DNA of 64,000 bases from an uncultured SAR116 cluster alpha proteobacterium. GTDB lineage: Bacteria; Pseudomonadota; Alphaproteobacteria; Puniceispirillales; Marisalimonadaceae. Of the stretch, positions 1 to 64,000 are shown piece after piece. Made by a program: the position numbers and the translations under genes. The notes under the pieces were generated by a model. That model worked only from the letters and a program-made list of their open reading frames with translations, was not told the DNA's origin and did no database searches. Positions within the stretch are counted from its first letter, which is position 1; each line of letters begins with the position of its first letter. Where the stretch lies: assembly GCA_902616615.1 (NCBI GenBank), contig CACMTN010000001.1, forward strand, positions 62,001-126,000, written 5' to 3'.

Positions 1-493
1 TTGGTCCTAACTGAATCACGCTAGCTCTAATTTTTATAGATTTTTTTATCTTATTCTCTAATACCTTAAATGCAATTGCACCTGCGGCAACTCTTACAGC
101 GGTTTCTCTTGCGCTAGATCTACCACCACCTCTATAATCTCTTATTCCATATTTATTTTGATATGTAATATCAGCATGTCCTGGTCTAAATTGATTAGAA
201 ATATCTGAATAATCTTTGCTTCTTTGATCTTCATTCTTTATGTTAAGCGCAATTGGGTGACCTGTAGTTTTACCCTCGAATGTTCCAGAAAGGATCTCTA
301 CAATATCGTTTTCTTTTCTTTGTGTAACAAATTTAGATTGACCAGGTTTTCTTTTATCTAAGTAAACTTGTATGTCTTTTTCATTTATAGGAATTAAAGG
401 AGGCACTCCATCTACTATGCATCCTATTGCTTTCCCATGACTTTCGCCAAAGCTAGTAAATTTAAAAATATGTCCAAAAGAGTTGCTTGCCAT
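1..493 (-). CDS. aroC: chorismate synthase, 3' part outside window
   Basis: Makes chorismate from EPSP with reduced FMN, the last shared step of aromatic amino-acid synthesis. I translated about 164 residues from the ATG at 493; the frame stays open to base 1, so the C-terminus lies outside the window. The start MASNSFG, the family signature GESHG, the segment FRPGHAD and the arginine-rich motif [11 protein letters not shown] are all present and diagnostic. It lies 32 bp downstream of fabI on the same strand, a common alphaproteobacterial pairing. Chorismate is the precursor of prephenate, which is the co-substrate expected for the CmoA-like enzyme at 48.5-49.4 kb. Confidence 0.96.
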
Positions 494-525
494 TTAAATT
501 CTTTCAATTAGAAAATATTAGTAAT

Positions 526-1359
526 TTAAATTTCTTTTTTTTCTGGAGACATGTCTGGTGCATCAATAGCTTTCATACCAACTACGTGATAACCGCAATC
601 TACGTGATGTGTCTCACCAGTTACTCCGGCCGACAGATCAGATAAAAGATAAACACCGCATCCACCAACATCTTCTAACGTAACGTTTCTACGAAGTGGA
701 GAATTATATTGATTCCATTTAAGTATATATCTAAAATCACCTATACCACTTGCAGCAAGGGTTTTAATAGGGCCTGCAGATAAACTATTTACCCTAATTT
801 TACTATTTCCCAGATCTGCTGCTAAATATCTCACTGAAGATTCAAGTGCAGCCTTTGCAACTCCCATAACATTATAATGAGGCATAACTTTTTCCGCTCC
901 ATAATAAGTAAGAGTAATCATAGATCCACCATTAGGCATCATTTCAGCGGCTCTCTGTGCGACCGCTGTGAATGAATACACAGATATATCCATTGTTTTA
1001 TAAAAGTTTTCTCTAGTTGTATCTATATACTCACCTTTTAACTCTTCTTTATCTGAATATGCTATCGCATGAACTAAAAAATCAATATTTTCCCATTTTT
1101 CTTTCAGTAGAGTGAATGTTTTGTCAATTGCTTCATCGCTTGAAACATCGCAGGGTATAACAATATTAGAACCAACAGATTCAGCAAGTGGATTAACCCT
1201 CTTTTGTAATGCTTCACCTTGATATGTAAATGCAATTTCTGCACCTTGTTTTGCAACTGCATCAGCTATACCCCAAGCAATAGATCTATCATTAGCGACA
1301 CCCATAACAATACCACGTTTGCCATGCATAATCCCGTTACTCCGGTTTTTTTGTTCCAT
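526..1359 (-). CDS. fabI: enoyl-[acyl-carrier-protein] reductase (NADH)
   Basis: Reduces trans-2-enoyl-ACP in the last step of type II fatty-acid elongation. The 277-aa protein starts with a Rossmann segment (GKRGIVMGVANDRSIAWGIA) carrying the FabI form of the glycine motif. The catalytic Tyr and Lys lie in YNVMGVAK near residue 160, and the NSLSAGPIKTLAASGI loop is typical of FabI. The first 10 residues are polar and atypical, so translation may instead begin at the Met at residue 11 (base 1329). It precedes aroC on the same strand and is divergent from pdxH, with one gene between them. Confidence 0.96.
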   Translation of the reverse strand: MEQKNRSNGIMHGKRGIVMGVANDRSIAWGIADAVAKQGAEIAFTYQGEALQKRVNPLAESVGSNIVIPCDVSSDEAIDKTFTLLKEKWENIDFLVHAIAYSDKEELKGEYIDTTRENFYKTMDISVYSFTAVAQRAAEMMPNGGSMITLTYYGAEKVMPHYNVMGVAKAALESSVRYLAADLGNSKIRVNSLSAGPIKTLAASGIGDFRYILKWNQYNSPLRRNVTLEDVGGCGVYLLSDLSAGVTGETHHVDCGYHVVGMKAIDAPDMSPEKKEI

Positions 1360-1475
1360 TATCTAATATTCCTGGTCTAAAAATCGTACTTTAAAAATTA
1401 AAATTAGATTATTTCAAAATTATTATATAATTAATTATATTATTTTGAAATATTTAACTATTATTAATTTGAAAC

Positions 1476-2003
1476 TTAATTAAGAGAATAACTTATTTTT
1501 TTTGTTAAAGTAATCAAATCTCCAGGGTTATAAGATTTATTACTATTCATAGAGATGGTTTCCCCATCTACATCTATAACTAGTTTATATCCACTAATTT
1601 GTTCTATAGTTTCAGTATGTATAACCTTTTGAACGCGACAAACCTCTTTTTCAACAAAATTTTGATTTGCTTCAGCTTTTTCATTTCTAACAACTTCTGA
1701 GCCAATCAAGGCTCCTATAGCTGTGGCTCCAGATTTGCCACCACCTTCACCAAGTCTATTGCCTATAGCACCACCAATCAAAGCCCCAATAAAATTATCA
1801 GCACCAAACTTATTGGCATCTGCATTTACTGGTACTCTTTGAATTGAGCATCTTTTTTCATTTCTTGGGACTTTTTGTGTAGAATATTTTTTAAGTACTT
1901 CAACTGAAGAAACAGATCCGGTTACTTGATAAAAACTTGTTTTTGAGTAAGCGTTACTAGTAAGTAATACTATCGATCCAAATAATAAGAAATTTTTAAG
2001 CAT
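1476..2003 (-). CDS. glycine-zipper surface protein (17-kDa antigen type)
   Basis: A 175-aa exported protein. A signal peptide (residues 1-20, ending near NAYS) is followed by two Cys-containing segments and a glycine-zipper hairpin, FIGALIGGAIGNRLGEGGGKSG and a second GALIGS run, at about 71-103. This is the Gly-zipper 2TM/Rickettsia 17-kDa antigen (SlyB-like) architecture, usually an envelope or outer-membrane protein. There is no lipobox Cys at the cleavage site, unlike classic 17-kDa antigens, so it may be anchored only through the zipper. The specific role is unknown. It is convergent with nothing and shares an upstream region with pdxH. Confidence 0.75.
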   Translation of the reverse strand: MLKNFLLFGSIVLLTSNAYSKTSFYQVTGSVSSVEVLKKYSTQKVPRNEKRCSIQRVPVNADANKFGADNFIGALIGGAIGNRLGEGGGKSGATAIGALIGSEVVRNEKAEANQNFVEKEVCRVQKVIHTETIEQISGYKLVIDVDGETISMNSNKSYNPGDLITLTKKISYSLN

Positions 2004-2105
2004 TAATACCTCATGTTAATCTTTTAAATTTAAACAAAATATATATATCTATAAAATATGGCAAAATTAGTACTAAATATTAAAAAAATAATATGGAGGT
2101 CTTAG

Positions 2106-2702
2106 TTGGAACTAGAGAGAATCGTAGATCCGATACAATTATTTAAAAAATGGTTGTCTGAAGCTGAAGAAAAAGAAATTAGAGATCCTAATGCAATGCA
2201 ATTAGCTACTGTATCCAAGGACGGTATACCTTCAGTTAGAACAGTTTTGTTAAAAAATATTATTGATGGAGATTTTGTTTTTTATACAAACTATGAAAGT
2301 CGTAAATCTAGAGAAATCATTCAAACAGAAAAAGGGGCTATCTGCTTTTATTGGAAAAGTTTAAATCGTCAAGTAAGGTTAGTTGGTAGTCTTAAAAAAG
2401 TTTCCAATGAAATTTCTGATAAATATTATCAGTCTCGTTCAAAAGGTAGTCGAATTGGTGCTTGGGCCTCAAAACAATCAAGAGAACTAGAATCCAGAGA
2501 TCTTTTAATGCAGCAGGTAAAATTACTTGAAGAAAAGTATAATGATGATAACATCCCGCGTCCAAGTTTTTGGGGTGGATTTGCGTTAAAACCAGAAGAG
2601 TTTGAGTTTTGGGAAGATGGTGATTTTAGGCTGCACGACAGATTTATTTTAAAACCAACTAATGTAAAAAATGAGTGGATTGCTAAACGTCATTATCCTT
2701 AA
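2106..2702 (+). CDS. pdxH: pyridoxamine 5'-phosphate oxidase
   Basis: FMN enzyme that oxidises PNP or PMP to pyridoxal 5'-phosphate. The 198-aa protein has the PdxH landmarks: NAMQLATVSKDGIPSVRTVLLK (FMN and substrate binding), FYTNYESRK, RQVRLVGSL, the SRIGAWASKQS segment, and WGGF followed by EFWEDGDFRLHDR. The start is TTG at 2106, chosen because a strong GGAGGT lies at 2095-2100. The C-terminus KRHYP replaces the usual RLxP but still contains the conserved Arg. The last 4 bases overlap the 3' end of the convergent MFS gene. Confidence 0.95.
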   Translation: MELERIVDPIQLFKKWLSEAEEKEIRDPNAMQLATVSKDGIPSVRTVLLKNIIDGDFVFYTNYESRKSREIIQTEKGAICFYWKSLNRQVRLVGSLKKVSNEISDKYYQSRSKGSRIGAWASKQSRELESRDLLMQQVKLLEEKYNDDNIPRPSFWGGFALKPEEFEFWEDGDFRLHDRFILKPTNVKNEWIAKRHYP

Positions 2703-4024
2703 TTTTTCTTATTTTTCATTTCTGTTATACTCATTACTAAAAAAATAACATAACAAATAACAAGTAATACCAAAAACAAACCAAAACCTGCTTGGTAAGC
2801 CTTTATTGAGTACCCACTTTGCTTTCCTGGCTCAACAATTTGCATTATAAAACCAATTGCATACTGAGCTATAAAAGCCATTAAAAAGCATATCAAATTT
2901 ATAGCCGTCGACGCCCGAGCAGCATAGCTATTAGGAAAATATTGACTAAGTCCAGCATAAGCTAATGTGGCTGCTAATGACGTTATACTTAAGATAACCC
3001 ATGGCCATATTGCTCTTGGCATTAATCCAAACGTAATTATTGTAAATGGGATTATAAAAAATAGTACAGCGCCTCCCATAACACCAACAGGAGATATGTT
3101 GAATTTTCTTAAGTAGTCTGTGATTATTCCTAAAGATGTTGTTCCAATGGTCATCATTATTGTTGAAATAAAGAGAATATTAGCAATTTCACTTTTATTA
3201 AATTTACCAATATCAGCTAGCCAAGGACCTGCCCACAGTCCTAATATAGCTAAACCAGTACCTCCTGCAATTCCGGATAATGGACCAATTCTCCAAAAAG
3301 CATAGCTTGTATAAATTTCCTTTAATACTTTCAAAATAGGTAAAGTTTGTTCATTATTAATATTTTCTTTTTTTTCTGGAACTATAAGAAATATTAGAAT
3401 TCCAATAAAAATTGTAATTACTCCAAGAAATAAATATACACCCCTCCAATCAGTTATTTGCATAGCCATTTCTAAAGGTGTTGATGCCACAATTGCGCCT
3501 AATCCACCTGCTGACATAAATAGACCTATTAGAAGCGGAAGCCTTTCTTTTGGGAACCAAACCGCAAAAGCTTTAAATGCTCCCATTAAAGCGCCAGAAA
3601 CGCCTAGTCCAATTAATCCACGAGCTATAACTAGTGACCAAACATTGTTTCCAAAGCTAAATAATATAGCTCCTGTTGCTGCAACTAAAAATAGAATACT
3701 TTGAACTCTTCTAGCGCCAAATTTATCGAGTAAAACTCCCAAGGGTAACTGAAACAAACCAAATGTTAAAAAATATGCAGATGTAATTAAACCTAGTTGT
3801 TCTGCATTTAGGTTTAAGTCATTGCTTAGATATGGAGCGAGAACAGCATTGGTTGACCGATAAAGATAAGATAAAAAATATCCACAAGCGAAAGGTAAAA
3901 AAATAAACATGAATTTTTGTAAGTTGTTCTCAGGAAGAATATTTATTCGTTTCATATTCACCAAACTCCAAAAAATTGTTGTTGAAAAGACTGATTTGTA
4001 GATTTTAATGTTAAGTTTCAACAA
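2699..4024 (-). CDS. MFS transporter, substrate unknown
   Basis: A 441-aa inner-membrane protein with about 12 hydrophobic segments and the MFS loop 2-3 motif (GVLLDKFGARR, around residue 100). A large loop near the centre (VPEKKENINNEQ) separates the two six-helix halves. The family is broad (NarK/UhpT/ACS-like), and I see no residue that fixes a substrate. The first 23 residues look unlike an MFS N-terminus, so the Met at residue 24 (base 3955, MKRINILPENN) is a likely alternative start. It overlaps convergently with pdxH by 4 bp and is divergent from the M20 hydrolase, which it may serve as an importer. Confidence 0.85.
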   Translation of the reverse strand: MLKLNIKIYKSVFSTTIFWSLVNMKRINILPENNLQKFMFIFLPFACGYFLSYLYRSTNAVLAPYLSNDLNLNAEQLGLITSAYFLTFGLFQLPLGVLLDKFGARRVQSILFLVAATGAILFSFGNNVWSLVIARGLIGLGVSGALMGAFKAFAVWFPKERLPLLIGLFMSAGGLGAIVASTPLEMAMQITDWRGVYLFLGVITIFIGILIFLIVPEKKENINNEQTLPILKVLKEIYTSYAFWRIGPLSGIAGGTGLAILGLWAGPWLADIGKFNKSEIANILFISTIMMTIGTTSLGIITDYLRKFNISPVGVMGGAVLFFIIPFTIITFGLMPRAIWPWVILSITSLAATLAYAGLSQYFPNSYAARASTAINLICFLMAFIAQYAIGFIMQIVEPGKQSGYSIKAYQAGFGLFLVLLVICYVIFLVMSITEMKNKKN

Positions 4025-4116
4025 GTTAGCACATTAACTACCTATACGATAGCTCAATGATTAGAAAGTTGACCTTTTGTTTTAAGAGTATTTATAATAA
4101 TTCTAAGGAGAGCCAC

Positions 4117-5304
4117 ATGAAAGTATCAAATGAAATTATTAATCTTTGTCCTGAAATAAAAAAGTGGAGGCATGAGTTGCATGCTCATCCAGAGCTTGGC
4201 TATGAAGAGGAGTGGACGTCTAACTTCGTTGCAGAGAAACTAGAATCTTTTGGTTTGGAGATTCATAGAGGGATGGCTAAAACAGGTGTTGTTGGAGTTT
4301 TAAAGGGGGCTAATGCCAATTTTGGTGGCGGAGGAAATAAAGCTATTGGATTAAGAGCTGATATGGACGCTTTGCCAATGATTGAAGAAAACAAATTTTC
4401 TTACAAGTCAAAGTTTGATGGTCGTATGCATGCATGTGGTCACGATGGTCATACAGCTATGCTACTTGGGGCAGCAAAATTATTGTCTTCGAAAAAAGAC
4501 TTTGATGGAACTGTGTATTTTATATTCCAACCTGCAGAAGAAGGTGGAGGAGGTGGACTTGCTATGATAGAGGATGGCTTGTTTCAACAATTTCCTATGG
4601 ATAGTGTTTGGGGTATGCACAATTGGCCAGGTATGAGAGAAGGAACTGTTGCCGTTCATAAAGGATCTGTTATGGCAGCAGCAGACAAATTTGAAGTTAC
4701 TATTAATGGAAACGGTGGCCATGCCGCAATGCCGCAAGTAACAAACGATCCTGTTTTAGCTGTTACTGCTATTGTTCAGGCTGTGCAACAGATAGTTTCC
4801 CGAAGACAGAATCCTCTTGACGCAATTGTGATTTCTGTAACTCAAATTAATGCAGGTTCTGGATTTAACATTATACCCCAAACAGCAAATTTTATTGGTA
4901 CTATTAGAACTATTAACCCGGATACTAGAATAAGTGTTCATAAACAATTTAAAGAAATTTGTGATACTACAGCAATAGCTTATGGTTGTTCAGCTAATGT
5001 ATCTGTCATTAAAGGTTATCCTGTAACAATAAATGACATTGAATCTAGTGAAAAAGCAATTAAAGTTTCATCAAATCTATTTGGTAGAGATTCGGTTAAA
5101 ACTAATATGGCGCCATCTATGGGCGCCGAAGATTTCGCTTATATGTTAGAAAAAATACCTGGATCATATATATGGTTGGGAGCAGGTGAAGGGAAGTCAG
5201 GTTGTATGCTACATAATAGTAAGTATGATTTTAATGACGATATTTTGCCCTTAGGTATTGCATACTGGGAACAATTAGTTAAAGCAGAAATGCCCCTTAG
5301 ATAA
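4117..5304 (+). CDS. M20 family amidohydrolase (hippurate hydrolase-like)
   Basis: A 395-aa zinc-type peptidase/amidohydrolase of the HipO/AbgB/IAA-amino-acid hydrolase group, which cleaves N-acylated amino acids. Metal-ligand motifs are clear: RADMDALP, MHACGHDGHTAM (Cys and His ligands), QPAEEGGGG (Glu pair), MHNWPG, and C-terminal SMGAEDFAYM and LHNSKYDFND. I chose ATG 4117 because AAGGAG sits 7 bases before it; an in-frame ATG at 4057 has no ribosome site and adds a non-conserved tail. No signal peptide from the chosen start. The true acyl substrate cannot be read from sequence. Confidence 0.9.
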   Translation: MKVSNEIINLCPEIKKWRHELHAHPELGYEEEWTSNFVAEKLESFGLEIHRGMAKTGVVGVLKGANANFGGGGNKAIGLRADMDALPMIEENKFSYKSKFDGRMHACGHDGHTAMLLGAAKLLSSKKDFDGTVYFIFQPAEEGGGGGLAMIEDGLFQQFPMDSVWGMHNWPGMREGTVAVHKGSVMAAADKFEVTINGNGGHAAMPQVTNDPVLAVTAIVQAVQQIVSRRQNPLDAIVISVTQINAGSGFNIIPQTANFIGTIRTINPDTRISVHKQFKEICDTTAIAYGCSANVSVIKGYPVTINDIESSEKAIKVSSNLFGRDSVKTNMAPSMGAEDFAYMLEKIPGSYIWLGAGEGKSGCMLHNSKYDFNDDILPLGIAYWEQLVKAEMPLR

Positions 5305-5346
5305 TTCTGATAGACTTGTCTTCAATTTACTAATATACATATATGT

Positions 5347-5607
5347 ATGAAAAACACCTTATTTCTAATTATTCTAGCTATCGTTACTGTGATATTAATA
5401 ACAATATTTGCAATTGATTTATGGTTACAAATGTCAGATGTTACAATTAGTAACAATGGAAAAATAGCAATTTTTGTTGGTGCTTTCTTTACTATTTTAT
5501 TAGGTTCTGGGTTAATGTCCTTAGCTTATTTTTCATCTAAAAATGGATTTGACGACCAAGTAGATCATAATTTGGATAGTTTGCTCGAAAAATTAAAAAA
5601 TCGTTAA
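5347..5607 (+). CDS. small two-helix membrane protein
   Basis: 86 residues with two hydrophobic segments (about 5-27 and 40-65) and a short acidic/charged C-terminus (DDQVDHNLDSLLEKLKNR). I recognise no family with certainty; such small inner-membrane proteins are common beside alphaproteobacterial transport genes. It begins 42 bp after the M20 hydrolase on the same strand and may be cotranscribed with it. Confidence 0.6.
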   Translation: MKNTLFLIILAIVTVILITIFAIDLWLQMSDVTISNNGKIAIFVGAFFTILLGSGLMSLAYFSSKNGFDDQVDHNLDSLLEKLKNR

Positions 5608-5702
5608 TATTCCACTAGATTTTAAACCCCTTCATCTATTTCTTAGTATAATTTTTATTTAATTTTATTTTTAATAGTTGACTTTTTGTTGGATTTGTAT
5701 GA

Positions 5703-5717
5703 GAACAAAACATGAAC
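5703..5717 (+). promoter_or_regulatory. LexA (SOS) operator upstream of umuDC
   Basis: GAAC at 5703-5706 and GAAC at 5714-5717 are separated by exactly 7 bases, the alphaproteobacterial LexA box (GAAC-N7-GAAC). It lies 21 bp upstream of the ATG at 5738, just downstream of a TTGACT element (5678-5683). It implies DNA-damage induction of umuDC and argues against umuD starts upstream of the operator. Confidence 0.8.
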
Positions 5718-5737
5718 AAAAAAATTGGAATGAAATA

Positions 5738-6226
5738 ATGATTAATTTAAATTTAGAAGCAACCAAAAGAATTCTAGCTCAAAATGGACACTATAAGATG
5801 TTAGACAAATTAGAAGTATTTAGGCCATGTCTAAATCGTCCTCAAACTTTTCCTCTTTATAGCTCTAAAGTTTCAGCTGGTTTTCCTTCTCCTGCGGATG
5901 ACAACCTAGAGAAAAGTTTAGATTTGAATAGTTATTTAATTAAACGTCCCGCTGCAACATTTTTTGTTCGTGTTAACGGTGACTCAATGATTAATGCTGG
6001 TATAAATGATAACGATATCTTGGTTGTTGACAGGAGTATTAAGCCTGCACATGGAAAAGTAATTATAGCTGTTTTAGACGGACAAATGACCGTTAAAAGA
6101 TTGTACAAACGATCTGGAAAAATAATATTGATGCCAGAAAATGATTTATATAAGCCAATTGAAATTGAAGACCATATGAATATGGAAATTTGGGGAGTGG
6201 TAACTAGTTCGGTTCACTTTTTGTGA
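5738..6226 (+). CDS. umuD: UmuD-like S24 autopeptidase, Pol V subunit
   Basis: Self-cleaving partner of the translesion polymerase UmuC. The sequence shows the self-cleavage region SAGFPSPADD (cleavage expected after the Ala), the catalytic Ser in NGDSM and the Lys in MTVKRLYK, ending with IWGVVTSSVHFL as in UmuD/LexA proteins. The ORF extends upstream to 5678, but the LexA box at 5703-5717 lies inside that extension, so I use ATG 5738 (162 aa). That leaves about 40 residues before the cleavage site, longer than the 24 of E. coli UmuD. It is one base from umuC, a classic SOS operon. Confidence 0.92.
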   Translation: MINLNLEATKRILAQNGHYKMLDKLEVFRPCLNRPQTFPLYSSKVSAGFPSPADDNLEKSLDLNSYLIKRPAATFFVRVNGDSMINAGINDNDILVVDRSIKPAHGKVIIAVLDGQMTVKRLYKRSGKIILMPENDLYKPIEIEDHMNMEIWGVVTSSVHFL

Positions 6227-6227
6227 T

Positions 6228-7550
6228 ATGTATGGACTAGTTGACTGTAACAATTTTTATGTTTCTTGTGAAAGAGTTTTTAATCCATTATTGAGAAACA
6301 AGCCAGTTATAGTATTATCTAATAATGATGGGTGTATTATTGCTAGATCTAATGAAGCAAAATCTTTGGGTATACCCATGGGAGCTCCATTACACTTATA
6401 TAAAACACTAATAAAGAAGAATAAAATATTTACATATTCCTCAAACTATACTTTGTACGGAGATATGTCTTCTCGGGTAATGAGCTCATTAAATTATTTC
6501 GTACCTGACATGGAAATATATTCTATTGATGAAGCATTCCTTGACTTAAGAAAATTCGATATAAAAACTATTTCAGAAGAAATGTTTAAAATTAGACAAT
6601 TTATTTATCAGTGGACTGGTATACCTGTTTCGATTGGAGTAGGCCCTACTAAAATATTAGCAAAACTAGCAAATAAAATGGCTAAGAAATATTCATCTAA
6701 CGGTGTTTATGTTTTAACTATATCTGATCATTTAAGAAGTATACTAAGTAATATTCAATTGGAAGACATTTGGGGTATCTCTAAAGGATGGGCAAATCGC
6801 TTAAAATCAATAGGAATTAATAATCCATTTGATCTACAGCAATCAGATCCTCGTCAGATCAGAAAATTAGTATCAGTTGTTGGTGAACGTATGGTTTATG
6901 AACTAAGAGGAAATTCTTGTCTTGCTATAGAAAATATAGTGGATAAAAAATCTATTACAGTTTCCAGATCTTTTGGCAATATGATTAACGATAAATATAA
7001 TCTCAAACAAGCATTGGCAAATCATGTGGCAAGAGCAGCAGAGAAGCTTAGAAGTCAAGATAGCTTATGTGGAGAAATTTGTGTTTTTATTAATACTAAT
7101 CGTTTTAGAAAGAAGGATTTACAATATAATAATAGTGCAATCTTACCCTTTGATGATTTAACAGATAACACAAATATAATAATAAAAAAATCATTTAAGA
7201 TATTAGATACACTTTATCGTCCAAATTATAATTATAAAAAAATTGGAGTAATATTACTTGACTTAAAACAAAGAAAAAAAGATGTAATAAATAATAATTA
7301 TGTTATTCAGGACAACTTGTTTACATATAATAAGAGTTATAAAGATATTGCTAATGCATCTGATATTCGTATGAAAATATTAGATGATATAAATACTAAA
7401 ATGGGGAAAATGACATTGTTTTATGGTTCTCAAGGGTTAATAAAACATTCAGGAAGAAAAAAAATAGAAGAGGATAAATGGAGAATGCGATCTTTTTACA
7501 GATCTCCCTTTTACACTACAAATTGGGATGACATATTAAAAGTATCCTAG
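6228..7550 (+). CDS. umuC: DNA polymerase V catalytic subunit UmuC (Y family)
   Basis: Error-prone translesion polymerase. 440 aa with the Y-family order: YGLVDCNNFYVSCERVF (first catalytic Asp), VVLSNNDGCIIARS-type segment, YSIDEAFLDL (second acidic pair), GIPVSIGVGPTKILAKLANK, the helix-hairpin-helix region DIWGISKGWANRLKSIGI, then the little finger and a C-terminal part typical of UmuC rather than DinB. It starts one base after the umuD stop, so the two are translationally linked. Regulation should follow the upstream LexA box. Confidence 0.95.
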   Translation: MYGLVDCNNFYVSCERVFNPLLRNKPVIVLSNNDGCIIARSNEAKSLGIPMGAPLHLYKTLIKKNKIFTYSSNYTLYGDMSSRVMSSLNYFVPDMEIYSIDEAFLDLRKFDIKTISEEMFKIRQFIYQWTGIPVSIGVGPTKILAKLANKMAKKYSSNGVYVLTISDHLRSILSNIQLEDIWGISKGWANRLKSIGINNPFDLQQSDPRQIRKLVSVVGERMVYELRGNSCLAIENIVDKKSITVSRSFGNMINDKYNLKQALANHVARAAEKLRSQDSLCGEICVFINTNRFRKKDLQYNNSAILPFDDLTDNTNIIIKKSFKILDTLYRPNYNYKKIGVILLDLKQRKKDVINNNYVIQDNLFTYNKSYKDIANASDIRMKILDDINTKMGKMTLFYGSQGLIKHSGRKKIEEDKWRMRSFYRSPFYTTNWDDILKVS

Positions 7551-7563
7551 AGAAGTATTTATA

Positions 7564-8880
7564 TTAAGATTTATTATCAGAAGGTAGTGGGATACAACTC
7601 AGACCAGAAGACCAAAGTTCTGCGCAAACTGAACGTGCTTGATTTTCTGCTAGTTCGATAAAACGAACTCTCCATAAGTACTCTAAATTACTGTTTAAGT
7701 TATTAGTTTGAGTTATTTTACTTAATGAGGCAGGTAAATTACCAAGTTGTTCTGGAACAATATTTCTGGCATTACGAGCTGCTTTATGAGCATTTAATCT
7801 ATTCTTGAAAGCACCAATTTGCACAAACCAGTCATCTTGAATGTTTTCGGAGTCTAGAGTTTTGGCGGTTTTAAGAGGTATTTTAAAACTTTTCACATTT
7901 TTTTGTGCAACAATAGTTTTAGGACGAACTTTAGGCATTTCTGAAGGTTTTGCTATTCTAACAAGTGGTTTAGAAGGACTAGTTTTAAAGTATTTATTCA
8001 GTAACTTTATCATATGTTTATCACGTGATCTTGCCTTTTTACCACCAAAAACAACACCAATAATTCTTTGTCCGTTTCTTTCAACAGAAGCGACAAGATT
8101 AAATCCAGAGGCGTTTGTATAACCAGTTTTAATACCATCTGTTCCAGAGTAGCTACTTAGCAGATTATTATGATTGGTATATTTAACTCCCTTATAAACA
8201 AAAGATTTAGTTTTGAATAATTTAAAAAAATTAGGGTGGTTTTTTCTAATAGCCATTCCCAGAACTGCCATATCTCTAGCTGTAGATAATTGACCCCTAT
8301 TAGGTAAACCTGAAGCATTTTTGAAGTTTGTACGTGTCATACCCAATTTTCTGGCTTTCCTTGTCATTAATCTAGCAAAATTTTTTTCTGATTTTCCAAG
8401 GTTTTCGGCTACAACTGTTGCTACATCATTAGCTGATTTAGTAATTAAGGCCAAGATAGCATTTTTAACTGTAATACTAGAACCAGCAGAAAGATTTAAT
8501 TTAGATGGAGGTTGTCTAGCTGCACGTTTGGAAATTTTAAATTTGGTATTCATAGAAATTTTTTTATCTTTTAAAGCATCAAATATCACGTATAAAGTCA
8601 TAATTTTTGTTAAAGATGCAGGGTAGTTCCTGGTATCTGCATTAGTATTATGATAAATACGTTTGGTATTTTCATTTATAATAAAAGAGGCATATTTAGC
8701 TTTAGCAGATGAAGCAATAACCATAAAAAATAAAATAAATATAGAATTGAAAATTAGTTTTATTAAATGGATTGAATAGTGTTTTTGAAATGAAAAATAT
8801 TTCTGATAACTTAATGTTTTAGTATAATTTTTAAGCAATTTTTTATCCAAAAAAATTAATTTAAAGATGTTTAATAGCAT
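7564..8880 (-). CDS. D-alanyl-D-alanine carboxypeptidase with SPOR domain
   Basis: A penicillin-binding S11 peptidase that trims peptidoglycan pentapeptides in the periplasm. Three active-site motifs are visible: SLTKIM (SxxK), KSANDVATV (SxN) and DGIKTGYTNASG (KTG). The C-terminal 75 residues begin DDWFVQIGAF and match a SPOR domain, which binds denuded glycan at the division site. A hydrophobic signal/anchor lies at about 43-62 (FIFFMVIASSAKAKY), so the first 35-40 residues may be untranslated; an internal Met nearer the signal could be the real start. It is convergent with umuC. Confidence 0.9.
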   Translation of the reverse strand: MLLNIFKLIFLDKKLLKNYTKTLSYQKYFSFQKHYSIHLIKLIFNSIFILFFMVIASSAKAKYASFIINENTKRIYHNTNADTRNYPASLTKIMTLYVIFDALKDKKISMNTKFKISKRAARQPPSKLNLSAGSSITVKNAILALITKSANDVATVVAENLGKSEKNFARLMTRKARKLGMTRTNFKNASGLPNRGQLSTARDMAVLGMAIRKNHPNFFKLFKTKSFVYKGVKYTNHNNLLSSYSGTDGIKTGYTNASGFNLVASVERNGQRIIGVVFGGKKARSRDKHMIKLLNKYFKTSPSKPLVRIAKPSEMPKVRPKTIVAQKNVKSFKIPLKTAKTLDSENIQDDWFVQIGAFKNRLNAHKAARNARNIVPEQLGNLPASLSKITQTNNLNSNLEYLWRVRFIELAENQARSVCAELWSSGLSCIPLPSDNKS

Positions 8881-9081
8881 AAAAGTTAAAAAAATTATAA
8901 TCTGAATGTAAAGATAAATACATCATTTAGATTATTTTCCTAACAAAACACTACATTTAGTATAGAATACAAGCAATAATTATGAAAGAGTGTATTAAAA
9001 AAATTAACTTAAACTTGTCGAACCCATCTGTCGTTCTTATATTAAATGTGAATTATATCAAAATAAGGAATACTAAAAAAG

Positions 9082-9471
9082 TTGCTCAATAATACAAAAC
9101 ATAAAAGTTCTGAAGAATTTGTTTTAAGAATTATACCATCAATTACTATGGGTGAAGATAAAGATAGTAAGGATGATGTTGAAGGAAACGTAAAATTAGC
9201 AGTAAAGCCAAAAACAAAGACTCCACCGCTCTATAGAGTATTAATGATGAATGATGATTATACCCCAATGGAATTTGTTATTGAAGTGCTTGAAAAATTT
9301 TTTCAGAAAAATAGAGAAGAGGCAACACAAATAATGCTTCATGTTCATCAACGTGGCGTTGGTGTATGTGGAATTTATGCATATGATTTAGCAGAAACCA
9401 AAGCGATGCAAGTAATGAACTATGCCCGTAAATATGAGCATCCTTTACAAGTGCAATTAGAAAAGGAATAA
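9082..9471 (+). CDS. clpS: ATP-dependent Clp protease adaptor
   Basis: Delivers proteins with N-degrons (N-terminal Leu, Phe, Trp, Tyr) to ClpAP. The core from about residue 48 shows [25 protein letters not shown], the [10 protein letters not shown] motif that forms the N-degron pocket, and [22 protein letters not shown]. The N-terminal 45 residues are polar and unordered. The start is TTG at 9082 with AAGGA about 11 bases upstream; the ATG at 9148 is an alternative. It lies 2 bp before clpA. Confidence 0.94.
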
Positions 9472-9473
9472 CA

Positions 9474-11798
9474 ATGTTATCTAAATCTTTAGAAGAAACG
9501 CTTAGAAGAGCAATGACAAATGCTTCTTCATTAAAGCATGAGTTTGCAACATTAGAGCACTTGCTTTCTGCTTTGTTAAAAGATCAAGATGCTGTTGAAG
9601 TACTAAAAGCATGTTCAGTGAATATAAAAATATTAGAAGAAGACATAGACAGATATTTAAAAGAAGAATTGAAAGCAATTGTTACATCCGATAAAGAAGC
9701 AGACACACAGCCAACAGCAGGCTTTCAAAGAGTTGTTCAAAGAGCTGTAATACATACCCAATCCTCAGGAAGAAGCGAAGCAACAGGAGCAAATATTTTG
9801 GTAGCTATGTTTTCTGAAAGAGATTGCTATGCAGTTTATCTACTTCAGAAACAGGATATGAAACGTCTTGATGCAGTAAGTTTCATAAGTCATGGTTTGG
9901 CGAAAGATCCTAACTATTCAAAATCTACTACACCATCTGGAGCTGACAATGACATTGAAGATGCCGATAATAAAAAATCTGAAAAAGCTCTAGATAAATA
10001 TGCAGTAAATCTAAATGAGAAAGCAGCTGAGGGCAAAGTTGATCCTTTAATAGGTAGGCAATCTGAGCTAGATAGAACTATTCAGGTTTTATGCAGAAGA
10101 ACAAAGAATAATCCTTTATTAGTAGGTGACCCTGGTGTAGGAAAAACTGCAATAGCAGAAGGTCTAGCCGATAAAGTTGTAAATGGCAATGTTCCTGAAG
10201 TTTTGTTAAATTCAGAAATTTATGCATTAGACATGGGCGCTTTATTAGCAGGTACAAGATATAGGGGTGATTTTGAAGAACGTTTGAAGGCTGTAATGAA
10301 AGAGATTGAAAAGAATGAAAATGCAATACTATTTATTGATGAAATTCACACTATAATAGGTGCAGGAGCGACTAGTGGTGGAGCCATGGATGCATCTAAT
10401 TTATTAAAACCAGCACTTCAAAATGGGTCATTAAAATGCATAGGTTCAACAACCTATAAAGAATATAGAGGCTATTTTGATAAAGATAGAGCCTTAGTAA
10501 GGCGTTTTCAAAAAATTGACGTTTCAGAGCCAAATGTTGAAGATACTGTAAAGATTTTAATGGGTTTGAAATCACGTTATGAAAAACATCATAACTTAAA
10601 ATTTACAAATGATGCCATTAAAACTGCTGTTGAGCTATCTGCTAGATATATAAATGATAGAAAGTTACCTGACAAAGCTATTGACGTAATTGATGAGACT
10701 GCTGCAGCCCAAATGTTAAAAAATAAATCAAAAAGAAAGAAAATTATTGGTAAAGCTGAGATTGAAGAGACTATTGCATTAATTGCAAGGATACCACCTA
10801 GAAATGTTTCTACAGACGATAGAAAAGCGCTTTCGAAGTTAGAAGATGATTTAAAAAGAATGGTTTATGGACAGGACAAAGCAGTGTCTGAGTTAGTATC
10901 AAGTATAAAATTATCTAGGGCAGGTTTAAGGGAAGGTGAAAAACCGGTAGGCTGTTACTTATTTTCTGGCCCAACGGGTGTTGGAAAAACTGAAGTTGCT
11001 AAACAATTAGCTGAAGCTACTGGGGTTAAGCTCATAAGGTTCGATATGTCAGAATATATGGAAAGACATACTGTCTCAAGATTAATTGGAGCTCCTCCAG
11101 GGTATGTTGGTTTTGATCAAGGTGGTCTTTTAACTGATGCTGTCGATCAAAATCCTCATTCTGTATTATTATTAGACGAGATTGAAAAGGCGCATCCAGA
11201 TTTATTTAACTTACTTCTTCAAGTAATGGATCATGGAAAATTAACAGATAATAATGGTAAATCTGTAGATTTTAGAAATACGATTCTAATTATGACTACA
11301 AACGCAGGAGCACAAGAGCTCTCAAAAGCAGCGATAGGATTTAAGCAGGAAAATCGTGAAGGTGCAGATAGTGAAGCAATTGACAAATTATTTGCACCAG
11401 AATTTCGAAATAGATTAGATGCCATAATTCCTTTTGGATACTTACCATTAGAAGTTGTTAGAATGGTTGTTGACAAATTTATAATGCAATTAGAAGCACA
11501 ATTATCTGAAAAAAGTGTATCTGTTGTATTAACTGATAAAGCTAGAGACTGGCTGGCAACAAAGGGTTACGATAAAACCTTCGGTGCCAGACCTCTAGGA
11601 AGAGTGATTCAAGAGCATATAAAAAAGCCTTTGGCCGAAGAACTTTTATTTGGAAGATTAGTTGATGGTGGAGTTGTCTATGTTGATTTATCAAAAGATA
11701 AATTAACATTAAAAACAGAAAGTTCAGCTTCTAAAGACAAAAAAAAGAAGACAACAGGTCCAAAAAATAAAAGCAATGATGCTACGGAATTAACTTAA
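9474..11798 (+). CDS. clpA: ATP-dependent Clp protease ATPase subunit
   Basis: Hexameric unfoldase that feeds substrates to ClpP. 774 aa: an N domain (two Clp-N repeats, 1-145) that binds ClpS; AAA-1 with Walker A GDPGVGKT and Walker B ILFIDEIH; AAA-2 with Walker A GPTGVGKT and Walker B LLLDEIEKAHPD; pore loop GYVGFDQGG; and a C-terminal D2-small domain. A Lys-rich tail (SKDKKKKTTGPKNK) extends beyond the usual end. It is in an operon with clpS, and its last 4 bases overlap the convergent FemAB-like gene. Confidence 0.96.
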   Translation: MLSKSLEETLRRAMTNASSLKHEFATLEHLLSALLKDQDAVEVLKACSVNIKILEEDIDRYLKEELKAIVTSDKEADTQPTAGFQRVVQRAVIHTQSSGRSEATGANILVAMFSERDCYAVYLLQKQDMKRLDAVSFISHGLAKDPNYSKSTTPSGADNDIEDADNKKSEKALDKYAVNLNEKAAEGKVDPLIGRQSELDRTIQVLCRRTKNNPLLVGDPGVGKTAIAEGLADKVVNGNVPEVLLNSEIYALDMGALLAGTRYRGDFEERLKAVMKEIEKNENAILFIDEIHTIIGAGATSGGAMDASNLLKPALQNGSLKCIGSTTYKEYRGYFDKDRALVRRFQKIDVSEPNVEDTVKILMGLKSRYEKHHNLKFTNDAIKTAVELSARYINDRKLPDKAIDVIDETAAAQMLKNKSKRKKIIGKAEIEETIALIARIPPRNVSTDDRKALSKLEDDLKRMVYGQDKAVSELVSSIKLSRAGLREGEKPVGCYLFSGPTGVGKTEVAKQLAEATGVKLIRFDMSEYMERHTVSRLIGAPPGYVGFDQGGLLTDAVDQNPHSVLLLDEIEKAHPDLFNLLLQVMDHGKLTDNNGKSVDFRNTILIMTTNAGAQELSKAAIGFKQENREGADSEAIDKLFAPEFRNRLDAIIPFGYLPLEVVRMVVDKFIMQLEAQLSEKSVSVVLTDKARDWLATKGYDKTFGARPLGRVIQEHIKKPLAEELLFGRLVDGGVVYVDLSKDKLTLKTESSASKDKKKKTTGPKNKSNDATELT

Positions 11799-12943
11799 AT
11801 ATTTGAGTATGGTGAATTTTCTGTATTAATAAATTTTATTTGTTTGTTAATTTCTATTTCTTCTAATTTAGTAAAATTTTTAATGGCTTTTGCAAAAGAA
11901 TCATTTAACACGAAATGGTTACTATAAGTTGGTTTTGCAATATACCCTCTTTGTATTTTGTGATGACCTTGTGCACCTGCTTCAACTATTTTGATGTTTT
12001 TTTCAATTGCATATTCAATCGCTTGGTAATAACAAAGTTCAAAATGTAAAAAAGGAATATTTACAATAGAACCCCAATTTCTTCCATAAAGAGTATTTTT
12101 ACTAATAAAGTTCAAAGCACCAGCAACAACTTTTTTGTCTTGTTTAGCTATAATTAATAAAATATCGTTTTTCATTGTATCATTTAGCAAATGGAAAAAT
12201 TCTCTTGTTAAATATGCACCTCCCCATTTTTTATCTACTGTGTTTAAATAAAAATTATAAAAAGAATCCCATATTTCATCGTTTAGTTGTTCACCAGTTA
12301 ATTTTTCAATAACTAAGTTTGTATTTTTAATTTTCTTTCTTTCATTTCTGATTGCTTTTCTTTTTGAACTCTTAAGTTCATTTAAAAAGTCGTCAAATGT
12401 TTTATAATTGTTGTTATGCCAGTGGAATTGTAATCCCGTTCTTCTTATCCAATTATTGTTTTGCAATCTTCTATTAAAGTCACCTGTAGTGAAGTTAATA
12501 TGTGCTGAACTCAATTTGTTGTCTCTGACAATCAATTCATATGTATTTATTATTAATTCAAAGATTTTCTTATGGTCTGTATTTTCGGGGTTGACCATAA
12601 TCCTTGGACCAGTTGCAGGTGTAAAAGGGATTGCGCAAATTAATTTGGGATAATATTGTCCACCAGCATTTTCAAAAGCATTTGCCCAAGAATGGTCAAA
12701 AATATATTCACCGTATGAGTGCATCTTTAAATAATTTGGGGAAACCCCTATTATTTCTTGATTTTTATTTCTAATTATTATGTGTTGAGGATTCCAGCCT
12801 GTTGATGAATGAACTGATTTTGAAACTTCCAAAGAATTTAAAAAATCATAAGATGTAAATGGATGATTATGAGTATTTAGATTATTCCAATCATCTTTAT
12901 CGATATTGGATAATTTGGATATTAACTCAACTTTCATTATCAA
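11795..12943 (-). CDS. FemAB-like/GNAT acyltransferase (PF04339 type)
   Basis: 382 aa matching the alphaproteobacterial 'peptidoglycan biosynthesis/recognition' family with a GNAT-fold repeat. Recognisable elements are an N-terminal domain (WNNLNTHNHPFTSYDFLNSLE), CAIPFTPATGPRI, and the C-terminal acyltransferase part with GRNWGS, FELCYYQAIEYAI and VEAGAQGHHKIQRGY. Family members are predicted aminoacyl or acyl transferases; the substrate is not established and I do not assign one. It begins 21 bp downstream of the RidA gene, same strand. Confidence 0.8.
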   Translation of the reverse strand: MIMKVELISKLSNIDKDDWNNLNTHNHPFTSYDFLNSLEVSKSVHSSTGWNPQHIIIRNKNQEIIGVSPNYLKMHSYGEYIFDHSWANAFENAGGQYYPKLICAIPFTPATGPRIMVNPENTDHKKIFELIINTYELIVRDNKLSSAHINFTTGDFNRRLQNNNWIRRTGLQFHWHNNNYKTFDDFLNELKSSKRKAIRNERKKIKNTNLVIEKLTGEQLNDEIWDSFYNFYLNTVDKKWGGAYLTREFFHLLNDTMKNDILLIIAKQDKKVVAGALNFISKNTLYGRNWGSIVNIPFLHFELCYYQAIEYAIEKNIKIVEAGAQGHHKIQRGYIAKPTYSNHFVLNDSFAKAIKNFTKLEEIEINKQIKFINTENSPYSNI

Positions 12944-12964
12944 AGGGTTTTAAGAAAATATAAT

Positions 12965-13435
12965 TTAAATTTCAATCTCAAAAATACCTTCGATTTCTAC
13001 TGGGACATTTCTTGGAAGCGCTGGTGCTCCAACTGCAAATCTAGCGTGTTTACCTTGTTCTCCAAAAATTTTAACAAATAAATCTGATGCTCCATTTATT
13101 ATCTTAGGTTGATCAGTAAAGTCTGGTGTAGAGGCTACAAATCCACCCAATTTAACGACTCTTTTGACTTTATTAAGATCACCATTGCAAGCTTCCTTTA
13201 ATTGGCTTAGCAAAGCCATTGCGCAAGCTTCAGCCATTTGAATTCCTTCTTCAACAGAGACATTATCTCCAATTTTCCCTTTTATAGTTAATTCTCCATT
13301 TATAAAAGGTAATTGTCCTGATATGAAAACTAAGTTATTTGATATTACGTATGGAATATAACTTCCTGCTGGAGCACTAGCATTTTCAATATCTATATTT
13401 AATTCTTCTAATCGCTTATTAATATCTTTAGTCAT
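12965..13435 (-). CDS. RidA/YjgF family enamine/imine deaminase
   Basis: 156 aa, the long RidA subtype frequent in alphaproteobacteria. RidA proteins hydrolyse reactive 2-aminoacrylate and related imines made by PLP enzymes. The C-terminal half carries the family signature HARFAVGAPALPRNVPVEIEGIFEI, with the conserved Arg near residue 133 that anchors the substrate carboxylate. It is located 14 bp downstream of nrdJ on the same strand. Confidence 0.9.
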   Translation of the reverse strand: MTKDINKRLEELNIDIENASAPAGSYIPYVISNNLVFISGQLPFINGELTIKGKIGDNVSVEEGIQMAEACAMALLSQLKEACNGDLNKVKRVVKLGGFVASTPDFTDQPKIINGASDLFVKIFGEQGKHARFAVGAPALPRNVPVEIEGIFEIEI

Positions 13436-13449
13436 TTTAAACCCCTAAT

Positions 13450-16400
13450 TTAAGAACAACCCGAAGTAGCACCACATGTATTACATTTCATACAAGTACC
13501 ATTTCTAACTAGAGTAAAATTTCCACACTCTCCACATGCTTCCCCTTCATAGCCTTTGATTTTAGCTTCTATTTCTTGAGAAAGACTTGGAGCCTTTGTT
13601 TCATCAATAGCAATAGTAGTATCATTATTATCTGATAAATCTACGTCTTGATCTTTTAGAGAAGTGGTTTGTGGCATTACCGAAACATTATTTGAACCTC
13701 CAGATACAACTTTTAATTCCCTTCTCACAAAACCTCGGCTAGCTACTTTTTCTGAGAATAGCGCTTTGTTATCACCTGAGCCAGTAGTGCCAGAATCTAG
13801 ATCATCTGGCCCTACATGCCCAAGATCGTTTCGATCCAAATATGATATAGCTAGTTCTCTAAAAATATAATCAAGGATCGAAGTTGACATTTTAATAGTA
13901 TCATTGCCAGTTACCATTCCTTGAGGTTCAAAGCGTGTAAAGGTGTAAGCTTCAACAAATTCCTCTAAAGGAACGCCGTATTGCAAACCAATTGATACTG
14001 CAATAGCAAAGTTATTCATCAAGGATCTAAAAGCTGCACCTTCTTTATGCATATCTATGAAAATCTCGCCTAATTTCCCATTTTCATATTCACCAGTTCT
14101 AAGATATACTTTGTGACCACCCACCATTGCTTTCTGTGTATACCCTTTCCTTCTGTGTGGTAATTTTTCACGTTCTGCTCTAATAACTCTCTCAACTATT
14201 TTCTCAACAACTTCACTGGTTCGTTTTGTGATATCTTGTTCAATTGTTGTATTATCTTCATCGATGTCATCGTCATCTAAAAGCGCAGAGTTTAGAGGTT
14301 GGCTTAATTTAGATCCATCCCTATAAAGCGCATTAGCTTTAATTCCCAATTTCCACGACAACATGTAGGCATCACTACAATCTTCTATAGAAGCATCATT
14401 GGGCATATTTATAGTTTTGGATATGGCTCCAGATATAAATGATTGTGCTGCTGCCATCATTTTAATATGACTTTCAACGGACAGGAATCTCTTGCCGATT
14501 CGTCCACACACATTTGCACAATCAAATACTGCAAGGTGTTCTTTATTCAAATGGGGAGCGCCTTCAAGAGTCATAGCACCACAAACATGAATATTTGCCA
14601 CATCTATTTCTTCTTGGGTGAAACCTAAAAACTCCAACATATTGAAACTAAAATCATTCAATTGTTCAGATGAAATACCTAATGTATTTTTACAAAATTC
14701 TTCTCCCAAAGTAAATTGATTAAATACGAATTTAATATCAAAAGCTGACTCTAAAGAATCTTCGATTAATTTTATTTCTCTGTCAGTAAAACCTTTCGAA
14801 ATTAAGGCATTGTGGCTTATTGCTTGACAATCTTTTAGACTTCCAGCACCAACAGCATATTTTTGCATGTCGTTAATTTGGTCTATATCATAACCCAAAT
14901 GAGCGAGGGCTTCAGGAACTACACGATTAATAATTTTAAAATATCCACCACCTGCTAATTTCTTAAATTTTACCATTGCGAAATCAGGCTCGATACCAGT
15001 AGTATCGCAATCCATTACCAATCCAATTGTTCCAGTTGGAGCTATGACTGTAGCTTGAGCGTTTCTATAGCCATTTTTTTCACCTAAAGAGAGTGCTTTA
15101 GCCCATGCATCTTTAGCAGCTGTGATTAAGTTTTGATCAGGACAATCCTCAGACATTAGAGGAACTGGATTTATGGAGAGGTCTTCATAACCTCGTGTTT
15201 TACCTTCTGCTGCTCTTTTATGATTCCTTATCACCTTTAACATGCTATTTGCATTTTCTTTATATTTAGGAAATGGTCCTAATTCACCAGCGATTTCTGC
15301 AGATGTTGCATATGATATTGCAGTCATTATTGATGTAAGAGCAGCACATATAGATCTTCCTTGGTCGCTGTCATAAGGGATACCCCAAGACATTAATAAG
15401 CCACCAATATTTGCGTAACCTAATCCAAGTGTTCTGTATTCATAAGATCTCTGTGCGATTTCTTTTGAAGGGAATTGTGCCATCATTACGGAGATTTCAA
15501 GGGTTAATGTCCACAATCTAGTTGTATGCTCGTATGCTTTTATATCAAATGAGGCATCATCCTTCTTAAACTGTAATAGATTGATTGACGCCAAATTACA
15601 AGCAGTGTCATCAATAAACATATATTCAGAACAAGGATTAGAGGCATTAATCCTACCAGCATTAGGGCAAGTATGCCATTCGTTAATAGTAGTGTCATAT
15701 TGCAAACCAGGATCTGCGCAAGCCCAGGCAGCTTCAGAAATCTTAGACCATAATTCTTTTGCATCTACTGTTTTATGAACCCCTCCGTCAGTTCTCCTTT
15801 TAAGATTCCATTTACCATTTTGAGATACTTTTTCTAAAAATTCATTACTTACTCTAACTGAGTTGTTTGAATTCTGTCCAGATACAGTCAAGTATGCTTC
15901 GCTATCCCAATCTGTATCGTAAGTTTGGAATTCAATTTCTTTAAATCCTTGGCCAGCAAATTGAATTACTCTTTGTATATAATTTTCAGGTATCATTACT
16001 GCACGGCAATTTAATATTGCTTTTTTAAGTTCATTGTTAACTTTTGGGTTTAATCTGTCCTCTTCGTTATAATTCTCTAAATTACAAGCATCCATTACAG
16101 ATTTTAAATTTTTTGAAGTTAATTTTGATCCTGCCACTAGCGCAGCGACTTTTTGCTCTTCAACAACTTTCCAGTTTATATATTCTTCAATGTCTGGGTG
16201 GTCTATATCAACTGTAACCATTTTTGCAGCTCTTCTGGTGGTGCCACCAGATTTGATTGCTCCAGCAGCTCTATCACCTATTCTTAAAAAACTCATCATA
16301 CCTGAAGATTTTCCACCACCTGACAAACCTTCATTACTGCCTCTTAATTTAGAAAAATTAGATCCTGTTCCAGAACCATATTTGAATAATCTAGCCTCTC

Positions 16401-17058
16401 TAACCCAAAGGTCCATTATCCCACCATCATTTACAAGGTCATCTGCCACGGATTGAATGAAACAGGCGTGAGGTTGAGGATGTTCATATGATGATTGAGA
16501 TTTAACAAGTTTTTTTGTTTTAAAGTCAACATAGTAGTGACCTTGACTTGGTCCATCTATACCATAAGCCCAGTGCAAACCTGTATTAAACCATTGTGGT
16601 GAGTTTGGTGCACACATTTGAGCGGCGAGCATGTATCTCATTTCATCAAAATAAGTATTTGCATCATCTTCGGTTGTAAAATAATTACCTTTCCACCCCC
16701 AGTATGTCCACGTGCCAGCTAGTCTATCAAAAACTTGCTTTGCTGATTCTTCACCCTTGTATCTCTGATCTTCTGGTATTTGATCTAATTTTGATTTATC
16801 TGGTTCTGACCGCCATAACCAATTTGGTACATTTTCTTCTTTTACCTTTTTTAGATATACTGGAACACCAGCTTTACGAAAATATTTTTGCGCAATAATA
16901 TCTGCGGCAACTTGAGAATAGTTAGCGGGCACTTCAATGTTAGGTGCACTAAACACCACTGTACCATCAGGATTCTTAATTTCACTGGTAGTAGTTTTAA
17001 ACTCCATACCTGTATATGCATCATTTCCTTTTTTTGTAAATTTTCTTTCAAATTTCAT
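13450..17058 (-). CDS. nrdJ: vitamin B12-dependent ribonucleotide reductase (class II)
   Basis: Reduces ribonucleotides to deoxyribonucleotides with adenosylcobalamin, so it needs no oxygen and no small subunit. 1202 aa, the long alphaproteobacterial form. Visible are the N-terminal ATP-cone-free start, the catalytic core with [12 protein letters not shown] and [13 protein letters not shown], the active-site segment [21 protein letters not shown], and the radical-site loop [21 protein letters not shown]. The C-terminus carries a zinc-ribbon-like Cys tail (CGECG...CMKCNTCG). It implies that the cell makes or scavenges B12. I see no cobalamin riboswitch upstream; the leader has two DnaA boxes instead. 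Confidence 0.96.
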
Positions 17059-17128
17059 ATTTTTTCCTTTTTTACAATAAAGAAAACAATACTCATAATC
17101 TATCGTTTCATTTTTTAAAAAGACTACC

Positions 17129-17137
17129 TGTGGATAA
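17129..17137 (-). promoter_or_regulatory. DnaA box 1
   Basis: TGTGGATAA here is an exact match to the DnaA-binding consensus TTATCCACA read on the minus strand. It lies 71 bp upstream of the nrdJ start. DnaA control of nrd genes is established in E. coli; a role here is inferred. Confidence 0.6.
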
Positions 17138-17235
17138 CTTGTTTTATGGTAATTATTTTAAAAAAAATATTTCAATAAAGTGTTGTTTTTCCTTAATTAA
17201 ATTTTGTTTTTTGAATTTTTGCTATCAAAACGGCC

Positions 17236-17244
17236 TGTGGATAA
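17236..17244 (-). promoter_or_regulatory. DnaA box 2
   Basis: A second exact TGTGGATAA, same orientation, 107 bp from box 1, adjoining the NrdR-like sequence at 17245-17260. A longer context is shared with box 1 (CCTGTGGATAA). Confidence 0.6.
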
Positions 17245-17471
17245 ACACAATATGTAGTAATAACGAACATATAAAGTACATGATTTAGTATGCATTCGTA
17301 AAGTATATAATTCAATTTTTTTCAATTTTTTTTTAACTTTTTATTTAACTTATTAATTTTACTTAATTTTTGAACATAAAAAGATATGAAAAATAAAGTT
17401 TATAATGTTAATTTATTATTTTTATAAATAAGATATAATATTCAGAAAAAATCTGACTAGGAATATTTGAT

Positions 17472-17912
17472 ATGAGATACAGTTCTATTGAAATTTTGAT
17501 GGGGGCGGTAGTTTTAGTGACTGCTATTTTCTTTTTAATATTAGGTATGCAATCGATTGATAAAAATCAAACTGAAGGGTATAGTATATCACTTATATTT
17601 GGTTCTTCAGCAGGGTTAAAAAATGGTGATGATGTAAAAATCTCAGGAATAAATGTAGGAAAAATTACTAAGTTAGATCTTGATCTTGCAGACTATAACG
17701 CCAAAATACATATCAAGCTAAACAATGAAATAAAAATACCAGATGACTCACAAGCAAGAATTATATCATCATCTCTCTTAGGAAGTAATTTTTTGGATAT
17801 TATGCCTGGTTCGTCAGAGACATATCTTAAACCAGGTGATATTATATACGATACAACTGACGCTGTAAGTTTCACAGATTTGTTAGGAAAAGTTATATTT
17901 TCAAAAGAGTAA
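17472..17912 (+). CDS. mlaD: MlaD-type MCE lipid-transport protein
   Basis: Periplasm-facing lipid-binding subunit of the Mla retrograde phospholipid ABC system. 146 aa: an N-terminal anchor helix (residues 6-27), then one MCE domain with SIIFGSSAGLKNGDDVKISGINVGKI-type features (SAGL, GDDV, G-V-GKI) and SSSLLGSNFLDIMPGSS. The length equals that of minimal MlaD proteins. The rest of the mla operon is not nearby; in alphaproteobacteria this single mlaD often sits next to the DUF2155 gene, as here (31 bp gap). Confidence 0.88.
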   Translation: MRYSSIEILMGAVVLVTAIFFLILGMQSIDKNQTEGYSISLIFGSSAGLKNGDDVKISGINVGKITKLDLDLADYNAKIHIKLNNEIKIPDDSQARIISSSLLGSNFLDIMPGSSETYLKPGDIIYDTTDAVSFTDLLGKVIFSKE

Positions 17913-17943
17913 CAAATAACTAATAATCATTTAGGTTTTAATA

Positions 17944-18375
17944 ATGCAACCAATAAACGTATTAATCATAATAATTTTCTTATTTATTTCAAAAACCACA
18001 TTGGCTTCTCAATGGATTGAAGGGAATAGATTAGTAATCCAAGGTTTGGACAAAATTACCGCTAGAATAAAAACTTTTGAAGTTGATGTATCCAAAACTC
18101 ATAAATTTGGAGTTTTAGACATTTTTGTTGAAAGATGTGTTTTTTCTAAACCTATTTTTAAACCTGAATCATTGGCGTATATCAAAATAAAAGATAACTC
18201 TGATAGATTGGATGAAGTGAAGTTCAAAGGTTGGATGTTTGCCTCTAGTCCAGCTCTTAGTGCTTTAGAAAACTCAGTTTACGATATTTCCATTCTTGCT
18301 TGCAAAAAGGTTGATAAACAATTAGAAAAATCATTATCTGTGTCGCCAAAAGAAAGAATATTTACTTCTAATTGA
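17944..18375 (+). CDS. DUF2155 domain periplasmic protein
   Basis: 143 aa with a signal peptide (residues 1-21, ending TTLAS) and the DUF2155 signature: a short beta-rich domain with VERCVFSKP and FKGWMFASSPALSALENSVYDISILAC. The function of the family is unknown. The mlaD-DUF2155-aat neighbourhood is conserved in alphaproteobacteria. The 3' end overlaps the convergent aat gene by 97 bp, an unusually long convergent overlap. Confidence 0.85.
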   Translation: MQPINVLIIIIFLFISKTTLASQWIEGNRLVIQGLDKITARIKTFEVDVSKTHKFGVLDIFVERCVFSKPIFKPESLAYIKIKDNSDRLDEVKFKGWMFASSPALSALENSVYDISILACKKVDKQLEKSLSVSPKERIFTSN

Positions 18376-18953
18376 ATTGCTTTTTGAAGATTAGTCTGAA
18401 ATTCATTTTTACTGATTTCATATGCCCCGAATTGTAATAAATGATCATTTAAAAACTGAACATCTAAAATTTTAAAACCTGTTCTCCACAATCTTGCTAC
18501 AAGATTTAATAAAGCTATTTTACTTCCATTTGGCACACTGCTAAACATAGATTCTGCAAAAAAAACTCCTCCTATTGCTAATCCATATATACCCCCAACC
18601 AATTGGTTGTCTAGCCAACACTCTACTGAATGTGCCTTCTTCAATTTATGCAGAGAAATGAATAAGCTTTCTATTTCTTTATTTATCCATGTTTCAGTTC
18701 TATTGACGGTTGCACAAGATTCAATTACTTCTGGAAAAGCTTTATTTATGGAAATTTTAAAAGGCTTTTTTTTTATAAGTCGTAAAAAACTTTTTGAGAT
18801 ATGAAAATCAAAAATTGGAATAACAGCTCTAAATTCTGGATCAACAAAAAAAAACTTCTTGTTTGTCCTGCTTTCAGACATAGGGAACATACCAAGCATA
18901 TAAGCTCTTATTAGCTGATCGGAAGTTATTATTTTGTCAATCTTTGTGCTCAA
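18279..18953 (-). CDS. aat: leucyl/phenylalanyl-tRNA-protein transferase
   Basis: Adds Leu or Phe to N-terminal Arg/Lys of proteins, creating N-degrons read by ClpS. 224 aa with LIRAYMLGMFPMSE near the N-terminus, VDPEFRAVIPI, and the core VECWLDNQLVGGIYGLAIGGVFFAESMFS, then SKIALLNLVARL and LDVQFLNDHLLQFGA. With clpS and clpA at 9.1-11.8 kb the window encodes both tagging and delivery parts of the N-degron pathway. The last 97 bp overlap DUF2155 on the other strand. Confidence 0.95.
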   Translation of the reverse strand: MSTKIDKIITSDQLIRAYMLGMFPMSESRTNKKFFFVDPEFRAVIPIFDFHISKSFLRLIKKKPFKISINKAFPEVIESCATVNRTETWINKEIESLFISLHKLKKAHSVECWLDNQLVGGIYGLAIGGVFFAESMFSSVPNGSKIALLNLVARLWRTGFKILDVQFLNDHLLQFGAYEISKNEFQTNLQKAIQLEVNILSFGDTDNDFSNCLSTFLQARMEIS

Positions 18954-18983
18954 GTATATAGTTTGAATCGAATTATGAATATT

Positions 18984-20330
18984 TTAGCTATTATTTAATA
19001 ATTTATTTTCTAACCATCTTATATCATATGACCCTTCTTTCATTACAGAAGTTTCCAATATATCTTTATGTAAATCAATTGTAGTAGAAATAGGCTCAAT
19101 GACAATCTCTTTTAAAGCTTGCTTCAACCTAAGAATACATTGTTCTCTATCAGATGCATGTACAATTAGTTTGGCAATTAAACTGTCATAATATGGAGGA
19201 ACAACGTAACCAGAATATACACATGACTCTATTCTAATTCCTAATCCGCAGGGAGAATGAAATTGTGTGATTTTGCCAGGTGAAGGAATAAATGTTTTTG
19301 GATGTTCTGCATTAATCCTACATTCAATAGCATGTCCATTAAATTTTACATCATTTTGTTTGAAAGATATAGGTTGACCAGCAGCAATCATAATTTGTTC
19401 TTTAACCAGATCTATCCCAGTAATAGCCTCTGTAATTGGATGTTCAACCTGAAGTCTTGTATTCATCTCAATGAAAAAGAATTGGCCATCTTCATACAAG
19501 AATTCAATTGTACCTAATCCGAGATAACCCATTTTTGCTACAGCCATGGATGCAATATTACCTATTTTATCTCTTGTACTTTGGTCTATAACTGGTGATG
19601 GAGCTTCTTCAATCACTTTTTGATGGCGTCTTTGTATTGAACATTCTCTTTCACCAAGATGAACGGTATTGCCAAATTTATCTCCAATAATTTGAACTTC
19701 GATGTGCCTAGGTTTCTGTAGATATCTTTCTATATAAACACGATCATCACCAAAGGCTGCCTTTGCTTCACTTTTTGCTGAAGTAAAAGCGGATTCTAAC
19801 TCTTCCTCATTCATAGCTATTTTCATACCCCTGCCACCACCACCTGATGCAGCCTTTATAAGCACTGGATAACCAATTTCTTTAGCTTCAATTAATGCAT
19901 TTTTTAAATCAATAACATCACTTTTTGAACCTGGAACAAGTGGAATTCCTAATTTTTTTGCAGTAATTTTTGCTTGGATTTTGTCACCCATGCATTTTAT
20001 ATGATCTGGTCTTGGTCCAATAAAAACAATATTATGAGCCTCTACAATTTCTGCAAAATCAGCATTTTCTGATAAAAAGCCAACTCCAGGATGGATGGCA
20101 TCTGCCCCTACTAATTGAGCTGCAGTAATTATAGCTGGAATATTCAGATATGATTCAGATGACGATGGTCCTCCAATACAGACTGTTTCGTCTGCTAATC
20201 TTACATGCATTGCTTCATTATCAGCTGTTGAATGAATAGCAACTGTTTGAATATTTAGCTCTTTGCAAGCTCTTAAAACTCTTAATGCTACATCCCCACG
20301 ATTAGCTATTAATATTTTCTTGAAAATCAT
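18984..20330 (-). CDS. accC: acetyl-CoA carboxylase, biotin carboxylase subunit
   Basis: ATP-grasp enzyme that carboxylates biotin on AccB, the first step of fatty-acid synthesis. 448 aa: FKKILIANRGDVALRVLRA at the N-terminus, the HPGVGFLSENADFA motif, glycine-rich ATP loop GGGGRGMKIA, RHIEVQIIGD, and the active-site segments FIEMNTRLQVEHPITE and HAIECRINAE. It follows accB by 7 bp in the order aroQ-accB-accC-(30 bp)-aat. Confidence 0.97.
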   Translation of the reverse strand: MIFKKILIANRGDVALRVLRACKELNIQTVAIHSTADNEAMHVRLADETVCIGGPSSSESYLNIPAIITAAQLVGADAIHPGVGFLSENADFAEIVEAHNIVFIGPRPDHIKCMGDKIQAKITAKKLGIPLVPGSKSDVIDLKNALIEAKEIGYPVLIKAASGGGGRGMKIAMNEEELESAFTSAKSEAKAAFGDDRVYIERYLQKPRHIEVQIIGDKFGNTVHLGERECSIQRRHQKVIEEAPSPVIDQSTRDKIGNIASMAVAKMGYLGLGTIEFLYEDGQFFFIEMNTRLQVEHPITEAITGIDLVKEQIMIAAGQPISFKQNDVKFNGHAIECRINAEHPKTFIPSPGKITQFHSPCGLGIRIESCVYSGYVVPPYYDSLIAKLIVHASDREQCILRLKQALKEIVIEPISTTIDLHKDILETSVMKEGSYDIRWLENKLLNNS

Positions 20331-20337
20331 AATCTAA

Positions 20338-20814
20338 TTACTCAATTACTACTAGTAATTGATCAAATTCTACAGGTTGGCTATCTTCAAAGCCAATAAA
20401 CACAATTTTTCCAGATTTAGGTGCAACAATTGTGTTCATTACTTTCATAGCCTCAATAATCAGTAATGTGTCTCCCTTTGATACTTGTGAATTTAATTTA
20501 ACAAATGGATCTTTTCCTGGTTCAGGTGAAGAATATGCAGTACCAACCATTGGAGAATTTACTGCGCCAGAATGTTGGTTGGTAAATTGTTCTACCTTTT
20601 CAATTGACTCAGAGGCATCTTTATTTTCTTTAGTATCGAGTATATCAAAATTAGTTTCTTGAGGAATTGGAATAGGAGTTTTCATGTTTTTTAGAACTTT
20701 TACCTTCAAGTCACTTGCTTCATATTCTAATTCCAACAAATTATCTTTGTTAACGATATCAACTAACTCTTGGACTAAAATCAAATTTTCTTTATGGACA
20801 TTTTTTTTGGTCAT
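20338..20814 (-). CDS. accB: biotin carboxyl carrier protein of acetyl-CoA carboxylase
   Basis: Carries the biotin that shuttles CO2 between AccC and the transferase. 158 aa: an N-terminal helical segment, a Pro/Glu-rich linker (45-80), then the biotinyl domain with SPMVGTAYSSPEPG, the thumb region and the biotinylation site EAMKVMN (Lys124). This is the standard AccB layout. It lies in an operon with aroQ (19 bp upstream) and accC. Confidence 0.96.
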   Translation of the reverse strand: MTKKNVHKENLILVQELVDIVNKDNLLELEYEASDLKVKVLKNMKTPIPIPQETNFDILDTKENKDASESIEKVEQFTNQHSGAVNSPMVGTAYSSPEPGKDPFVKLNSQVSKGDTLLIIEAMKVMNTIVAPKSGKIVFIGFEDSQPVEFDQLLVVIE

Positions 20815-20833
20815 AAATATTACCTTTTTTTAT

Positions 20834-21274
20834 TTAATCTTTTATAAGGTTTTTGATGGCATCTATAGCGAGAAGGTAAGAACTAAATCCAAAACCAGCA
20901 ATTATTCCATTTACAACTGGTGAGACATAAGACTTATGACGAAAACTTTCACGAGAGTAAATATTAGTTATATGCAATTCTATCTTTGGTTCTTTAAACA
21001 TATTTAAAGCGTCTAGGAGTCCAATAGAGGTGTGTGTTAATGCACCTGCATTAATTATAATACCATTTCCATCATCAATAGCTTTATGTATCTCATTTAT
21101 TAATTCACCTTCAATATTAGATTGGAAAAAATTTAAATCTAAATTGTGGCTAATACATTTTTCACTACAAAGTGTTTTAATTTTATCTAGAGAAATATTT
21201 CCATACTTCTCCGGTTCCCTCTTTCCAAGAAGGTTTAAGTTAGGTCCATTAATAATATATAACTTTTTACTCAA
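20834..21274 (-). CDS. aroQ: 3-dehydroquinate dehydratase, type II
   Basis: Shikimate-pathway dehydratase. 146 aa with INGPNLNLLGKREPEKYG (the catalytic Arg/Tyr loop), INAGALTHTSIGLLDAL, and the HITNIYSRESFRHKSYVSPV stretch including the catalytic His. Length and motifs are normal for dodecameric type II enzymes. First gene of the aroQ-accB-accC run. With aroC at the left edge it shows that the cell makes its own chorismate. Confidence 0.95.
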   Translation of the reverse strand: MSKKLYIINGPNLNLLGKREPEKYGNISLDKIKTLCSEKCISHNLDLNFFQSNIEGELINEIHKAIDDGNGIIINAGALTHTSIGLLDALNMFKEPKIELHITNIYSRESFRHKSYVSPVVNGIIAGFGFSSYLLAIDAIKNLIKD

Positions 21275-21341
21275 AATATTTAACTCCGTTTAAAAATTAA
21301 TTTAAATTTTTGTCAATTTTAAGACTGACTATAAAAATAAT

Positions 21342-22064
21342 TTAACTTTCTCTAAACTTTTTAATTATTTCTTTTAAATTATCCAATTCTAATGCACCAG
21401 GATAAATAATATCACCAATTATAAATGCGGGTGTGCCATTTAAATTAAGTAATTTTGCAATTTCTCTATTTTTTAACAGTTGTTGTTCAATTTCGGGTTT
21501 ATTCATATCTATTTTTAGTTTATTTATATCTAAGCCTATTTTTTTTGCTGTACTAAATATTTTTTCCTCATTAACTCTTCCTTTTATTTTCATTAATGAT
21601 AGATGAAATTTGTTGTAATTATTTTGTTTTTTTGAAGCAAGGGCTGCCTTAGCAGCAATATATGATTGTTCAGACAAAATAGGAAATTCAACGAAAACAA
21701 TATTGATTTTTTCATCTTCAGACAAAACATCCATAATTGTTTTAACTACTAATTTACAATAACCACAATTATAATCAAAAAATTCATAGATAGTAACATC
21801 AGCTTGTTTACGAAAAATACCAGGGTTTTTGAGGTTATTCAATAACCTGATGGCATTTTGTTTTTTTTTATTTTTCATAGATATCTTATAATTATCTAAT
21901 GCAGATTTAATTAGCTCTGGATTTTTTTTTAAAAAATCTTTTATTATTGTTTCTATTTTATCTTTATTGATTTCGTGTGTCTGTGATGGGGATACAGATA
22001 AAAATAGAAATGTTAATATAGTAATATATATTGAAATTATTTTTTTCATGTTTCTCACCAACAC
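21342..22064 (-). CDS. DsbA-family periplasmic thiol oxidoreductase
   Basis: 240 aa with an N-terminal signal peptide (about 8-28) and a thioredoxin-fold DsbA/Com1-like domain. The active site reads YEFFDYNCGYCKLVVKT (CGYC), and the cis-Pro loop is LNGTPAFIIGD. A helical insertion precedes the active site (IKDFLKKNPELIKSALDNY), as in the BdbD/Com1 group seen throughout alphaproteobacteria. It probably oxidises or isomerises disulfides in exported proteins. The second Met (base 22049) may be the true start. It lies 12 bp downstream of the M48 protease gene. Confidence 0.88.
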   Translation of the reverse strand: MLVRNMKKIISIYITILTFLFLSVSPSQTHEINKDKIETIIKDFLKKNPELIKSALDNYKISMKNKKKQNAIRLLNNLKNPGIFRKQADVTIYEFFDYNCGYCKLVVKTIMDVLSEDEKINIVFVEFPILSEQSYIAAKAALASKKQNNYNKFHLSLMKIKGRVNEEKIFSTAKKIGLDINKLKIDMNKPEIEQQLLKNREIAKLLNLNGTPAFIIGDIIYPGALELDNLKEIIKKFRES

Positions 22065-22076
22065 ATTATTGTTGAT

Positions 22077-23432
22077 TTATTTAATTGCATTTATCTTAGC
22101 AAGAATGTCAGAACCTCTTAATTTGTAGGAAGAAGGTAGAAATTCTTGCTTATTGGCTAAATCTACATACTTTTTTGCTTTAATAAAGTTTTTTTTAATA
22201 AGTGCTTCTTCTGCTAAAGCTATGTAAGACAAACCTTTTCTATTCAATTTACCAGAAGATTTTGCTAACAATCTCCACAAATAGCTCCATTCAGGGTTAT
22301 TTAAAATTAATTCTTCAAGGATAGTAATAGATTTTTTCAAATTTATTTCATTATTTGTTTGTAAATATGTCTTAACTAAAGAAAATTTTATAAGGTCAGT
22401 AGAAGGAGTAAAAATTTCTTTAAAATTATTTAATGCCTTAACATACTCTATAATTGCATTTTTGAAATTACCTTCTTTATAATGTATATCACCTTTTAAT
22501 TCATATAAAAAAGGGTAGTCTCTATATTTAATCTTAAACATGGCGAGTTTTTTTTTAGCTGAGTCATATTTTCCAATTCTATATAAAGCAATTAACAGTG
22601 CATAATCAGATAAAAAATCATTCTTGTTTTTTGACAACTTTATAATTTTATAAGGATCAACAGTGAAAGCCTTTATTTTATTTTTTATATATTTCAAAGA
22701 AATTATATTTTTATTTATTGATACTCTCTGTTCTACAACTGAAGAATTCTGATATTGAGATTTATATCTTTTAACTTGTTCTAATCTATTTTTTGAAAAA
22801 GGATGTGATCTGTAATAATTATTAATTGAATATGAATTGGTAATTTCCTGATTTTTTAAATTTGATAATAAGAACTCAAAACCTGTTAAAGAAATTTTTC
22901 TCTTTATCATTTGATCTAAAGCAAATTTATCCGCTTGATGTTCTTGTATCCTAGAAAATTGAAGTGAGGATTTTTTAGCTATATCACTTGATCCTATCAT
23001 TAATCCGATTGCTGAGTTGGTATCTAATTTACCCTCTGCTGACAAGGCTATTCCAGCAATTGTGGCAAGTTTTGAATAATAATTTAAACTTTTAGTGTTT
23101 ATTAATCTTGAACTATAGTGATTTAATATCAAGTGTCCAATTTCATGAGCTAATATTGCTTGAATTTCACTCAAAGAATTAGCTTTATCAATCAATCCAG
23201 AATTTATGTAAATTTTATTCGACCCAGTAACAAATGCATTATATTGGTTATTTAAAACCAATCTGGGGTAAAAATTATGATTTTTTTTATTATCGAAAGT
23301 TAACTCTATCAGTTTGTGTAAAAAAAATTCAATTTCTGCATCTCTAATTATTTGAAATTTTTGAGCAGAATAAACATGATTTGAAAAAAATATAAAAAAT
23401 ATTAATTGAATTAATTTTATTTGGACCACCAA
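22077..23432 (-). CDS. BepA-like M48 metalloprotease with C-terminal TPRs
   Basis: 451 aa, signal peptide at 1-22, then the M48 catalytic domain with the zinc motif HEIGH (HEIGHLILNH, about 91-100) and the downstream acidic ligand in QEHQADKFALDQM. The C-terminal half contains repeated helix pairs (LYELKGDIHYKEGNFKNAIIEYVKAL) typical of TPRs. This matches BepA/YfgC-type periplasmic proteases that police outer-membrane assembly. The 5' end overlaps the rne stop region by 16 bp, so it is translated from the rne message. Confidence 0.88.
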   Translation of the reverse strand: MVVQIKLIQLIFFIFFSNHVYSAQKFQIIRDAEIEFFLHKLIELTFDNKKNHNFYPRLVLNNQYNAFVTGSNKIYINSGLIDKANSLSEIQAILAHEIGHLILNHYSSRLINTKSLNYYSKLATIAGIALSAEGKLDTNSAIGLMIGSSDIAKKSSLQFSRIQEHQADKFALDQMIKRKISLTGFEFLLSNLKNQEITNSYSINNYYRSHPFSKNRLEQVKRYKSQYQNSSVVEQRVSINKNIISLKYIKNKIKAFTVDPYKIIKLSKNKNDFLSDYALLIALYRIGKYDSAKKKLAMFKIKYRDYPFLYELKGDIHYKEGNFKNAIIEYVKALNNFKEIFTPSTDLIKFSLVKTYLQTNNEINLKKSITILEELILNNPEWSYLWRLLAKSSGKLNRKGLSYIALAEEALIKKNFIKAKKYVDLANKQEFLPSSYKLRGSDILAKINAIK

Positions 23433-25477
23433 CCTTTCTTCTTGGGCTTGTCTGAGCTCGATTTTTCATCAATTTGTGTAACTTCAATTGGGGAAGAGGA
23501 TTTAACTTCTCTTACCTCAGTTTGATTAATTTCAGTATTTAATTCTGTTGTCTCTTTTTCATCAATGTCTTTGTTTCTAGATGTTGTTGATTTCTTATTT
23601 TCATTACTTTTAGAATTTTTTGTTGCTGGTTTTTTGGTCTTTGTGTGAACTTTCTTTTTTTTGGGTTCATTGGTAATAGTATGATCTATTTTTTCTGCTT
23701 GATTAGCTTCTTCTTTTGTTAAAATATCTTTTATCTGATCGTTAGTCTTTTTAGCAATTTTTTTCTTTCTTTTATTAGGTCTTTTGCTTCTTTTTTTTCT
23801 GACTTGGCTTTCATCTTGATCATTAGAAACAGAGTCAGATTTAACATCTAATGGTTCTTCATTTGTTAAAGAATTATTTTTAATTATCTCTAGTTTTTTT
23901 TGCGGAGGAACAATTGAATTGTCATTAATAAAATCAATAGATATTTTATATCTTGATTCTATCTCATTTAAATGTGATCTCTTATTATTAAGTATGTGGA
24001 GTATAAGATCAGAATGTGCTGATATTTTAATGCTTACGTTATTTTCTAAATTACCTTCTTCTTCAATAGATCTTAGAATCTGATTTGCACTTACTTCAAT
24101 TGATTGAATTCTACCTGAACCACCACATTGAGGACATAACTCAGATGAATTTTCAACTACTGAAGGTCTTAGTCTTTGACGAGAAAGTTCAAGAAGACCA
24201 AAGTTACTAATTTCACCAATTTGTATCCTAGCTCTATCTTTTCTCATTGATTCTTTGAGTTTTTTTTCAACTAAATTACGATTTTTACTCTCTTCCATAT
24301 CTATAAAATCTATTACAACTAAACCAGATAAATCTCTAAGTCTTGATTGACGAGCAAACTCTTCAGCCGCTTCTAAATTTGTTTTAAGTGCGGTATCTTC
24401 TATAGACCTCTCTCGTGTTGCCTTTCCTGAGTTTACATCTATTGCAACTAGTGCTTCCGTTTGATCAATAATTAGATATCCACCTGACTTGAGTGTAACT
24501 CTAGGGTTGAAAATATCATGTAATTGGGAGTCTAATTTAAATTTTTGAAATAAAGGATTTATATTGTCATTATATTGTTGCACTTTTTTGGCATGGCTAG
24601 GCATGACTGCTTTCATGTAGTTTTTGCAAACTTTATAAGCATCATAACCTTCAACTAACACCTCATCAATTTCACTATTGTACAGATCTCTTATAGCTCT
24701 TTTAACCAATGATCCTTCTTCATGTATTAAAAATGGTGCATTTGACTCTAAAGTAAGATTTTTTACATTTTCCCAAATATCTAAAGAATTAGAATAATCC
24801 CTTTTAATTTCAGTTTTAGTTCTTTTGCTGCCAGCTGTTCTAATTATAACAGCCATTCCACTTGCAACATCAAGCTCATCTACAATTTTCTTAAGTCTTT
24901 TTCTATCTGTGATATTAGCAATTTTTCTACTAACTCCTCCACCTCTAGGAGTATTAGGCATTAGTACACAATATCTTCCAGCTATAGAAATGTATGTTGT
25001 TAAAGCTGCACCCTTAGTTCCTCGCTCTTCTTTTACGACTTGTACTAATAAGATTTGACGACGAGCTATTACTTCTTGTATTTTATAATTACGATATAAA
25101 TTCCGTTTAATTTTTTTTAATTCTTCTTCATTATAATCATAACTATTATCATCTTCAATTTCTTCATTTATATTTAATTCCTCATCAGTTTTTTCAGAAG
25201 CTTCTGCCAATAGTTTCTGTTTATCTTCAACTGGTATTCTATAATAATCTGGATGTATCTCGCTAAAAGCCAGAAAACCTTGCCTGTTTCCTCCATATTC
25301 AACAAATGCTGCTTGAAGACTAGGTTCTACTCTTGTAACTCTAGCCAAATAGATATTTCCTTTAAGTTGTCTTCGAGAATGTACCTCATATTCAAAGTCA
25401 TCAATAATATCATTTGTTGTAGTTATTACTCTAGTTTCTTCAGTTTGCCTTGCATCAATTAATAAACGTCTGCTCAT
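23417..25477 (-). CDS. rne: ribonuclease E/G
   Basis: Endoribonuclease for mRNA decay and rRNA/tRNA processing. 686 aa: S1 RNA-binding domain (GNIYLARVTRVEPSLQAAFVEYG), catalytic core with the metal ligands in LVAIDVNSGKA and VVIDFIDMEE, and the Zn-link CPQCGGSG near residue 450. After about residue 530 the chain is a Lys/Ser/Glu-rich disordered tail much shorter than the E. coli scaffold; it ends KKKGWWSK, where an aromatic patch could bind a partner. A 416-bp gene-free leader precedes it. Confidence 0.95.
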   Translation of the reverse strand: MSRRLLIDARQTEETRVITTTNDIIDDFEYEVHSRRQLKGNIYLARVTRVEPSLQAAFVEYGGNRQGFLAFSEIHPDYYRIPVEDKQKLLAEASEKTDEELNINEEIEDDNSYDYNEEELKKIKRNLYRNYKIQEVIARRQILLVQVVKEERGTKGAALTTYISIAGRYCVLMPNTPRGGGVSRKIANITDRKRLKKIVDELDVASGMAVIIRTAGSKRTKTEIKRDYSNSLDIWENVKNLTLESNAPFLIHEEGSLVKRAIRDLYNSEIDEVLVEGYDAYKVCKNYMKAVMPSHAKKVQQYNDNINPLFQKFKLDSQLHDIFNPRVTLKSGGYLIIDQTEALVAIDVNSGKATRERSIEDTALKTNLEAAEEFARQSRLRDLSGLVVIDFIDMEESKNRNLVEKKLKESMRKDRARIQIGEISNFGLLELSRQRLRPSVVENSSELCPQCGGSGRIQSIEVSANQILRSIEEEGNLENNVSIKISAHSDLILHILNNKRSHLNEIESRYKISIDFINDNSIVPPQKKLEIIKNNSLTNEEPLDVKSDSVSNDQDESQVRKKRSKRPNKRKKKIAKKTNDQIKDILTKEEANQAEKIDHTITNEPKKKKVHTKTKKPATKNSKSNENKKSTTSRNKDIDEKETTELNTEINQTEVREVKSSSPIEVTQIDEKSSSDKPKKKGWWSK

Positions 25478-25893
25478 ATTTAATCTCCAAAGAATGGACT
25501 ATCAAAAGTTTGATAGCACATTATATTTGAATGAGTTTATATGAAAAAACGCAGAATTTAACTTACATAAATTATTATTTATTAATTGTTTCTTATACGA
25601 AATTTAATAATATTTTTGAAACAAAAATACATTTTTGAGATAAAAAAATACAACAATATTTTCATAATTAATAATTATATCCTACTTAATTCCAAACCCA
25701 TTTAACTTACTAATTTAAACTAGCATTAAATTTTTTCATCACAGCTTTTGTAAACTTTTACTAAACTCTAATTTTAACACTAATTTTGTAAAAAAATTCC
25801 ACATTTGAGTATATAACCTAAACGTTATCAAGACAAACTTTATTTTTTGTTGTATATTTAATTTATTATATACCTCAAACTATAAATATATTT
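25478..25893. promoter_or_regulatory. rne / amiC divergent intergenic region
   Basis: 416 bp, very A+T-rich, no ORF with coding features on either strand. In bacteria rne commonly has a long 5' UTR that mediates autoregulation, which fits the size. I could not pick out a convincing conserved hairpin or promoter by eye. Confidence 0.35.
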
Positions 25894-27129
25894 GTGATGA
25901 TTTATAAAAAGTATTCTAGTAGTTTTGCTTTAGCATATATTTTTATTTTTATAATTTTTTTTATTTCGAATGGGTTTGCCGAAGAAAACAAGAATTTTGC
26001 AACTTGTGAAATAACAGATATTAATATTAACTGCCATAATTTAAGTTCTAATAAAATTATTAAGGTTAATTTTTTTGACGAACCGTATAGAATTCAATTA
26101 GAATTTGAAAATAAATTAACTATTAAAAAACATAAGATTAATGAAAGTAAACTTGTAAGAAAAATTAGATTCAACAAATTTGCAAAATTCAAAACAAAGT
26201 TAGTCATAGAATTTAAAAAACCAACTATTATATCTGATATCAAATATTTTGAAATCAATAATCGAAGTATGCATTTAAGTATGTATTTTTTAGATACTAC
26301 AAAAACAAATTATGCTATTGCTAAACATGTTTTACATAAAAATCACGGAAACATATTTTCGTTAGACAATAAATTAAAAATTCTACCTAATCTTGATAAT
26401 TTCGAATTAAGGAAAAATCAAAATTTAAAAAAAATAAATCCTTTAAAAAATTTTATAGTTTTTATTGACCCCGGACATGGTGGCAAAGACCCTGGTGCAA
26501 TTGGTCAATTAGGATCATTAGAAAAAAATATAACTTTAAAAGCTTCTATTTTGTTGGCTAAAGCTTTAAGCAAAAATAAAAACCTAACTCCAATTCTTTC
26601 AAGAAATAAAGATGTTTATTTATCATTAAAAAAAAGAACAACATTAGCAAAGAAAAATAAAGCAGATATTTTCATTTCAATTCATGCAGATTCTAGTAAG
26701 AACAAAAAAGCTAGAGGTATTTCTGTATTTAGTTTATCTGACAAAGCTTCAGATAAGGAGGCAAAAATTTTAGCTCAAAGAGAAAATGCAGTTGATACTA
26801 TATTAGGCAATAATGAAAAAATTGAAGATCCCATGATTTTTGGAACTTTAATTAAAATGTTTCAGAGAGAGGCTATGAATGACAGTGCTTTTTTAGCAAA
26901 AAATATATTATTTAACCTTGAAAAAACTAAGTTAGCAATAAATAGGGGTCACAGGTTCGCTGGTTTTACAGTTTTGAAGTCCTATGATATACCATCTGTA
27001 TTAATTGAAATAGGATTTTTATCAAATAAACAAGAAGAAAAAAAACTAATGAATTTAGAATATTTAAATGAATTAAGTAAAGGTTTAGCTATTGCAATTG
27101 AAAACTATTTTTATAATAATTATAGATAA
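25894..27129 (+). CDS. amiC: N-acetylmuramoyl-L-alanine amidase (AMIN + Amidase_3)
   Basis: Periplasmic zinc amidase that splits septal peptidoglycan. 411 aa: signal peptide 1-30 (ending NGFA), a beta-rich AMIN targeting domain (about 35-150), and the catalytic Amidase_3 domain with FIDPGHGGKDPGAIG (His ligand), LEKNITL (Glu ligand), ISIHADSS (second His) and VLIEIGFLSN (catalytic Glu). It begins the amiC-mrcA-prfB run, divergent from rne, an arrangement conserved in alphaproteobacteria. Confidence 0.93.
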   Translation: MMIYKKYSSSFALAYIFIFIIFFISNGFAEENKNFATCEITDININCHNLSSNKIIKVNFFDEPYRIQLEFENKLTIKKHKINESKLVRKIRFNKFAKFKTKLVIEFKKPTIISDIKYFEINNRSMHLSMYFLDTTKTNYAIAKHVLHKNHGNIFSLDNKLKILPNLDNFELRKNQNLKKINPLKNFIVFIDPGHGGKDPGAIGQLGSLEKNITLKASILLAKALSKNKNLTPILSRNKDVYLSLKKRTTLAKKNKADIFISIHADSSKNKKARGISVFSLSDKASDKEAKILAQRENAVDTILGNNEKIEDPMIFGTLIKMFQREAMNDSAFLAKNILFNLEKTKLAINRGHRFAGFTVLKSYDIPSVLIEIGFLSNKQEEKKLMNLEYLNELSKGLAIAIENYFYNNYR

Positions 27130-27172
27130 ATTTTGTCCTAAAAATGTCTAAATTAATATATAAATTATCAAA

Positions 27173-29746
27173 ATGAAATTTTTTTCCTATTTTGTAACAC
27201 TGGTGTTTTTATTAATTTTGTCTGCAATAGCAATGCTGTTTTATGGGCTTTGGTATTTTGGAAAAGATCTTCCAGATTATAAAGAATTATCAAAATATAA
27301 TCCTAACGTTGTAACTCGCATACATGCTGGAAATGGTGCACTATTAGCTGAATATGCAGTTCAAAAAAGAGTTTTTGTTCCTATAAGTGTAATACCCAAA
27401 AAAGTTATTAATGCATTTATTTCGGCTGAAGACAAAGAATTCTATAACCATTTTGGAATCGATTTAAAGGCTACCCTTAGAGCTTTAGTAACTAATATTA
27501 GAAATATTGGTACGGGTAAGAGATTAATTGGGGCATCTACAATTACACAACAAGTTGCAAAAAACTTTTTGTTATCATCTGAATTATCATATGAAAGGAA
27601 AATTAAAGAAGCTATTTTAGCAATCCGCATAGAAAGAGCTTTTACAAAAAATGAAATACTAGAACTATATTTAAATGAAATTTATTTAGGTTTTAAATCG
27701 TATGGTGTAGCAGCTGCAGCATTAAATTATTTTGATAAAAGCTTAGACAAACTTGATTTGTCAGAGGCTGCTTTCTTAGCAGCATTACCCAAAGCTCCTA
27801 ATAATTATAACCCAATTTATAAACAAAAGCAGGCTATCATGAGAAGAAATTGGGTTTTGTCACAAATGAGTAGAAATGGATTTATTGAAAAAAAAGTTAA
27901 AGAGACAGAAAGTTTAAAATTAATAAATATTCGAAAATCGAGTGGTATAGATCAGGGTTATGCACCTTATTTCACTGAAGAGGTAAGAAAAATTTTATAC
28001 AACAACAAAAATATTGGTTCTAAATTATACACAAATGGCTATTCAGTCAGAACTACACTTGATCCTTTTATACAACTAAAAGCTGAAGAAGCCTTAATTG
28101 AGGGATTAGAAAATTTAGATCAAAGGCAAGGTTGGAGAGGTCCAATTGATAATATTAATAAACTAGAATTTTCAAATAATGAAATCTTAAAATATTTGCA
28201 AAATTTTAGAGAACGGCTCCCAGAAAACAGAATGGCAGCAGTAGTTAAAACATTATCCAAAAATATTATTAATGTTTTAGTTCAAGGTAACAAGGAAGTT
28301 AAAATTGAATTTAAAAATGCTTCTTGGGCTAGACCTCAGACAATCAAAAAAGATAAAAATAACCGTTTAAATATTTTTTTAGGACCAAAGTATAAAGGCT
28401 TTAAAGAATTTATATCAAAAGGGGATGTAATAATTATTAAAGAAAACAAAAATAAAGATATGACCTATTACTCACTTTCTCAGATACCTAAAGTAAATGG
28501 TGCAATAGTTGCTTTGGATCCAAATACAGGCAGAGTATTAGCGATGAGTGGTGGTTATAATTTTAAAATTAGTGAGTTTAACAGAGCAACTCAAGCTAAA
28601 AGGCAACCAGGTTCTGCTTTCAAACCATTCGTTTATTTGGCTGCTTTAGAGAGAAATTATAAACCAACAGATTTGATACTAGATGCAGCATTAGCATTTG
28701 ATCAATGCTCAGGATGTAAAAAATGGAAACCTGCTAACTACACAAAGAAATTTTATGGTCCCAGTCCTATGAGATTAGGAATTGAAAAATCCAGAAATTT
28801 AATGACAGCAAGACTTGCTATTCAATTAATTGAAGAGGAAGAAATTGTAAAAAAATATTTAAAAATGGGATATAAAAATGAATTAATAGCGGATATTCTA
28901 AATAAAGATATTCTTGATATAAATTATATTGTTAATAATGTTGTAAAAAAACAAAGTAATAAAAAAAATAAAAATATTATTCAAGTTTATGCTGCTAAAT
29001 TTGGTATAACTGAAAACTTATCCTCATATCTATCAATGTCATTAGGCGCGGGTGAAACTAACTTACTAAGTCTAACAAATGCATATGGTATGATTGTTAA
29101 TGGAGGTAAAAAAATAACACCAACATTAATTGATCGTGTTCAAGATAGAAGAGGCGTAACAATTTTTAAACACGATGAAAGAGAATGTATAATTTGTAGT
29201 GGAAATTTATCTAATTCGCTTAAAATACCCTCAGTTGCCATCATAGATTCTAGAGAAAAAATTGTTTCTTCTTCATCTGCCTATCAAATGGTTTCAATGT
29301 TAAAAGGAGCAGTTAACAGGGGTACTGGGCTTGTTATTAATTCTTTAGGAAGACATCTAGCTGGGAAAACTGGCACAACAAATGGAAACACAGATGCTTG
29401 GTTTGTCGGTTTCTCAAGTGATTTAGTTGCAGGAATTTTTGTTGGTTTTGATGATCCAAGACCACTTGGCTTTAAAGAAACAGGAAGTTCGGTCTCAGCA
29501 CCAATTTTTAGAGATTTTATGAAAAAAGTTCTTATGAATAATCCTGACATTCCATTTAGAAGACCGGCAGGTATTAAGCTCATATCCGTAAATCCAAAAA
29601 CAGGATACCAAGTCAATTCAAAAGAAAAAGGATCAATCTTAGAGGCCTTCAAACCTGGGCAACTTCCCAATTTAAATTATGGTAAAAAAATAATTGATTT
29701 AAAAAAATCCCATAAAACACAAAAATATTTATCACCTTTATATTAA
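27173..29746 (+). CDS. mrcA: penicillin-binding protein 1A (bifunctional)
   Basis: Class A PBP that polymerises and crosslinks peptidoglycan. 857 aa: an N-terminal membrane anchor (5-28), glycosyltransferase-51 domain with FISAEDKEFYNHFGID (catalytic Glu), GASTITQQVAKN and LNEIYLG, an OB-like insert, and the transpeptidase with SAFKPF (SxxK), KSRNLMTARLA (SxN) and GKTGTTNGNTDAW (KTG). 43 bp after amiC and 18 bp before prfB. Confidence 0.95.
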   Translation: MKFFSYFVTLVFLLILSAIAMLFYGLWYFGKDLPDYKELSKYNPNVVTRIHAGNGALLAEYAVQKRVFVPISVIPKKVINAFISAEDKEFYNHFGIDLKATLRALVTNIRNIGTGKRLIGASTITQQVAKNFLLSSELSYERKIKEAILAIRIERAFTKNEILELYLNEIYLGFKSYGVAAAALNYFDKSLDKLDLSEAAFLAALPKAPNNYNPIYKQKQAIMRRNWVLSQMSRNGFIEKKVKETESLKLINIRKSSGIDQGYAPYFTEEVRKILYNNKNIGSKLYTNGYSVRTTLDPFIQLKAEEALIEGLENLDQRQGWRGPIDNINKLEFSNNEILKYLQNFRERLPENRMAAVVKTLSKNIINVLVQGNKEVKIEFKNASWARPQTIKKDKNNRLNIFLGPKYKGFKEFISKGDVIIIKENKNKDMTYYSLSQIPKVNGAIVALDPNTGRVLAMSGGYNFKISEFNRATQAKRQPGSAFKPFVYLAALERNYKPTDLILDAALAFDQCSGCKKWKPANYTKKFYGPSPMRLGIEKSRNLMTARLAIQLIEEEEIVKKYLKMGYKNELIADILNKDILDINYIVNNVVKKQSNKKNKNIIQVYAAKFGITENLSSYLSMSLGAGETNLLSLTNAYGMIVNGGKKITPTLIDRVQDRRGVTIFKHDERECIICSGNLSNSLKIPSVAIIDSREKIVSSSSAYQMVSMLKGAVNRGTGLVINSLGRHLAGKTGTTNGNTDAWFVGFSSDLVAGIFVGFDDPRPLGFKETGSSVSAPIFRDFMKKVLMNNPDIPFRRPAGIKLISVNPKTGYQVNSKEKGSILEAFKPGQLPNLNYGKKIIDLKKSHKTQKYLSPLY

Positions 29747-29764
29747 ACGCCTAGGTTATTTATT

Positions 29765-30871
29765 ATGCAGACTGAGACTCAACTAAAATTTAATGACATT
29801 GAACATACACTGAATATTTTAAAAAAACATTTCAATTGGGAAAATTCTCTTAATCGGATTAAAGAATTAAATAATTTAGTTGAATCACAAAATTTTTGGA
29901 ATGAAATAAACAAAGCCCAATCAATTATGAAAGAAAAAAAACAACTTGAAAAAATAATTGACCAAATAAAATCCGTAGAAACTGAAAAGAAAAATTTGTT
30001 TGAATTGTTCCAATTAGCTGAAGAAGAAAATGATACTTGTCTGATGGAAGAAACAATTGGGCATATAGAAAATCTAGTTAAAATTTGTAACAAACTTCAA
30101 TTAGAAAGCTTGTTATCGGGTGAAGCAGATGCAAATAATTGTTATATTGAAATTCATGCCGGAGCAGGAGGTACTGAAGCTCAAGATTGGGCGTTAATGT
30201 TACAAAGAATGTATTCGAGATGGTCCGAAAAAAGGGGATTTAAAGTTTCATCTATTGAAGAAAGTTCAGGAGATGAAGCTGGTATTAAGTCGTGTACAAT
30301 GTTAATAGAAGGATTTAATGCATATGGATGGGGGAAAACTGAATCTGGTGTTCATAGGTTAGTACGCATCTCACCTTTTGATTCTTCATCTAGAAGACAT
30401 ACTAGTTTTGCTTCTATTTGGATTTATCCTGAAATTAATGATAATATAGATATTCAAATAGAAGATAAAGATATAAGAATTGACACATATAGAGCTTCTG
30501 GGGCAGGTGGTCAGCATGTGAATAAAACAGATTCTGCTATAAGAATAACTCATTTATCTACTAACACAGTCGTTCAATGTCAAAATGATAGATCACAGCA
30601 TAGAAATAAAGCTCAAGCGATGTCAATGCTTAAAGCTAAATTGTATGAAATAGAATTAAAAAAAAGAGAAGAGGTAAATAATCAAAATGAGGTAGATAAA
30701 GGTGAAATTGGATGGGGAAGTCAAATAAGGTCTTATGTACTTCATCCATACCAAATGGTTAAGGATCTTCGTACCAATGTAGAAGTAGGAAATACACAAG
30801 CTGTATTGGATGGAGATATTGATGTATTTATTGAATCTGCCCTAGCGCTTAAAGTAGGAATGAAAAGATAA
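29765..30871 (+). CDS. prfB: peptide chain release factor 2
   Basis: Terminates translation at UGA/UAA. 368 aa with the SPF anticodon-like tripeptide (VRISPFDSS) that marks RF2 rather than RF1, and the GGQ catalytic loop (SGAGGQHVNKTDSA). The reading frame is continuous through the N-terminal helix where E. coli carries the programmed +1 frameshift, so no autoregulatory UGA is present here. It follows mrcA closely and is convergent with bcp, 5 bp away. Confidence 0.96.
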   Translation: MQTETQLKFNDIEHTLNILKKHFNWENSLNRIKELNNLVESQNFWNEINKAQSIMKEKKQLEKIIDQIKSVETEKKNLFELFQLAEEENDTCLMEETIGHIENLVKICNKLQLESLLSGEADANNCYIEIHAGAGGTEAQDWALMLQRMYSRWSEKRGFKVSSIEESSGDEAGIKSCTMLIEGFNAYGWGKTESGVHRLVRISPFDSSSRRHTSFASIWIYPEINDNIDIQIEDKDIRIDTYRASGAGGQHVNKTDSAIRITHLSTNTVVQCQNDRSQHRNKAQAMSMLKAKLYEIELKKREEVNNQNEVDKGEIGWGSQIRSYVLHPYQMVKDLRTNVEVGNTQAVLDGDIDVFIESALALKVGMKR

Positions 30872-30876
30872 AAAAA

Positions 30877-31341
30877 TTACATATTTATTTTTTTAACAGC
30901 TGCTAGCACTTCTTCAGCATGGCCAGTTACTTTTACCTTTTCCCAAACATTGGTGATAATCCCTTGTGAATTAGATAAAAATGTAGATCTTTGAATTCCC
31001 ATATATTTTTTGCCATACATCGATTTTTCAACCCAAACACCAAATTGTTCACAAACATTATTTTCAAAATCAGAACCAAGCTCACATGTTAAACCATACT
31101 TATTTCTAAATTTACTTTGTTTTTTTACATCATCTTTCGAAATTCCAATAACAACACATTTTAGTTGTTCAAAGTTTTTTTGAAGATTAGTAAATGCAAT
31201 TGATTCTGCAGTACAACCAGAAGTGTCGGCTCTAGGGAAAAAGAAAACTACCATATTTTTCCCAACATGATCTGAAACTTTAAATTCACCCGTATCAGTT
31301 GATATTTCAAAATTGGGTATTCTATCGTTTATTTTTAACAT
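30877..31341 (-). CDS. bcp: thioredoxin-dependent peroxiredoxin (Bcp/PrxQ)
   Basis: Reduces hydrogen and organic peroxides. 154 aa with the peroxidatic Cys in DTSGCTAESIAF (near residue 42) and the family context FFFPRADTSGCT. The usual PrxQ resolving Cys five residues later is replaced (the segment reads GCTAESIAF), so recycling may follow the one-Cys or a different-Cys route through the other cysteines at CVVIG, CELGS or CEQFG. It is divergent from the AsmA-like gene. Confidence 0.92.
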   Translation of the reverse strand: MLKINDRIPNFEISTDTGEFKVSDHVGKNMVVFFFPRADTSGCTAESIAFTNLQKNFEQLKCVVIGISKDDVKKQSKFRNKYGLTCELGSDFENNVCEQFGVWVEKSMYGKKYMGIQRSTFLSNSQGIITNVWEKVKVTGHAEEVLAAVKKINM

Positions 31342-31446
31342 GAATAATCTCTCATATGATTAGGATTAAATTTATTATTAAGTTATATTATAAGACAAAA
31401 ATATATCAACAAAGATTTAGTTGTGAGAATTTAGGAAAAATAAAAC

Positions 31447-34400
31447 ATGAAAAAAAATCTATTTTTATTATTTTTCACTTTAATCCTGATTGTCTTTGGA
31501 TCAATATCAACATTATTTTTTTATCCGGAACGAACTCAAACTTTCATTATTGAAACTTTTAATTTTAAAAAAAAAATAAATGACAAGGTTCAATACTTTT
31601 TTTCAAGGAAAATAAATGATGAAAATATAAAAGTTAATATTGAAACAATAAATTTTCTGAAACCTGAATGGCCAAATATTGCTAAATTTAGGTTAAAAAA
31701 TGTTAGTATTTTTTCCTTAGGACAAAAAAGAAAGTCTAATATTAAATTTATTGAAATTGGATTATCTTATCATAATCTTTTTAAAATTTTTCTTTCAAAT
31801 GAAAATGATATTCATTTCAACCACATAGATTTTCAAGATTTAAAATTAAACGCAAGAATTGATAAAGATAAATTTGTACCCGGCCCACTAATTAAAATTT
31901 TTTCATTAATTAACCAAAATAATTTTCAAGTCTCACCTAATATAAAAAAATTAATAAAAAATAAAGTTGATATTGGAGAAATAAATTTTCTATTAGTTGA
32001 TAACAGAGATTTGCGAATGAAACGAATTTTAGAAATAAATTGTGAAAATGTATTCATATCAGAAAGTGTTCGCAAATCTAGACTTGTAGAGATGCTGTGT
32101 AAAAAAGAACAAGATAATCTATTATTCCTTAAAGCAAATTTATATGAAAATTATAATACTTTTAGTGGAGAGTTTAAAAATTTTGACACTAATTTTTTCA
32201 TGGATGATTGGTTAATTGAAAATTTTCAATTTATTACAAAAGGTTTTAATAGTCATTTAAATGGAAGTTATAATATTAGAACTAATAAAGATTTTCGTAT
32301 AGAAAATGTTAAAATTGAAACACACGATTCTTTTTTAATATCATATGACAAATATGATGAAGAAATTTCAGAAATAAGACTTAATGGTGAATTTACTTGG
32401 GATAGGAAAAATAATTTGTTAAAATTTTCTAATATAATTTTAGATAATCAGTTGGTTGCATTTGGTGAAATTGACTTGAAGTCCAAAAAGGGCTCTTTAA
32501 ATTTTTCAACTAAAACAATATTGATGGAAGATTTTAAAATTTATTTAAAAAAATATTCAAATTTTTATCCAACTCTATTTAGATTGAATTTTAATAAAAC
32601 ACTTAATGAATTCAAAGGAGGTAATTTAACAAATTTAAGTGTAGACCTTAAATTTACTTTATTGAAAAATTTCATCATAGAAGAAATTACTGGTTTATCT
32701 AATTTCAGTAATATTCAATTGGACCGTAATGATAAAATTTTCAAAAAAATACATAGTAGAATGTCAGGAGATTTAAAGTTTGGATTTTATCCAAAAAATA
32801 CAAAAGAAAATTTGGCTCAATTAAAACTAATTGCATCTGATGGTTTTGTTATATTTAATGACTTAAAATTTCAGTATGAATTTACTAAAGCATTAATTAG
32901 TGGTAATCTATATGATGACCATTTTATAATTTCTCAGGCAGATTTTTTTAAAAAAAATAATTTAGAATATTCATTCCAAAATGTTAAAATAAGCAACAAT
33001 GAATTCAATATTGAAAAAGTTCAGTACATTAACAACAATAAATTACAATATGAATTTAATGATACATTAATAAGTAATTTGAATGTTAAAAAAAGTTTTT
33101 TGAAAATAAAAAATAATGAAGAAATATCAAGTTTTATTAAAAGAAGATTTGACATTGAACTCATTGGAGATGTAGAAACTGGAATTAATCTGTCAGGAAA
33201 TCTTAAAAATTTGAACTTTCAACTAAACCTGAACTCTAATCTTAAAAACTCATATTTGAACATACATTATTTAGATTTAATTAAGAAAAAAAATATCGCA
33301 TCTTCAATAATGTCTAAAATATTAGTAATTAAAGGTAATATCGCTGTTTTAAAAAATACGTATTTAAAGGTTGAAAATGATATTTATGAAATAGGTCTTA
33401 TTGAGTTAAATAAAAATAATGTTGGTAAGGTTTCAATTAAAAATTTAAAGACACCTAAATTAAATATTGATGAAATTTTATTCACAAAGGATGGTAAAAA
33501 TGTGTATGTAGAGGTAACTGGAAAAAAAATTGATTTGTCTAATCTTAGTAAAAATTTAAAAAGTAAAAACCAAAAAACTAAAAGTATAAATCTTGACTTA
33601 ACGGCAGATTTAATAAGATTAAATTCAAAAATATCACTAACAGGCAATTTAAAAGGTAAGATAAAAGACAATTCATTTAACTCAATAGCCTATGGGAAAT
33701 TACTATTAGGAGGAAAGTCTTTAATTGATAATGGTGAATTTAAATTAAACGTAAATAATAAAATTTCTAGATTAGAAGGTTTAGGTTCAGTTGGAGGAGC
33801 AGAAACAAAAATTAATTTACAAAAAAAAATTAATAGCTTTCCGAGTTTGCTTTTTGAAACTTCTGACGGAGGAAAGCTTCTAAGTGCGCTTGGTTTTACA
33901 AAAAATATTAAAAGTGGTGATATGAAAATTAATATAAATTTTTTAAATAATGAATATAATCATTATAATGGGAATATAAAATCCAAAAAATTTAGTTTAA
34001 TAAATGCACCGGGAATAATAAACGCTCTTTCTGTGTTAAGTTTTTCAGGGATAGGGTCAATAATTTCTGGTGAAGGAGTTTTTTTTGATAAAGGACAAGT
34101 AAATATAAATGTACAAAATAAAATCTTTAATTTTGATAAACTTTATCTCTCAAGTGAATCATTAGGAATAGCTGCTCAGGGAAAAATTAACTTCAAAAAA
34201 AAATCTATTAATATGAATGGTTCAATTGCTCCAATTAAGTTAATATCAAAAATATTGAGTGTTGTACCTGCTGTTGGTGAATTATTAACAGGTTTAAAAA
34301 AAGAAGGACTTTTTGCAGGGCAATTCAAAATGGTAGGTTTAATAGAAAAACCTGAAATAAAATTGAATACGATGTCTTTCGCGCCAGGTATTTTAAGGGA

Positions 34401-34464
34401 TTTGTTTTCAGAGAATTGGCTTGATAATAAAAATAATTTTTTTATAAACAAAACTATAAATTAA
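31447..34464 (+). CDS. AsmA/DUF3971-type inter-membrane protein
   Basis: 1005 aa, one N-terminal membrane anchor (4-26), then a very long periplasmic chain rich in beta strands (alternating hydrophobic pattern) with an AsmA-like C-terminal region (SFAPGILRDLFS near the end; SSESLGIAAQGKINFKKKSINMNGSIAP). The C-terminal block resembles YhdP/TamB-family lipid-transfer proteins, which form groove-like bridges between the two membranes. Lys/Asn-rich and highly A+T-biased. It sits between bcp and tyrS as in other alphaproteobacteria. The lipid-transport role is family inference. Confidence 0.8.
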   Translation: MKKNLFLLFFTLILIVFGSISTLFFYPERTQTFIIETFNFKKKINDKVQYFFSRKINDENIKVNIETINFLKPEWPNIAKFRLKNVSIFSLGQKRKSNIKFIEIGLSYHNLFKIFLSNENDIHFNHIDFQDLKLNARIDKDKFVPGPLIKIFSLINQNNFQVSPNIKKLIKNKVDIGEINFLLVDNRDLRMKRILEINCENVFISESVRKSRLVEMLCKKEQDNLLFLKANLYENYNTFSGEFKNFDTNFFMDDWLIENFQFITKGFNSHLNGSYNIRTNKDFRIENVKIETHDSFLISYDKYDEEISEIRLNGEFTWDRKNNLLKFSNIILDNQLVAFGEIDLKSKKGSLNFSTKTILMEDFKIYLKKYSNFYPTLFRLNFNKTLNEFKGGNLTNLSVDLKFTLLKNFIIEEITGLSNFSNIQLDRNDKIFKKIHSRMSGDLKFGFYPKNTKENLAQLKLIASDGFVIFNDLKFQYEFTKALISGNLYDDHFIISQADFFKKNNLEYSFQNVKISNNEFNIEKVQYINNNKLQYEFNDTLISNLNVKKSFLKIKNNEEISSFIKRRFDIELIGDVETGINLSGNLKNLNFQLNLNSNLKNSYLNIHYLDLIKKKNIASSIMSKILVIKGNIAVLKNTYLKVENDIYEIGLIELNKNNVGKVSIKNLKTPKLNIDEILFTKDGKNVYVEVTGKKIDLSNLSKNLKSKNQKTKSINLDLTADLIRLNSKISLTGNLKGKIKDNSFNSIAYGKLLLGGKSLIDNGEFKLNVNNKISRLEGLGSVGGAETKINLQKKINSFPSLLFETSDGGKLLSALGFTKNIKSGDMKININFLNNEYNHYNGNIKSKKFSLINAPGIINALSVLSFSGIGSIISGEGVFFDKGQVNINVQNKIFNFDKLYLSSESLGIAAQGKINFKKKSINMNGSIAPIKLISKILSVVPAVGELLTGLKKEGLFAGQFKMVGLIEKPEIKLNTMSFAPGILRDLFSENWLDNKNNFFINKTIN

Positions 34465-35706
34465 TTAACTCAAAATAAGAAGACCATGTTTTTTTTTCCC
34501 GAATGAAATTTTTGCTTTGCCATTTTTATAGTCTTTGTTTGATAAAGTATAGTACTCATCATTTACTATTTTTCCATTGATCTTTGCTCCATTACCTCTA
34601 ATTAACCTTCTAGCTTCTCCATTAGTATTCAAAAAATTTAAAATTCTAAGTGCATCGATGAATTTTATCTCACTATTAGTGATTTTTACACTAGGCAAAT
34701 TATCATCAGTTTTAGATTTAGAAAATAAATTGGCTGAGGATAAAGAAATTTTATTCGCAGCATCCTCACTTCTACATAATTTTGTAACTTCATTTGCCAA
34801 AATTATCTTAGCCTCGTTAATTTCAGCTCCTTTTAATTTTTCTAATTTACTTATCTCTGTTATAGAAAGTTCTGTAAATAATTTCAAAAATTTGACAACA
34901 TCTAAATCTTCTGTATTTCTCCAATACTGCCAAAAATCCCAATCAGATAGTTGATCATTATTTAACCAAATAGCTCCAGTAGCAGTTTTGCCCATTTTAG
35001 CGCCGCTACTTGTTGTTAGAAGTGGAGAAGTTAAACCATAAGTTTGTTTTGAAGATACTTTTCTTACCAAATCCAAGCCAGTTATAATGTTACCCCATTG
35101 ATCTGAGCCACCCATCTGGATTTTACAATCATAATTTTTTGCTAGCTGTAAAAAATCAAAAGCTTGAAGCAAAGAGTAATTAAATTCTAAAAAAGATAAA
35201 TTTTGTTCTCTTTCAAGTCGAAGTTTTACACTTTCAAGATTAATTAATTTGTTCACTGAAAAATAAGATCCATAATCTCTTAAAAAGGATATATAATTTA
35301 AGTCTTCTAACCAGTCCGAATTATCAACCATAATAGCATCATTATCTTTTTCACCAAATTCTAAAAATTTTTCGAAAATAGTTTTTATATTTTTTTTATT
35401 GTAAATAATTTTTTCAGAAGAGATAAGAGGGCGGGCACTGTCTTTGCCAGAAGGATCTCCAATTTTCGTTGTACCACCTCCCATCAAAACTATAGGTTTA
35501 TTTCCTGTTTTTTGGAACCAACGTAACATCATTATTTGAATTAATGACCCGACATGCAAAGAAGGTGCAGTACAATCAAATCCAATATAACCAACTATCG
35601 GATTAATTAACATTTCCTTTTGAAGATTTTCTTTATCAGTAATTTGATGAATAAAACCTCTTTCAGACATAATATTGATAAAGTCATAGTTATTTATTTT
35701 AACCAT
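34465..35706 (-). CDS. tyrS: tyrosyl-tRNA synthetase
   Basis: 413 aa class I aminoacyl-tRNA synthetase. The HIGH-type motif is PSLHVGSLIQ, the tyrosine-binding region includes YIGFDCTAPS and MGGSDQWGNIITG, and the KMSKS-type loop is GAKMGKTATG. A C-terminal S4-like RNA-binding domain (ALRILNFLNTNGEARRLIRGNGAKING) completes the usual layout. Its stop codon begins one base after the AsmA-like gene, convergent. Confidence 0.96.
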   Translation of the reverse strand: MVKINNYDFINIMSERGFIHQITDKENLQKEMLINPIVGYIGFDCTAPSLHVGSLIQIMMLRWFQKTGNKPIVLMGGGTTKIGDPSGKDSARPLISSEKIIYNKKNIKTIFEKFLEFGEKDNDAIMVDNSDWLEDLNYISFLRDYGSYFSVNKLINLESVKLRLEREQNLSFLEFNYSLLQAFDFLQLAKNYDCKIQMGGSDQWGNIITGLDLVRKVSSKQTYGLTSPLLTTSSGAKMGKTATGAIWLNNDQLSDWDFWQYWRNTEDLDVVKFLKLFTELSITEISKLEKLKGAEINEAKIILANEVTKLCRSEDAANKISLSSANLFSKSKTDDNLPSVKITNSEIKFIDALRILNFLNTNGEARRLIRGNGAKINGKIVNDEYYTLSNKDYKNGKAKISFGKKKHGLLILS

Positions 35707-35728
35707 TTTATAATCTCATAATTGATTG

Positions 35729-36388
35729 TTATAGCTCAATATATTCTGAAGAATCTAAAACGTTATTTAGATATTGTTTTATTGAAACCATTAATTCTTG
35801 ATCATGGTATGAAAACATATGATTAGCTTCTTTTACGTATTCTACTTCTATTTTAATACCTTTTTGAATAGATATTTTATCTACAAGTCTTTGTATTACC
35901 TCGCTAGGGACTCTTTTATTATTTTCTCCATGGATAATTAGACCTGACGCTGGACATGGTGCTAAAAAAGAAAAATCAAATTTATCAGCAGGTGGTGAGA
36001 CTGCAATAAAACCTGCAATTTCTGGTCTACGCATCATTAATTGCATTCCTACCCAAGATCCAAAAGAAAATCCAGCAATGAAAGTATATCTTGATTGGAG
36101 ATTTTGTGATTGAATCCAATCTAAGACAGCTGCAGCATCTGCAAGTTCACCTTCACCGCCTTCGTAAATACCTTCACTTCTGCCTACACCCCTAAAATTA
36201 AAACGTAAAACTGAAAATCCTCTATTTCTAAATTCGTGATACATTCCATAGGTTACTTTATTGTTCATGCTTCCACCCTTATTAGGTTCAGGATGAAGTA
36301 TCAAAGCTATTGGGCTATCTGGTGATGGTCCAGAATTATATCTACACTCTATTCTCCCGTGGGGTCCATTAAGAATTACCTCAGGCAT
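35729..36388 (-). CDS. alpha/beta hydrolase, COG2945 type
   Basis: 219 aa single-domain hydrolase. Features: N-terminal LILHPEPNKGGSMNNKV, FRGVGRSEG, the nucleophile elbow GFSFGSW (Ser near 108), an acidic segment and the C-terminal His in EANHMFSYH. This conserved proteobacterial family is annotated as a predicted esterase; its substrate is unknown. It lies 22 bp upstream of tyrS on the same strand and is probably cotranscribed. Confidence 0.85.
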   Translation of the reverse strand: MPEVILNGPHGRIECRYNSGPSPDSPIALILHPEPNKGGSMNNKVTYGMYHEFRNRGFSVLRFNFRGVGRSEGIYEGGEGELADAAAVLDWIQSQNLQSRYTFIAGFSFGSWVGMQLMMRRPEIAGFIAVSPPADKFDFSFLAPCPASGLIIHGENNKRVPSEVIQRLVDKISIQKGIKIEVEYVKEANHMFSYHDQELMVSIKQYLNNVLDSSEYIEL

Positions 36389-36605
36389 TTGTTTTCTCCA
36401 GAAAATAAATATATACTTTATATCACAAATTAAAGATTGTATAAAACTATAAAGGCACTAACATAAAATATGAATGCTCATCGAATAATTATTAAACTGA
36501 CATATGTCAACATTAATTAAGTTTTAGAACTAATGAAGTATTAATCATTTAAAATTCATCTATTTTTAATGCAGATTAAATAATGATTTCTTATGGAAAA
36601 ATAAA

Positions 36606-37292
36606 ATGATTTTTAAAAATCTTTTAAAAGAAATAGACTCTATTATAGATAGGGATCCTGCCGCAGGAAGTAGGATAGGAGTTGTTTTTTTATATCCAAC
36701 CTTTCACGTTATGTTTTTTTATAAAATTGGAAATATATTTTGGAGATATAATTTAAGATTTTTTGCTAGGATGATTATGTATTTTGCAAGAATTTTCACA
36801 GGTATTGAAATACATCCAGCAGCAAAAATAGGAGCTAATTTCTTTATGGATCATGGATTAGGTATAGTTATAGGTGAAACTACTGAAATAGGTGATAACG
36901 TTACTATTTATCAAGGTGTTACATTAGGTGGTATAATGCCTTCAATAGAAAGTGATTTACAAAGAAATCAAAAAAGACATCCTACAATAGGTAATAATGT
37001 AATCATTGGATCTGGTGCTCAAATTTTAGGTGCAATTAATGTTGGTGAGAATGCTAGAATTGGAGCAAATTCTGTTGTTTCAAAAGATGTTCCAGCAAAT
37101 GTTACTGTAGCTGGAGTGCCTGCAAGAGAATTTGCAAGATCAAAGAAAAAAGAATCTTTTAGAGCTTATGGAATATCAGCAAATCATTCTGACCCAAGAG
37201 AAAAAATTTTAGTTGATCTACTTAAAAAAGTAGAAAATTTAGAAAAGAAAATTAAAGCATTAAGTAATGAAAAAAATGAAAAAAAAATTTAA
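36606..37292 (+). CDS. cysE: serine O-acetyltransferase
   Basis: Makes O-acetylserine for cysteine synthesis. 228 aa, the shorter EpsC/NifP-like form: helical N-terminus (1-65), then a left-handed beta-helix of hexapeptide repeats with the active-site segment GIEIHPAAKIGANFFMDHGLGIVIGETTEIGD. The C-terminus ends in a Lys/Glu coiled stretch. It leads the cysE - desulfurase - ferredoxin - mnmA run, linking cysteine supply to sulfur mobilisation. Confidence 0.93.
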   Translation: MIFKNLLKEIDSIIDRDPAAGSRIGVVFLYPTFHVMFFYKIGNIFWRYNLRFFARMIMYFARIFTGIEIHPAAKIGANFFMDHGLGIVIGETTEIGDNVTIYQGVTLGGIMPSIESDLQRNQKRHPTIGNNVIIGSGAQILGAINVGENARIGANSVVSKDVPANVTVAGVPAREFARSKKKESFRAYGISANHSDPREKILVDLLKKVENLEKKIKALSNEKNEKKI

Positions 37293-37316
37293 TTTTTCAG
37301 GTATTAAGTTTTAGTT

Positions 37317-38435
37317 GTGAACAGACAAATTTATTTAGACTATAATGCAACCGTGCCCTTATTGCAGGAAGTTAAAAAATCCATAATCAATTGTATGGAT
37401 GTTGGCCCACTAAATGCGTCTTCAATTCATTACTATGGTAGAAAAGGCAAAGATATAATTGAGGATGCTAGGACACATATTGGTAAATTAATTAATACAA
37501 ATAAGAATAATATAGTTTTTACTAGTTCAGCAACTGAAGCCATTAATCTGCTATTTAGTAATTTTGAAACAATTGTTGTAAGTTCTATTGAACATATGGC
37601 AGTATTGTCTTCATCTAGAGGTGATCATATAATTCCTGTTAACCATGATGGCATTGTGGATTTGAATTTTCTTGAATTATACCTAGAGAAATTAGTTAAA
37701 CATAATAAAAATACTTTAGTCTCCGTAATGTGGGTTAATAATGAAACGGGTGTAATACAGCCAATTGAAGACGTTGTTAAAATTGCTAAAAAATATGAGT
37801 GTTTTGTTCATTGTGATGCTGCACAAGCTCTTGGTAAAATAAAAGTAAATCTTTCAGAAATAGAACTGGATTTTTTAACAATCTCAGGTCACAAAATTGG
37901 TGCACCTACCGGAATAGGAGTTTTAGTTTATAATGATAGTGTGAATTTAAAACCACAAATTCTAGGTGGTGGACAGGAAAAAGGAATGAGAGCAGGAACA
38001 GAAAACATTCTTGGAATTAGAGGGTTTGGAGAGGCAGCTAAAATAATGACTAACAAACTTGATAATGATAGTACTCAAGTGAAATATTTAAGAGATTATC
38101 TTATAAATAAAATAAAGATATTAACTCCTGAAACTATAATTTTTGGAGAAAATGCAAATAGAGTTGCAAATACAATATTAATGGCTCTACCTTCTGTACC
38201 TGGAGATTTAGCATTAATGAAATTAGACTTGGATTACTTTTCAGTAAGTTCTGGTTCTGCTTGTAGCTCTGGTAAAATTTCAAAAAGTCATGTCGTTAGT
38301 GCAATGGGATATGAAAAACTTGCCTACAATTCTGTAAGATTATCCTTTCCTCCAAATGATATAGTTCTAAATTCAGAAAACTTGATAACCATTCAAGAAT
38401 TAGATAGATTAGCTCAATGTTGGTCAAATTTGTAA
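37317..38435 (+). CDS. cysteine desulfurase (IscS/NifS-like)
   Basis: PLP enzyme that takes sulfur from cysteine for Fe-S clusters and tRNA thiolation. 372 aa with HCDAAQALGKI, the PLP lysine in ISGHKIGAPTGIG, and the mobile-loop catalytic Cys in SGSACSSG. The start is GTG at 37317, followed by the canonical NRQIYLDYNATVPL. Its location just before ferredoxin and mnmA fits sulfur delivery to MnmA and to Fe-S assembly. No iscU or suf genes are in the window. Confidence 0.93.
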   Translation: MNRQIYLDYNATVPLLQEVKKSIINCMDVGPLNASSIHYYGRKGKDIIEDARTHIGKLINTNKNNIVFTSSATEAINLLFSNFETIVVSSIEHMAVLSSSRGDHIIPVNHDGIVDLNFLELYLEKLVKHNKNTLVSVMWVNNETGVIQPIEDVVKIAKKYECFVHCDAAQALGKIKVNLSEIELDFLTISGHKIGAPTGIGVLVYNDSVNLKPQILGGGQEKGMRAGTENILGIRGFGEAAKIMTNKLDNDSTQVKYLRDYLINKIKILTPETIIFGENANRVANTILMALPSVPGDLALMKLDLDYFSVSSGSACSSGKISKSHVVSAMGYEKLAYNSVRLSFPPNDIVLNSENLITIQELDRLAQCWSNL

Positions 38436-38462
38436 GTTAAATATTATGATATGGAGTGAAAT

Positions 38463-38774
38463 GTGCCCAGACTTGTATTTGTTAATTCAGATGGCAATGA
38501 AAAATCTATAGAAGCAGAAAACGGCTTATCTTTGATGGAAGTAGCTAGGGACAACGATTTAGGTATTGAAGGGACTTGTGGAGGATCAATTTCTTGTTGT
38601 ACATGTCATGTTATAATAGATAAAGAATGGTTTAAGATAGTTGGAGGTCCTAATCCAGATGAAGAAGATATGCTTGATTTAGCTGATGGATTACAGCCAA
38701 CTTCCCGATTAGGTTGTCAAATTGAAGTAACTGATAAGCTTGACGGTCTAAGAGTTTCAATACCTGAAGAGTAA
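38463..38774 (+). CDS. fdx: 2Fe-2S ferredoxin (adrenodoxin type)
   Basis: 103 aa electron carrier for Fe-S assembly or for P450-type partners. The cluster ligands are visible as CGGSISCCTCH (Cys near 39, 45, 48) and a fourth in RLGCQIEV, the adrenodoxin/ISC ferredoxin spacing, though the loop has an extra Cys (SCCTC). The start codon is GTG at 38463, with GGAG just upstream. It lies 6 bp before mnmA. Confidence 0.93.
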   Translation: MPRLVFVNSDGNEKSIEAENGLSLMEVARDNDLGIEGTCGGSISCCTCHVIIDKEWFKIVGGPNPDEEDMLDLADGLQPTSRLGCQIEVTDKLDGLRVSIPEE

Positions 38775-38779
38775 GGTTA

Positions 38780-39970
38780 ATGATAAATATTAACCATGTT
38801 ATTAAAGAAATGGATTTAGAAGGTAATCCATCTAATCATCGAGTGGTTGTAGCAATGTCAGGGGGTGTGGACTCTTCTGTAACGGCCGCATTGCTAGTTG
38901 AAGCAGGTTATGACGTAGTTGGATTAACAATGCAACTATATGATTATGGTAAAACTCTTCAAAAAAAAGGTGCATGTTGTGCGGGTTCGGATATCAATGA
39001 CGCTAGATTAGTTTCAAGTAAACTTGGAATTCCTCATTATGTGCTAAATTATGAAAGCCTTTTCCAAGATCAAGTTATGAATGACTTCGCTGATTCATAC
39101 CTAAGAGGTGAAACACCGATACCATGTGTAAGATGTAATCAGACAGTGAAATTTACAGATATGTTTGATAGAGCAAAAAAATTGGGTGCAAGTGCTCTGG
39201 CTACTGGACATTACATTAGAAGAAAAAAAAGATTTGGTATAACAAGTTTATACACAGGGTTAGATCCTATTAAAGATCAATCTTATTTTTTATTTGCTAC
39301 AACCAAAAAACAACTTGATTTTGTCAGGTTTCCTCTTGGTTCATTGACAAAAGACGAGACTAGGTCTGTCGCTAAACGTCATGAACTTAATGTGGCAGAC
39401 AAACCTGACAGTCAAGATATTTGTTTTGTTCCTGAAGGAAAATATGCAGATGTCGTAAGAAAATTAAGACCAGGAAGCGTCGATAAAGGTTATATTATTG
39501 ATGTAAATGGCAATGTTTTAGGAATGCATAGCGGTATAATTGATTTCACTATTGGTCAAAGAAAAGGGATTGGTATTGGCGGTAGAAAAGGAGTTGATGA
39601 TAATGACAGTATCTTATATGTAATAGCTCTTGATACAAAAAAAAATAATGTGATAGTTGGTCCTAGAGAGTTTTTATCGTGCAATAAAATCAAAATATCA
39701 GATTGCAACTGGATAATTGATCTACCACAAGAGTCAGAATTTAATGTTTTAGTTAAATTAAGAAATTCATCTCAACCAGTAATTGGTAAAATTAAAATTA
39801 ATTTTGAGAATAACTTTGCATATTTACTATTTGATCAACCTCAATTTGGAGTTTCTACTGGTCAGGCTGCTGTTTTTTATAACATTAAAGAAAGTTCACA
39901 TGTCTTGGGTGGTGGCTGGATAGCCGAAGCCCCAAATAAGTTAGCTGATAATAATCTTAAAAATGTATAA
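38780..39970 (+). CDS. mnmA: tRNA-specific 2-thiouridylase
   Basis: Adds the s2 group to U34 of tRNAs for Lys, Glu and Gln. 396 aa: PP-loop AMSGGVDSSVTAALL near residue 30, catalytic Cys in PIPCVRCN and the second in SQDICFVPEGKY, plus GQRKGIGIGG and the C-terminal beta-barrel with GQAAVFY. It overlaps the next gene by 8 bp. It should receive sulfur from the desulfurase two genes upstream. Confidence 0.96.
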   Translation: MININHVIKEMDLEGNPSNHRVVVAMSGGVDSSVTAALLVEAGYDVVGLTMQLYDYGKTLQKKGACCAGSDINDARLVSSKLGIPHYVLNYESLFQDQVMNDFADSYLRGETPIPCVRCNQTVKFTDMFDRAKKLGASALATGHYIRRKKRFGITSLYTGLDPIKDQSYFLFATTKKQLDFVRFPLGSLTKDETRSVAKRHELNVADKPDSQDICFVPEGKYADVVRKLRPGSVDKGYIIDVNGNVLGMHSGIIDFTIGQRKGIGIGGRKGVDDNDSILYVIALDTKKNNVIVGPREFLSCNKIKISDCNWIIDLPQESEFNVLVKLRNSSQPVIGKIKINFENNFAYLLFDQPQFGVSTGQAAVFYNIKESSHVLGGGWIAEAPNKLADNNLKNV

Positions 39971-40613
39971 ATTAGATCATATTGTGTTTGGTGCCTATAC
40001 TTTAGAAGAGGGAACAGAATTTGTTGAAAATATACTACAAGCTAATCTAAGTGATATTGGATATCACAAGGATATGGGAACCCACAATAGAGTTATAAGA
40101 ATTAGCGACCAAGTCTATTTAGAAGTAGTAGCAATTGATCCACAAATCAGAAATTTAAAAAATAAAAAATGGTTTAATTTGGATAACCCTAAATTACAGT
40201 ATAAATTAAAGAAATCACCACAAATCATTAGTTATGTAATTGAAAATAACGATTTAAAAATACCTAAATATTATGATCCATTTTTTGATGCTTCGCGTGA
40301 CAATTATAGATGGCAGTTTGCAATGCCAACTTGCAAAAAAAATATTTTGCAAAGTGAAATTGTAGAGTCAGGTATAATACCGAGTCTAATTTCTTGGAAA
40401 AGTGAGAAACCAATATATCAAATGAAAAAAAATCAATTCGAACTAATTAGCTTTGAAATTAGCTTTTCTAAAACACAAAAATACTTTAATAATATTTTAA
40501 GATCATTTGGAGAAATTGAGAATGTTTCAGTTTCATCGACAATTCAAGAAAACTCTTCAAACTTTAAATTAAAACTTAGAGATAATTTAAGAAACATTGT
40601 TGTTTCACTATAA
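39963..40613 (+). CDS. VOC/glyoxalase-like domain protein
   Basis: 216 aa starting YKLDHIVFGAYTLEEGTEFV with EVVAIDP further on, the pattern of the Glyoxalase_3 (PF13468) family in the vicinal-oxygen-chelate fold. The N-terminal His and the Glu could be metal ligands. The enzymatic role is unknown. It overlaps mnmA by 8 bp and is the last gene before tRNA-Met and the mobile element. Confidence 0.75.
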   Translation: MYKLDHIVFGAYTLEEGTEFVENILQANLSDIGYHKDMGTHNRVIRISDQVYLEVVAIDPQIRNLKNKKWFNLDNPKLQYKLKKSPQIISYVIENNDLKIPKYYDPFFDASRDNYRWQFAMPTCKKNILQSEIVESGIIPSLISWKSEKPIYQMKKNQFELISFEISFSKTQKYFNNILRSFGEIENVSVSSTIQENSSNFKLKLRDNLRNIVVSL

Positions 40614-40678
40614 TTTCAATTTAAGGATGTAATTGCTTGACTAGAAAATAATTTATATTTAGTAAATATTTAATCGTT

Positions 40679-40755
40679 GGCGGAGTAGCTCAGCTGGTTA
40701 GAGCACCGGAATCATAATCCGGGTGTCGGGGGTTCAAGTCCCTCCTCCGCTACCA
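40679..40755 (+). tRNA. tRNA-Met (anticodon CAT), elongator type
   Basis: 77 nt with an encoded CCA (40753-40755). The acceptor stem GGCGGAG pairs with CTCCGCT (first pair G-U), the D-arm is AGCTCAGCTGGTTAGAGC, the anticodon stem CCGGA/TCCGG encloses the loop ATCATAA, and the T-arm reads GGGGTTCAAGTCCC. It resembles the elongator tRNA-Met of alphaproteobacteria; a lysidine-type Ile-CAT tRNA is less likely. It serves as the attachment site of the mobile element and is left intact. Confidence 0.95.
40708..40755 (+). repeat. attL core (within tRNA-Met)
   Basis: 48 bases from the anticodon stem through CCA, identical to 51088-51135. The base before (C versus G) and the base after (A versus T) differ, so these are the exact limits of identity. 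Confidence 0.92.
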
Positions 40756-40807
40756 AAAAACCTAATAAAAACAATGACTTAGGTAATTTGGTAAAAAATC
40801 AAATTGA

Positions 40808-40826
40808 CATTGACACACATTGACAC
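40808..40826 (+). promoter_or_regulatory. putative integrase arm-type sites, left end
   Basis: Two direct copies of CATTGACAC at 40808-40816 and 40818-40826. The same 9-mer occurs twice just inside the right end (51020-51041). Paired repeats at both ends of a tyrosine-integrase element suggest arm-type binding sites. They lie immediately upstream of the integrase ATG and could also autoregulate it. Confidence 0.6.
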
Positions 40827-40839
40827 TAATTTTGTATCA

Positions 40840-42018
40840 ATGTCACAAACTCAAGCTAGAACACAAACAGAGAGTATTTTTAGAGGTTTATCAATCTTTA
40901 AGAGTGTTCGTTCACCCAAATATCATTGTCGAATCTATGTTGGTAATAATAAACACATAGTAAAATCAACAGGTGAAACAAGTAAGATTGAGGCAAGAAA
41001 AGTTGCTATGGAACTTTTCCATGATTTGCAAAATAAAAAACGTATTGGAGTTCCAGATAATCAAACATTCAAATTTTTTTCCAATAAATTAATAGAACAA
41101 GAATTATTAAAAAAAAGTAAAAGGTTAGGGTCTGATACTAAGTCATACATTCTTAGAGATGAATATGGGTTAGATGCATACTTTGGCGATACAAATATTA
41201 AACAAATTACAACACACGATATAAGATTATATTTGGAAAAATTAGATAAGTCTTCTTCCAAACCATTGGCACACTCAACTAAAAGTAAATATCTTATAGC
41301 CATAAAAAAGGTCTTTAGAATTGCATATGAGATGACAATTATTGATAAGATACCATTACTTCCAAAATTAGACTCAAGGTTAAAAGATAATCCAAGACCA
41401 TCATTTAATGAAAAAGAGTACAAAAAATTATTAAAGGTGACTCGTGAAGAAGTTGAAAAGGGTGTAAAGGTGAGGGGGATACCTCTTACAATGGAACATT
41501 ATTATTTCATAGTGTTTATGGTTCATACTTTTTTAAGGCCTATTGAGTCAGAAATTTTTTCAATCAAACATAAAGATATAAAGGTTATTAAAGAAAAGCC
41601 TGAAAGATTAGAAATTCAAGTGATGGGTAAAACTGGCTATAGACAAGTTTCATCATTATCTTATGCAGTAGATTTTTATGAAAAACTTTGTGAATTAAAT
41701 AAAGGTCATACTGAAGATGATTTTGTATTTTTTCCAGATTATAAGAATAGAAGAACAGCCCTAAGAAATTTTAATAGACAATTTGGTTATCTGTTAGACC
41801 AGAGCAATTTAAGAACAGATTCATTTGGAACAAGAAGAACACCTTATGGACTTCGTCATTATTCATTACAAACAAGATTAAGAATGAGCAAAGGAAAAGT
41901 TAATATATATTGGTTGGCCAAAAATGCAGGTACATCAGTTGAACAACTAGAAAGATTTTATCTTAAAAATATGGAATTGAATGATGAGATTGTCCAAAAT
42001 CTACAAACATTTGGTTAA
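40840..42018 (+). CDS. int: tyrosine-type site-specific integrase
   Basis: Catalyses integration and excision at tRNA-Met. 392 aa from ATG 40840; a TTG at 40804 would add 12 residues across the arm-site repeats and is less likely. The N-terminal part (KYHCRIYVGNNKHIVKSTGE) resembles an AP2-like arm-binding domain, the middle is a helical core-binding domain, and the catalytic domain has the first Arg in TFLRPIESEI, GLRHYS (box II Arg-His) and the tyrosine in QLERFYLKNM. It is placed at the tRNA-proximal end as expected. Confidence 0.92.
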   Translation: MSQTQARTQTESIFRGLSIFKSVRSPKYHCRIYVGNNKHIVKSTGETSKIEARKVAMELFHDLQNKKRIGVPDNQTFKFFSNKLIEQELLKKSKRLGSDTKSYILRDEYGLDAYFGDTNIKQITTHDIRLYLEKLDKSSSKPLAHSTKSKYLIAIKKVFRIAYEMTIIDKIPLLPKLDSRLKDNPRPSFNEKEYKKLLKVTREEVEKGVKVRGIPLTMEHYYFIVFMVHTFLRPIESEIFSIKHKDIKVIKEKPERLEIQVMGKTGYRQVSSLSYAVDFYEKLCELNKGHTEDDFVFFPDYKNRRTALRNFNRQFGYLLDQSNLRTDSFGTRRTPYGLRHYSLQTRLRMSKGKVNIYWLAKNAGTSVEQLERFYLKNMELNDEIVQNLQTFG

Positions 42019-42273
42019 TTATCTATATAACAACCCTCTATGTTCATATTCCTCTATACTCTTAAATTCTTCACATCTATGAGTTCGAGCTTGATATTCT
42101 GGGTCATGTTTATATAAATTATCTGCAATCTCTATTGCTCTTTCTTTACATGCTTGTCTTGAAGAATAAGGGCCTCTCGTATCCATAAACTCTATACAAT
42201 ACTGGTTCTCAGTTGGTTTTCCCCATAAACAGGCAAGTACAAATGTTTCAAATAACATATTATTATGCACCAT
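42019..42273 (-). CDS. small hypothetical Cys-containing protein
   Basis: 84 aa (or 79 from the Met at residue 6), convergent with the integrase, with no gap. Four or five cysteines are spread through it (ACLWG, QYCIEF, QACKERA, HRCEEF), suggesting disulfides after export; the start LFETFVLACLWG is only weakly signal-like. No family recognised. Confidence 0.55.
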   Translation of the reverse strand: MVHNNMLFETFVLACLWGKPTENQYCIEFMDTRGPYSSRQACKERAIEIADNLYKHDPEYQARTHRCEEFKSIEEYEHRGLLYR

Positions 42274-42327
42274 AAAGTTTCAGTTAATTAATCATTCAAA
42301 AAGAATGTGTTGTAATTATGAACAGCC

Positions 42328-42343
42328 GTTTCCTATAGGAAAC
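42328..42343. repeat. 16-bp perfect palindrome
   Basis: GTTTCCTATAGGAAAC is fully self-complementary. It lies 55 bp upstream of the small minus-strand gene that ends at 42019. It could be a dimeric repressor operator or part of a terminator structure. Confidence 0.5.
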
Positions 42344-42354
42344 ACTTGAGAAGT

Positions 42355-42384
42355 AAAAAAGGGTATATCTCTACACCCTTTTTT
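42355..42384. terminator. bidirectional intrinsic terminator candidate
   Basis: The stem AAAAAAGGGT / ACCCTTTTTT (10 bp) has a 10-nt loop and is followed by T-runs on both strands. It would terminate transcripts entering from either side, including a minus-strand RNA from the 42.6-43.06 kb structured region. Confidence 0.65.
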
Positions 42385-42590
42385 TTACCCCAATGACAAA
42401 ACCAGAAAGAAATTTATGGCTGCAGAACTATATTCAAATGGAGATTAAAAATAAAACTGCAACCTAATACTATTTATAATTTTGTAGATGCAAAATAATT
42501 TAATTTTTTTTGCTTTTTTGCCAATCCGGTATGTACAACTTGTATAAATAGTAATGAAGAATGTAGATGTTCTTTTAATGTTAGATAGAC

Positions 42591-43059
42591 TTGAGTAGGT
42601 CGGTTGTAATACTCCAAGAGCCTTGATGGAAGTTGAGGCCGAATTCCTTTGAGTTAACACAAAGGTGCAATTCCATACTTGAGTATTGTGAGTCAGTTTT
42701 ACATCAATACATTCCTAATCATTGAAAAATGTCTGCCCAGGCTAAAATGGCAGTAAATAATTATTAGAAAGACAAGGGACTAATCATACCCTTATTAGAT
42801 ATACAAGGTAATCACATCTGCAGTATATCTAAACCGAAGTTGAGTAGAGAAAGAGGTCTTAATGCATAATCCCAGAGATATGGTTTTGACTGAATGTGAA
42901 GCACAGGTTCTTCCCTCACAACTTAATTGATTCCAAAGGTGATACTATTGGTTAATTAAGTTTCTCTGATGTGATGTGTTCTTCTGGTTGCCAGACTCAA
43001 GTAATAGAAATTCATACTTAATCTACATGGTTAAGTATGTCTTTTAATTGCCTACTCAA
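42591..43059. ncRNA. candidate large structured RNA (strand unresolved)
   Basis: Gene-free and visibly less A+T-rich than its flanks. A closing helix pairs TTGAGTAGG (42591-42599) with CCTACTCAA (43051-43059), 9 bp perfect. Inside are perfect hairpins: 42646-42651/42660-42665; 42675-42678/42683-42686; 42733-42737/42749-42753; 42774-42778/42789-42793; 42796-42804/42823-42831 (9 bp); 42921-42928/42954-42961 (8 bp, with a nested CCAA/TTGG); 42983-42987/42991-42995; 43013-43021/43031-43039 (9 bp). Large ornate RNAs such as GOLLD and ROOL occur in phage and island settings; I cannot assign a class. It ends 22 bp before a small plus-strand gene, so a structured leader is the alternative. Confidence 0.6.
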
Positions 43060-43081
43060 ATAATTAAAACTGGAGAGAGAA

Positions 43082-43288
43082 ATGAAACAAATAACAAACA
43101 CTAGAATTGAATCAATAAAAGTTTTTTTAGAAGATATTAGAACTAGAGATAAGAATGATTGGTACACTAAAATTATTTTAGATGCAGGTATCCTAGAATA
43201 TTATCAAGAAAAATTAAGAAAAGAATATATCAAATTAGGTTTACACCCTTATCCACTTGAGTATTTGCAATCAAGAAAAGTTGTATAA
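43082..43288 (+). CDS. small hypothetical protein
   Basis: 68 aa, charged and helical (FLEDIRTRDKNDWYTKIILDAGILEYYQEKLRKEYIKLG in outline), no Cys, no signal peptide. The start ATG is preceded by GGAGAGAGAA, a good ribosome site. First gene of a short plus-strand run with the 219-aa protein and the RHH protein. No family recognised. Confidence 0.6.
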   Translation: MKQITNTRIESIKVFLEDIRTRDKNDWYTKIILDAGILEYYQEKLRKEYIKLGLHPYPLEYLQSRKVV

Positions 43289-43316
43289 ATAGTAGGGTAC
43301 TTATTAAGGATTTAAC

Positions 43317-43976
43317 ATGACTATAATACCTTTAGAATTTGGCCATAATGAAAAGTTAAAGAAAGAACAAAACAAAGTTCAATCTTATGAAATGGCGCTA
43401 AATCAGATTAACAATTCACAATCAAATTACACAGATTCAATTAATGCAAAAAATGACAAATATATTTTTGATGCCATGAAAAAAGTTAGTAAATCTGTAT
43501 CAGGAATTAATGAAGATTTAAGTAGAAGAAATGGTTCATTCTTTTTCAATAATCCATCATCCCATACAGCAGCACAGAAAAGTATCCGTGCTTTAACGGA
43601 TAAAGAAGATAATGAAAATGCAAATGATTATAAGAAAACTTTGTATGGTCAAAAATTAATAAAAAAATTTGGTAATCCAGATGAGTTGAAAGTAATGATG
43701 AACATTAAATCAAGACATGATACCAATGGTCAACTTGGTATCCGTCATAAAAAGATAAGAAACAAATTAATTGATAAATATAAAAATCGATTGCAAAAAC
43801 CAATAAAAATTCCAGAAGTGAAAGTCGAAAAGATAACACACCAAAAAGAAGAATTACTTTTAGGTGTAAAACCTCGTTGGAAAGGCAATAAAAGAACTTA
43901 TTTTAATAATTTAAATGAATCTTTACAGGTCAAAACAATGGGAAAATTTAATAAAGAGGAAATAATTTATGACTAA
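43317..43976 (+). CDS. hypothetical basic protein of the mobile element
   Basis: 219 aa, Lys/Asn-rich, predicted soluble with a low-complexity middle and a basic C-terminal half (KIRNKLIDKYKNRLQKPIKIPEVKVEKI). I do not recognise a domain. Its position between the putative structured RNA and an RHH DNA-binding protein, with an 8-bp overlap to the latter, would suit a replication, mobilisation or packaging-hijack accessory protein, but no relaxase or replicase motif is visible. Confidence 0.6.
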   Translation: MTIIPLEFGHNEKLKKEQNKVQSYEMALNQINNSQSNYTDSINAKNDKYIFDAMKKVSKSVSGINEDLSRRNGSFFFNNPSSHTAAQKSIRALTDKEDNENANDYKKTLYGQKLIKKFGNPDELKVMMNIKSRHDTNGQLGIRHKKIRNKLIDKYKNRLQKPIKIPEVKVEKITHQKEELLLGVKPRWKGNKRTYFNNLNESLQVKTMGKFNKEEIIYD

Positions 43977-44139
43977 GCAATTACATTTTCATGCACCTAA
44001 AGAAATTGTAGAAAAATTTCAAACCATTACTGAAAAAGAAGATAGGTCACAATCGTATCTTTTACGAAACATTGTTACTCAATTTGTACAAAATTATGAA
44101 AATAATAATGTCAGTACTCCTCTATCCGTGCAGAGGTAA
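43969..44139 (+). CDS. ribbon-helix-helix (CopG/Arc-like) DNA-binding protein
   Basis: 56 aa, overlapping the previous gene by 8 bp. It begins MTKQLHFHAPKEIVEKFQTI and continues with DRSQSYLLRNIVTQFVQNY: a short beta strand (QLHFHAP) followed by two helices, the RHH fold that dimerises on DNA. It may repress its own operon or act as a relaxosome/partition accessory factor. Its 3' end is part of an inverted repeat (44123-44152) that could be its operator. Confidence 0.65.
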   Translation: MTKQLHFHAPKEIVEKFQTITEKEDRSQSYLLRNIVTQFVQNYENNNVSTPLSVQR

Positions 44140-44152
44140 AATAGCACGGATA
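44123..44152. repeat. 9-bp inverted repeat overlapping the RHH gene end
   Basis: TATCCGTGC (44123-44131) and GCACGGATA (44144-44152) are perfectly complementary around a 12-nt loop. No T-run follows, so an operator or a DNA-processing site is more likely than a terminator. Confidence 0.55.
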
Positions 44153-44186
44153 ACTTTATGATTTACATCTTCCAAAACTATGAATC

Positions 44187-44232
44187 GGACAGAACATAAA
44201 AAAGGCTTAAAAAAGATATCTGTGTTCTGTCC
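44187..44232. repeat. 10-bp inverted repeat in intergenic region
   Basis: GGACAGAACA (44187-44196) and TGTTCTGTCC (44223-44232) are perfect complements 26 nt apart, in the 222-bp gap between convergent transcription units. The second arm is followed by CTTTTACTT. It may be a long-loop terminator, or part of an origin or transfer site together with the repeat at 44123-44152. Confidence 0.5.
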
Positions 44233-44361
44233 CTTTTACTTCCAAGTTTGAAATATATCGGTTCAAAAAATTGTCATACATTGGCGATTTATCGTTGGGT
44301 CATATATATACAAAAAGTATAAAAACGCCTATCAGTCGTGCTTAAACGAACCTGATTTATA

Positions 44362-44667
44362 TTAAAACCTAGTCTTTCTTGGAACATATTCTTTACAAAA
44401 TGTATTGAAGAGTTTGGTATATGCATCTACTTCTTTATAAAAATAATCTAACCACATAATACTCTCTTTATCATATGGCATATTAACAATTTCTTGGTCA
44501 GTCCTCTTTTTTCGTTTATGTAAAACTATGTTTTGATAACTACTTTCCGTTAAAATTTCTATTACTGCACAATGTTGTGATGTGAAACCTTGGTCAGTTT
44601 TAGGGTCGTTGGCATATGAACCAAAACTAATGAACATAAATGTAAGTGTTGTAATGAATAGTTTCAT
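44362..44667 (-). CDS. small secreted protein, paralogue A
   Basis: 101 aa: signal peptide at 1-19 (MKLFITTLTFMFISFGSYA), then a mature domain with two Cys (HCAVIEI and FCKEY) and the motif WLDYFYKEVDAYTKLFNTFCK. Clearly paralogous to the 89-aa protein at 45140-45409 (same signal peptide and C-terminal motif). Probably a periplasmic disulfide-bonded helical protein; function unknown. Confidence 0.7.
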   Translation of the reverse strand: MKLFITTLTFMFISFGSYANDPKTDQGFTSQHCAVIEILTESSYQNIVLHKRKKRTDQEIVNMPYDKESIMWLDYFYKEVDAYTKLFNTFCKEYVPRKTRF

Positions 44668-44741
44668 AATGACTCCTTTAAGTTTTACCTACTTAATGGA
44701 TTCAATACTTTATTATATAAACTATCAACTAAATGTTTTGT
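44614..44741. repeat. 128-bp direct duplication, copy 1
   Basis: Matches 45356-45483 over 128 bp with 4 differences. It covers the 5' end of paralogue A, its ribosome site, and the last 18 codons of the methyltransferase fusion gene. Confidence 0.9.
44685..44741 (-). pseudogene. 3' remnant of the methyltransferase fusion gene
   Basis: 57 bases encoding TKHLVDSLYNKVLNPLSR and a stop, equal to the end of the 45427-47568 protein except one Glu-to-Asp change. The fragment abuts the lipoprotein stop codon (44743) and has no start. It shows that a block carrying a small secreted-protein gene and the methyltransferase 3' end was duplicated, or that a second methyltransferase gene was lost. Confidence 0.85.
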
Positions 44742-44742
44742 T

Positions 44743-45060
44743 CTATCTGGTTCTATCACAGTTCTTTTTTGACATTATACCTTTTAAGTACATTTCTCTT
44801 TGATTTGCTGCATCTATTGCCTGATTAGCATTTTCATAAGTTGCCCAGATTCCGATTGGAAAAACAAGTAATCTTCCGGCATTATTCCAGTTTACTCCTT
44901 TTTCACTTTCCGCCTCTTTAATGAATTTGTCTAGTTCATCAACTTCATTTTGTAAACCTACACAAGACAGTTGTTCATCATTTGGTTGGATAATATCGAC
45001 AACATGAGGTGTTGCACATGATGTAAGAAATAGAAGACTAAAAACAAATATATATTTCAT
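44743..45060 (-). CDS. small lipoprotein
   Basis: 105 aa with a lipoprotein signal (YIFVFSLLFLTSCATP, lipobox LTSC, Cys at 15), a helical segment (LQNEVDELDKFIKEAESEK), then a short hydrophobic hairpin (GRLLVFPIGIWATYENANQAIDAANQRE) that resembles glycine-zipper-free membrane hairpins in small envelope lipoproteins. No family assigned. Its stop codon lies 2 bp from the duplicated methyltransferase tail. Confidence 0.7.
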   Translation of the reverse strand: MKYIFVFSLLFLTSCATPHVVDIIQPNDEQLSCVGLQNEVDELDKFIKEAESEKGVNWNNAGRLLVFPIGIWATYENANQAIDAANQREMYLKGIMSKKNCDRTR

Positions 45061-45139
45061 AAAATCATACTCCAGAGTAATGTTTCATAAACATCATACA
45101 ATATTTCTATTGTAATGTCTTTCTCCCAAAATAAATTAA

Positions 45140-45409
45140 CTAGTCTTTACAAAATGTGTTGTAAAGTTTGGTATATGCATCAATTTCTTTATAAAAATAA
45201 TCAAGGAATTTAATAGAATCAGAATTGTAAGGTCTACGAACAATATCTTTACCTGTACCACTTTTTTTAAGATTAAAGATATTGTCCCAAGCAGTATCGG
45301 CCTCAAGTTTTAAGATATAACAAGCCTTACCATCGAAAAGTTTTCTTTCATCAGAATATGAACCAAAACTAATGAACATAAATGTAAGTGTTGTGATTAA
45401 TAGTTTCAT
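45140..45409 (-). CDS. small secreted protein, paralogue B
   Basis: 89 aa, signal peptide 1-18, two Cys (KACYILKL and FCKD) and the motif FLDYFYKEIDAYTKLYNTFCK shared with paralogue A. It begins 18 bp downstream of the methyltransferase fusion gene on the same strand, with AAGGAGTCATT as ribosome site, so it is probably the fourth gene of that operon. Function unknown. Confidence 0.7.
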   Translation of the reverse strand: MKLLITTLTFMFISFGSYSDERKLFDGKACYILKLEADTAWDNIFNLKKSGTGKDIVRRPYNSDSIKFLDYFYKEIDAYTKLYNTFCKD

Positions 45410-45483
45410 AATGACTCCTTTAAGTTTTACCTGCTTAATGGATTCAATACTTTATTATATAAACTTTCAACTAAATGTTTTGT
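45356..45483. repeat. 128-bp direct duplication, copy 2
   Basis: The copy attached to the intact methyltransferase fusion gene; 124 of 128 bases match 44614-44741. See that entry. Confidence 0.9.
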
Positions 45484-47568
45484 GAGTAATGGCGGAACCA
45501 TTCTACCAATTCTTTCGGCTCTTTGATTAAACGAACCAGATAGTTTGAAATCATCTGGTAAAGAAGTAAGTCTCTTTAATTCATTAAGAGTGAAAGTTCT
45601 ATTTTCTAGAGGGTGATATTGTCCACCAAAATTTTTTAACTGTGCCCCAGTTTGTGTAAGAGTATTAATTGGTTGGTGAAATGCTGCACGATTAGTATTG
45701 AAGTATAAATTCTTAAACTCTGGGTTATCGTAATTAGCCCTATAATTTTCTGATGGGTCAGTAGGTATCAATTTAAGAATTTCATATGCAGTTGAAGTTC
45801 TACATTTTCTTTTAGTAAGGTTTACTTCTTTTTTATTTAATTCTACACCCTGAAGTGCATCATATAATGATGTTTCAAAAGAACTACCTTTAGGATAAAG
45901 ACTCAATATGTCATTATCAGATTCAATATTTGTTTGTATTGCTATATCTTTTCTTACACCTACTAAAAAGAGTCTTCTTCTTTTTTGTGGAACACCAAAA
46001 TTAGAACTCTTTAATACCTTAAAATTTACAAAAAATTTATCTCTTAACTTCTGAAGTGAATCTTCAAAAACAGCTGATGTTTGTATTTCTGGAACATTCT
46101 CTAAAATAATTATTCTAGGTGTTATAGAGTGAGCCAATTCAACAAATTCATATATCAGTAATCCAATATCATCTTGAACTGTGTCAGAATATTTTACATT
46201 CTTTTGTTCAATCTTTTTCTCACCTTTTCCAACTTGTGAAAAAGTAGAACATGGTGGAGAGCCGTCTAAAATATCTAATTCATTTTTTTCGATACCATAT
46301 GAATTAAACCATTCAATTATACCTTTTTCACCCTTACCAGATTTAGTGATTTTTCTAATATCACTTCCATCAATTGGAGTATCTGGAAAGTTCATAGAAT
46401 ATGTTTTTATAGCCTCTGGAATGAATTCATTTATGAGTAATACTTTTCCACCTGCAAGTCTGTATCCAGTACTAGAACCACCACCACCTGCAAATGTAGA
46501 AACAACTGTAAATAATTCTCTACTAGATGATTCATAAACATCTTTCATTTTGTAGGGTTCAAACTTAATTATCTTTCCATCATCAGGTGTAAAATTAATT
46601 ATGTTTTTTGCGTCAGCATAATTTCTTAAATTTTTTGAAATCCATAATCTATGAGCCTCATTTGATTTTTGATGTTTTTTAATTTTTTTCTCATCTAATG
46701 TTGAATGTAGTCTTGTAAGTGATGTAAGACATTTTGTTACATCATCAGTTTTATAATTTTTGAAATTTATTTCCTTATCAAAAATAATTGGTTCAAAAAA
46801 ATCAGTCATAGAACCACCTTTTTGTAATGGTTCATTTTTAACTTTCATCATTCCAATTTTTTCAAACTTCTCTGGGAAACAATCTTTATAAAAACTCTTG
46901 TTATATGGTTTGTTCATATCGTTATCAGACAATCCATATAGAGTTTCTTTGAAAGTCTTACCCTGTAATGGACAACAAATAATTATGCCCATTTCTTTTG
47001 CCACAGCAACAATTTTTTTTGATGCATCTGAGGTGATATTATTATTTACAATATAATCCCAAAATTCTTTTGAATTTTTTTTATTCCAAACTGCATGTTT
47101 TCTGTTATCTGGTGAGGGATTAAAACCACAGACTATTTTATCTAACCCTAATTCTTTACATTTCTGAAACATTGACAAAAAGGGATAAAGAACTTCAAGT
47201 TCAGTTTTTTTGTTTACGCCATATTCATAGACAAGTTTTTCAAAAATATCTCTAGGATTTTCTTTAGGTATTATTACTTTATGAAATTCCCAACCTAAAA
47301 TTTTACAAGTTTTTTCAGCCTGTTCACAATCTCTGGAATATACGCCTTCTCTTTCATAAGAAATACAGATTGGTTCTAACCCAAGATACCAACCCATCAA
47401 TCCGAGTAATGTAGAATCAACACCACCAGATAAAAATATTGGAAGTTTATTATTTGCTGTAGCAGATAAAAATCCCATCTTAGTGTACTGTTTTGTAATT
47501 TCGTTGATGATATTTTTTTGGAGATTATTCAATGCAACACAACCAATCTTTTCGTTTAGTTTTTTCAC
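45427..47568 (-). CDS. asparagine-synthetase-like / cytosine-C5 DNA methyltransferase fusion
   Basis: 713 aa, two enzyme domains. Residues 40-300 are a PP-loop ATPase: SGGVDS at 47-52, and at 217-255 a segment (NKPYNKSFYKDCFPEKF, then MKVKNEPLQKGG) patterned like the C-terminal part of Asn_synthase. There is no N-terminal Ntn glutaminase, so ammonia must come from elsewhere. Residues 350-713 are a C5 methyltransferase: FAGGGGSSTG (359-368), catalytic Cys440 in GSPPCSTFS, ENV (490-492), QKRRR (528-532), and motif IX/X RTFTLNELKRL then RIGRMVPPLL. In motif X the almost invariant Asn (IGNxVPP) is Arg689. I infer transfer of a carboxymethyl group from carboxy-SAM followed by ATP-driven amidation. 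Overlaps the upstream gene by 44 bp. Confidence 0.85.
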   Translation of the reverse strand: MKKLNEKIGCVALNNLQKNIINEITKQYTKMGFLSATANNKLPIFLSGGVDSTLLGLMGWYLGLEPICISYEREGVYSRDCEQAEKTCKILGWEFHKVIIPKENPRDIFEKLVYEYGVNKKTELEVLYPFLSMFQKCKELGLDKIVCGFNPSPDNRKHAVWNKKNSKEFWDYIVNNNITSDASKKIVAVAKEMGIIICCPLQGKTFKETLYGLSDNDMNKPYNKSFYKDCFPEKFEKIGMMKVKNEPLQKGGSMTDFFEPIIFDKEINFKNYKTDDVTKCLTSLTRLHSTLDEKKIKKHQKSNEAHRLWISKNLRNYADAKNIINFTPDDGKIIKFEPYKMKDVYESSSRELFTVVSTFAGGGGSSTGYRLAGGKVLLINEFIPEAIKTYSMNFPDTPIDGSDIRKITKSGKGEKGIIEWFNSYGIEKNELDILDGSPPCSTFSQVGKGEKKIEQKNVKYSDTVQDDIGLLIYEFVELAHSITPRIIILENVPEIQTSAVFEDSLQKLRDKFFVNFKVLKSSNFGVPQKRRRLFLVGVRKDIAIQTNIESDNDILSLYPKGSSFETSLYDALQGVELNKKEVNLTKRKCRTSTAYEILKLIPTDPSENYRANYDNPEFKNLYFNTNRAAFHQPINTLTQTGAQLKNFGGQYHPLENRTFTLNELKRLTSLPDDFKLSGSFNQRAERIGRMVPPLLTKHLVESLYNKVLNPLSR

Positions 47569-48487
47569 CTACAAGTAAATAGGGGGCTGTTCCTAATTGT
47601 TCTGCATACTCTAATAAGTGTTGTAAATTACTCGATTTAATTGGAAGTTTATTTGATTTAGAGATACCTCTTACACCTCTTACAAATACAGTTGAATCAT
47701 TCAAACTAGAAAACCCAGATATATTTTGTTCTGGTATCAAAGTATCTCTGTAATTAAACCCAAAGGCATATAAACATTTTAAGGCTGTTTCAATATCATT
47801 CATTGTACTTTGAAAAACACAATGTAATGTTCCGGAGTGTGAAGTTTTTCTAATGTCAGCCAATGGATATTCTTCATAAATGTAATCATCTAATTCTAAA
47901 TTTCTCCATCTCGACAATTGTTCTGGAGTAGGAATTATTACAAAAGTAGAAAAATATTTCTTAGCACTGATTAATTTTTCAAGGTTAAAAACATTACCTT
48001 GTAGTTCTGTTGATTTTCCAAAGGCATTTTCAATTTTATTTTGTGTGTCAGTTGTCTTTGCATCTCGAACAATTTCTCTGTGCTCTCTCATAGTTTGGTC
48101 TACAAAGGTTTTTTCTGTATCAGGTGTAATTTTATCTTCAATAAGTGTTACAAATTTTTGAGAGCCTTCATCTTCTCCATAATGTGATTGATATTGTCTA
48201 TCTAAATTAGTTAGTTCATATAATGTCGAAAATGAACCTGGCAGTTTATTCCTATAATTCAATAGATTTTGATTTGAACCTATAGATACCCATTTAGATA
48301 ATGTACCTTTGGACATTCCTATTTTTTCTGCCAATTGATTTTGAGAAGTATCATCAAGTTGAGTTACTGCTTCATTTATTACAATAGCCATATCGATTAT
48401 ACTTTTTTGAACTTCGGTTTTGGCTTGTAAAATTCTTTTTACATGCTCATTAAGGGTGAGAGTATTTGGTAAAATTACTTCATTCAT
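47525..48487 (-). CDS. HTH protein with degenerate MT-A70-like domain
   Basis: 320 aa. Residues 1-75 are helical with an HTH (QLAEKIGMSKGTLSKWVSIG, 51-70) like ParB/KorB-type proteins. Residues 178-320 follow the MT-A70 adenine-methyltransferase pattern: YPLADI, GTLHCVFQS, ETALKCLYAFGFNYRDTLI, FVRGVRGIS and the C-terminal LVGEKTKRKDWLCC matching the family's ending. The catalytic DPPW is missing; IIPTPE (184-189) stands in its place, so it should be inactive. By analogy with METTL14-like partners it may help the methyltransferase bind DNA. Two bp after the CmoA-like gene and overlapping the fusion gene by 44 bp. The MT-A70 call is pattern recognition, not a search result. Confidence 0.65.
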   Translation of the reverse strand: MNEVILPNTLTLNEHVKRILQAKTEVQKSIIDMAIVINEAVTQLDDTSQNQLAEKIGMSKGTLSKWVSIGSNQNLLNYRNKLPGSFSTLYELTNLDRQYQSHYGEDEGSQKFVTLIEDKITPDTEKTFVDQTMREHREIVRDAKTTDTQNKIENAFGKSTELQGNVFNLEKLISAKKYFSTFVIIPTPEQLSRWRNLELDDYIYEEYPLADIRKTSHSGTLHCVFQSTMNDIETALKCLYAFGFNYRDTLIPEQNISGFSSLNDSTVFVRGVRGISKSNKLPIKSSNLQHLLEYAEQLGTAPYLLVGEKTKRKDWLCCIE

Positions 48488-48489
48488 AC

Positions 48490-49416
48490 TTAATCTTTTT
48501 TGATTGCAATCAGACCAATAAAATTAAAGTTTCTCCAAAAAACCTGAATATCTTTGAAACCAACTTTTTTAAGATTATTGATTATTGTTTCTTCAGTATC
48601 CAACTTGGCCAATTTTCGTAATACTTGTTCTTTATCTAACAACTCTTCTTCTGAAAAGAACTGTCTCTTGTATCCCATATACATGAAATCCATCATGTTC
48701 TGGAACTTTGCATCAGGAGAGAATACTTTTTCACACAAAACAAAACCACCACCTTTGATTAGGTCATAATTGAAAATGTCATCTAACATTCTTTCTCTAT
48801 CAGCCTCCGGAATAAATTGAAGCGTGAACATAGACACCATGAATGACGAATACTTTTCTTTTCGTTTCATTCTTTCTGGGGCTTTCCAATTACGAACATC
48901 ACAAGGTAAATTAATCATTATGGTACTCGTATCATTTTTTATTATCTTCTTTTTTTTACCTCTCAAATCTGCATCTGTGAAATGTTTGAGAAATGTAGGA
49001 TTACCCTCAACACCAAAATAATTCACATTATCTATGTCAATATTTGCAGCCATGATTCTCCTAATCATAGTACCCTCACTACAACCTAAATCGTAAACAC
49101 TACTATTAGGTGTAATAAAATACTGACTAATCTTTTCGACATCATCTCTTAGATGGTCATAACCTCTTATGGATTTGTGTATGTGGTCATCAAAATAAGG
49201 TGCCATGTTAGAGAATGAGAATTTTTTATAATCACGAGCATACTCACCATATTTTTTCACATTTTTTTTCTGATTTTTTTCTGAAATTTTATCGAGTCTT
49301 TTATACTCTTCCTGTACGGCCTTTAATTTATCTTTCATATCTTTCATTGCTGCATATTCAGCCTCTTTCAATTTAAGAGCCTTTTCTTTTATACTTTTAT
49401 ACAGTTCATCATTCAT
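48490..49416 (-). CDS. CmoA-like carboxy-SAM synthase homologue
   Basis: 308 aa. After an N-terminal coiled coil absent from E. coli CmoA (about 10-60), the sequence tracks CmoA: FDDHIHKSIRGYDHL, SVYDLGCSEG (107-115), FTLQFIPEADRERMLDDI (197-214), GGGFVLCEK, and the end VFWRNFNFIGLIAIKK. CmoA makes carboxy-S-adenosylmethionine from SAM and prephenate, normally for tRNA wobble uridine. Here it lies on a mobile element, first in an operon with a DNA methyltransferase, so carboxy-SAM for DNA is the natural inference. The Arg that contacts the carboxylate in E. coli (R199 as I recall) is not aligned exactly; Arg267 lies one helical turn away. SD AGGA precedes the ATG. Confidence 0.85.
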   Translation of the reverse strand: MNDELYKSIKEKALKLKEAEYAAMKDMKDKLKAVQEEYKRLDKISEKNQKKNVKKYGEYARDYKKFSFSNMAPYFDDHIHKSIRGYDHLRDDVEKISQYFITPNSSVYDLGCSEGTMIRRIMAANIDIDNVNYFGVEGNPTFLKHFTDADLRGKKKKIIKNDTSTIMINLPCDVRNWKAPERMKRKEKYSSFMVSMFTLQFIPEADRERMLDDIFNYDLIKGGGFVLCEKVFSPDAKFQNMMDFMYMGYKRQFFSEEELLDKEQVLRKLAKLDTEETIINNLKKVGFKDIQVFWRNFNFIGLIAIKKD

Positions 49417-49526
49417 AGTTTTATTCCTGATAAAATAATAAGATAATTATGTAATCTTTGCAGTAAAAAATAAATAATTCAGTTAAATTATTGCCGTACC
49501 TAAAACCTATGTCAATTTGAAAAAAT

Positions 49527-49551
49527 AAAACCCTTGCTGAACAAGGGTTTT
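49527..49551. terminator. intrinsic terminator between recombinase and CmoA-like operon
   Basis: Stem AAAACCCTTG / CAAGGGTTTT (10 bp, perfect) with a 5-nt loop CTGAA. It lies 45 bp after the serine recombinase stop, separating it from the modification operon, whose promoter should be in 49417-49526. Confidence 0.85.
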
Positions 49552-49595
49552 GAATCTTCTAATTTGATGTTCCTATAACAAGTATTAAAGGTACA

Positions 49596-50225
49596 TTATC
49601 GTGCATACTCCAAATCTCCACCTAAGTCTTCAATACTATCAATCAAATCTTTCTCAATAACTTTTTTGATGGTATCACTGCCAACTTTCAATTGTGACTT
49701 AATGTTTCTGATTGATGCTCCAGCTTTTTTCATTTCAAGAATTTTGTTTCTTGTAAGACCATTGATAGATTTCTTTCCGCCAATTCTACCTTTCTTCCTA
49801 GCCTTTTCCAAACCAGACCTTACTCGTTCAGAAATAAGGTCTTTCTCATATTGAGAAACTGCATTCATTACGTTAAAGAAAAAATCTCCAACAATAGTAC
49901 TCGTATCTACATTTTGATTCTTAATTAACAAATCAATTTTTTTAGATTTTAATATTGCCGATATCTCACACATATTTTGAACTGAACGACCAAGTCTACT
50001 CAACTCAAGTGTAACTACCATTTCAAACTTTCTGGTCATTGCATCTTTCAACATTTGGTCTAATGCAGGTCGTGATTTTATTGAACCAGAGATTCCCTCA
50101 TCAACATATTCTTTGATGATTGTGTAATTATGATTATCACACAATTCTCTCAACTCTATGAGTTGTCTTTCACAAGACTGTTCTGTGGTGCTCACACGAG
50201 CATAAATACAAACTTTTTTTGTCAT
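49596..50225 (-). CDS. serine recombinase (resolvase/invertase)
   Basis: 209 aa small serine recombinase. The catalytic Ser is in YARVSTTEQ (residues 8-16), the Arg-rich active site in ELSRLGRSVQNM (74-85), the E helix region DLISERVRSGLEKARKKGRIGG follows, and a C-terminal HTH (SIRNIKSQLKVGSDTIKKVI) binds DNA. It may resolve element dimers or invert a segment; I saw no obvious invertible repeats. It has its own transcription unit bounded by the terminator at 49527. Confidence 0.92.
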   Translation of the reverse strand: MTKKVCIYARVSTTEQSCERQLIELRELCDNHNYTIIKEYVDEGISGSIKSRPALDQMLKDAMTRKFEMVVTLELSRLGRSVQNMCEISAILKSKKIDLLIKNQNVDTSTIVGDFFFNVMNAVSQYEKDLISERVRSGLEKARKKGRIGGKKSINGLTRNKILEMKKAGASIRNIKSQLKVGSDTIKKVIEKDLIDSIEDLGGDLEYAR

Positions 50226-50295
50226 AAGTACCTCGTAAAATGTAATGGAATATGTAATAATTTTACTAAATTGGAGTAGGGGAGTCCATGCATAT

Positions 50296-50520
50296 ATGAG
50301 CTATTATTGTATGAAATGTCAGTATCCATTTAAGAAATTATGGAGGTGTAAGTACGGCCATCATAAAGAATGGATATCTATATGTTACAACTGCATAATA
50401 GATATAAGAAGTCTCAGGGTTCGATTTATTAGTCAAATTGAGAATATTAGAATGAGGTTTGCATTTCCAAGTAAGAATCCAAGTGTTCTTAGGTTAAAGT
50501 TATTTACTGTTACAATTTAG
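50296..50520 (+). CDS. small Cys-rich (zinc-finger-like) protein
   Basis: 74 aa from ATG 50296 (an upstream ATG at 50245 adds 17 residues). It begins YYCMKCQYPF and has CKYGHH and CYNC: two CxxC pairs plus Cys/His, a possible zinc knuckle. The C-terminal half is basic. Divergent from the recombinase. The coding call is moderate because length is short and no homologue is recognised. Confidence 0.45.
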   Translation: MSYYCMKCQYPFKKLWRCKYGHHKEWISICYNCIIDIRSLRVRFISQIENIRMRFAFPSKNPSVLRLKLFTVTI

Positions 50521-50600
50521 GCCCCCACCCAAAACTGAGTGTTTATACATAATCTATAAAATCAAGGTACAGATACCTGAAAAATTATAAGGAGGTTTAT

Positions 50601-50777
50601 TTGTTTTTTAAAAAAAAATGGGAATACAGTTGGATGACAACTAAATCAACAGCAGATATGGAAGTTACACGACATGAGCTCAATCGTAAAGGTGAAGAGG
50701 GATGGGAACTTGTAAACTCAATGTATTATAATGATACTGGACACACAGAATTTTGGTTTAAAAGAAGATGTTTATAA
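50601..50777 (+). CDS. DUF4177-like mini-protein 1
   Basis: 58 aa, TTG start with AAGGAGG 5-11 bp upstream (50589-50595). The pattern KKWEYSWM ... LNRKGEEGWELVNSM ... TEFWFKRR matches the DUF4177 small fold (K-WEY, then GEEGWELV, then a final FKR strand). Function of the family is unknown. It is followed by a second protein of the same kind 25 bp on. Confidence 0.65.
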   Translation: MFFKKKWEYSWMTTKSTADMEVTRHELNRKGEEGWELVNSMYYNDTGHTEFWFKRRCL

Positions 50778-50802
50778 CATCCAAAATTATGAGGAAATAG
50801 TA

Positions 50803-51003
50803 ATGAGTGAGAATCCATGGAAAGGTGATAAATTTGAATATTATTGTGAGACTAATAATTTTGAATATCCAATTGATGAACAAAAATTTCTTAATCAGAT
50901 GGGAAAATATGGTTACGAGTTAATTCTTATTAGACCTAAATTGCAAAACAGTTCTAGATATTATTTCAAAAGAAAAATAAAAAACATTGATACAAAATTA
51001 TAG
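50803..51003 (+). CDS. DUF4177-like mini-protein 2
   Basis: 66 aa from ATG 50803, with GAGGAA upstream. It shows the same architecture as the preceding gene: KFEYYCET ... LNQMGKYGYELILIR ... RYYFKRK. The two are likely tandem paralogues in one transcript ending just before the right arm-type sites. Confidence 0.6.
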   Translation: MSENPWKGDKFEYYCETNNFEYPIDEQKFLNQMGKYGYELILIRPKLQNSSRYYFKRKIKNIDTKL

Positions 51004-51019
51004 GAAAAAATATATAAAA

Positions 51020-51041
51020 CATTGACACTATACATTGACAC
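51020..51041 (+). promoter_or_regulatory. putative integrase arm-type sites, right end
   Basis: CATTGACAC at 51020-51028 and 51033-51041, the same 9-mer as at 40808-40826 near the left end. An 18-bp repeat, AATAAAAACAATGACTTA, is also shared between 40764-40781 and 51056-51073. Confidence 0.6.
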
Positions 51042-51087
51042 AAAATAATTTATACAATAAAAACAATGACTTATAATAAAGATTCAG

Positions 51088-51135
51088 GGAATCATAATCC
51101 GGGTGTCGGGGGTTCAAGTCCCTCCTCCGCTACCA
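51088..51135 (+). repeat. attR core
   Basis: Perfect 48-bp copy of the tRNA-Met 3' half (40708-40755). It lacks the acceptor 5' strand and D-arm, so it is not a functional tRNA. Marks the right end of the element. Confidence 0.92.
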
Positions 51136-51361
51136 TTAGTACATCAAATAATAAGCCATCAATAAACGAATAGCAAAAAAAAAGCTATGATAACAAGATA
51201 TTAATTAATCATTTTATTGCTTTTCCTAATACTTTGGTTAATGCACCACTGACCTTTTCTGTTAAGTTTTTGTTGAGTTTATTTAGTTTAAAAAGCTTTT
51301 TACTTTTTTGATAAGTATTGACTCATAAATTGAAAAATGCTGAGATTTTAAAATACTTATC

Positions 51362-52795
51362 ATGTTAATTAAATACATATTGGAGAAAAAATTGTTATTT
51401 AAAAATTTATTTTGGATTTTATTATTTTTTACATTAGTTGGTTGTGGAGGAGGAGGTGGTGGTGGACTAGCAAATGCTCCAGTTTCTCTAACTGTTTCCG
51501 CTCCTACTGCAATTAGTTCTTCTTTATTAACTCAGGGATCTACATATTCTGGTTCTACTGGAAATTATGGACAGTCAACTTCCATATCAATGAGTCAATA
51601 TAGTTCTTATGGTGTACAAACATTAAACAATACTTCAGCTAATCAAATTCATCCTAAAGCTCATTTAACAGACACAGGTGCAACAACAGCCTGGTCAAGT
51701 GGATGGACAGGGTATGGAAAAAATATTGCTATTCTTGATGATTTCTCAAGTGCAGTGAATATATACTCAGAAGTAACATTGTCCAGAACAGCCACTCAAA
51801 CAGGTTATGATAGCGATACTTTTCCCAGAAATGCAGTAACAATGACTGGAACCTATGACGTTGATTACAAAGTTAAGTTTTCTACAACACATGGTGATCT
51901 AGTATCTAATATAGCCGGTGGAGATGCTAGCGCAGCTTCGACAAGTACAACATATAATTTTGATGCATCAGCTGTTACAGAAACAAATTGTGATAAAAAT
52001 GGTGCAACCGCTTCATACTCATGTACTCGTGACAATTTATCCTTTATTTGGGACGATTCTTCAACAGATTTAACTTTTAATAAAGTTGCAGGTGTTGCAA
52101 AAGATGCAACAATGGTTCATTCCTCTCTTAATCTTAGTAGTGGAAATGCAACAAGTTTTACAACTATTAGTGAAAAATTTAACAATCTAACATCTGGAAA
52201 TCATGTCATAAATATGAGCTTTGGTGTACTTTGGAATTCTGGTGTCACTTGGTCTGATATTGAGTCTGGATGGTCACCTTATAACTATGGTGCATATTTC
52301 AATTCTACAGATGCCGTTGTCGTGGTTGCAGCAGGTAATTACGCAGCTCCTTGTGCTACTAATGATATGGGGAGCTGTAATGCTGCTGCTACAATTCTTA
52401 CAGTCGACGGAGATACAGCTAATCAAACTATTGTAGCCGGAGCATTAGATGCTGCTGGTACAGGTATTGCAACATATTCTAATCAAGCAGGTACTCTGAA
52501 ACAACGTTATTTAATGGCGAGTGGAGAAACAGGTTATAAAAACCAATCTGATAATGCTTCTACAGTTGGAACATCCTTTTCAGCACCTCGTATTTCTGGA
52601 GCAGCTGCATTAGTAAGGCATAAATTTCCAAATTTAACTGGTGCACAAACTGCATCAATACTTCTTCTTACTGCAGATAAAGATATAGATGGGAACGGTG
52701 TTAACGAATTTAGTGGTGTCTCAGATATCTATGGACATGGAAAATTAGACTTAGGAACTGCTCTTTCACCAGTTGGTTCATTGGCGGTGCAATAA
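51362..52795 (+). CDS. subtilisin-like (S8) serine protease lipoprotein
   Basis: 477 aa. Lipoprotein signal LFFTLVGC (Cys28) followed by a Gly run, then a Ser/Thr/Gly-rich linker to about 100. The S8 catalytic set is complete: Asp126 (IAILDD), His177 (TTHGDL), oxyanion Asn326 (VAAGN) and Ser405 (GTSFSAP). The end LDLGTALSPVGSLAVQ is like the passenger end of autotransporter subtilases, but no beta-barrel follows in frame. One bp before the next gene, which may be its partner. Located just outside attR. Confidence 0.88.
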   Translation: MLIKYILEKKLLFKNLFWILLFFTLVGCGGGGGGGLANAPVSLTVSAPTAISSSLLTQGSTYSGSTGNYGQSTSISMSQYSSYGVQTLNNTSANQIHPKAHLTDTGATTAWSSGWTGYGKNIAILDDFSSAVNIYSEVTLSRTATQTGYDSDTFPRNAVTMTGTYDVDYKVKFSTTHGDLVSNIAGGDASAASTSTTYNFDASAVTETNCDKNGATASYSCTRDNLSFIWDDSSTDLTFNKVAGVAKDATMVHSSLNLSSGNATSFTTISEKFNNLTSGNHVINMSFGVLWNSGVTWSDIESGWSPYNYGAYFNSTDAVVVVAAGNYAAPCATNDMGSCNAAATILTVDGDTANQTIVAGALDAAGTGIATYSNQAGTLKQRYLMASGETGYKNQSDNASTVGTSFSAPRISGAAALVRHKFPNLTGAQTASILLLTADKDIDGNGVNEFSGVSDIYGHGKLDLGTALSPVGSLAVQ

Positions 52796-52796
52796 C

Positions 52797-53336
52797 ATGA
52801 AAAGACTTTTTATTACGTTCAATTGTTTCTTCTTAATTTTGATGTCGGGCTATCATACAGCATATGGAAGTAATTGGGGAATTAATGAGCTAAGAGGAAA
52901 CTCTGATTACGTCAGAGGGCCAATATGGTCAGGTATTTTCAAAAGTTATAATGGAGAAACTTATGACGCCTCTGAATTTTACAAACAAAAAAATACAAAT
53001 GTAACATTAGAAAGTTCAATATATTATTCTACTGAAAAAATTATATTTTTCTTCCCAACATATTTTGACAATGGTTATAAATCTGACCTATTTAAATCTG
53101 AACCAATAATTAGTTTTGGTATAGGAGCATATACAAAAATGGGCCCTTATTCTATAGAATTTGTTGGGAAAAACCTTGTTGAATTAGGTGGAAATACATC
53201 TGAAAGACCGTGTGTAGATAGTTTTGAAAGACAATATCACTGCGGATTAGGTGTTGCATGGTCTGATTATGGTACATCAAACCTAAATCATGATTTAGAA
53301 TCAACTTTAAATCTAGTTATAAAATATGATTTTTAG
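52797..53336 (+). CDS. secreted, possibly outer-membrane protein
   Basis: 179 aa from ATG 52797 (1 bp after the protease stop); signal peptide ending near AYGS. The mature part is rich in aromatic residues and alternating strands, and it ends VIKYDF with the terminal Phe typical of beta-barrel outer-membrane proteins. Two Cys (RPCVDSFERQYHCG) could form a disulfide loop. Translationally coupled to the S8 protease; perhaps a short barrel or an autotransporter-derived partner. No family recognised. Confidence 0.65.
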   Translation: MKRLFITFNCFFLILMSGYHTAYGSNWGINELRGNSDYVRGPIWSGIFKSYNGETYDASEFYKQKNTNVTLESSIYYSTEKIIFFFPTYFDNGYKSDLFKSEPIISFGIGAYTKMGPYSIEFVGKNLVELGGNTSERPCVDSFERQYHCGLGVAWSDYGTSNLNHDLESTLNLVIKYDF

Positions 53337-53739
53337 AGTAATTATTTCTATTTCTTTATGTTTTTTTCTTTTTGGTTGTTTTTTTACAGGATCAAATAAT
53401 AAATATTTAAACTGTTTCATGACTGAAAGAAATATCAACGATAAAAAGGCTAAGAAAAAGTGGATAGAAAAATACTTACCTAGAAGTTTTCACTACTCAA
53501 TTACTAACTCAGAGATCCGTTTTAATTCACTAAATAAAACGATTAATTTATCTGAAGCTAAAAAAATTAACGGTCAATTAATTTTATCTGGAGATATATT
53601 CTTGAAAAATTCTAATGGACATAATTTCCCAATGACGTATCAAATGACGTACAATGAGCAAACAAAATTATATATATTAAAAGCATCACCTCATAAATTG
53701 TTTAAATTTGGAGAACAAAAAGGTTTTTGTGTTAATTAA
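53326..53739 (+). CDS. small lipoprotein
   Basis: 137 aa, overlapping the previous gene by 11 bp. Lipobox LFGC (Cys18) after a hydrophobic signal. The rest is mixed strands/helices with three further Cys (NCFM and GFCVN). No family recognised; a third member of the protease cluster. Confidence 0.65.
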   Translation: MIFRVIISISLCFFLFGCFFTGSNNKYLNCFMTERNINDKKAKKKWIEKYLPRSFHYSITNSEIRFNSLNKTINLSEAKKINGQLILSGDIFLKNSNGHNFPMTYQMTYNEQTKLYILKASPHKLFKFGEQKGFCVN

Positions 53740-53851
53740 TATTCACAAATGATCCAAAATTTTCTTGTTAATATTTCATATTATACTACATAAATCATTT
53801 ATAATGACGTATTATTTTGTAAGCTAAAAATAATAAAATTTGGAGTTTATT

Positions 53852-54076
53852 ATGTCGGTTTATGCAATTAAAGTATGGTTGTCTAAAAATGAAAAAGACT
53901 GGTTTTTTTATAAAGATTTAGAAGACAACATAGTGCATACATGGAGTAGAAGGGAAAAGGCAGAAGAAGTTTTGAGCCTTTTAACTTGTCATAAAGCTGA
54001 AATCACAGAAGATATACCTGCTCCAGCGTTAGCAAGATCAACTGAAAAAAAACAAAAATTAAAAGAAGAAAGTTAA
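53852..54076 (+). CDS. small hypothetical protein
   Basis: 74 aa from ATG 53852 (GGAG 8 bases upstream). SVYAIKVWLSKNEKDWFFYKDLED then a charged C-terminal tail (ARSTEKKQKLKEES). Soluble; one Cys. The pattern resembles short DUF-type cytoplasmic proteins but no family is assigned. Confidence 0.5.
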   Translation: MSVYAIKVWLSKNEKDWFFYKDLEDNIVHTWSRREKAEEVLSLLTCHKAEITEDIPAPALARSTEKKQKLKEES

Positions 54077-54089
54077 TAATTGATCTAAA

Positions 54090-54386
54090 GTGCAGGGATC
54101 AAATAAAAATAATTGGAATGTAAGATTTGAGGTTACATTTTACGGTAATGATCCAAACAAAGGATCGTTTAGAGAAATTAAAGAAGATAATATAGTTTTT
54201 AATGATGAATTTGAAATTAAAAATAAATTACCGTTTAGTAATAATGCAAATGTTGAAATAAACTTTTTACTTTGGGTCGAAACATTACCAATTGAAAAGC
54301 TAACAAAATTACCCCATGATTATAATGATCCAACAATAAAGTATGATCAAGAATCAATCCAAGTTTTAGAAGTTAAAAAGTTATAA
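54090..54386 (+). CDS. small hypothetical protein
   Basis: 98 aa with GTG at 54090 as first start. WNVRFEVTFYGNDPNKGSFREIKEDN suggests a compact beta domain; soluble and acidic. No RBS is strong. No family recognised; 13 bp after the preceding small gene, so possibly cotranscribed. Confidence 0.45.
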   Translation: MQGSNKNNWNVRFEVTFYGNDPNKGSFREIKEDNIVFNDEFEIKNKLPFSNNANVEINFLLWVETLPIEKLTKLPHDYNDPTIKYDQESIQVLEVKKL

Positions 54387-54419
54387 TTTTGAGATGAATA
54401 AATTAGGAGGTTAGTTATT

Positions 54420-54821
54420 ATGAACTTAAAAGGTGGATGTTACTGTGGTGAAATACGATACGAATCCAAAGGAGAAGTTCAAGCCTCAATACAATGTCAT
54501 TGTAGAGAATGCCAATATATAACTGGTGGCAATCCTAATGTTATTATGATAATGCCACTAGAAGGATTTAAATTTATTAGCGGAAAACCTAGAGAGTTTA
54601 AAAGAAGTGATCTGGAAAATGCTGTGACTAGACTTTTTTGTCAAAAATGTGGAACAGCAATTGGAACAAGAAATCCAATGAGACCAGAATCAATAATTTT
54701 GAAAGTAGGTACGTTTGATGACCCATCGATTTTTGATCCTAAAATAGCAATTTTTACAATTGATAAACAAAAATTTCATCATATAGATGATAATTTAAAA
54801 TGTTTTGATAAAAGGCCTTAA
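54420..54821 (+). CDS. GFA-family zinc protein
   Basis: 133 aa of the glutathione-dependent formaldehyde-activating (GFA/Mss4-like) fold. Zinc ligands: GGCYCGEIRYES, CHCRECQ and FCQKCGTAIGTR. Family members act in formaldehyde or glutathione-conjugate chemistry, but many have unknown substrates. GGAGG precedes the start. It stands alone on the plus strand before the glycosyltransferase. Confidence 0.85.
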   Translation: MNLKGGCYCGEIRYESKGEVQASIQCHCRECQYITGGNPNVIMIMPLEGFKFISGKPREFKRSDLENAVTRLFCQKCGTAIGTRNPMRPESIILKVGTFDDPSIFDPKIAIFTIDKQKFHHIDDNLKCFDKRP

Positions 54822-54835
54822 AACAAAAATTGTTA

Positions 54836-55705
54836 ATGTCAAATTTTCTAGATACTTCAGATATATCTGTTGTAATACCCACATATAATAGATGTAAATT
54901 GCTAAATAGAGCTATAAGTTCTGTGTTAAACCAAACTATTAGTGTCAGAGAAATTATTATTGTCGATAATGGTTCGACAGATAACACGCTTGAAATGATT
55001 TCGTCGTTATATCCTGAAATAACATATATTTATGAAAAGAGAAAAGGGGTAAGTATAGCTAGAAACATAGGAATTAAGAATTGTCAGTCGACATGGATTG
55101 CTTTTTTAGATTCTGATGATGCCTGGGAACCGCAAAAACTAGAAAAACAACTTTTTTTTACAAATAATATAAATAAAAAATATAGACTTATTCATACTAA
55201 TGAAATTTGGTTTAAACATAATAAATTTCAAAATCAATTAAAGAAACATGAAAAATCTGGTGGAGATATTTTTAAAAAATCTCTTAAACTTTGCTGCATA
55301 TCACCAAGTAGCGTTTTTATTAAAAAAGAAATCTTTGATGATTATGGTTATTTTGATGAAGATCTAGAAGTTTGTGAAGATTATGATATGTGGATAAGAA
55401 TAACATCAAAAGAAGAGGTTGGTTTTCTAGATAATCCATTAGTAATAAAATATGGAGGACATGAAGACCAACTCTCAAAAAAATATTGGGGAATGGATAG
55501 ATTTAGAATCAAATCTTTAGAAAAAAATTTAAATAATAATTGGTTTACAGCAGAGCAAAAAAAAAGTGTTCTCAATATTTTAATAAAAAAATTGTCTATT
55601 ATATCAAATGGAGCAAAAAAAAGAGATAATGAAGAAATATATAAAAAATATTTGGATAAATTGAATTACTGGTCTTTGGAATTAAATAAATATAAAAATG
55701 AATAA
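54836..55705 (+). CDS. family 2 glycosyltransferase
   Basis: 289 aa. GT-A fold with ISVVIPTYNRCKLLNRAISSV at the N-terminus, IIIVDNGSTDNTLEM, RNIGIKNCQ and the metal-binding DSDD (FLDSDDAW). It resembles cell-surface polysaccharide transferases. I start at ATG 54836 because the earlier TTG lacks a site. It overlaps the next gene by 8 bp, forming a run with the nucleosidase-like, radical SAM and SDR genes, an unusual context for a glycosyltransferase. Confidence 0.9.
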   Translation: MSNFLDTSDISVVIPTYNRCKLLNRAISSVLNQTISVREIIIVDNGSTDNTLEMISSLYPEITYIYEKRKGVSIARNIGIKNCQSTWIAFLDSDDAWEPQKLEKQLFFTNNINKKYRLIHTNEIWFKHNKFQNQLKKHEKSGGDIFKKSLKLCCISPSSVFIKKEIFDDYGYFDEDLEVCEDYDMWIRITSKEEVGFLDNPLVIKYGGHEDQLSKKYWGMDRFRIKSLEKNLNNNWFTAEQKKSVLNILIKKLSIISNGAKKRDNEEIYKKYLDKLNYWSLELNKYKNE

Positions 55706-56549
55706 TCTTAAAATAAAAAAAACTTCTATTAGATGGGTAGTAGCTTTAAAGGAAGAGGCTCAAATAATTTTAGAATATTTTAAATTAAAAGCAGTTGATG
55801 AAAAAACCATTTACCCAATTTATAAAAACGAAGAAGAGACACATTGGTTAATTATATCTGGTATTGGCCGAAGTAATGCATCAGCTTCAACAGCTTACCT
55901 TTACTTGTATAGTAAAGCATCAAAATGTACATCATGGATTAATGTAGGAATTGTAGGATCAGATAAGGGTAATTATGGAGATTTGTTTTTAGTGGATAAA
56001 ATTTCAACAGATCAAGGGAAAAAAAGCACATATCCATCAACAATGCCAAAGACATCTTTGCCAAAGATGCATTTATATACCTCTGATATTCCTATAACAG
56101 ATTATTCAACTCATGAATTGATTGACATGGAAGGAAGTGCTTTTTTTGATATTGCCAGTAAGTTAACTTCCAAAGAATTTATTTGTTTGATAAAGGTAAT
56201 ATCTGACGGCCCAAAAAATAGTATTAAAGAAATAACTAAGTCAAAAATAAGTAATTTAATAAAAGATAACCTAACGAAGATTATTGATGTGGTTTCATAT
56301 TACGAGAGACTATCAGAGGAAGAATTTCAAATAAAAGAAAAACCTAAATTATTTTATGACATCACTTCGAAATGGCATTTTACAGCAACACAATCTTATA
56401 AACTTGAAACGTTATTAAGGCGCGTTGAAGTTTTTTGTAATAAAAGAGATTTAAAAGAAATAATTAAAAGTTGTGAAACGTCTAATTCTGTTATTAATGT
56501 TTTAAATTCGAAGATTAAAAAAAATATAGTCAATTGGAGTAAATTTTGA
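55698..56549 (+). CDS. nucleoside phosphorylase/MTAN-like protein with C-terminal extension
   Basis: 283 aa. Residues 10-190 match the purine nucleosidase fold: WVVALKEEAQIIL, SGIGRSNA, INVGIVGSDKGNYGDLFL, and the substrate loop DMEGSAFFDIA with a later catalytic-type Asp in VISDGP. The 90-residue C-terminal extension is helical and unmatched. Likely hydrolyses an N-glycosidic bond in a modified or damaged nucleoside; the substrate is unknown. Overlaps the radical SAM gene by 4 bp (TTGA). Confidence 0.75.
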   Translation: MNNLKIKKTSIRWVVALKEEAQIILEYFKLKAVDEKTIYPIYKNEEETHWLIISGIGRSNASASTAYLYLYSKASKCTSWINVGIVGSDKGNYGDLFLVDKISTDQGKKSTYPSTMPKTSLPKMHLYTSDIPITDYSTHELIDMEGSAFFDIASKLTSKEFICLIKVISDGPKNSIKEITKSKISNLIKDNLTKIIDVVSYYERLSEEEFQIKEKPKLFYDITSKWHFTATQSYKLETLLRRVEVFCNKRDLKEIIKSCETSNSVINVLNSKIKKNIVNWSKF

Positions 56550-57538
56550 TTGAAACAATATACGTTGAAAAAGCAATTAAAAACCATCCAAGAACGAAAT
56601 TAATTTTAGAGAAATTTAAAAAATCTAGAATAATATCAATAAATAAATATGGAGAAATATTTAATAAAAGAAATCAAAATTTTAGAATTCAAAAAACTAA
56701 TCCTTGTCTAATCCTTGCTTACAAAAAAGATAGTTTTGTATTGCCAGCACCCAAAGGATTTGGGATAGGCTCATCAAATAACTTTTATTTTTCACACATG
56801 TATAATTGTATTTATGATTGTAGATACTGCTTTCTACAAGGAATGTATTCATCAGCTAATTATGTGGTTTTTGTTAATTTTGAAGATTTTGATAATGCTA
56901 TTAAAAAGACAATAAAAAATAATAATGGTTCAAAAATAACTTTTTTTTCTGGTTATGATTGTGATTCACTGGCATTGGAAAATGTTACAGGATTTGCAAA
57001 ACACATTTTATCATTTTTTAAAACATACTCGCAAATTGAAATAGAATTTAGAACAAAAAGTATTCAAAAAGAACCATTTTTGTCAATGAAACCAATGCAA
57101 AATGTTATTTTAGCATATAGCTTAATGCCAGAATTAATGTCAAATTCTTTAGATAATAAGGCACCTTCTATTTCAAAACGTATCCGAGTGATTTCTGAAT
57201 TAGCCTCAAAAGGGTGGAAAATAGGTTTGAGATTTGATCCATTGATATTTGGCCAAAATTGGAAAGAATTGTACCGAGAACTTTTAGAAAATATTTTCAA
57301 AAATATAACACCTAATAATTTACATTCCGTAAGCTTTGGATCATTAAGGTTTCCAAAAAAAATGTTTAAAAATATTTTTAAACTTTATCCAAAAGAACCT
57401 CTATTTACTAGTCCCTTTTCTCTTAACAACAAAATGATATCATATGACATTGAAATAGAGGAAGAAATGACTTCATTTTGTAAAAACTTATCATTAAAGT
57501 ATATTAATGAAGATCAAATATTTAAATGTTCTATCTAA
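56546..57538 (+). CDS. spore-photoproduct-lyase-like radical SAM protein
   Basis: 330 aa. The cluster motif CIYDCRYC (Cys88, 92, 95) follows FSHMYN, the SplB-type CxxxCxxC context. The rest shows the half-barrel with FFSGYDCDSLALE and RFDPLIFGQNW. SplB repairs spore photoproduct in DNA, but non-sporeforming members are common and their substrate is unsettled. It overlaps the nucleosidase-like gene by 4 bp (TTG start), implying a shared pathway. Confidence 0.85.
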   Translation: MIETIYVEKAIKNHPRTKLILEKFKKSRIISINKYGEIFNKRNQNFRIQKTNPCLILAYKKDSFVLPAPKGFGIGSSNNFYFSHMYNCIYDCRYCFLQGMYSSANYVVFVNFEDFDNAIKKTIKNNNGSKITFFSGYDCDSLALENVTGFAKHILSFFKTYSQIEIEFRTKSIQKEPFLSMKPMQNVILAYSLMPELMSNSLDNKAPSISKRIRVISELASKGWKIGLRFDPLIFGQNWKELYRELLENIFKNITPNNLHSVSFGSLRFPKKMFKNIFKLYPKEPLFTSPFSLNNKMISYDIEIEEEMTSFCKNLSLKYINEDQIFKCSI

Positions 57539-57556
57539 ATTTATTGGTAAATATTT

Positions 57557-58261
57557 ATGAAAGATAAATGTATTTTGATTACAGGAAGTTCAAGTGGAAT
57601 AGGTTATGAAATTACCTCAAAACTTCTTGATTTAGGAGCAAAGGTAATTGGAATTGCCAGAAATTATGACAGAAGTAAATTAGAAAATAAGAATTATATT
57701 ACATACAAATGTGATGTAAGTGCTCGTAAAAAATTAGAATTACTTTTAAAGCAAATTTTAAAAAGTCACCCAGAAATTAATTGTCTCATAAGTAATGCTG
57801 GATATGGTGATTTTGGTCCTCTTGAAAATTTTTCTACATTAAATATCGAAAACTTTGTGTCTACAAACTTAACATCACATATAGTCATAACAAAACTTTT
57901 ATTACCTCATTTTAAAAAAATTAAAATGGGAGACATCATTTATATTGGATCTGAAGCCGGACTATTAGGTGCAAAGAATGGAACTCTTTATTGCGCAGCA
58001 AAGTTTGGGTTAAGAGGTTTTTCTGAAGCTTTGAGTAAAGATGTTGCAAGAAAAAATATAAGAGTAAGTATAATAAATCCAGGTATGGTTAGAACTAGTT
58101 TTTTTGAAAATTTAAATTTTGAGCCAGGAAATAATGAAGAAAACACTATTAACATAAAAGATATATCTTCAACTATAGCTTATATCCTAAATCTTAGTAG
58201 AAATACTATTGTAGATGAAATTAATCTTTCACCTTCAAAGAAGGTAATTAAATTCAAATGA
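57557..58261 (+). CDS. short-chain dehydrogenase/reductase
   Basis: 234 aa classical SDR: TGSSSGIG cofactor motif, NAGYGDFG, a Ser in YIGSEAG and the catalytic YCAAK. It ends two bases before pal, convergent. 18 bp after the radical SAM gene. Substrate unknown. Confidence 0.9.
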   Translation: MKDKCILITGSSSGIGYEITSKLLDLGAKVIGIARNYDRSKLENKNYITYKCDVSARKKLELLLKQILKSHPEINCLISNAGYGDFGPLENFSTLNIENFVSTNLTSHIVITKLLLPHFKKIKMGDIIYIGSEAGLLGAKNGTLYCAAKFGLRGFSEALSKDVARKNIRVSIINPGMVRTSFFENLNFEPGNNEENTINIKDISSTIAYILNLSRNTIVDEINLSPSKKVIKFK

Positions 58262-58262
58262 C

Positions 58263-58784
58263 TTAATCAATAATAGTAACTGCACGTCTATTTTTAGACC
58301 AAGCCATTGTATTTGATCCAACTACAGCTGGCTTCTCTTTTCCATAAGAAATAACCTTAATCCTATCAGGGTCAATTCCTTGAATAACTAAGTAGTCTCT
58401 CACTGCTGTAGCTCTTTGCTCACCTAAAGCTAAGTTATACTCTCTAGTGCCACGTTCATCACAATGACCTTCGACTATAAAATTAAGATCTGTGTTAGCT
58501 CTTAAAAACCTTGATTGTGCATCAAGAAGTATTTTTGCGCTGGTGTCTAATTTTGCAGAGTCATAGTCAAATAATACTCTATCACCTACAGCAATTAGTT
58601 TGTCTGCAGCAGTTTGTTTTGCAGCAGCAAAAAGGCTTTTCTTTTTATCAACAGAGCTTGAAGCTGAAGTATTACCTGATGCTGATGAAGATGTATCACT
58701 TACTACCTTTTGCGATGCAGTCTCACATGCTGAAAGTAATAAAATTGAAGAAATAGCTGTTGCCATTAAAGTTTTATTTTTCAT
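58263..58784 (-). CDS. pal: peptidoglycan-associated lipoprotein (Tol-Pal)
   Basis: Outer-membrane lipoprotein that binds peptidoglycan and keeps the envelope tethered. 173 aa: lipobox LSAC (Cys20), a Ser-rich linker, then an OmpA domain with VLFDYDSAKL, FIVEGHCDERGTREYNLALGEQRA (peptidoglycan-binding Asp/Arg) and SYGKEKP. tolB and the tolQRA genes are not adjacent. Confidence 0.95.
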   Translation of the reverse strand: MKNKTLMATAISSILLLSACETASQKVVSDTSSSASGNTSASSSVDKKKSLFAAAKQTAADKLIAVGDRVLFDYDSAKLDTSAKILLDAQSRFLRANTDLNFIVEGHCDERGTREYNLALGEQRATAVRDYLVIQGIDPDRIKVISYGKEKPAVVGSNTMAWSKNRRAVTIID

Positions 58785-59049
58785 TTGATTTTCCTATAAT
58801 ATACCCATTTTTTATTATTTTAGTAAACAATCTAGAAACAGAGTTTTTTGGCTGTTCACAATGTTTTGCTTCAGTAACGAATCTATCATTTATGGCATGT
58901 TCACTTAAAAAAATTTCTTCAGAATTCTCAGATTTTAATTTATAGTGAAGTATTCCATTCAAAAATTTTTTTCCAGTTATAGAATAAACTATATCTAAAT
59001 TATCTTTTCTAAAAATTTTAGTATTTAATTCAATTTCGGCCATTTCCAT
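58774..59049 (-). CDS. small hypothetical protein upstream of pal
   Basis: 91 aa from ATG 59049; overlaps the 5' end of pal by 11 bp. Charged, beta-prone, one Cys (HCEQPKNSV). No signal peptide. The overlap suggests translational coupling to pal, but no family is recognised and coding status is moderate. Confidence 0.45.
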   Translation of the reverse strand: MEMAEIELNTKIFRKDNLDIVYSITGKKFLNGILHYKLKSENSEEIFLSEHAINDRFVTEAKHCEQPKNSVSRLFTKIIKNGYIIGKSNEK

Positions 59050-59152
59050 ACCCAATTATTGAAATAAAAATATAAACCATTTTTTTAGGGGTCGGCCACC
59101 TATCTAAACGGACAAGCATAAATATTTTTTTTAATTAGTCAATTCCTAATGT

Positions 59153-59167
59153 TTCACGAAACGTGAA
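59153..59167. promoter_or_regulatory. 15-bp dyad in pal/regulator intergenic region
   Basis: TTCACG-AAA-CGTGAA (perfect 6-bp arms). The left side TGTTTCACG equals half of the parS consensus, but the 3-base centre breaks the full match, so a repressor operator is more likely. Sits in a 289-bp gap with no other gene. Confidence 0.45.
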
Positions 59168-59338
59168 TACACTATCTTAATTTATTATTAAATTTTAAAT
59201 CTATATTTAATAGTGAGCTAGGTAATTTTTCTACTACTAAGACTAATTTCACTTTATTAACATGATAATTAATACCATATAGATCTTTTTTAGTGTTTGT
59301 TTTAATCTATAAATTCCTGGTTAGTTGAGGAACGTCAT

Positions 59339-59815
59339 TTGAAAAATCAAATGGAAAATTTTTTGCTTCAAAACTTTGTTAATATTTGGCATCATTTTTT
59401 ATCATTCGAAATTAATAGATCAAAATATGCAGTTGAAAATTTTGGGAGTGCAAATGCATATTTGATCTTTCAGGTTATAGCTTGGCATCATATTTTAGTA
59501 ATGATGGATGAAGCTGAAGCTCAAATAAGAGATGAAGCTGTAGAATTGTGGTTTAAATTAACAAGATCTGGATTTAAATCACGCACCGTTTTAACCTATA
59601 GTCTTATATCATCTTTGACCTCTTTAAGTATAGAAACAGTTAGAAGACAAGTTAAAAAATTAGAAAAAAATAATTGGGTATCTTATTCAAAAAAAGAAGG
59701 CGTTAAATTTAGTCCAAGCCAAGAAAATAATAAGTTTCTAGCAAATGATTTTAATGTTAAAGAAGTTAAAGATTTAGGTCGTTTTCTTGATGTAATTGAA
59801 AAACAAAAAAGTTAA
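59339..59815 (+). CDS. winged-helix transcriptional regulator
   Basis: 158 aa, TTG start with GAGGAA 6 bp upstream. N-terminal helical part (FQVIAWHHILVMMDEAEAQ), then a wHTH: SLISSLTSLSIETVRRQVKKLEKNNWV with a wing (YSKKEGVKFS). The family is broad (MarR/GntR-like); I do not assign one. It immediately precedes an SDR gene in the same direction and may regulate it. Confidence 0.7.
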   Translation: MKNQMENFLLQNFVNIWHHFLSFEINRSKYAVENFGSANAYLIFQVIAWHHILVMMDEAEAQIRDEAVELWFKLTRSGFKSRTVLTYSLISSLTSLSIETVRRQVKKLEKNNWVSYSKKEGVKFSPSQENNKFLANDFNVKEVKDLGRFLDVIEKQKS

Positions 59816-59832
59816 GTAATTAGGATTTAATT

Positions 59833-60591
59833 TTGAAAATAGAAAATAGAGTTATTGTTATTACTGGTGGATCTGGAGGGATAGGTCAAGCTTTAGCCAA
59901 TAGTTTTGTATATGAAAATGCAAAAGTAATCGTACTCCTTGATATAAATTTTGATAATTTTGAGCCAAAAAACAATAAGATAATTTCTAAAATTTGTGAT
60001 GTAACAAACGAAAAAAATTTAAATAGAATAATTGACGAAATTAGTGATGAATTTGGTCTTATCGATATTTTCTGCTCTAACGCTGGAATACTAAGTTTAG
60101 GTAATGAACAGACATCTATGGAAGATTGGAATAAAAACTGGTATTTGCATGTAATGTCTCATGTTTTTGCAGCAAGAAAACTTATACCTAAAATGTTAAA
60201 AAGAGGTAGTGGATATTTTGTAAACACATCTTCTGCAGCAGGCTTACTGAGCCATATTGATTCAGTCACATATTCAACTACTAAACATGCTGCTATTGGC
60301 TTTGCTGAGTGGATTGCCATTACCTACGGAAAGCAAGGGATAGGTGTTTCAATATTATGTCCACAAGCCGTAGAAACAGCTATGACAAAAGGTAGAGAAA
60401 ACGAAGTTTCTGCACTGGATGGAATGATGAAACCTGAGCAGGTAGCTTTAGATGTTATAAAAGCTATTAAAGAAGAAACTTTCCTAATTTCACCTCATAA
60501 CCAGGTATTAGGTTACTTCCAAAACAAAGCTAACAATTATTCTCGATGGATTGGAGGTATGCAAAAATTAAGGCAGAAGCTGAAGTCTTAA
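59833..60591 (+). CDS. short-chain dehydrogenase/reductase
   Basis: 252 aa classical SDR: TGGSGGIG, NAGILS, the catalytic Ser (NTSSAAG) and YSTTK. Start TTG at 59833. Ends 3 bp before the convergent dehydrogenase gene. Probably a metabolic reductase; substrate unknown. Confidence 0.9.
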   Translation: MKIENRVIVITGGSGGIGQALANSFVYENAKVIVLLDINFDNFEPKNNKIISKICDVTNEKNLNRIIDEISDEFGLIDIFCSNAGILSLGNEQTSMEDWNKNWYLHVMSHVFAARKLIPKMLKRGSGYFVNTSSAAGLLSHIDSVTYSTTKHAAIGFAEWIAITYGKQGIGVSILCPQAVETAMTKGRENEVSALDGMMKPEQVALDVIKAIKEETFLISPHNQVLGYFQNKANNYSRWIGGMQKLRQKLKS

Positions 60592-60594
60592 ATT

Positions 60595-61665
60595 TTAAAG
60601 TGCATCTGCTATTGCCGATCCGCAACTAATAGTGCTTGCTTTTCCACCTAGATCTCCAGTTCTATATTCTTCTTTTTCTAAAACTTCCTCTATTGCTCTA
60701 ACAATATTTATTGATGCTTCCTTAAATCCTAAATGTTCAAGCATCATAGCACCTGCCCAAATTTGACCAATAGGGTTGGCAATTCCTTTTCCAGCAATAT
60801 CTGGTGCAGATCCATGTACTGGCTCAAATAAAGATGGAAATTTTTTTTCAGGGTTAATATTACCAGATGGAGCAATACCAATTGTTCCAGTACATGCAGG
60901 TCCCAAATCTGATAAAATATCACCAAACAAATTTGAAGCTACTACAACATTAAATTTGTCAGGGTTGAGTACAAAATGTGCACAAAGTATATCAATATGA
61001 TATTTATCCCATTTAACATCTGAATATTGTTTGGCCATTTCTTCTACCCTTTCATCCCAATAGGGCATGGTTATAGAAATACCATTAGATTTTGTAGCAG
61101 ATGTTAAATGTTTTTTTTCTGTTTTATTTGCTAATTCAAATGCAAATTTAAGAACTCGATCTACGCCCACTCGTGACATAATAGTCTCTTGCATCACAAT
61201 TTCTCTTTCAGTATCTGGGAACATTTTCCCACCTATAGAAGAGTACTCTCCTTCAGTATTCTCTCTAATAATATAAAAATCTACATCTCCTGGTTTCCGA
61301 TTTACCAGAGGAGAGGGAACACCAGGCATTAACTTAACTGGTCTAAGATTTATATATTGATCAAACTCTCTTCTAAATTTTAATAAAGACCCCCATAATG
61401 AAATATGGTCAGGAATTTTATCAGGCCAACCTACTGATCCAAAAAACAGAGCATCGTGCTCTCCAATTTGCTTCTTCCAGTCATCTGGCATCATTTGACC
61501 ATGTTTTGAATAATATTTATAAGAGCTAAAATCAAAATGATCAAAATATAGATTAATACCATATTTGTTTGAAACTACATTCAATACTTTTAGAGCTTCA
61601 GGCATAACCTCAGTCCCAATGCCATCACCAGGTATTACAGCAATATTATATTTGTTTTTTTGCAT
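60595..61665 (-). CDS. tartrate/D-malate-type dehydrogenase
   Basis: 356 aa of the isocitrate/isopropylmalate dehydrogenase superfamily. IPGDGIGTEVMP at the N-terminus, substrate-loop INLRPVKLMPG, RENTEGEYS, the metal-binding NLFGDILSDLGP and HGSAPDIAGKGIANP are clear. The context RENTEGEYSSIGG and length match tartrate dehydrogenase/D-malate dehydrogenase (TtuC/DmlA) more than LeuB or Icd. It oxidatively decarboxylates a 2-hydroxy-dicarboxylate with NAD. Cotranscribed with the NIPSNAP gene upstream. Confidence 0.85.
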   Translation of the reverse strand: MQKNKYNIAVIPGDGIGTEVMPEALKVLNVVSNKYGINLYFDHFDFSSYKYYSKHGQMMPDDWKKQIGEHDALFFGSVGWPDKIPDHISLWGSLLKFRREFDQYINLRPVKLMPGVPSPLVNRKPGDVDFYIIRENTEGEYSSIGGKMFPDTEREIVMQETIMSRVGVDRVLKFAFELANKTEKKHLTSATKSNGISITMPYWDERVEEMAKQYSDVKWDKYHIDILCAHFVLNPDKFNVVVASNLFGDILSDLGPACTGTIGIAPSGNINPEKKFPSLFEPVHGSAPDIAGKGIANPIGQIWAGAMMLEHLGFKEASINIVRAIEEVLEKEEYRTGDLGGKASTISCGSAIADAL

Positions 61666-61674
61666 TATATTTTC

Positions 61675-62001
61675 CTAAGCAGTTTCATAAGGTGTCCATG
61701 GAGCAGCTGTCATTAATTTATTTTCTTGTGTTAAAACAAGTGGTCTAAATTCAGTGGCAAATTTTATAAAATTCTTATCACTATATATGGTTTTCCACAA
61801 TTCTCTTCTACTATTATCATCTTGGAATTGCCAAATATGGATTATTTGATTTAATGCACCCACATCACCAATATAATATTGTATAATATTATCTTTATAT
61901 TTTTTTAAAGCTGGCCAACCTAAATCCTCATAAATTTTTATAGCTGCTGATAATTTACCAACATGTAGTGTGTAAGTTCTTAATTCAAAAATTTTCAACA
62001 T
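61675..62001 (-). CDS. NIPSNAP family protein
   Basis: 108 aa from ATG 62001, chosen because GGAGG lies directly upstream; the TTG at 62010 overlaps that site. FELRTYTLHVGKLSA and HIWQFQDDNSRRELWK are family signatures of this dimeric ferredoxin-like fold. Often encoded beside catabolic dehydrogenases; role unclear. Confidence 0.85.
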   Translation of the reverse strand: MLKIFELRTYTLHVGKLSAAIKIYEDLGWPALKKYKDNIIQYYIGDVGALNQIIHIWQFQDDNSRRELWKTIYSDKNFIKFATEFRPLVLTQENKLMTAAPWTPYETA

Positions 62002-62096
62002 TTCCTCCAATTTAAAATAAACCTTATTCCAACGGCATTATTGAGTTTTATAATATTTTATTTAATAATGTATATTAGAAACAATAGGAAGATTTA

Positions 62097-63236
62097 ATGG
62101 AAATTTTAGAAATTAAAGATTTAGAAACGTTAGCAAAAAAGCGTGTTCCAAAAATGTTTTTTGACTATGTAAATTCTGGTTCATGGACTGAAACAACATA
62201 CAATGAGAATGTTTCTGACTTTCAAAAGATTAAGCTTAGGCAAAGGGTTGCAATTGATATGTCAAATAGAACTCTAGAAACCAAGATGATTAATCAACCG
62301 GTTTCAATGCCAGTTGCTATTGCTCCAACAGGTTTGACAGGAATGCAAAGAGCAGATGGAGAAATATTAGCAGCACAAGCTGCAGAAGAATTTGGTATCC
62401 CTTACACTTTATCAACAATGAGTGTTTGTTCTATTGAAACAGTGGCTGAAAAAACAAAAAAACCATTTTGGTTTCAACTTTATGTTATGAAAGACAAAAA
62501 ATTTATGGAACGTCTAATTGATAGAGCAAAAGAAGCAAAATGTAGTGCTTTAGTTTTAACACTTGATTTACAACTTTTAGGCCAAAGGCACAAAGATTTA
62601 AGAAATGGATTATCAACTCCACCCAAATTAATCCCCAAGCATATATATCAAGTATTAACTAGGCCCATGTGGTGTTTAAGAATGCTAACAACTAAAAATC
62701 ATTTTTTTGGAAATATTGTTGGTCACGTTGAAGGAATAAAAGACGTAAGATCCTTAGGTTCTTGGATAAGCACTCAGTTTGACCAAAAACTTGATTGGAA
62801 GGAAGTAGATTGGATAAAGAAGAAATGGGGTGGTAAATTAATAATAAAAGGTATTTTAGATTCTGAAGATGCCCTCTTAGCCTCTAAAACAGGAGCTGAT
62901 GCTATAATTGTTTCCAATCATGGAGGAAGGCAACTGGATGGTGCATCATCTACTATAAATATTCTACCTGAAATAGTAGATAAGGTTGGTAAACTTGTTG
63001 AAGTTCATTTAGACGGTGGAATTAGAACTGGTCAGGATGTTGTTAAAGCAATGTGTTTAGGTGCAAAAGGAACGTATATCGGTCGAGCATTTTTGTATGG
63101 TTTAGGAGCTCTTGGAAAAGAAGGTGTAACAAAAGCTCTTAATATCATTAAAAAAGAAGCAGATATGACAATGGCTTTATGTGGAAGAAGAGATGTTCAT
63201 GATTTAAGTAGAGAAAATATTTATAATCCAAAATAA
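62097..63236 (+). CDS. FMN-dependent alpha-hydroxy-acid dehydrogenase (LldD-like)
   Basis: 379 aa. FMN-binding TIM barrel: FFDYVNSGSWTE, PVAIAPTGLTGMQ, LSTMSVCSIE, the Lys in LIIKGI and the catalytic His in SNHGGRQLDGA, then DGGIRTGQD and GRAFLYGLGALG. Oxidises L-lactate or a related 2-hydroxy acid, probably feeding the respiratory chain. With the tartrate/malate-type dehydrogenase it suggests hydroxy-acid use. The exact substrate is not fixed by sequence. Confidence 0.9.
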   Translation: MEILEIKDLETLAKKRVPKMFFDYVNSGSWTETTYNENVSDFQKIKLRQRVAIDMSNRTLETKMINQPVSMPVAIAPTGLTGMQRADGEILAAQAAEEFGIPYTLSTMSVCSIETVAEKTKKPFWFQLYVMKDKKFMERLIDRAKEAKCSALVLTLDLQLLGQRHKDLRNGLSTPPKLIPKHIYQVLTRPMWCLRMLTTKNHFFGNIVGHVEGIKDVRSLGSWISTQFDQKLDWKEVDWIKKKWGGKLIIKGILDSEDALLASKTGADAIIVSNHGGRQLDGASSTINILPEIVDKVGKLVEVHLDGGIRTGQDVVKAMCLGAKGTYIGRAFLYGLGALGKEGVTKALNIIKKEADMTMALCGRRDVHDLSRENIYNPK

Positions 63237-63288
63237 TTGCAATTAAAACTTATAATTTTGAATTTAGCTTGATTCTAATAATTATCAA

Positions 63289-64000
63289 TTATTTAGACGT
63301 TGAAAATATTGTAATAGCGGCCTGACTCATTTCTTTTATGCATATTAGAGCTGTTGGCAATTGTACAGAATTACTAACAAAAGCGTGCATTTGACCAGGG
63401 AACAGGCGATAATGAACTTCATTTCCAAAAGACAAAAGTCTTCTTTTATAAGCATCACCTTCATCAACTAGAGGATCTAGACCAGCTCCAAAAATATATG
63501 TTGGTGGCATATTTTCTAAGTTAGGTGTTAAAATTGGAGATGCCCTCCAATCTATTTGTTCTTCATAAGAATTTAAATAATGATTCATAAAATACTCTAT
63601 AGTTTTTTTATTAAGGATCATTCCCTCAAGTTCTATATCCATTGATCTTCTGCACATAGTCATATCTACCCAAGGATAAACTAATATTTGACCATGTACT
63701 TTTGGGATTATTTTATCTCTCGACATAATCGTACCAACAGTTGCTAATGCGCCGCCAGCACTATCTCCACACAAAATGATTTTATTTTCATCAATTTTAA
63801 GTTCACTTGATATTTTTATAATTTCTGTAATTGCATCTTTTGTTTCAGTAATTTGAGATGGAAATTTAAATTCAGGAGCAAGTTTATAATCAACCGCAAT
63901 CACTATCGCATTGGTTTGCTTGCATAGATGTCTACATACTAAATCATGACTTTCAAGATCACCCATTACAAAGCCACCTCCATGAAAATATATTATTAAA
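63289..64000 (-). CDS. alpha/beta hydrolase (HSL-type esterase), 5' end outside window
   Basis: Frame open to the right edge, so the N-terminus lies beyond 64000. The last visible bases encode the oxyanion motif HGGGF just before VMGDLESHD; then VDYKLAPEFKFPS, the nucleophile GDSAGG, DPLVDEGDAY and the His in GQMHAF follow. Hormone-sensitive-lipase/Abhydrolase_3 family; substrate unknown. Confidence 0.88.
   Translation of the reverse strand, partial: LIIYFHGGGFVMGDLESHDLVCRHLCKQTNAIVIAVDYKLAPEFKFPSQITETKDAITEIIKISSELKIDENKIILCGDSAGGALATVGTIMSRDKIIPKVHGQILVYPWVDMTMCRRSMDIELEGMILNKKTIEYFMNHYLNSYEEQIDWRASPILTPNLENMPPTYIFGAGLDPLVDEGDAYKRRLLSFGNEVHYRLFPGQMHAFVSNSVQLPTALICIKEMSQAAITIFSTSK

Follow-up and report, generated by a model that had tools for sequence, protein, structure and literature searches.

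The question raised by the 64,000-nucleotide stretch of DNA analysed here (the window) is whether three minus-strand genes at 45427-49416 equip a small mobile element to hypermodify cytosine in DNA by way of carboxy-SAM (Cx-SAM). An earlier note had named them as a CmoA-like gene, an HTH/MT-A70-like gene and an Asn-synthetase-like/C5-methyltransferase fusion, and an ORF check together with domain matches bears out all three; the frames are open (3/3) and tightly spaced (Table 1). We conclude that they likely form a CmoA/CmoX/CmoY-type cassette for Cx-SAM-dependent DNA hypermodification, located on a 10.4-kb integrative element in a tRNA-Met gene. The chemistry has a precedent: Yang et al. (Nat Commun, December 2025) report that CmoA, CmoX and CmoY of Synechococcus phage S-B43 produce 5-carboxymethylcytosine (5cxmC) and then 5-glycylcarboxymethylcytosine (5gcxmC), that SpCmoA converts SAM and prephenate to Cx-SAM, and that 5gcxmC is present in S-B43 DNA (PMC12783734). 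The earlier statement that no natural operon of this kind had been described therefore falls. Among the open-licence PMC articles listed, preprints not included, we found no other papers on natural systems of this kind.

Table 1. Features of the element and its cassette (positions in the window)
Feature	Position	Strand	Details
Element	40708..51135		bounded by perfect 48-bp direct repeats
attL, 3' part of tRNA-Met (tRNA 40679-40755)	40708..40755	+	repeat and tRNA search
Tyrosine-integrase-like gene of the element	40804..42018	+	Phage_int_SAM_1 above cut-off (E 2.7e-5); XerD below cut-off (E 3.4e-5)
Small ORF, N-terminus looks exported	45140..45409	-	89 aa; 17 bp past the cmoYX stop
CmoY-CmoX fusion	45427..47568	-	713 aa
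Fusion, N-terminal domain, ATP-dependent amide-ligase-like	about aa 1-335
Fusion, C-terminal domain, cytosine C5-carboxymethyltransferase-type	about aa 336-713
H, HTH protein whose C-terminal part has an MT-A70-like fold without DPPW	47525..48487	-	320 aa
CmoA-type carboxy-SAM synthase, ~65-aa N-terminal extension	48490..49416	-	308 aa; matches TIGR00740, phrog_4752, 4gek, SpCmoA
Terminator-like hairpin (49551-49527), then promoter-like TTGACA-17-AATAAT (49515-49487)	49487..49551	-	upstream of cmoA; consensus matches only
Small serine recombinase, resolvase/invertase type	49596..50225	-	Resolvase E 3.7e-40; upstream neighbour of the cassette
attR, identical 48-bp copy	51088..51135	+	repeat search

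A phmmer search of solved structures with the fusion ranks SpCmoX first (8yf3, E 2e-75, covering aa 338-710), followed by a match at E 4.8e-13. SpCmoX is a cytosine C5-carboxymethyltransferase with a GC motif, whose wild type takes Cx-SAM only and whose Arg350 contacts the carboxymethyl group of that cofactor (PMC12783734). The window protein keeps F25, E47, F48, D69, SPPC and R350 of SpCmoX, which comprise every Cx-SAM contact named in the main text of that article, with Arg689 of the fusion taking the place of Arg350. Both R350 and SPPC are present in all 116 CmoX-like domains compared (94 distinct sequences), a set that was gathered by similarity to CmoX and consists, window included, of 114 ORFs with a matched stretch of more than 300 aa plus loci L143 and L146, the shorter or split matches at L004, L006, L040, L041 and L042 being excluded. 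Position 350 is Asn in each of 14 control C5 methyltransferases, the host's own among them, which makes an ordinary restriction-modification methyltransferase unlikely. One protein outside the 116 breaks the pattern: 'hhaIM' of a Staphylococcus SPbeta-like phage adjoins cmoA and has Gly at this place, so that a cmoA neighbour alone proves nothing. Judged by its residues, the transferase half appears to be a CmoX in every sequence feature tested. AlphaFold modelled the fusion with low confidence (pLDDT 55.8 from an alignment of 5 rows), which adds no structural support.

The family check proposed earlier for the CmoA-like gene gave a divided answer, in that homology to proven synthases is clear and the curated TIGR00740 cut-off is missed. 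Window CmoA matches TIGR00740 at E 1.6e-29 and 103.3 bits, short of the cut-off of 193.3 (NCBIfam), and PRK15451 at E 1.5e-24, again below the curated cut-off, as SpCmoA also is. The TIGR00740 cut-off is also failed by the CmoA proteins of L144 (90.9 bits) and genome G063 (104.1) and by SpCmoA (115.6); because the last is a proven synthase, the cut-off marks the tRNA-type equivalog and not Cx-SAM synthesis. The protein further matches phrog_4752 (E 2.7e-48), SpCmoA (37% identity, E 4e-41) and the E. coli CmoA structure 4gek (E 1.9e-23). In the E. coli enzyme, Arg199 is a contact for prephenate. S-B43 genes are among the best phage matches of both window CmoA and the CmoY-CmoX fusion.

The ligase half of the fusion looks CmoY-like. 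It aligns with SpCmoY and with the CmoY of Pseudomonas phage PaBG across the ligase region and retains SGGVDS, KKT and NKP..K, the first being the SGGxDS motif of an AsnB-type ATP-PPase. A PHROG family of unknown function, phrog_26038, matches fusion aa 37-274 (E 2.5e-18), and a profile built from 11 CmoY rows hits beta-lactam synthetase (8e-9) and AsnB (1.3e-8) in their synthetase halves. When 39 distinct CmoY copies were aligned (window, SpCmoY, PaBG CmoY and 36 others) and read by eye, a G..AD loop with an SKKA-like end was present in 37, mostly as SGWAADGYYGxSKKA. The active-site loop of the window is not of this phage type: it reads CGFNPSPDNRKHA, and that of L043 reads TGFSSPLPDGRRDS, as do the loops of L143 and L146. 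The L037 fusion, with TGWNADDHYGNTRE, is closer to the phage loop and is without KKT and NKP..K. Because of the changed loop, the window ligase could take another amine or be inactive; glycine, another amino acid and ammonia are possible candidates. On balance we think that amide formation probably follows 5cxmC in this cassette.

For the middle gene, H, the earlier assignment as HTH/MT-A70-like holds, and its part in the pathway had been left unexplained. A Pfam search finds the HTH domain, and the fold is that of MT-A70. The catalytic motif of MT-A70 methyltransferases is DPPW, and it is missing from all 14 aligned H members. Residues 31-173 match phrog_4715; no phage matches of H were found at E 1e-3. 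We considered and rejected H as a ParB partner, as PF02195 (ParBc, the partner reported with CmoX) gives no Pfam match in H at E 0.01 and hhalign finds no match to the ParB-like protein of PaBG (E 0.61). A chromosomal H homologue occurs in 29 of 40 genus genomes, and no CmoA lies nearby in either of the two loci read, which we counted against a tie between H and modification. An H-like gene that precedes the L037 fusion, in a Hyphomicrobiales MAG, is co-linear and was not counted as H, because its hhalign match (E 0.037, probability 1.4%) is not significant. We put the chances that H serves as a guide or regulator of the modifying enzyme at about even.

The claim that the cassette sits on a mobile element is supported by the direct repeats at tRNA-Met that flank it. 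The tRNA is kept in 5/5 relatives examined, although the G015 stretch is truncated where its contig stops. The G012 sequence becomes homologous to the right flank of the window (from 53758) ~30 bp past the tRNA, a nearly empty tRNA-Met site, and G036 has ~2.5 kb of other DNA at the corresponding place; G019 and G038 gave no right-flank match within the stretch examined. No phage structural genes were found among the 11 element ORFs scanned with Pfam, a set that excludes shorter and overlapping ORFs. In size class, tRNA target and tyrosine integrase the element resembles the tycheposons of marine bacteria, which are small, insert at tRNAs and use a tyrosine recombinase. The terminator-like and promoter-like sites lie between the serine recombinase gene and cmoA, so that cmoA-H-cmoYX may be a transcription unit of its own, although promoter-like sites are rarer than chance (19 observed vs 29.2 expected in shuffles) and terminator-like sites number 2 vs 1.4. 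The 89-aa ORF past the fusion, which has no match in Pfam or NCBIfam, is possibly co-transcribed with cmoYX.

Of 136 genomes of the order, 2 have a CmoX match above 600 bits, as do 2 of 385 genomes sampled from the class; in either survey these are G000 and G063. Two further class genomes pass the E-value at ~145 bits but are Asn-type at position 350. Scanning genome contigs with two short patterns gave, as a lower bound, at least 6 loci from 104 stretches. From at least 565 viral loci, 80 were kept, some of them redundant and many truncated where the contig stops. CmoA is matched in 61 and CmoY in 49, 30 have two CmoX-matching ORFs (both over 300 aa in 27), and fusion and H occur together in 2. 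Single-sequence scans of viral contigs with the fusion or H gave no match, but alignment scans did, that with the fusion alignment yielding five loci, L143-L147. L144 is on the contig of L043 and L145 on that of L044; the proteins compared between L145 and L144 are identical, save one at 99.4%, and L147 is a distant C5 methyltransferase match (25%). No plasmid match for the fusion was found at E 1e-30.

In three non-redundant IMG/VR contigs (L143, L144 and L146) a serine recombinase gene is followed by those for CmoA, H and CmoYX, as in the window. G063, a complete genome of the same taxonomic order, has CmoA-H-CmoX with the ligase not fused and with no CmoY match within the 16 kb read. L037 has the fusion and then CmoA. 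The cassette genes of L143 and L146 are 89-99% identical to those of L144, and the window serine recombinase is 35% identical to the one preceding the L144 cassette. Behind the cassette stand a 673-aa ORF without Pfam match in L143, a TRM-like methyltransferase and a 341-aa orphan in L144, and HsdM-HsdS-HsdR (Pfam) in L146. The cassette is thus constant and its neighbours variable across these contigs, which fits swapped cargo. The 341-aa ORF of L043/L144 had been taken by eye for a nuclease, a reading we dropped: it has no Pfam, PADLOC, PDB or PHROG match, its NCBIfam match is at chance level, and no plasmid match was found at E 1e-3. A quick tree (54 rows, including 5 controls) groups window, G063 and L143 (SH-aLRT 98) with L037 next (96), nested among viral contigs and two MAG contigs; the nesting is provisional because long branches meet there, as the tool warned. 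The sequence tree suggests capture from phages into islands.

Several other readings of the locus have to be weighed. If the transferase were an ordinary 5mC methyltransferase and CmoA served tRNA, this would agree with the Pfam assignment of fusion aa 353-703 to DNA_methylase (E 2.2e-46) and with the role of bacterial CmoA in tRNA cmo5U (PMC12783734); the retained Arg350, where all controls have Asn, and the fact that CmoA and CmoX lie close together on one strand in the window, G063, L037 and L144 make that scarcely credible. It is also very unlikely that the genes are decayed cargo on a dormant island. A changed ligase loop and a tandem duplication directly downstream of the cassette would point that way, yet the three frames are open and closely packed, the catalytic residues of CmoX are intact, and relatives with 30-57% protein identity carry these genes undamaged.

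A further possibility is that the genes are the modification half of a restriction/hypermodification defence, with host DNA marked and unmarked invaders cleaved by a matching nuclease whose gene lies elsewhere. The type I genes directly behind the L146 cassette and the methyltransferase-like gene with its 341-aa neighbour behind L144 would suit it, but the L146 system brings its own HsdM, the genes behind these cassettes differ from contig to contig, and no nuclease or restriction gene was found in the window element among 11 ORFs (Pfam) or 4 ORFs (PADLOC); we consider it rather improbable. The last alternative concerns the product. The earlier note had proposed carbamoylmethylation, for which the CmoY domain would amidate with free ammonia to give 5-carbamoylmethylcytosine. 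The window loop is unlike the phage loop, and Yang et al. describe another cluster of ligases that has a glutaminase domain and presumably uses ammonia; the proven homologue SpCmoY, however, carries out ATP-dependent ligation of glycine (PMC12783734), and neither Pfam nor NCBIfam finds a glutaminase domain in the 713 aa. This product is possible, and we do not favour it.

The reading that we prefer is thus a Cx-SAM cassette, and by analogy with the proven homologues we propose the following mechanism from the homology, diagnostic residues, gene order and element observed here. CmoA would convert SAM and prephenate to Cx-SAM, and the CmoX domain would transfer the carboxymethyl group onto cytosine C5, with Arg689 holding the carboxylate. 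This predicted route to 5-carboxymethylcytosine, as the earlier note had drawn it, has good support from the homology of the enzymes to proven ones and from the diagnostic residues retained in the transferase; we regard 5cxmC as a very likely product. The CmoY domain would then adenylate the carboxylate with ATP and couple it to a small amine, both active sites being on a single chain. The amine, the role of H and the biological purpose we can only infer. H, with its HTH and methyltransferase-dead MT-A70 fold, would bind DNA and target or regulate the modifying enzyme, and the modified bases would shield the DNA of the element (and host) against restriction, a purpose that is argued from phages and that we consider evenly balanced. 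More speculatively, the cassette could represent a non-phage branch of Cx-SAM DNA hypermodification on mobile bacterial islands, with a core of serine recombinase, CmoA, a pseudo-MT-A70 guide and a single-chain CmoY-CmoX, in which a different amine pocket yields a non-glycyl cytosine amide on chromosomal DNA, H is the DNA-targeting subunit, and cargo such as type I restriction-modification is swappable; we offer this tentatively.

The published system is phage camouflage. The presence of its enzymes on small chromosomal islands, two of them joined and with a new DNA-binding partner alongside, suggests that bacterial and island DNA, too, may be marked by 5cxmC chemistry. Given the different ligase loop, the amine, and with it the modified base, may be new. 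A polypeptide that unites transferase and ligase would offer a convenient means of labelling DNA in two steps.

Compared with known systems, the window shares with S-B43 a Cx-SAM synthase, a C5-carboxymethyltransferase with SPPC and Arg350, and an AsnB-like amide ligase in adjacent genes. It differs in that a single protein combines ligase and transferase, a gene for an HTH/pseudo-MT-A70 protein stands between the cassette genes, the ligase loop is changed, CmoA is extended at its N-terminus, and the setting is a chromosomal tRNA-integrated element and not a 214-kb phage. In the main text of PMC12783734 the words 'fused', 'MT-A70' and 'prophage' are absent, and 'fusion' appears once, for ParBc domains joined to DNA methyltransferases generally. 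PaBG and Synechococcus phage S-CRM01 likewise have CmoA near an Arg350-type CmoX, PaBG with CmoY and additionally a ParB-like gene, but their genes are separate, and the PaBG ParB-like protein is unrelated to H by profile. Unlike the MT-A70 proteins of MTA1c and METTL3-METTL14, H is without DPPW and accompanies a cytosine C5 enzyme. The pathway chemistry is already known; the fusion, the H partner and the chromosomal element differ from the system described in the main text of PMC12783734.

The tRNA-Met gene at 40679-40755 looks like an insertion hotspot within the genus when the genomes of relatives are compared, the site being nearly empty in G012 and occupied by other DNA in G036. Right of attR stand a subtilase-like gene and two ORFs that G012 lacks at the corresponding place, and which are perhaps a second island. 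Within the element, the 3′ tail of the fusion gene cmoYX and a small ORF are duplicated in tandem, imperfectly, across 44387-45483, with a spacing of 742-754 bp.

Two IMG/VR contigs that carry the cassette beside a serine recombinase gene, L143 and L144, are 10.7-10.8 kb long, are listed as viral, and have matching 22-bp inverted repeats near both contig ends (130-151 and 10673-10694 in L143; 96-117 and 10606-10627 in L144); they may be whole mobile elements. The genes behind the cassette in L144 and in a third cassette-bearing contig, L146, are tabulated below. Chromosomal homologues of H, the HTH and MT-A70-like protein, occur in 29 of the 40 genomes of the genus.

Features of the window and of related loci (window coordinates unless a locus is named)
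Feature	Position	Remarks
Duplication copies	44614-44741 and 45356-45483	97% identical to each other
Subtilase-like gene and two ORFs	51136-53757, right of attR	subtilase-like gene: Peptidase_S8, E 6.7e-19
H homologue, chromosomal	L033 7611-8546	near MazG-like gene
Type I restriction-modification genes	L146 4714-10725	directly behind cassette
TRM-like methyltransferase (411 aa) and 341-aa ORF without family	L144 4814-7071	behind cassette

Two CmoX-matching ORFs are present in 30 of the 80 viral loci kept from at least 565 found (e.g., L045 4995-7233), both exceeding 300 aa in 27 of these, and such pairs perhaps represent two specificities. The CmoX-like gene of Endozoicomonas ascidiicola (L040 7890-9010) is broken across two frames. 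In a Staphylococcus SPbeta-like phage (L006 4974-6673), cmoA adjoins a C5-methyltransferase gene whose product has Gly at the place of Arg350, the SpCmoX residue that contacts the Cx-SAM carboxymethyl group, and this enzyme is an exception to the Arg350 pattern.
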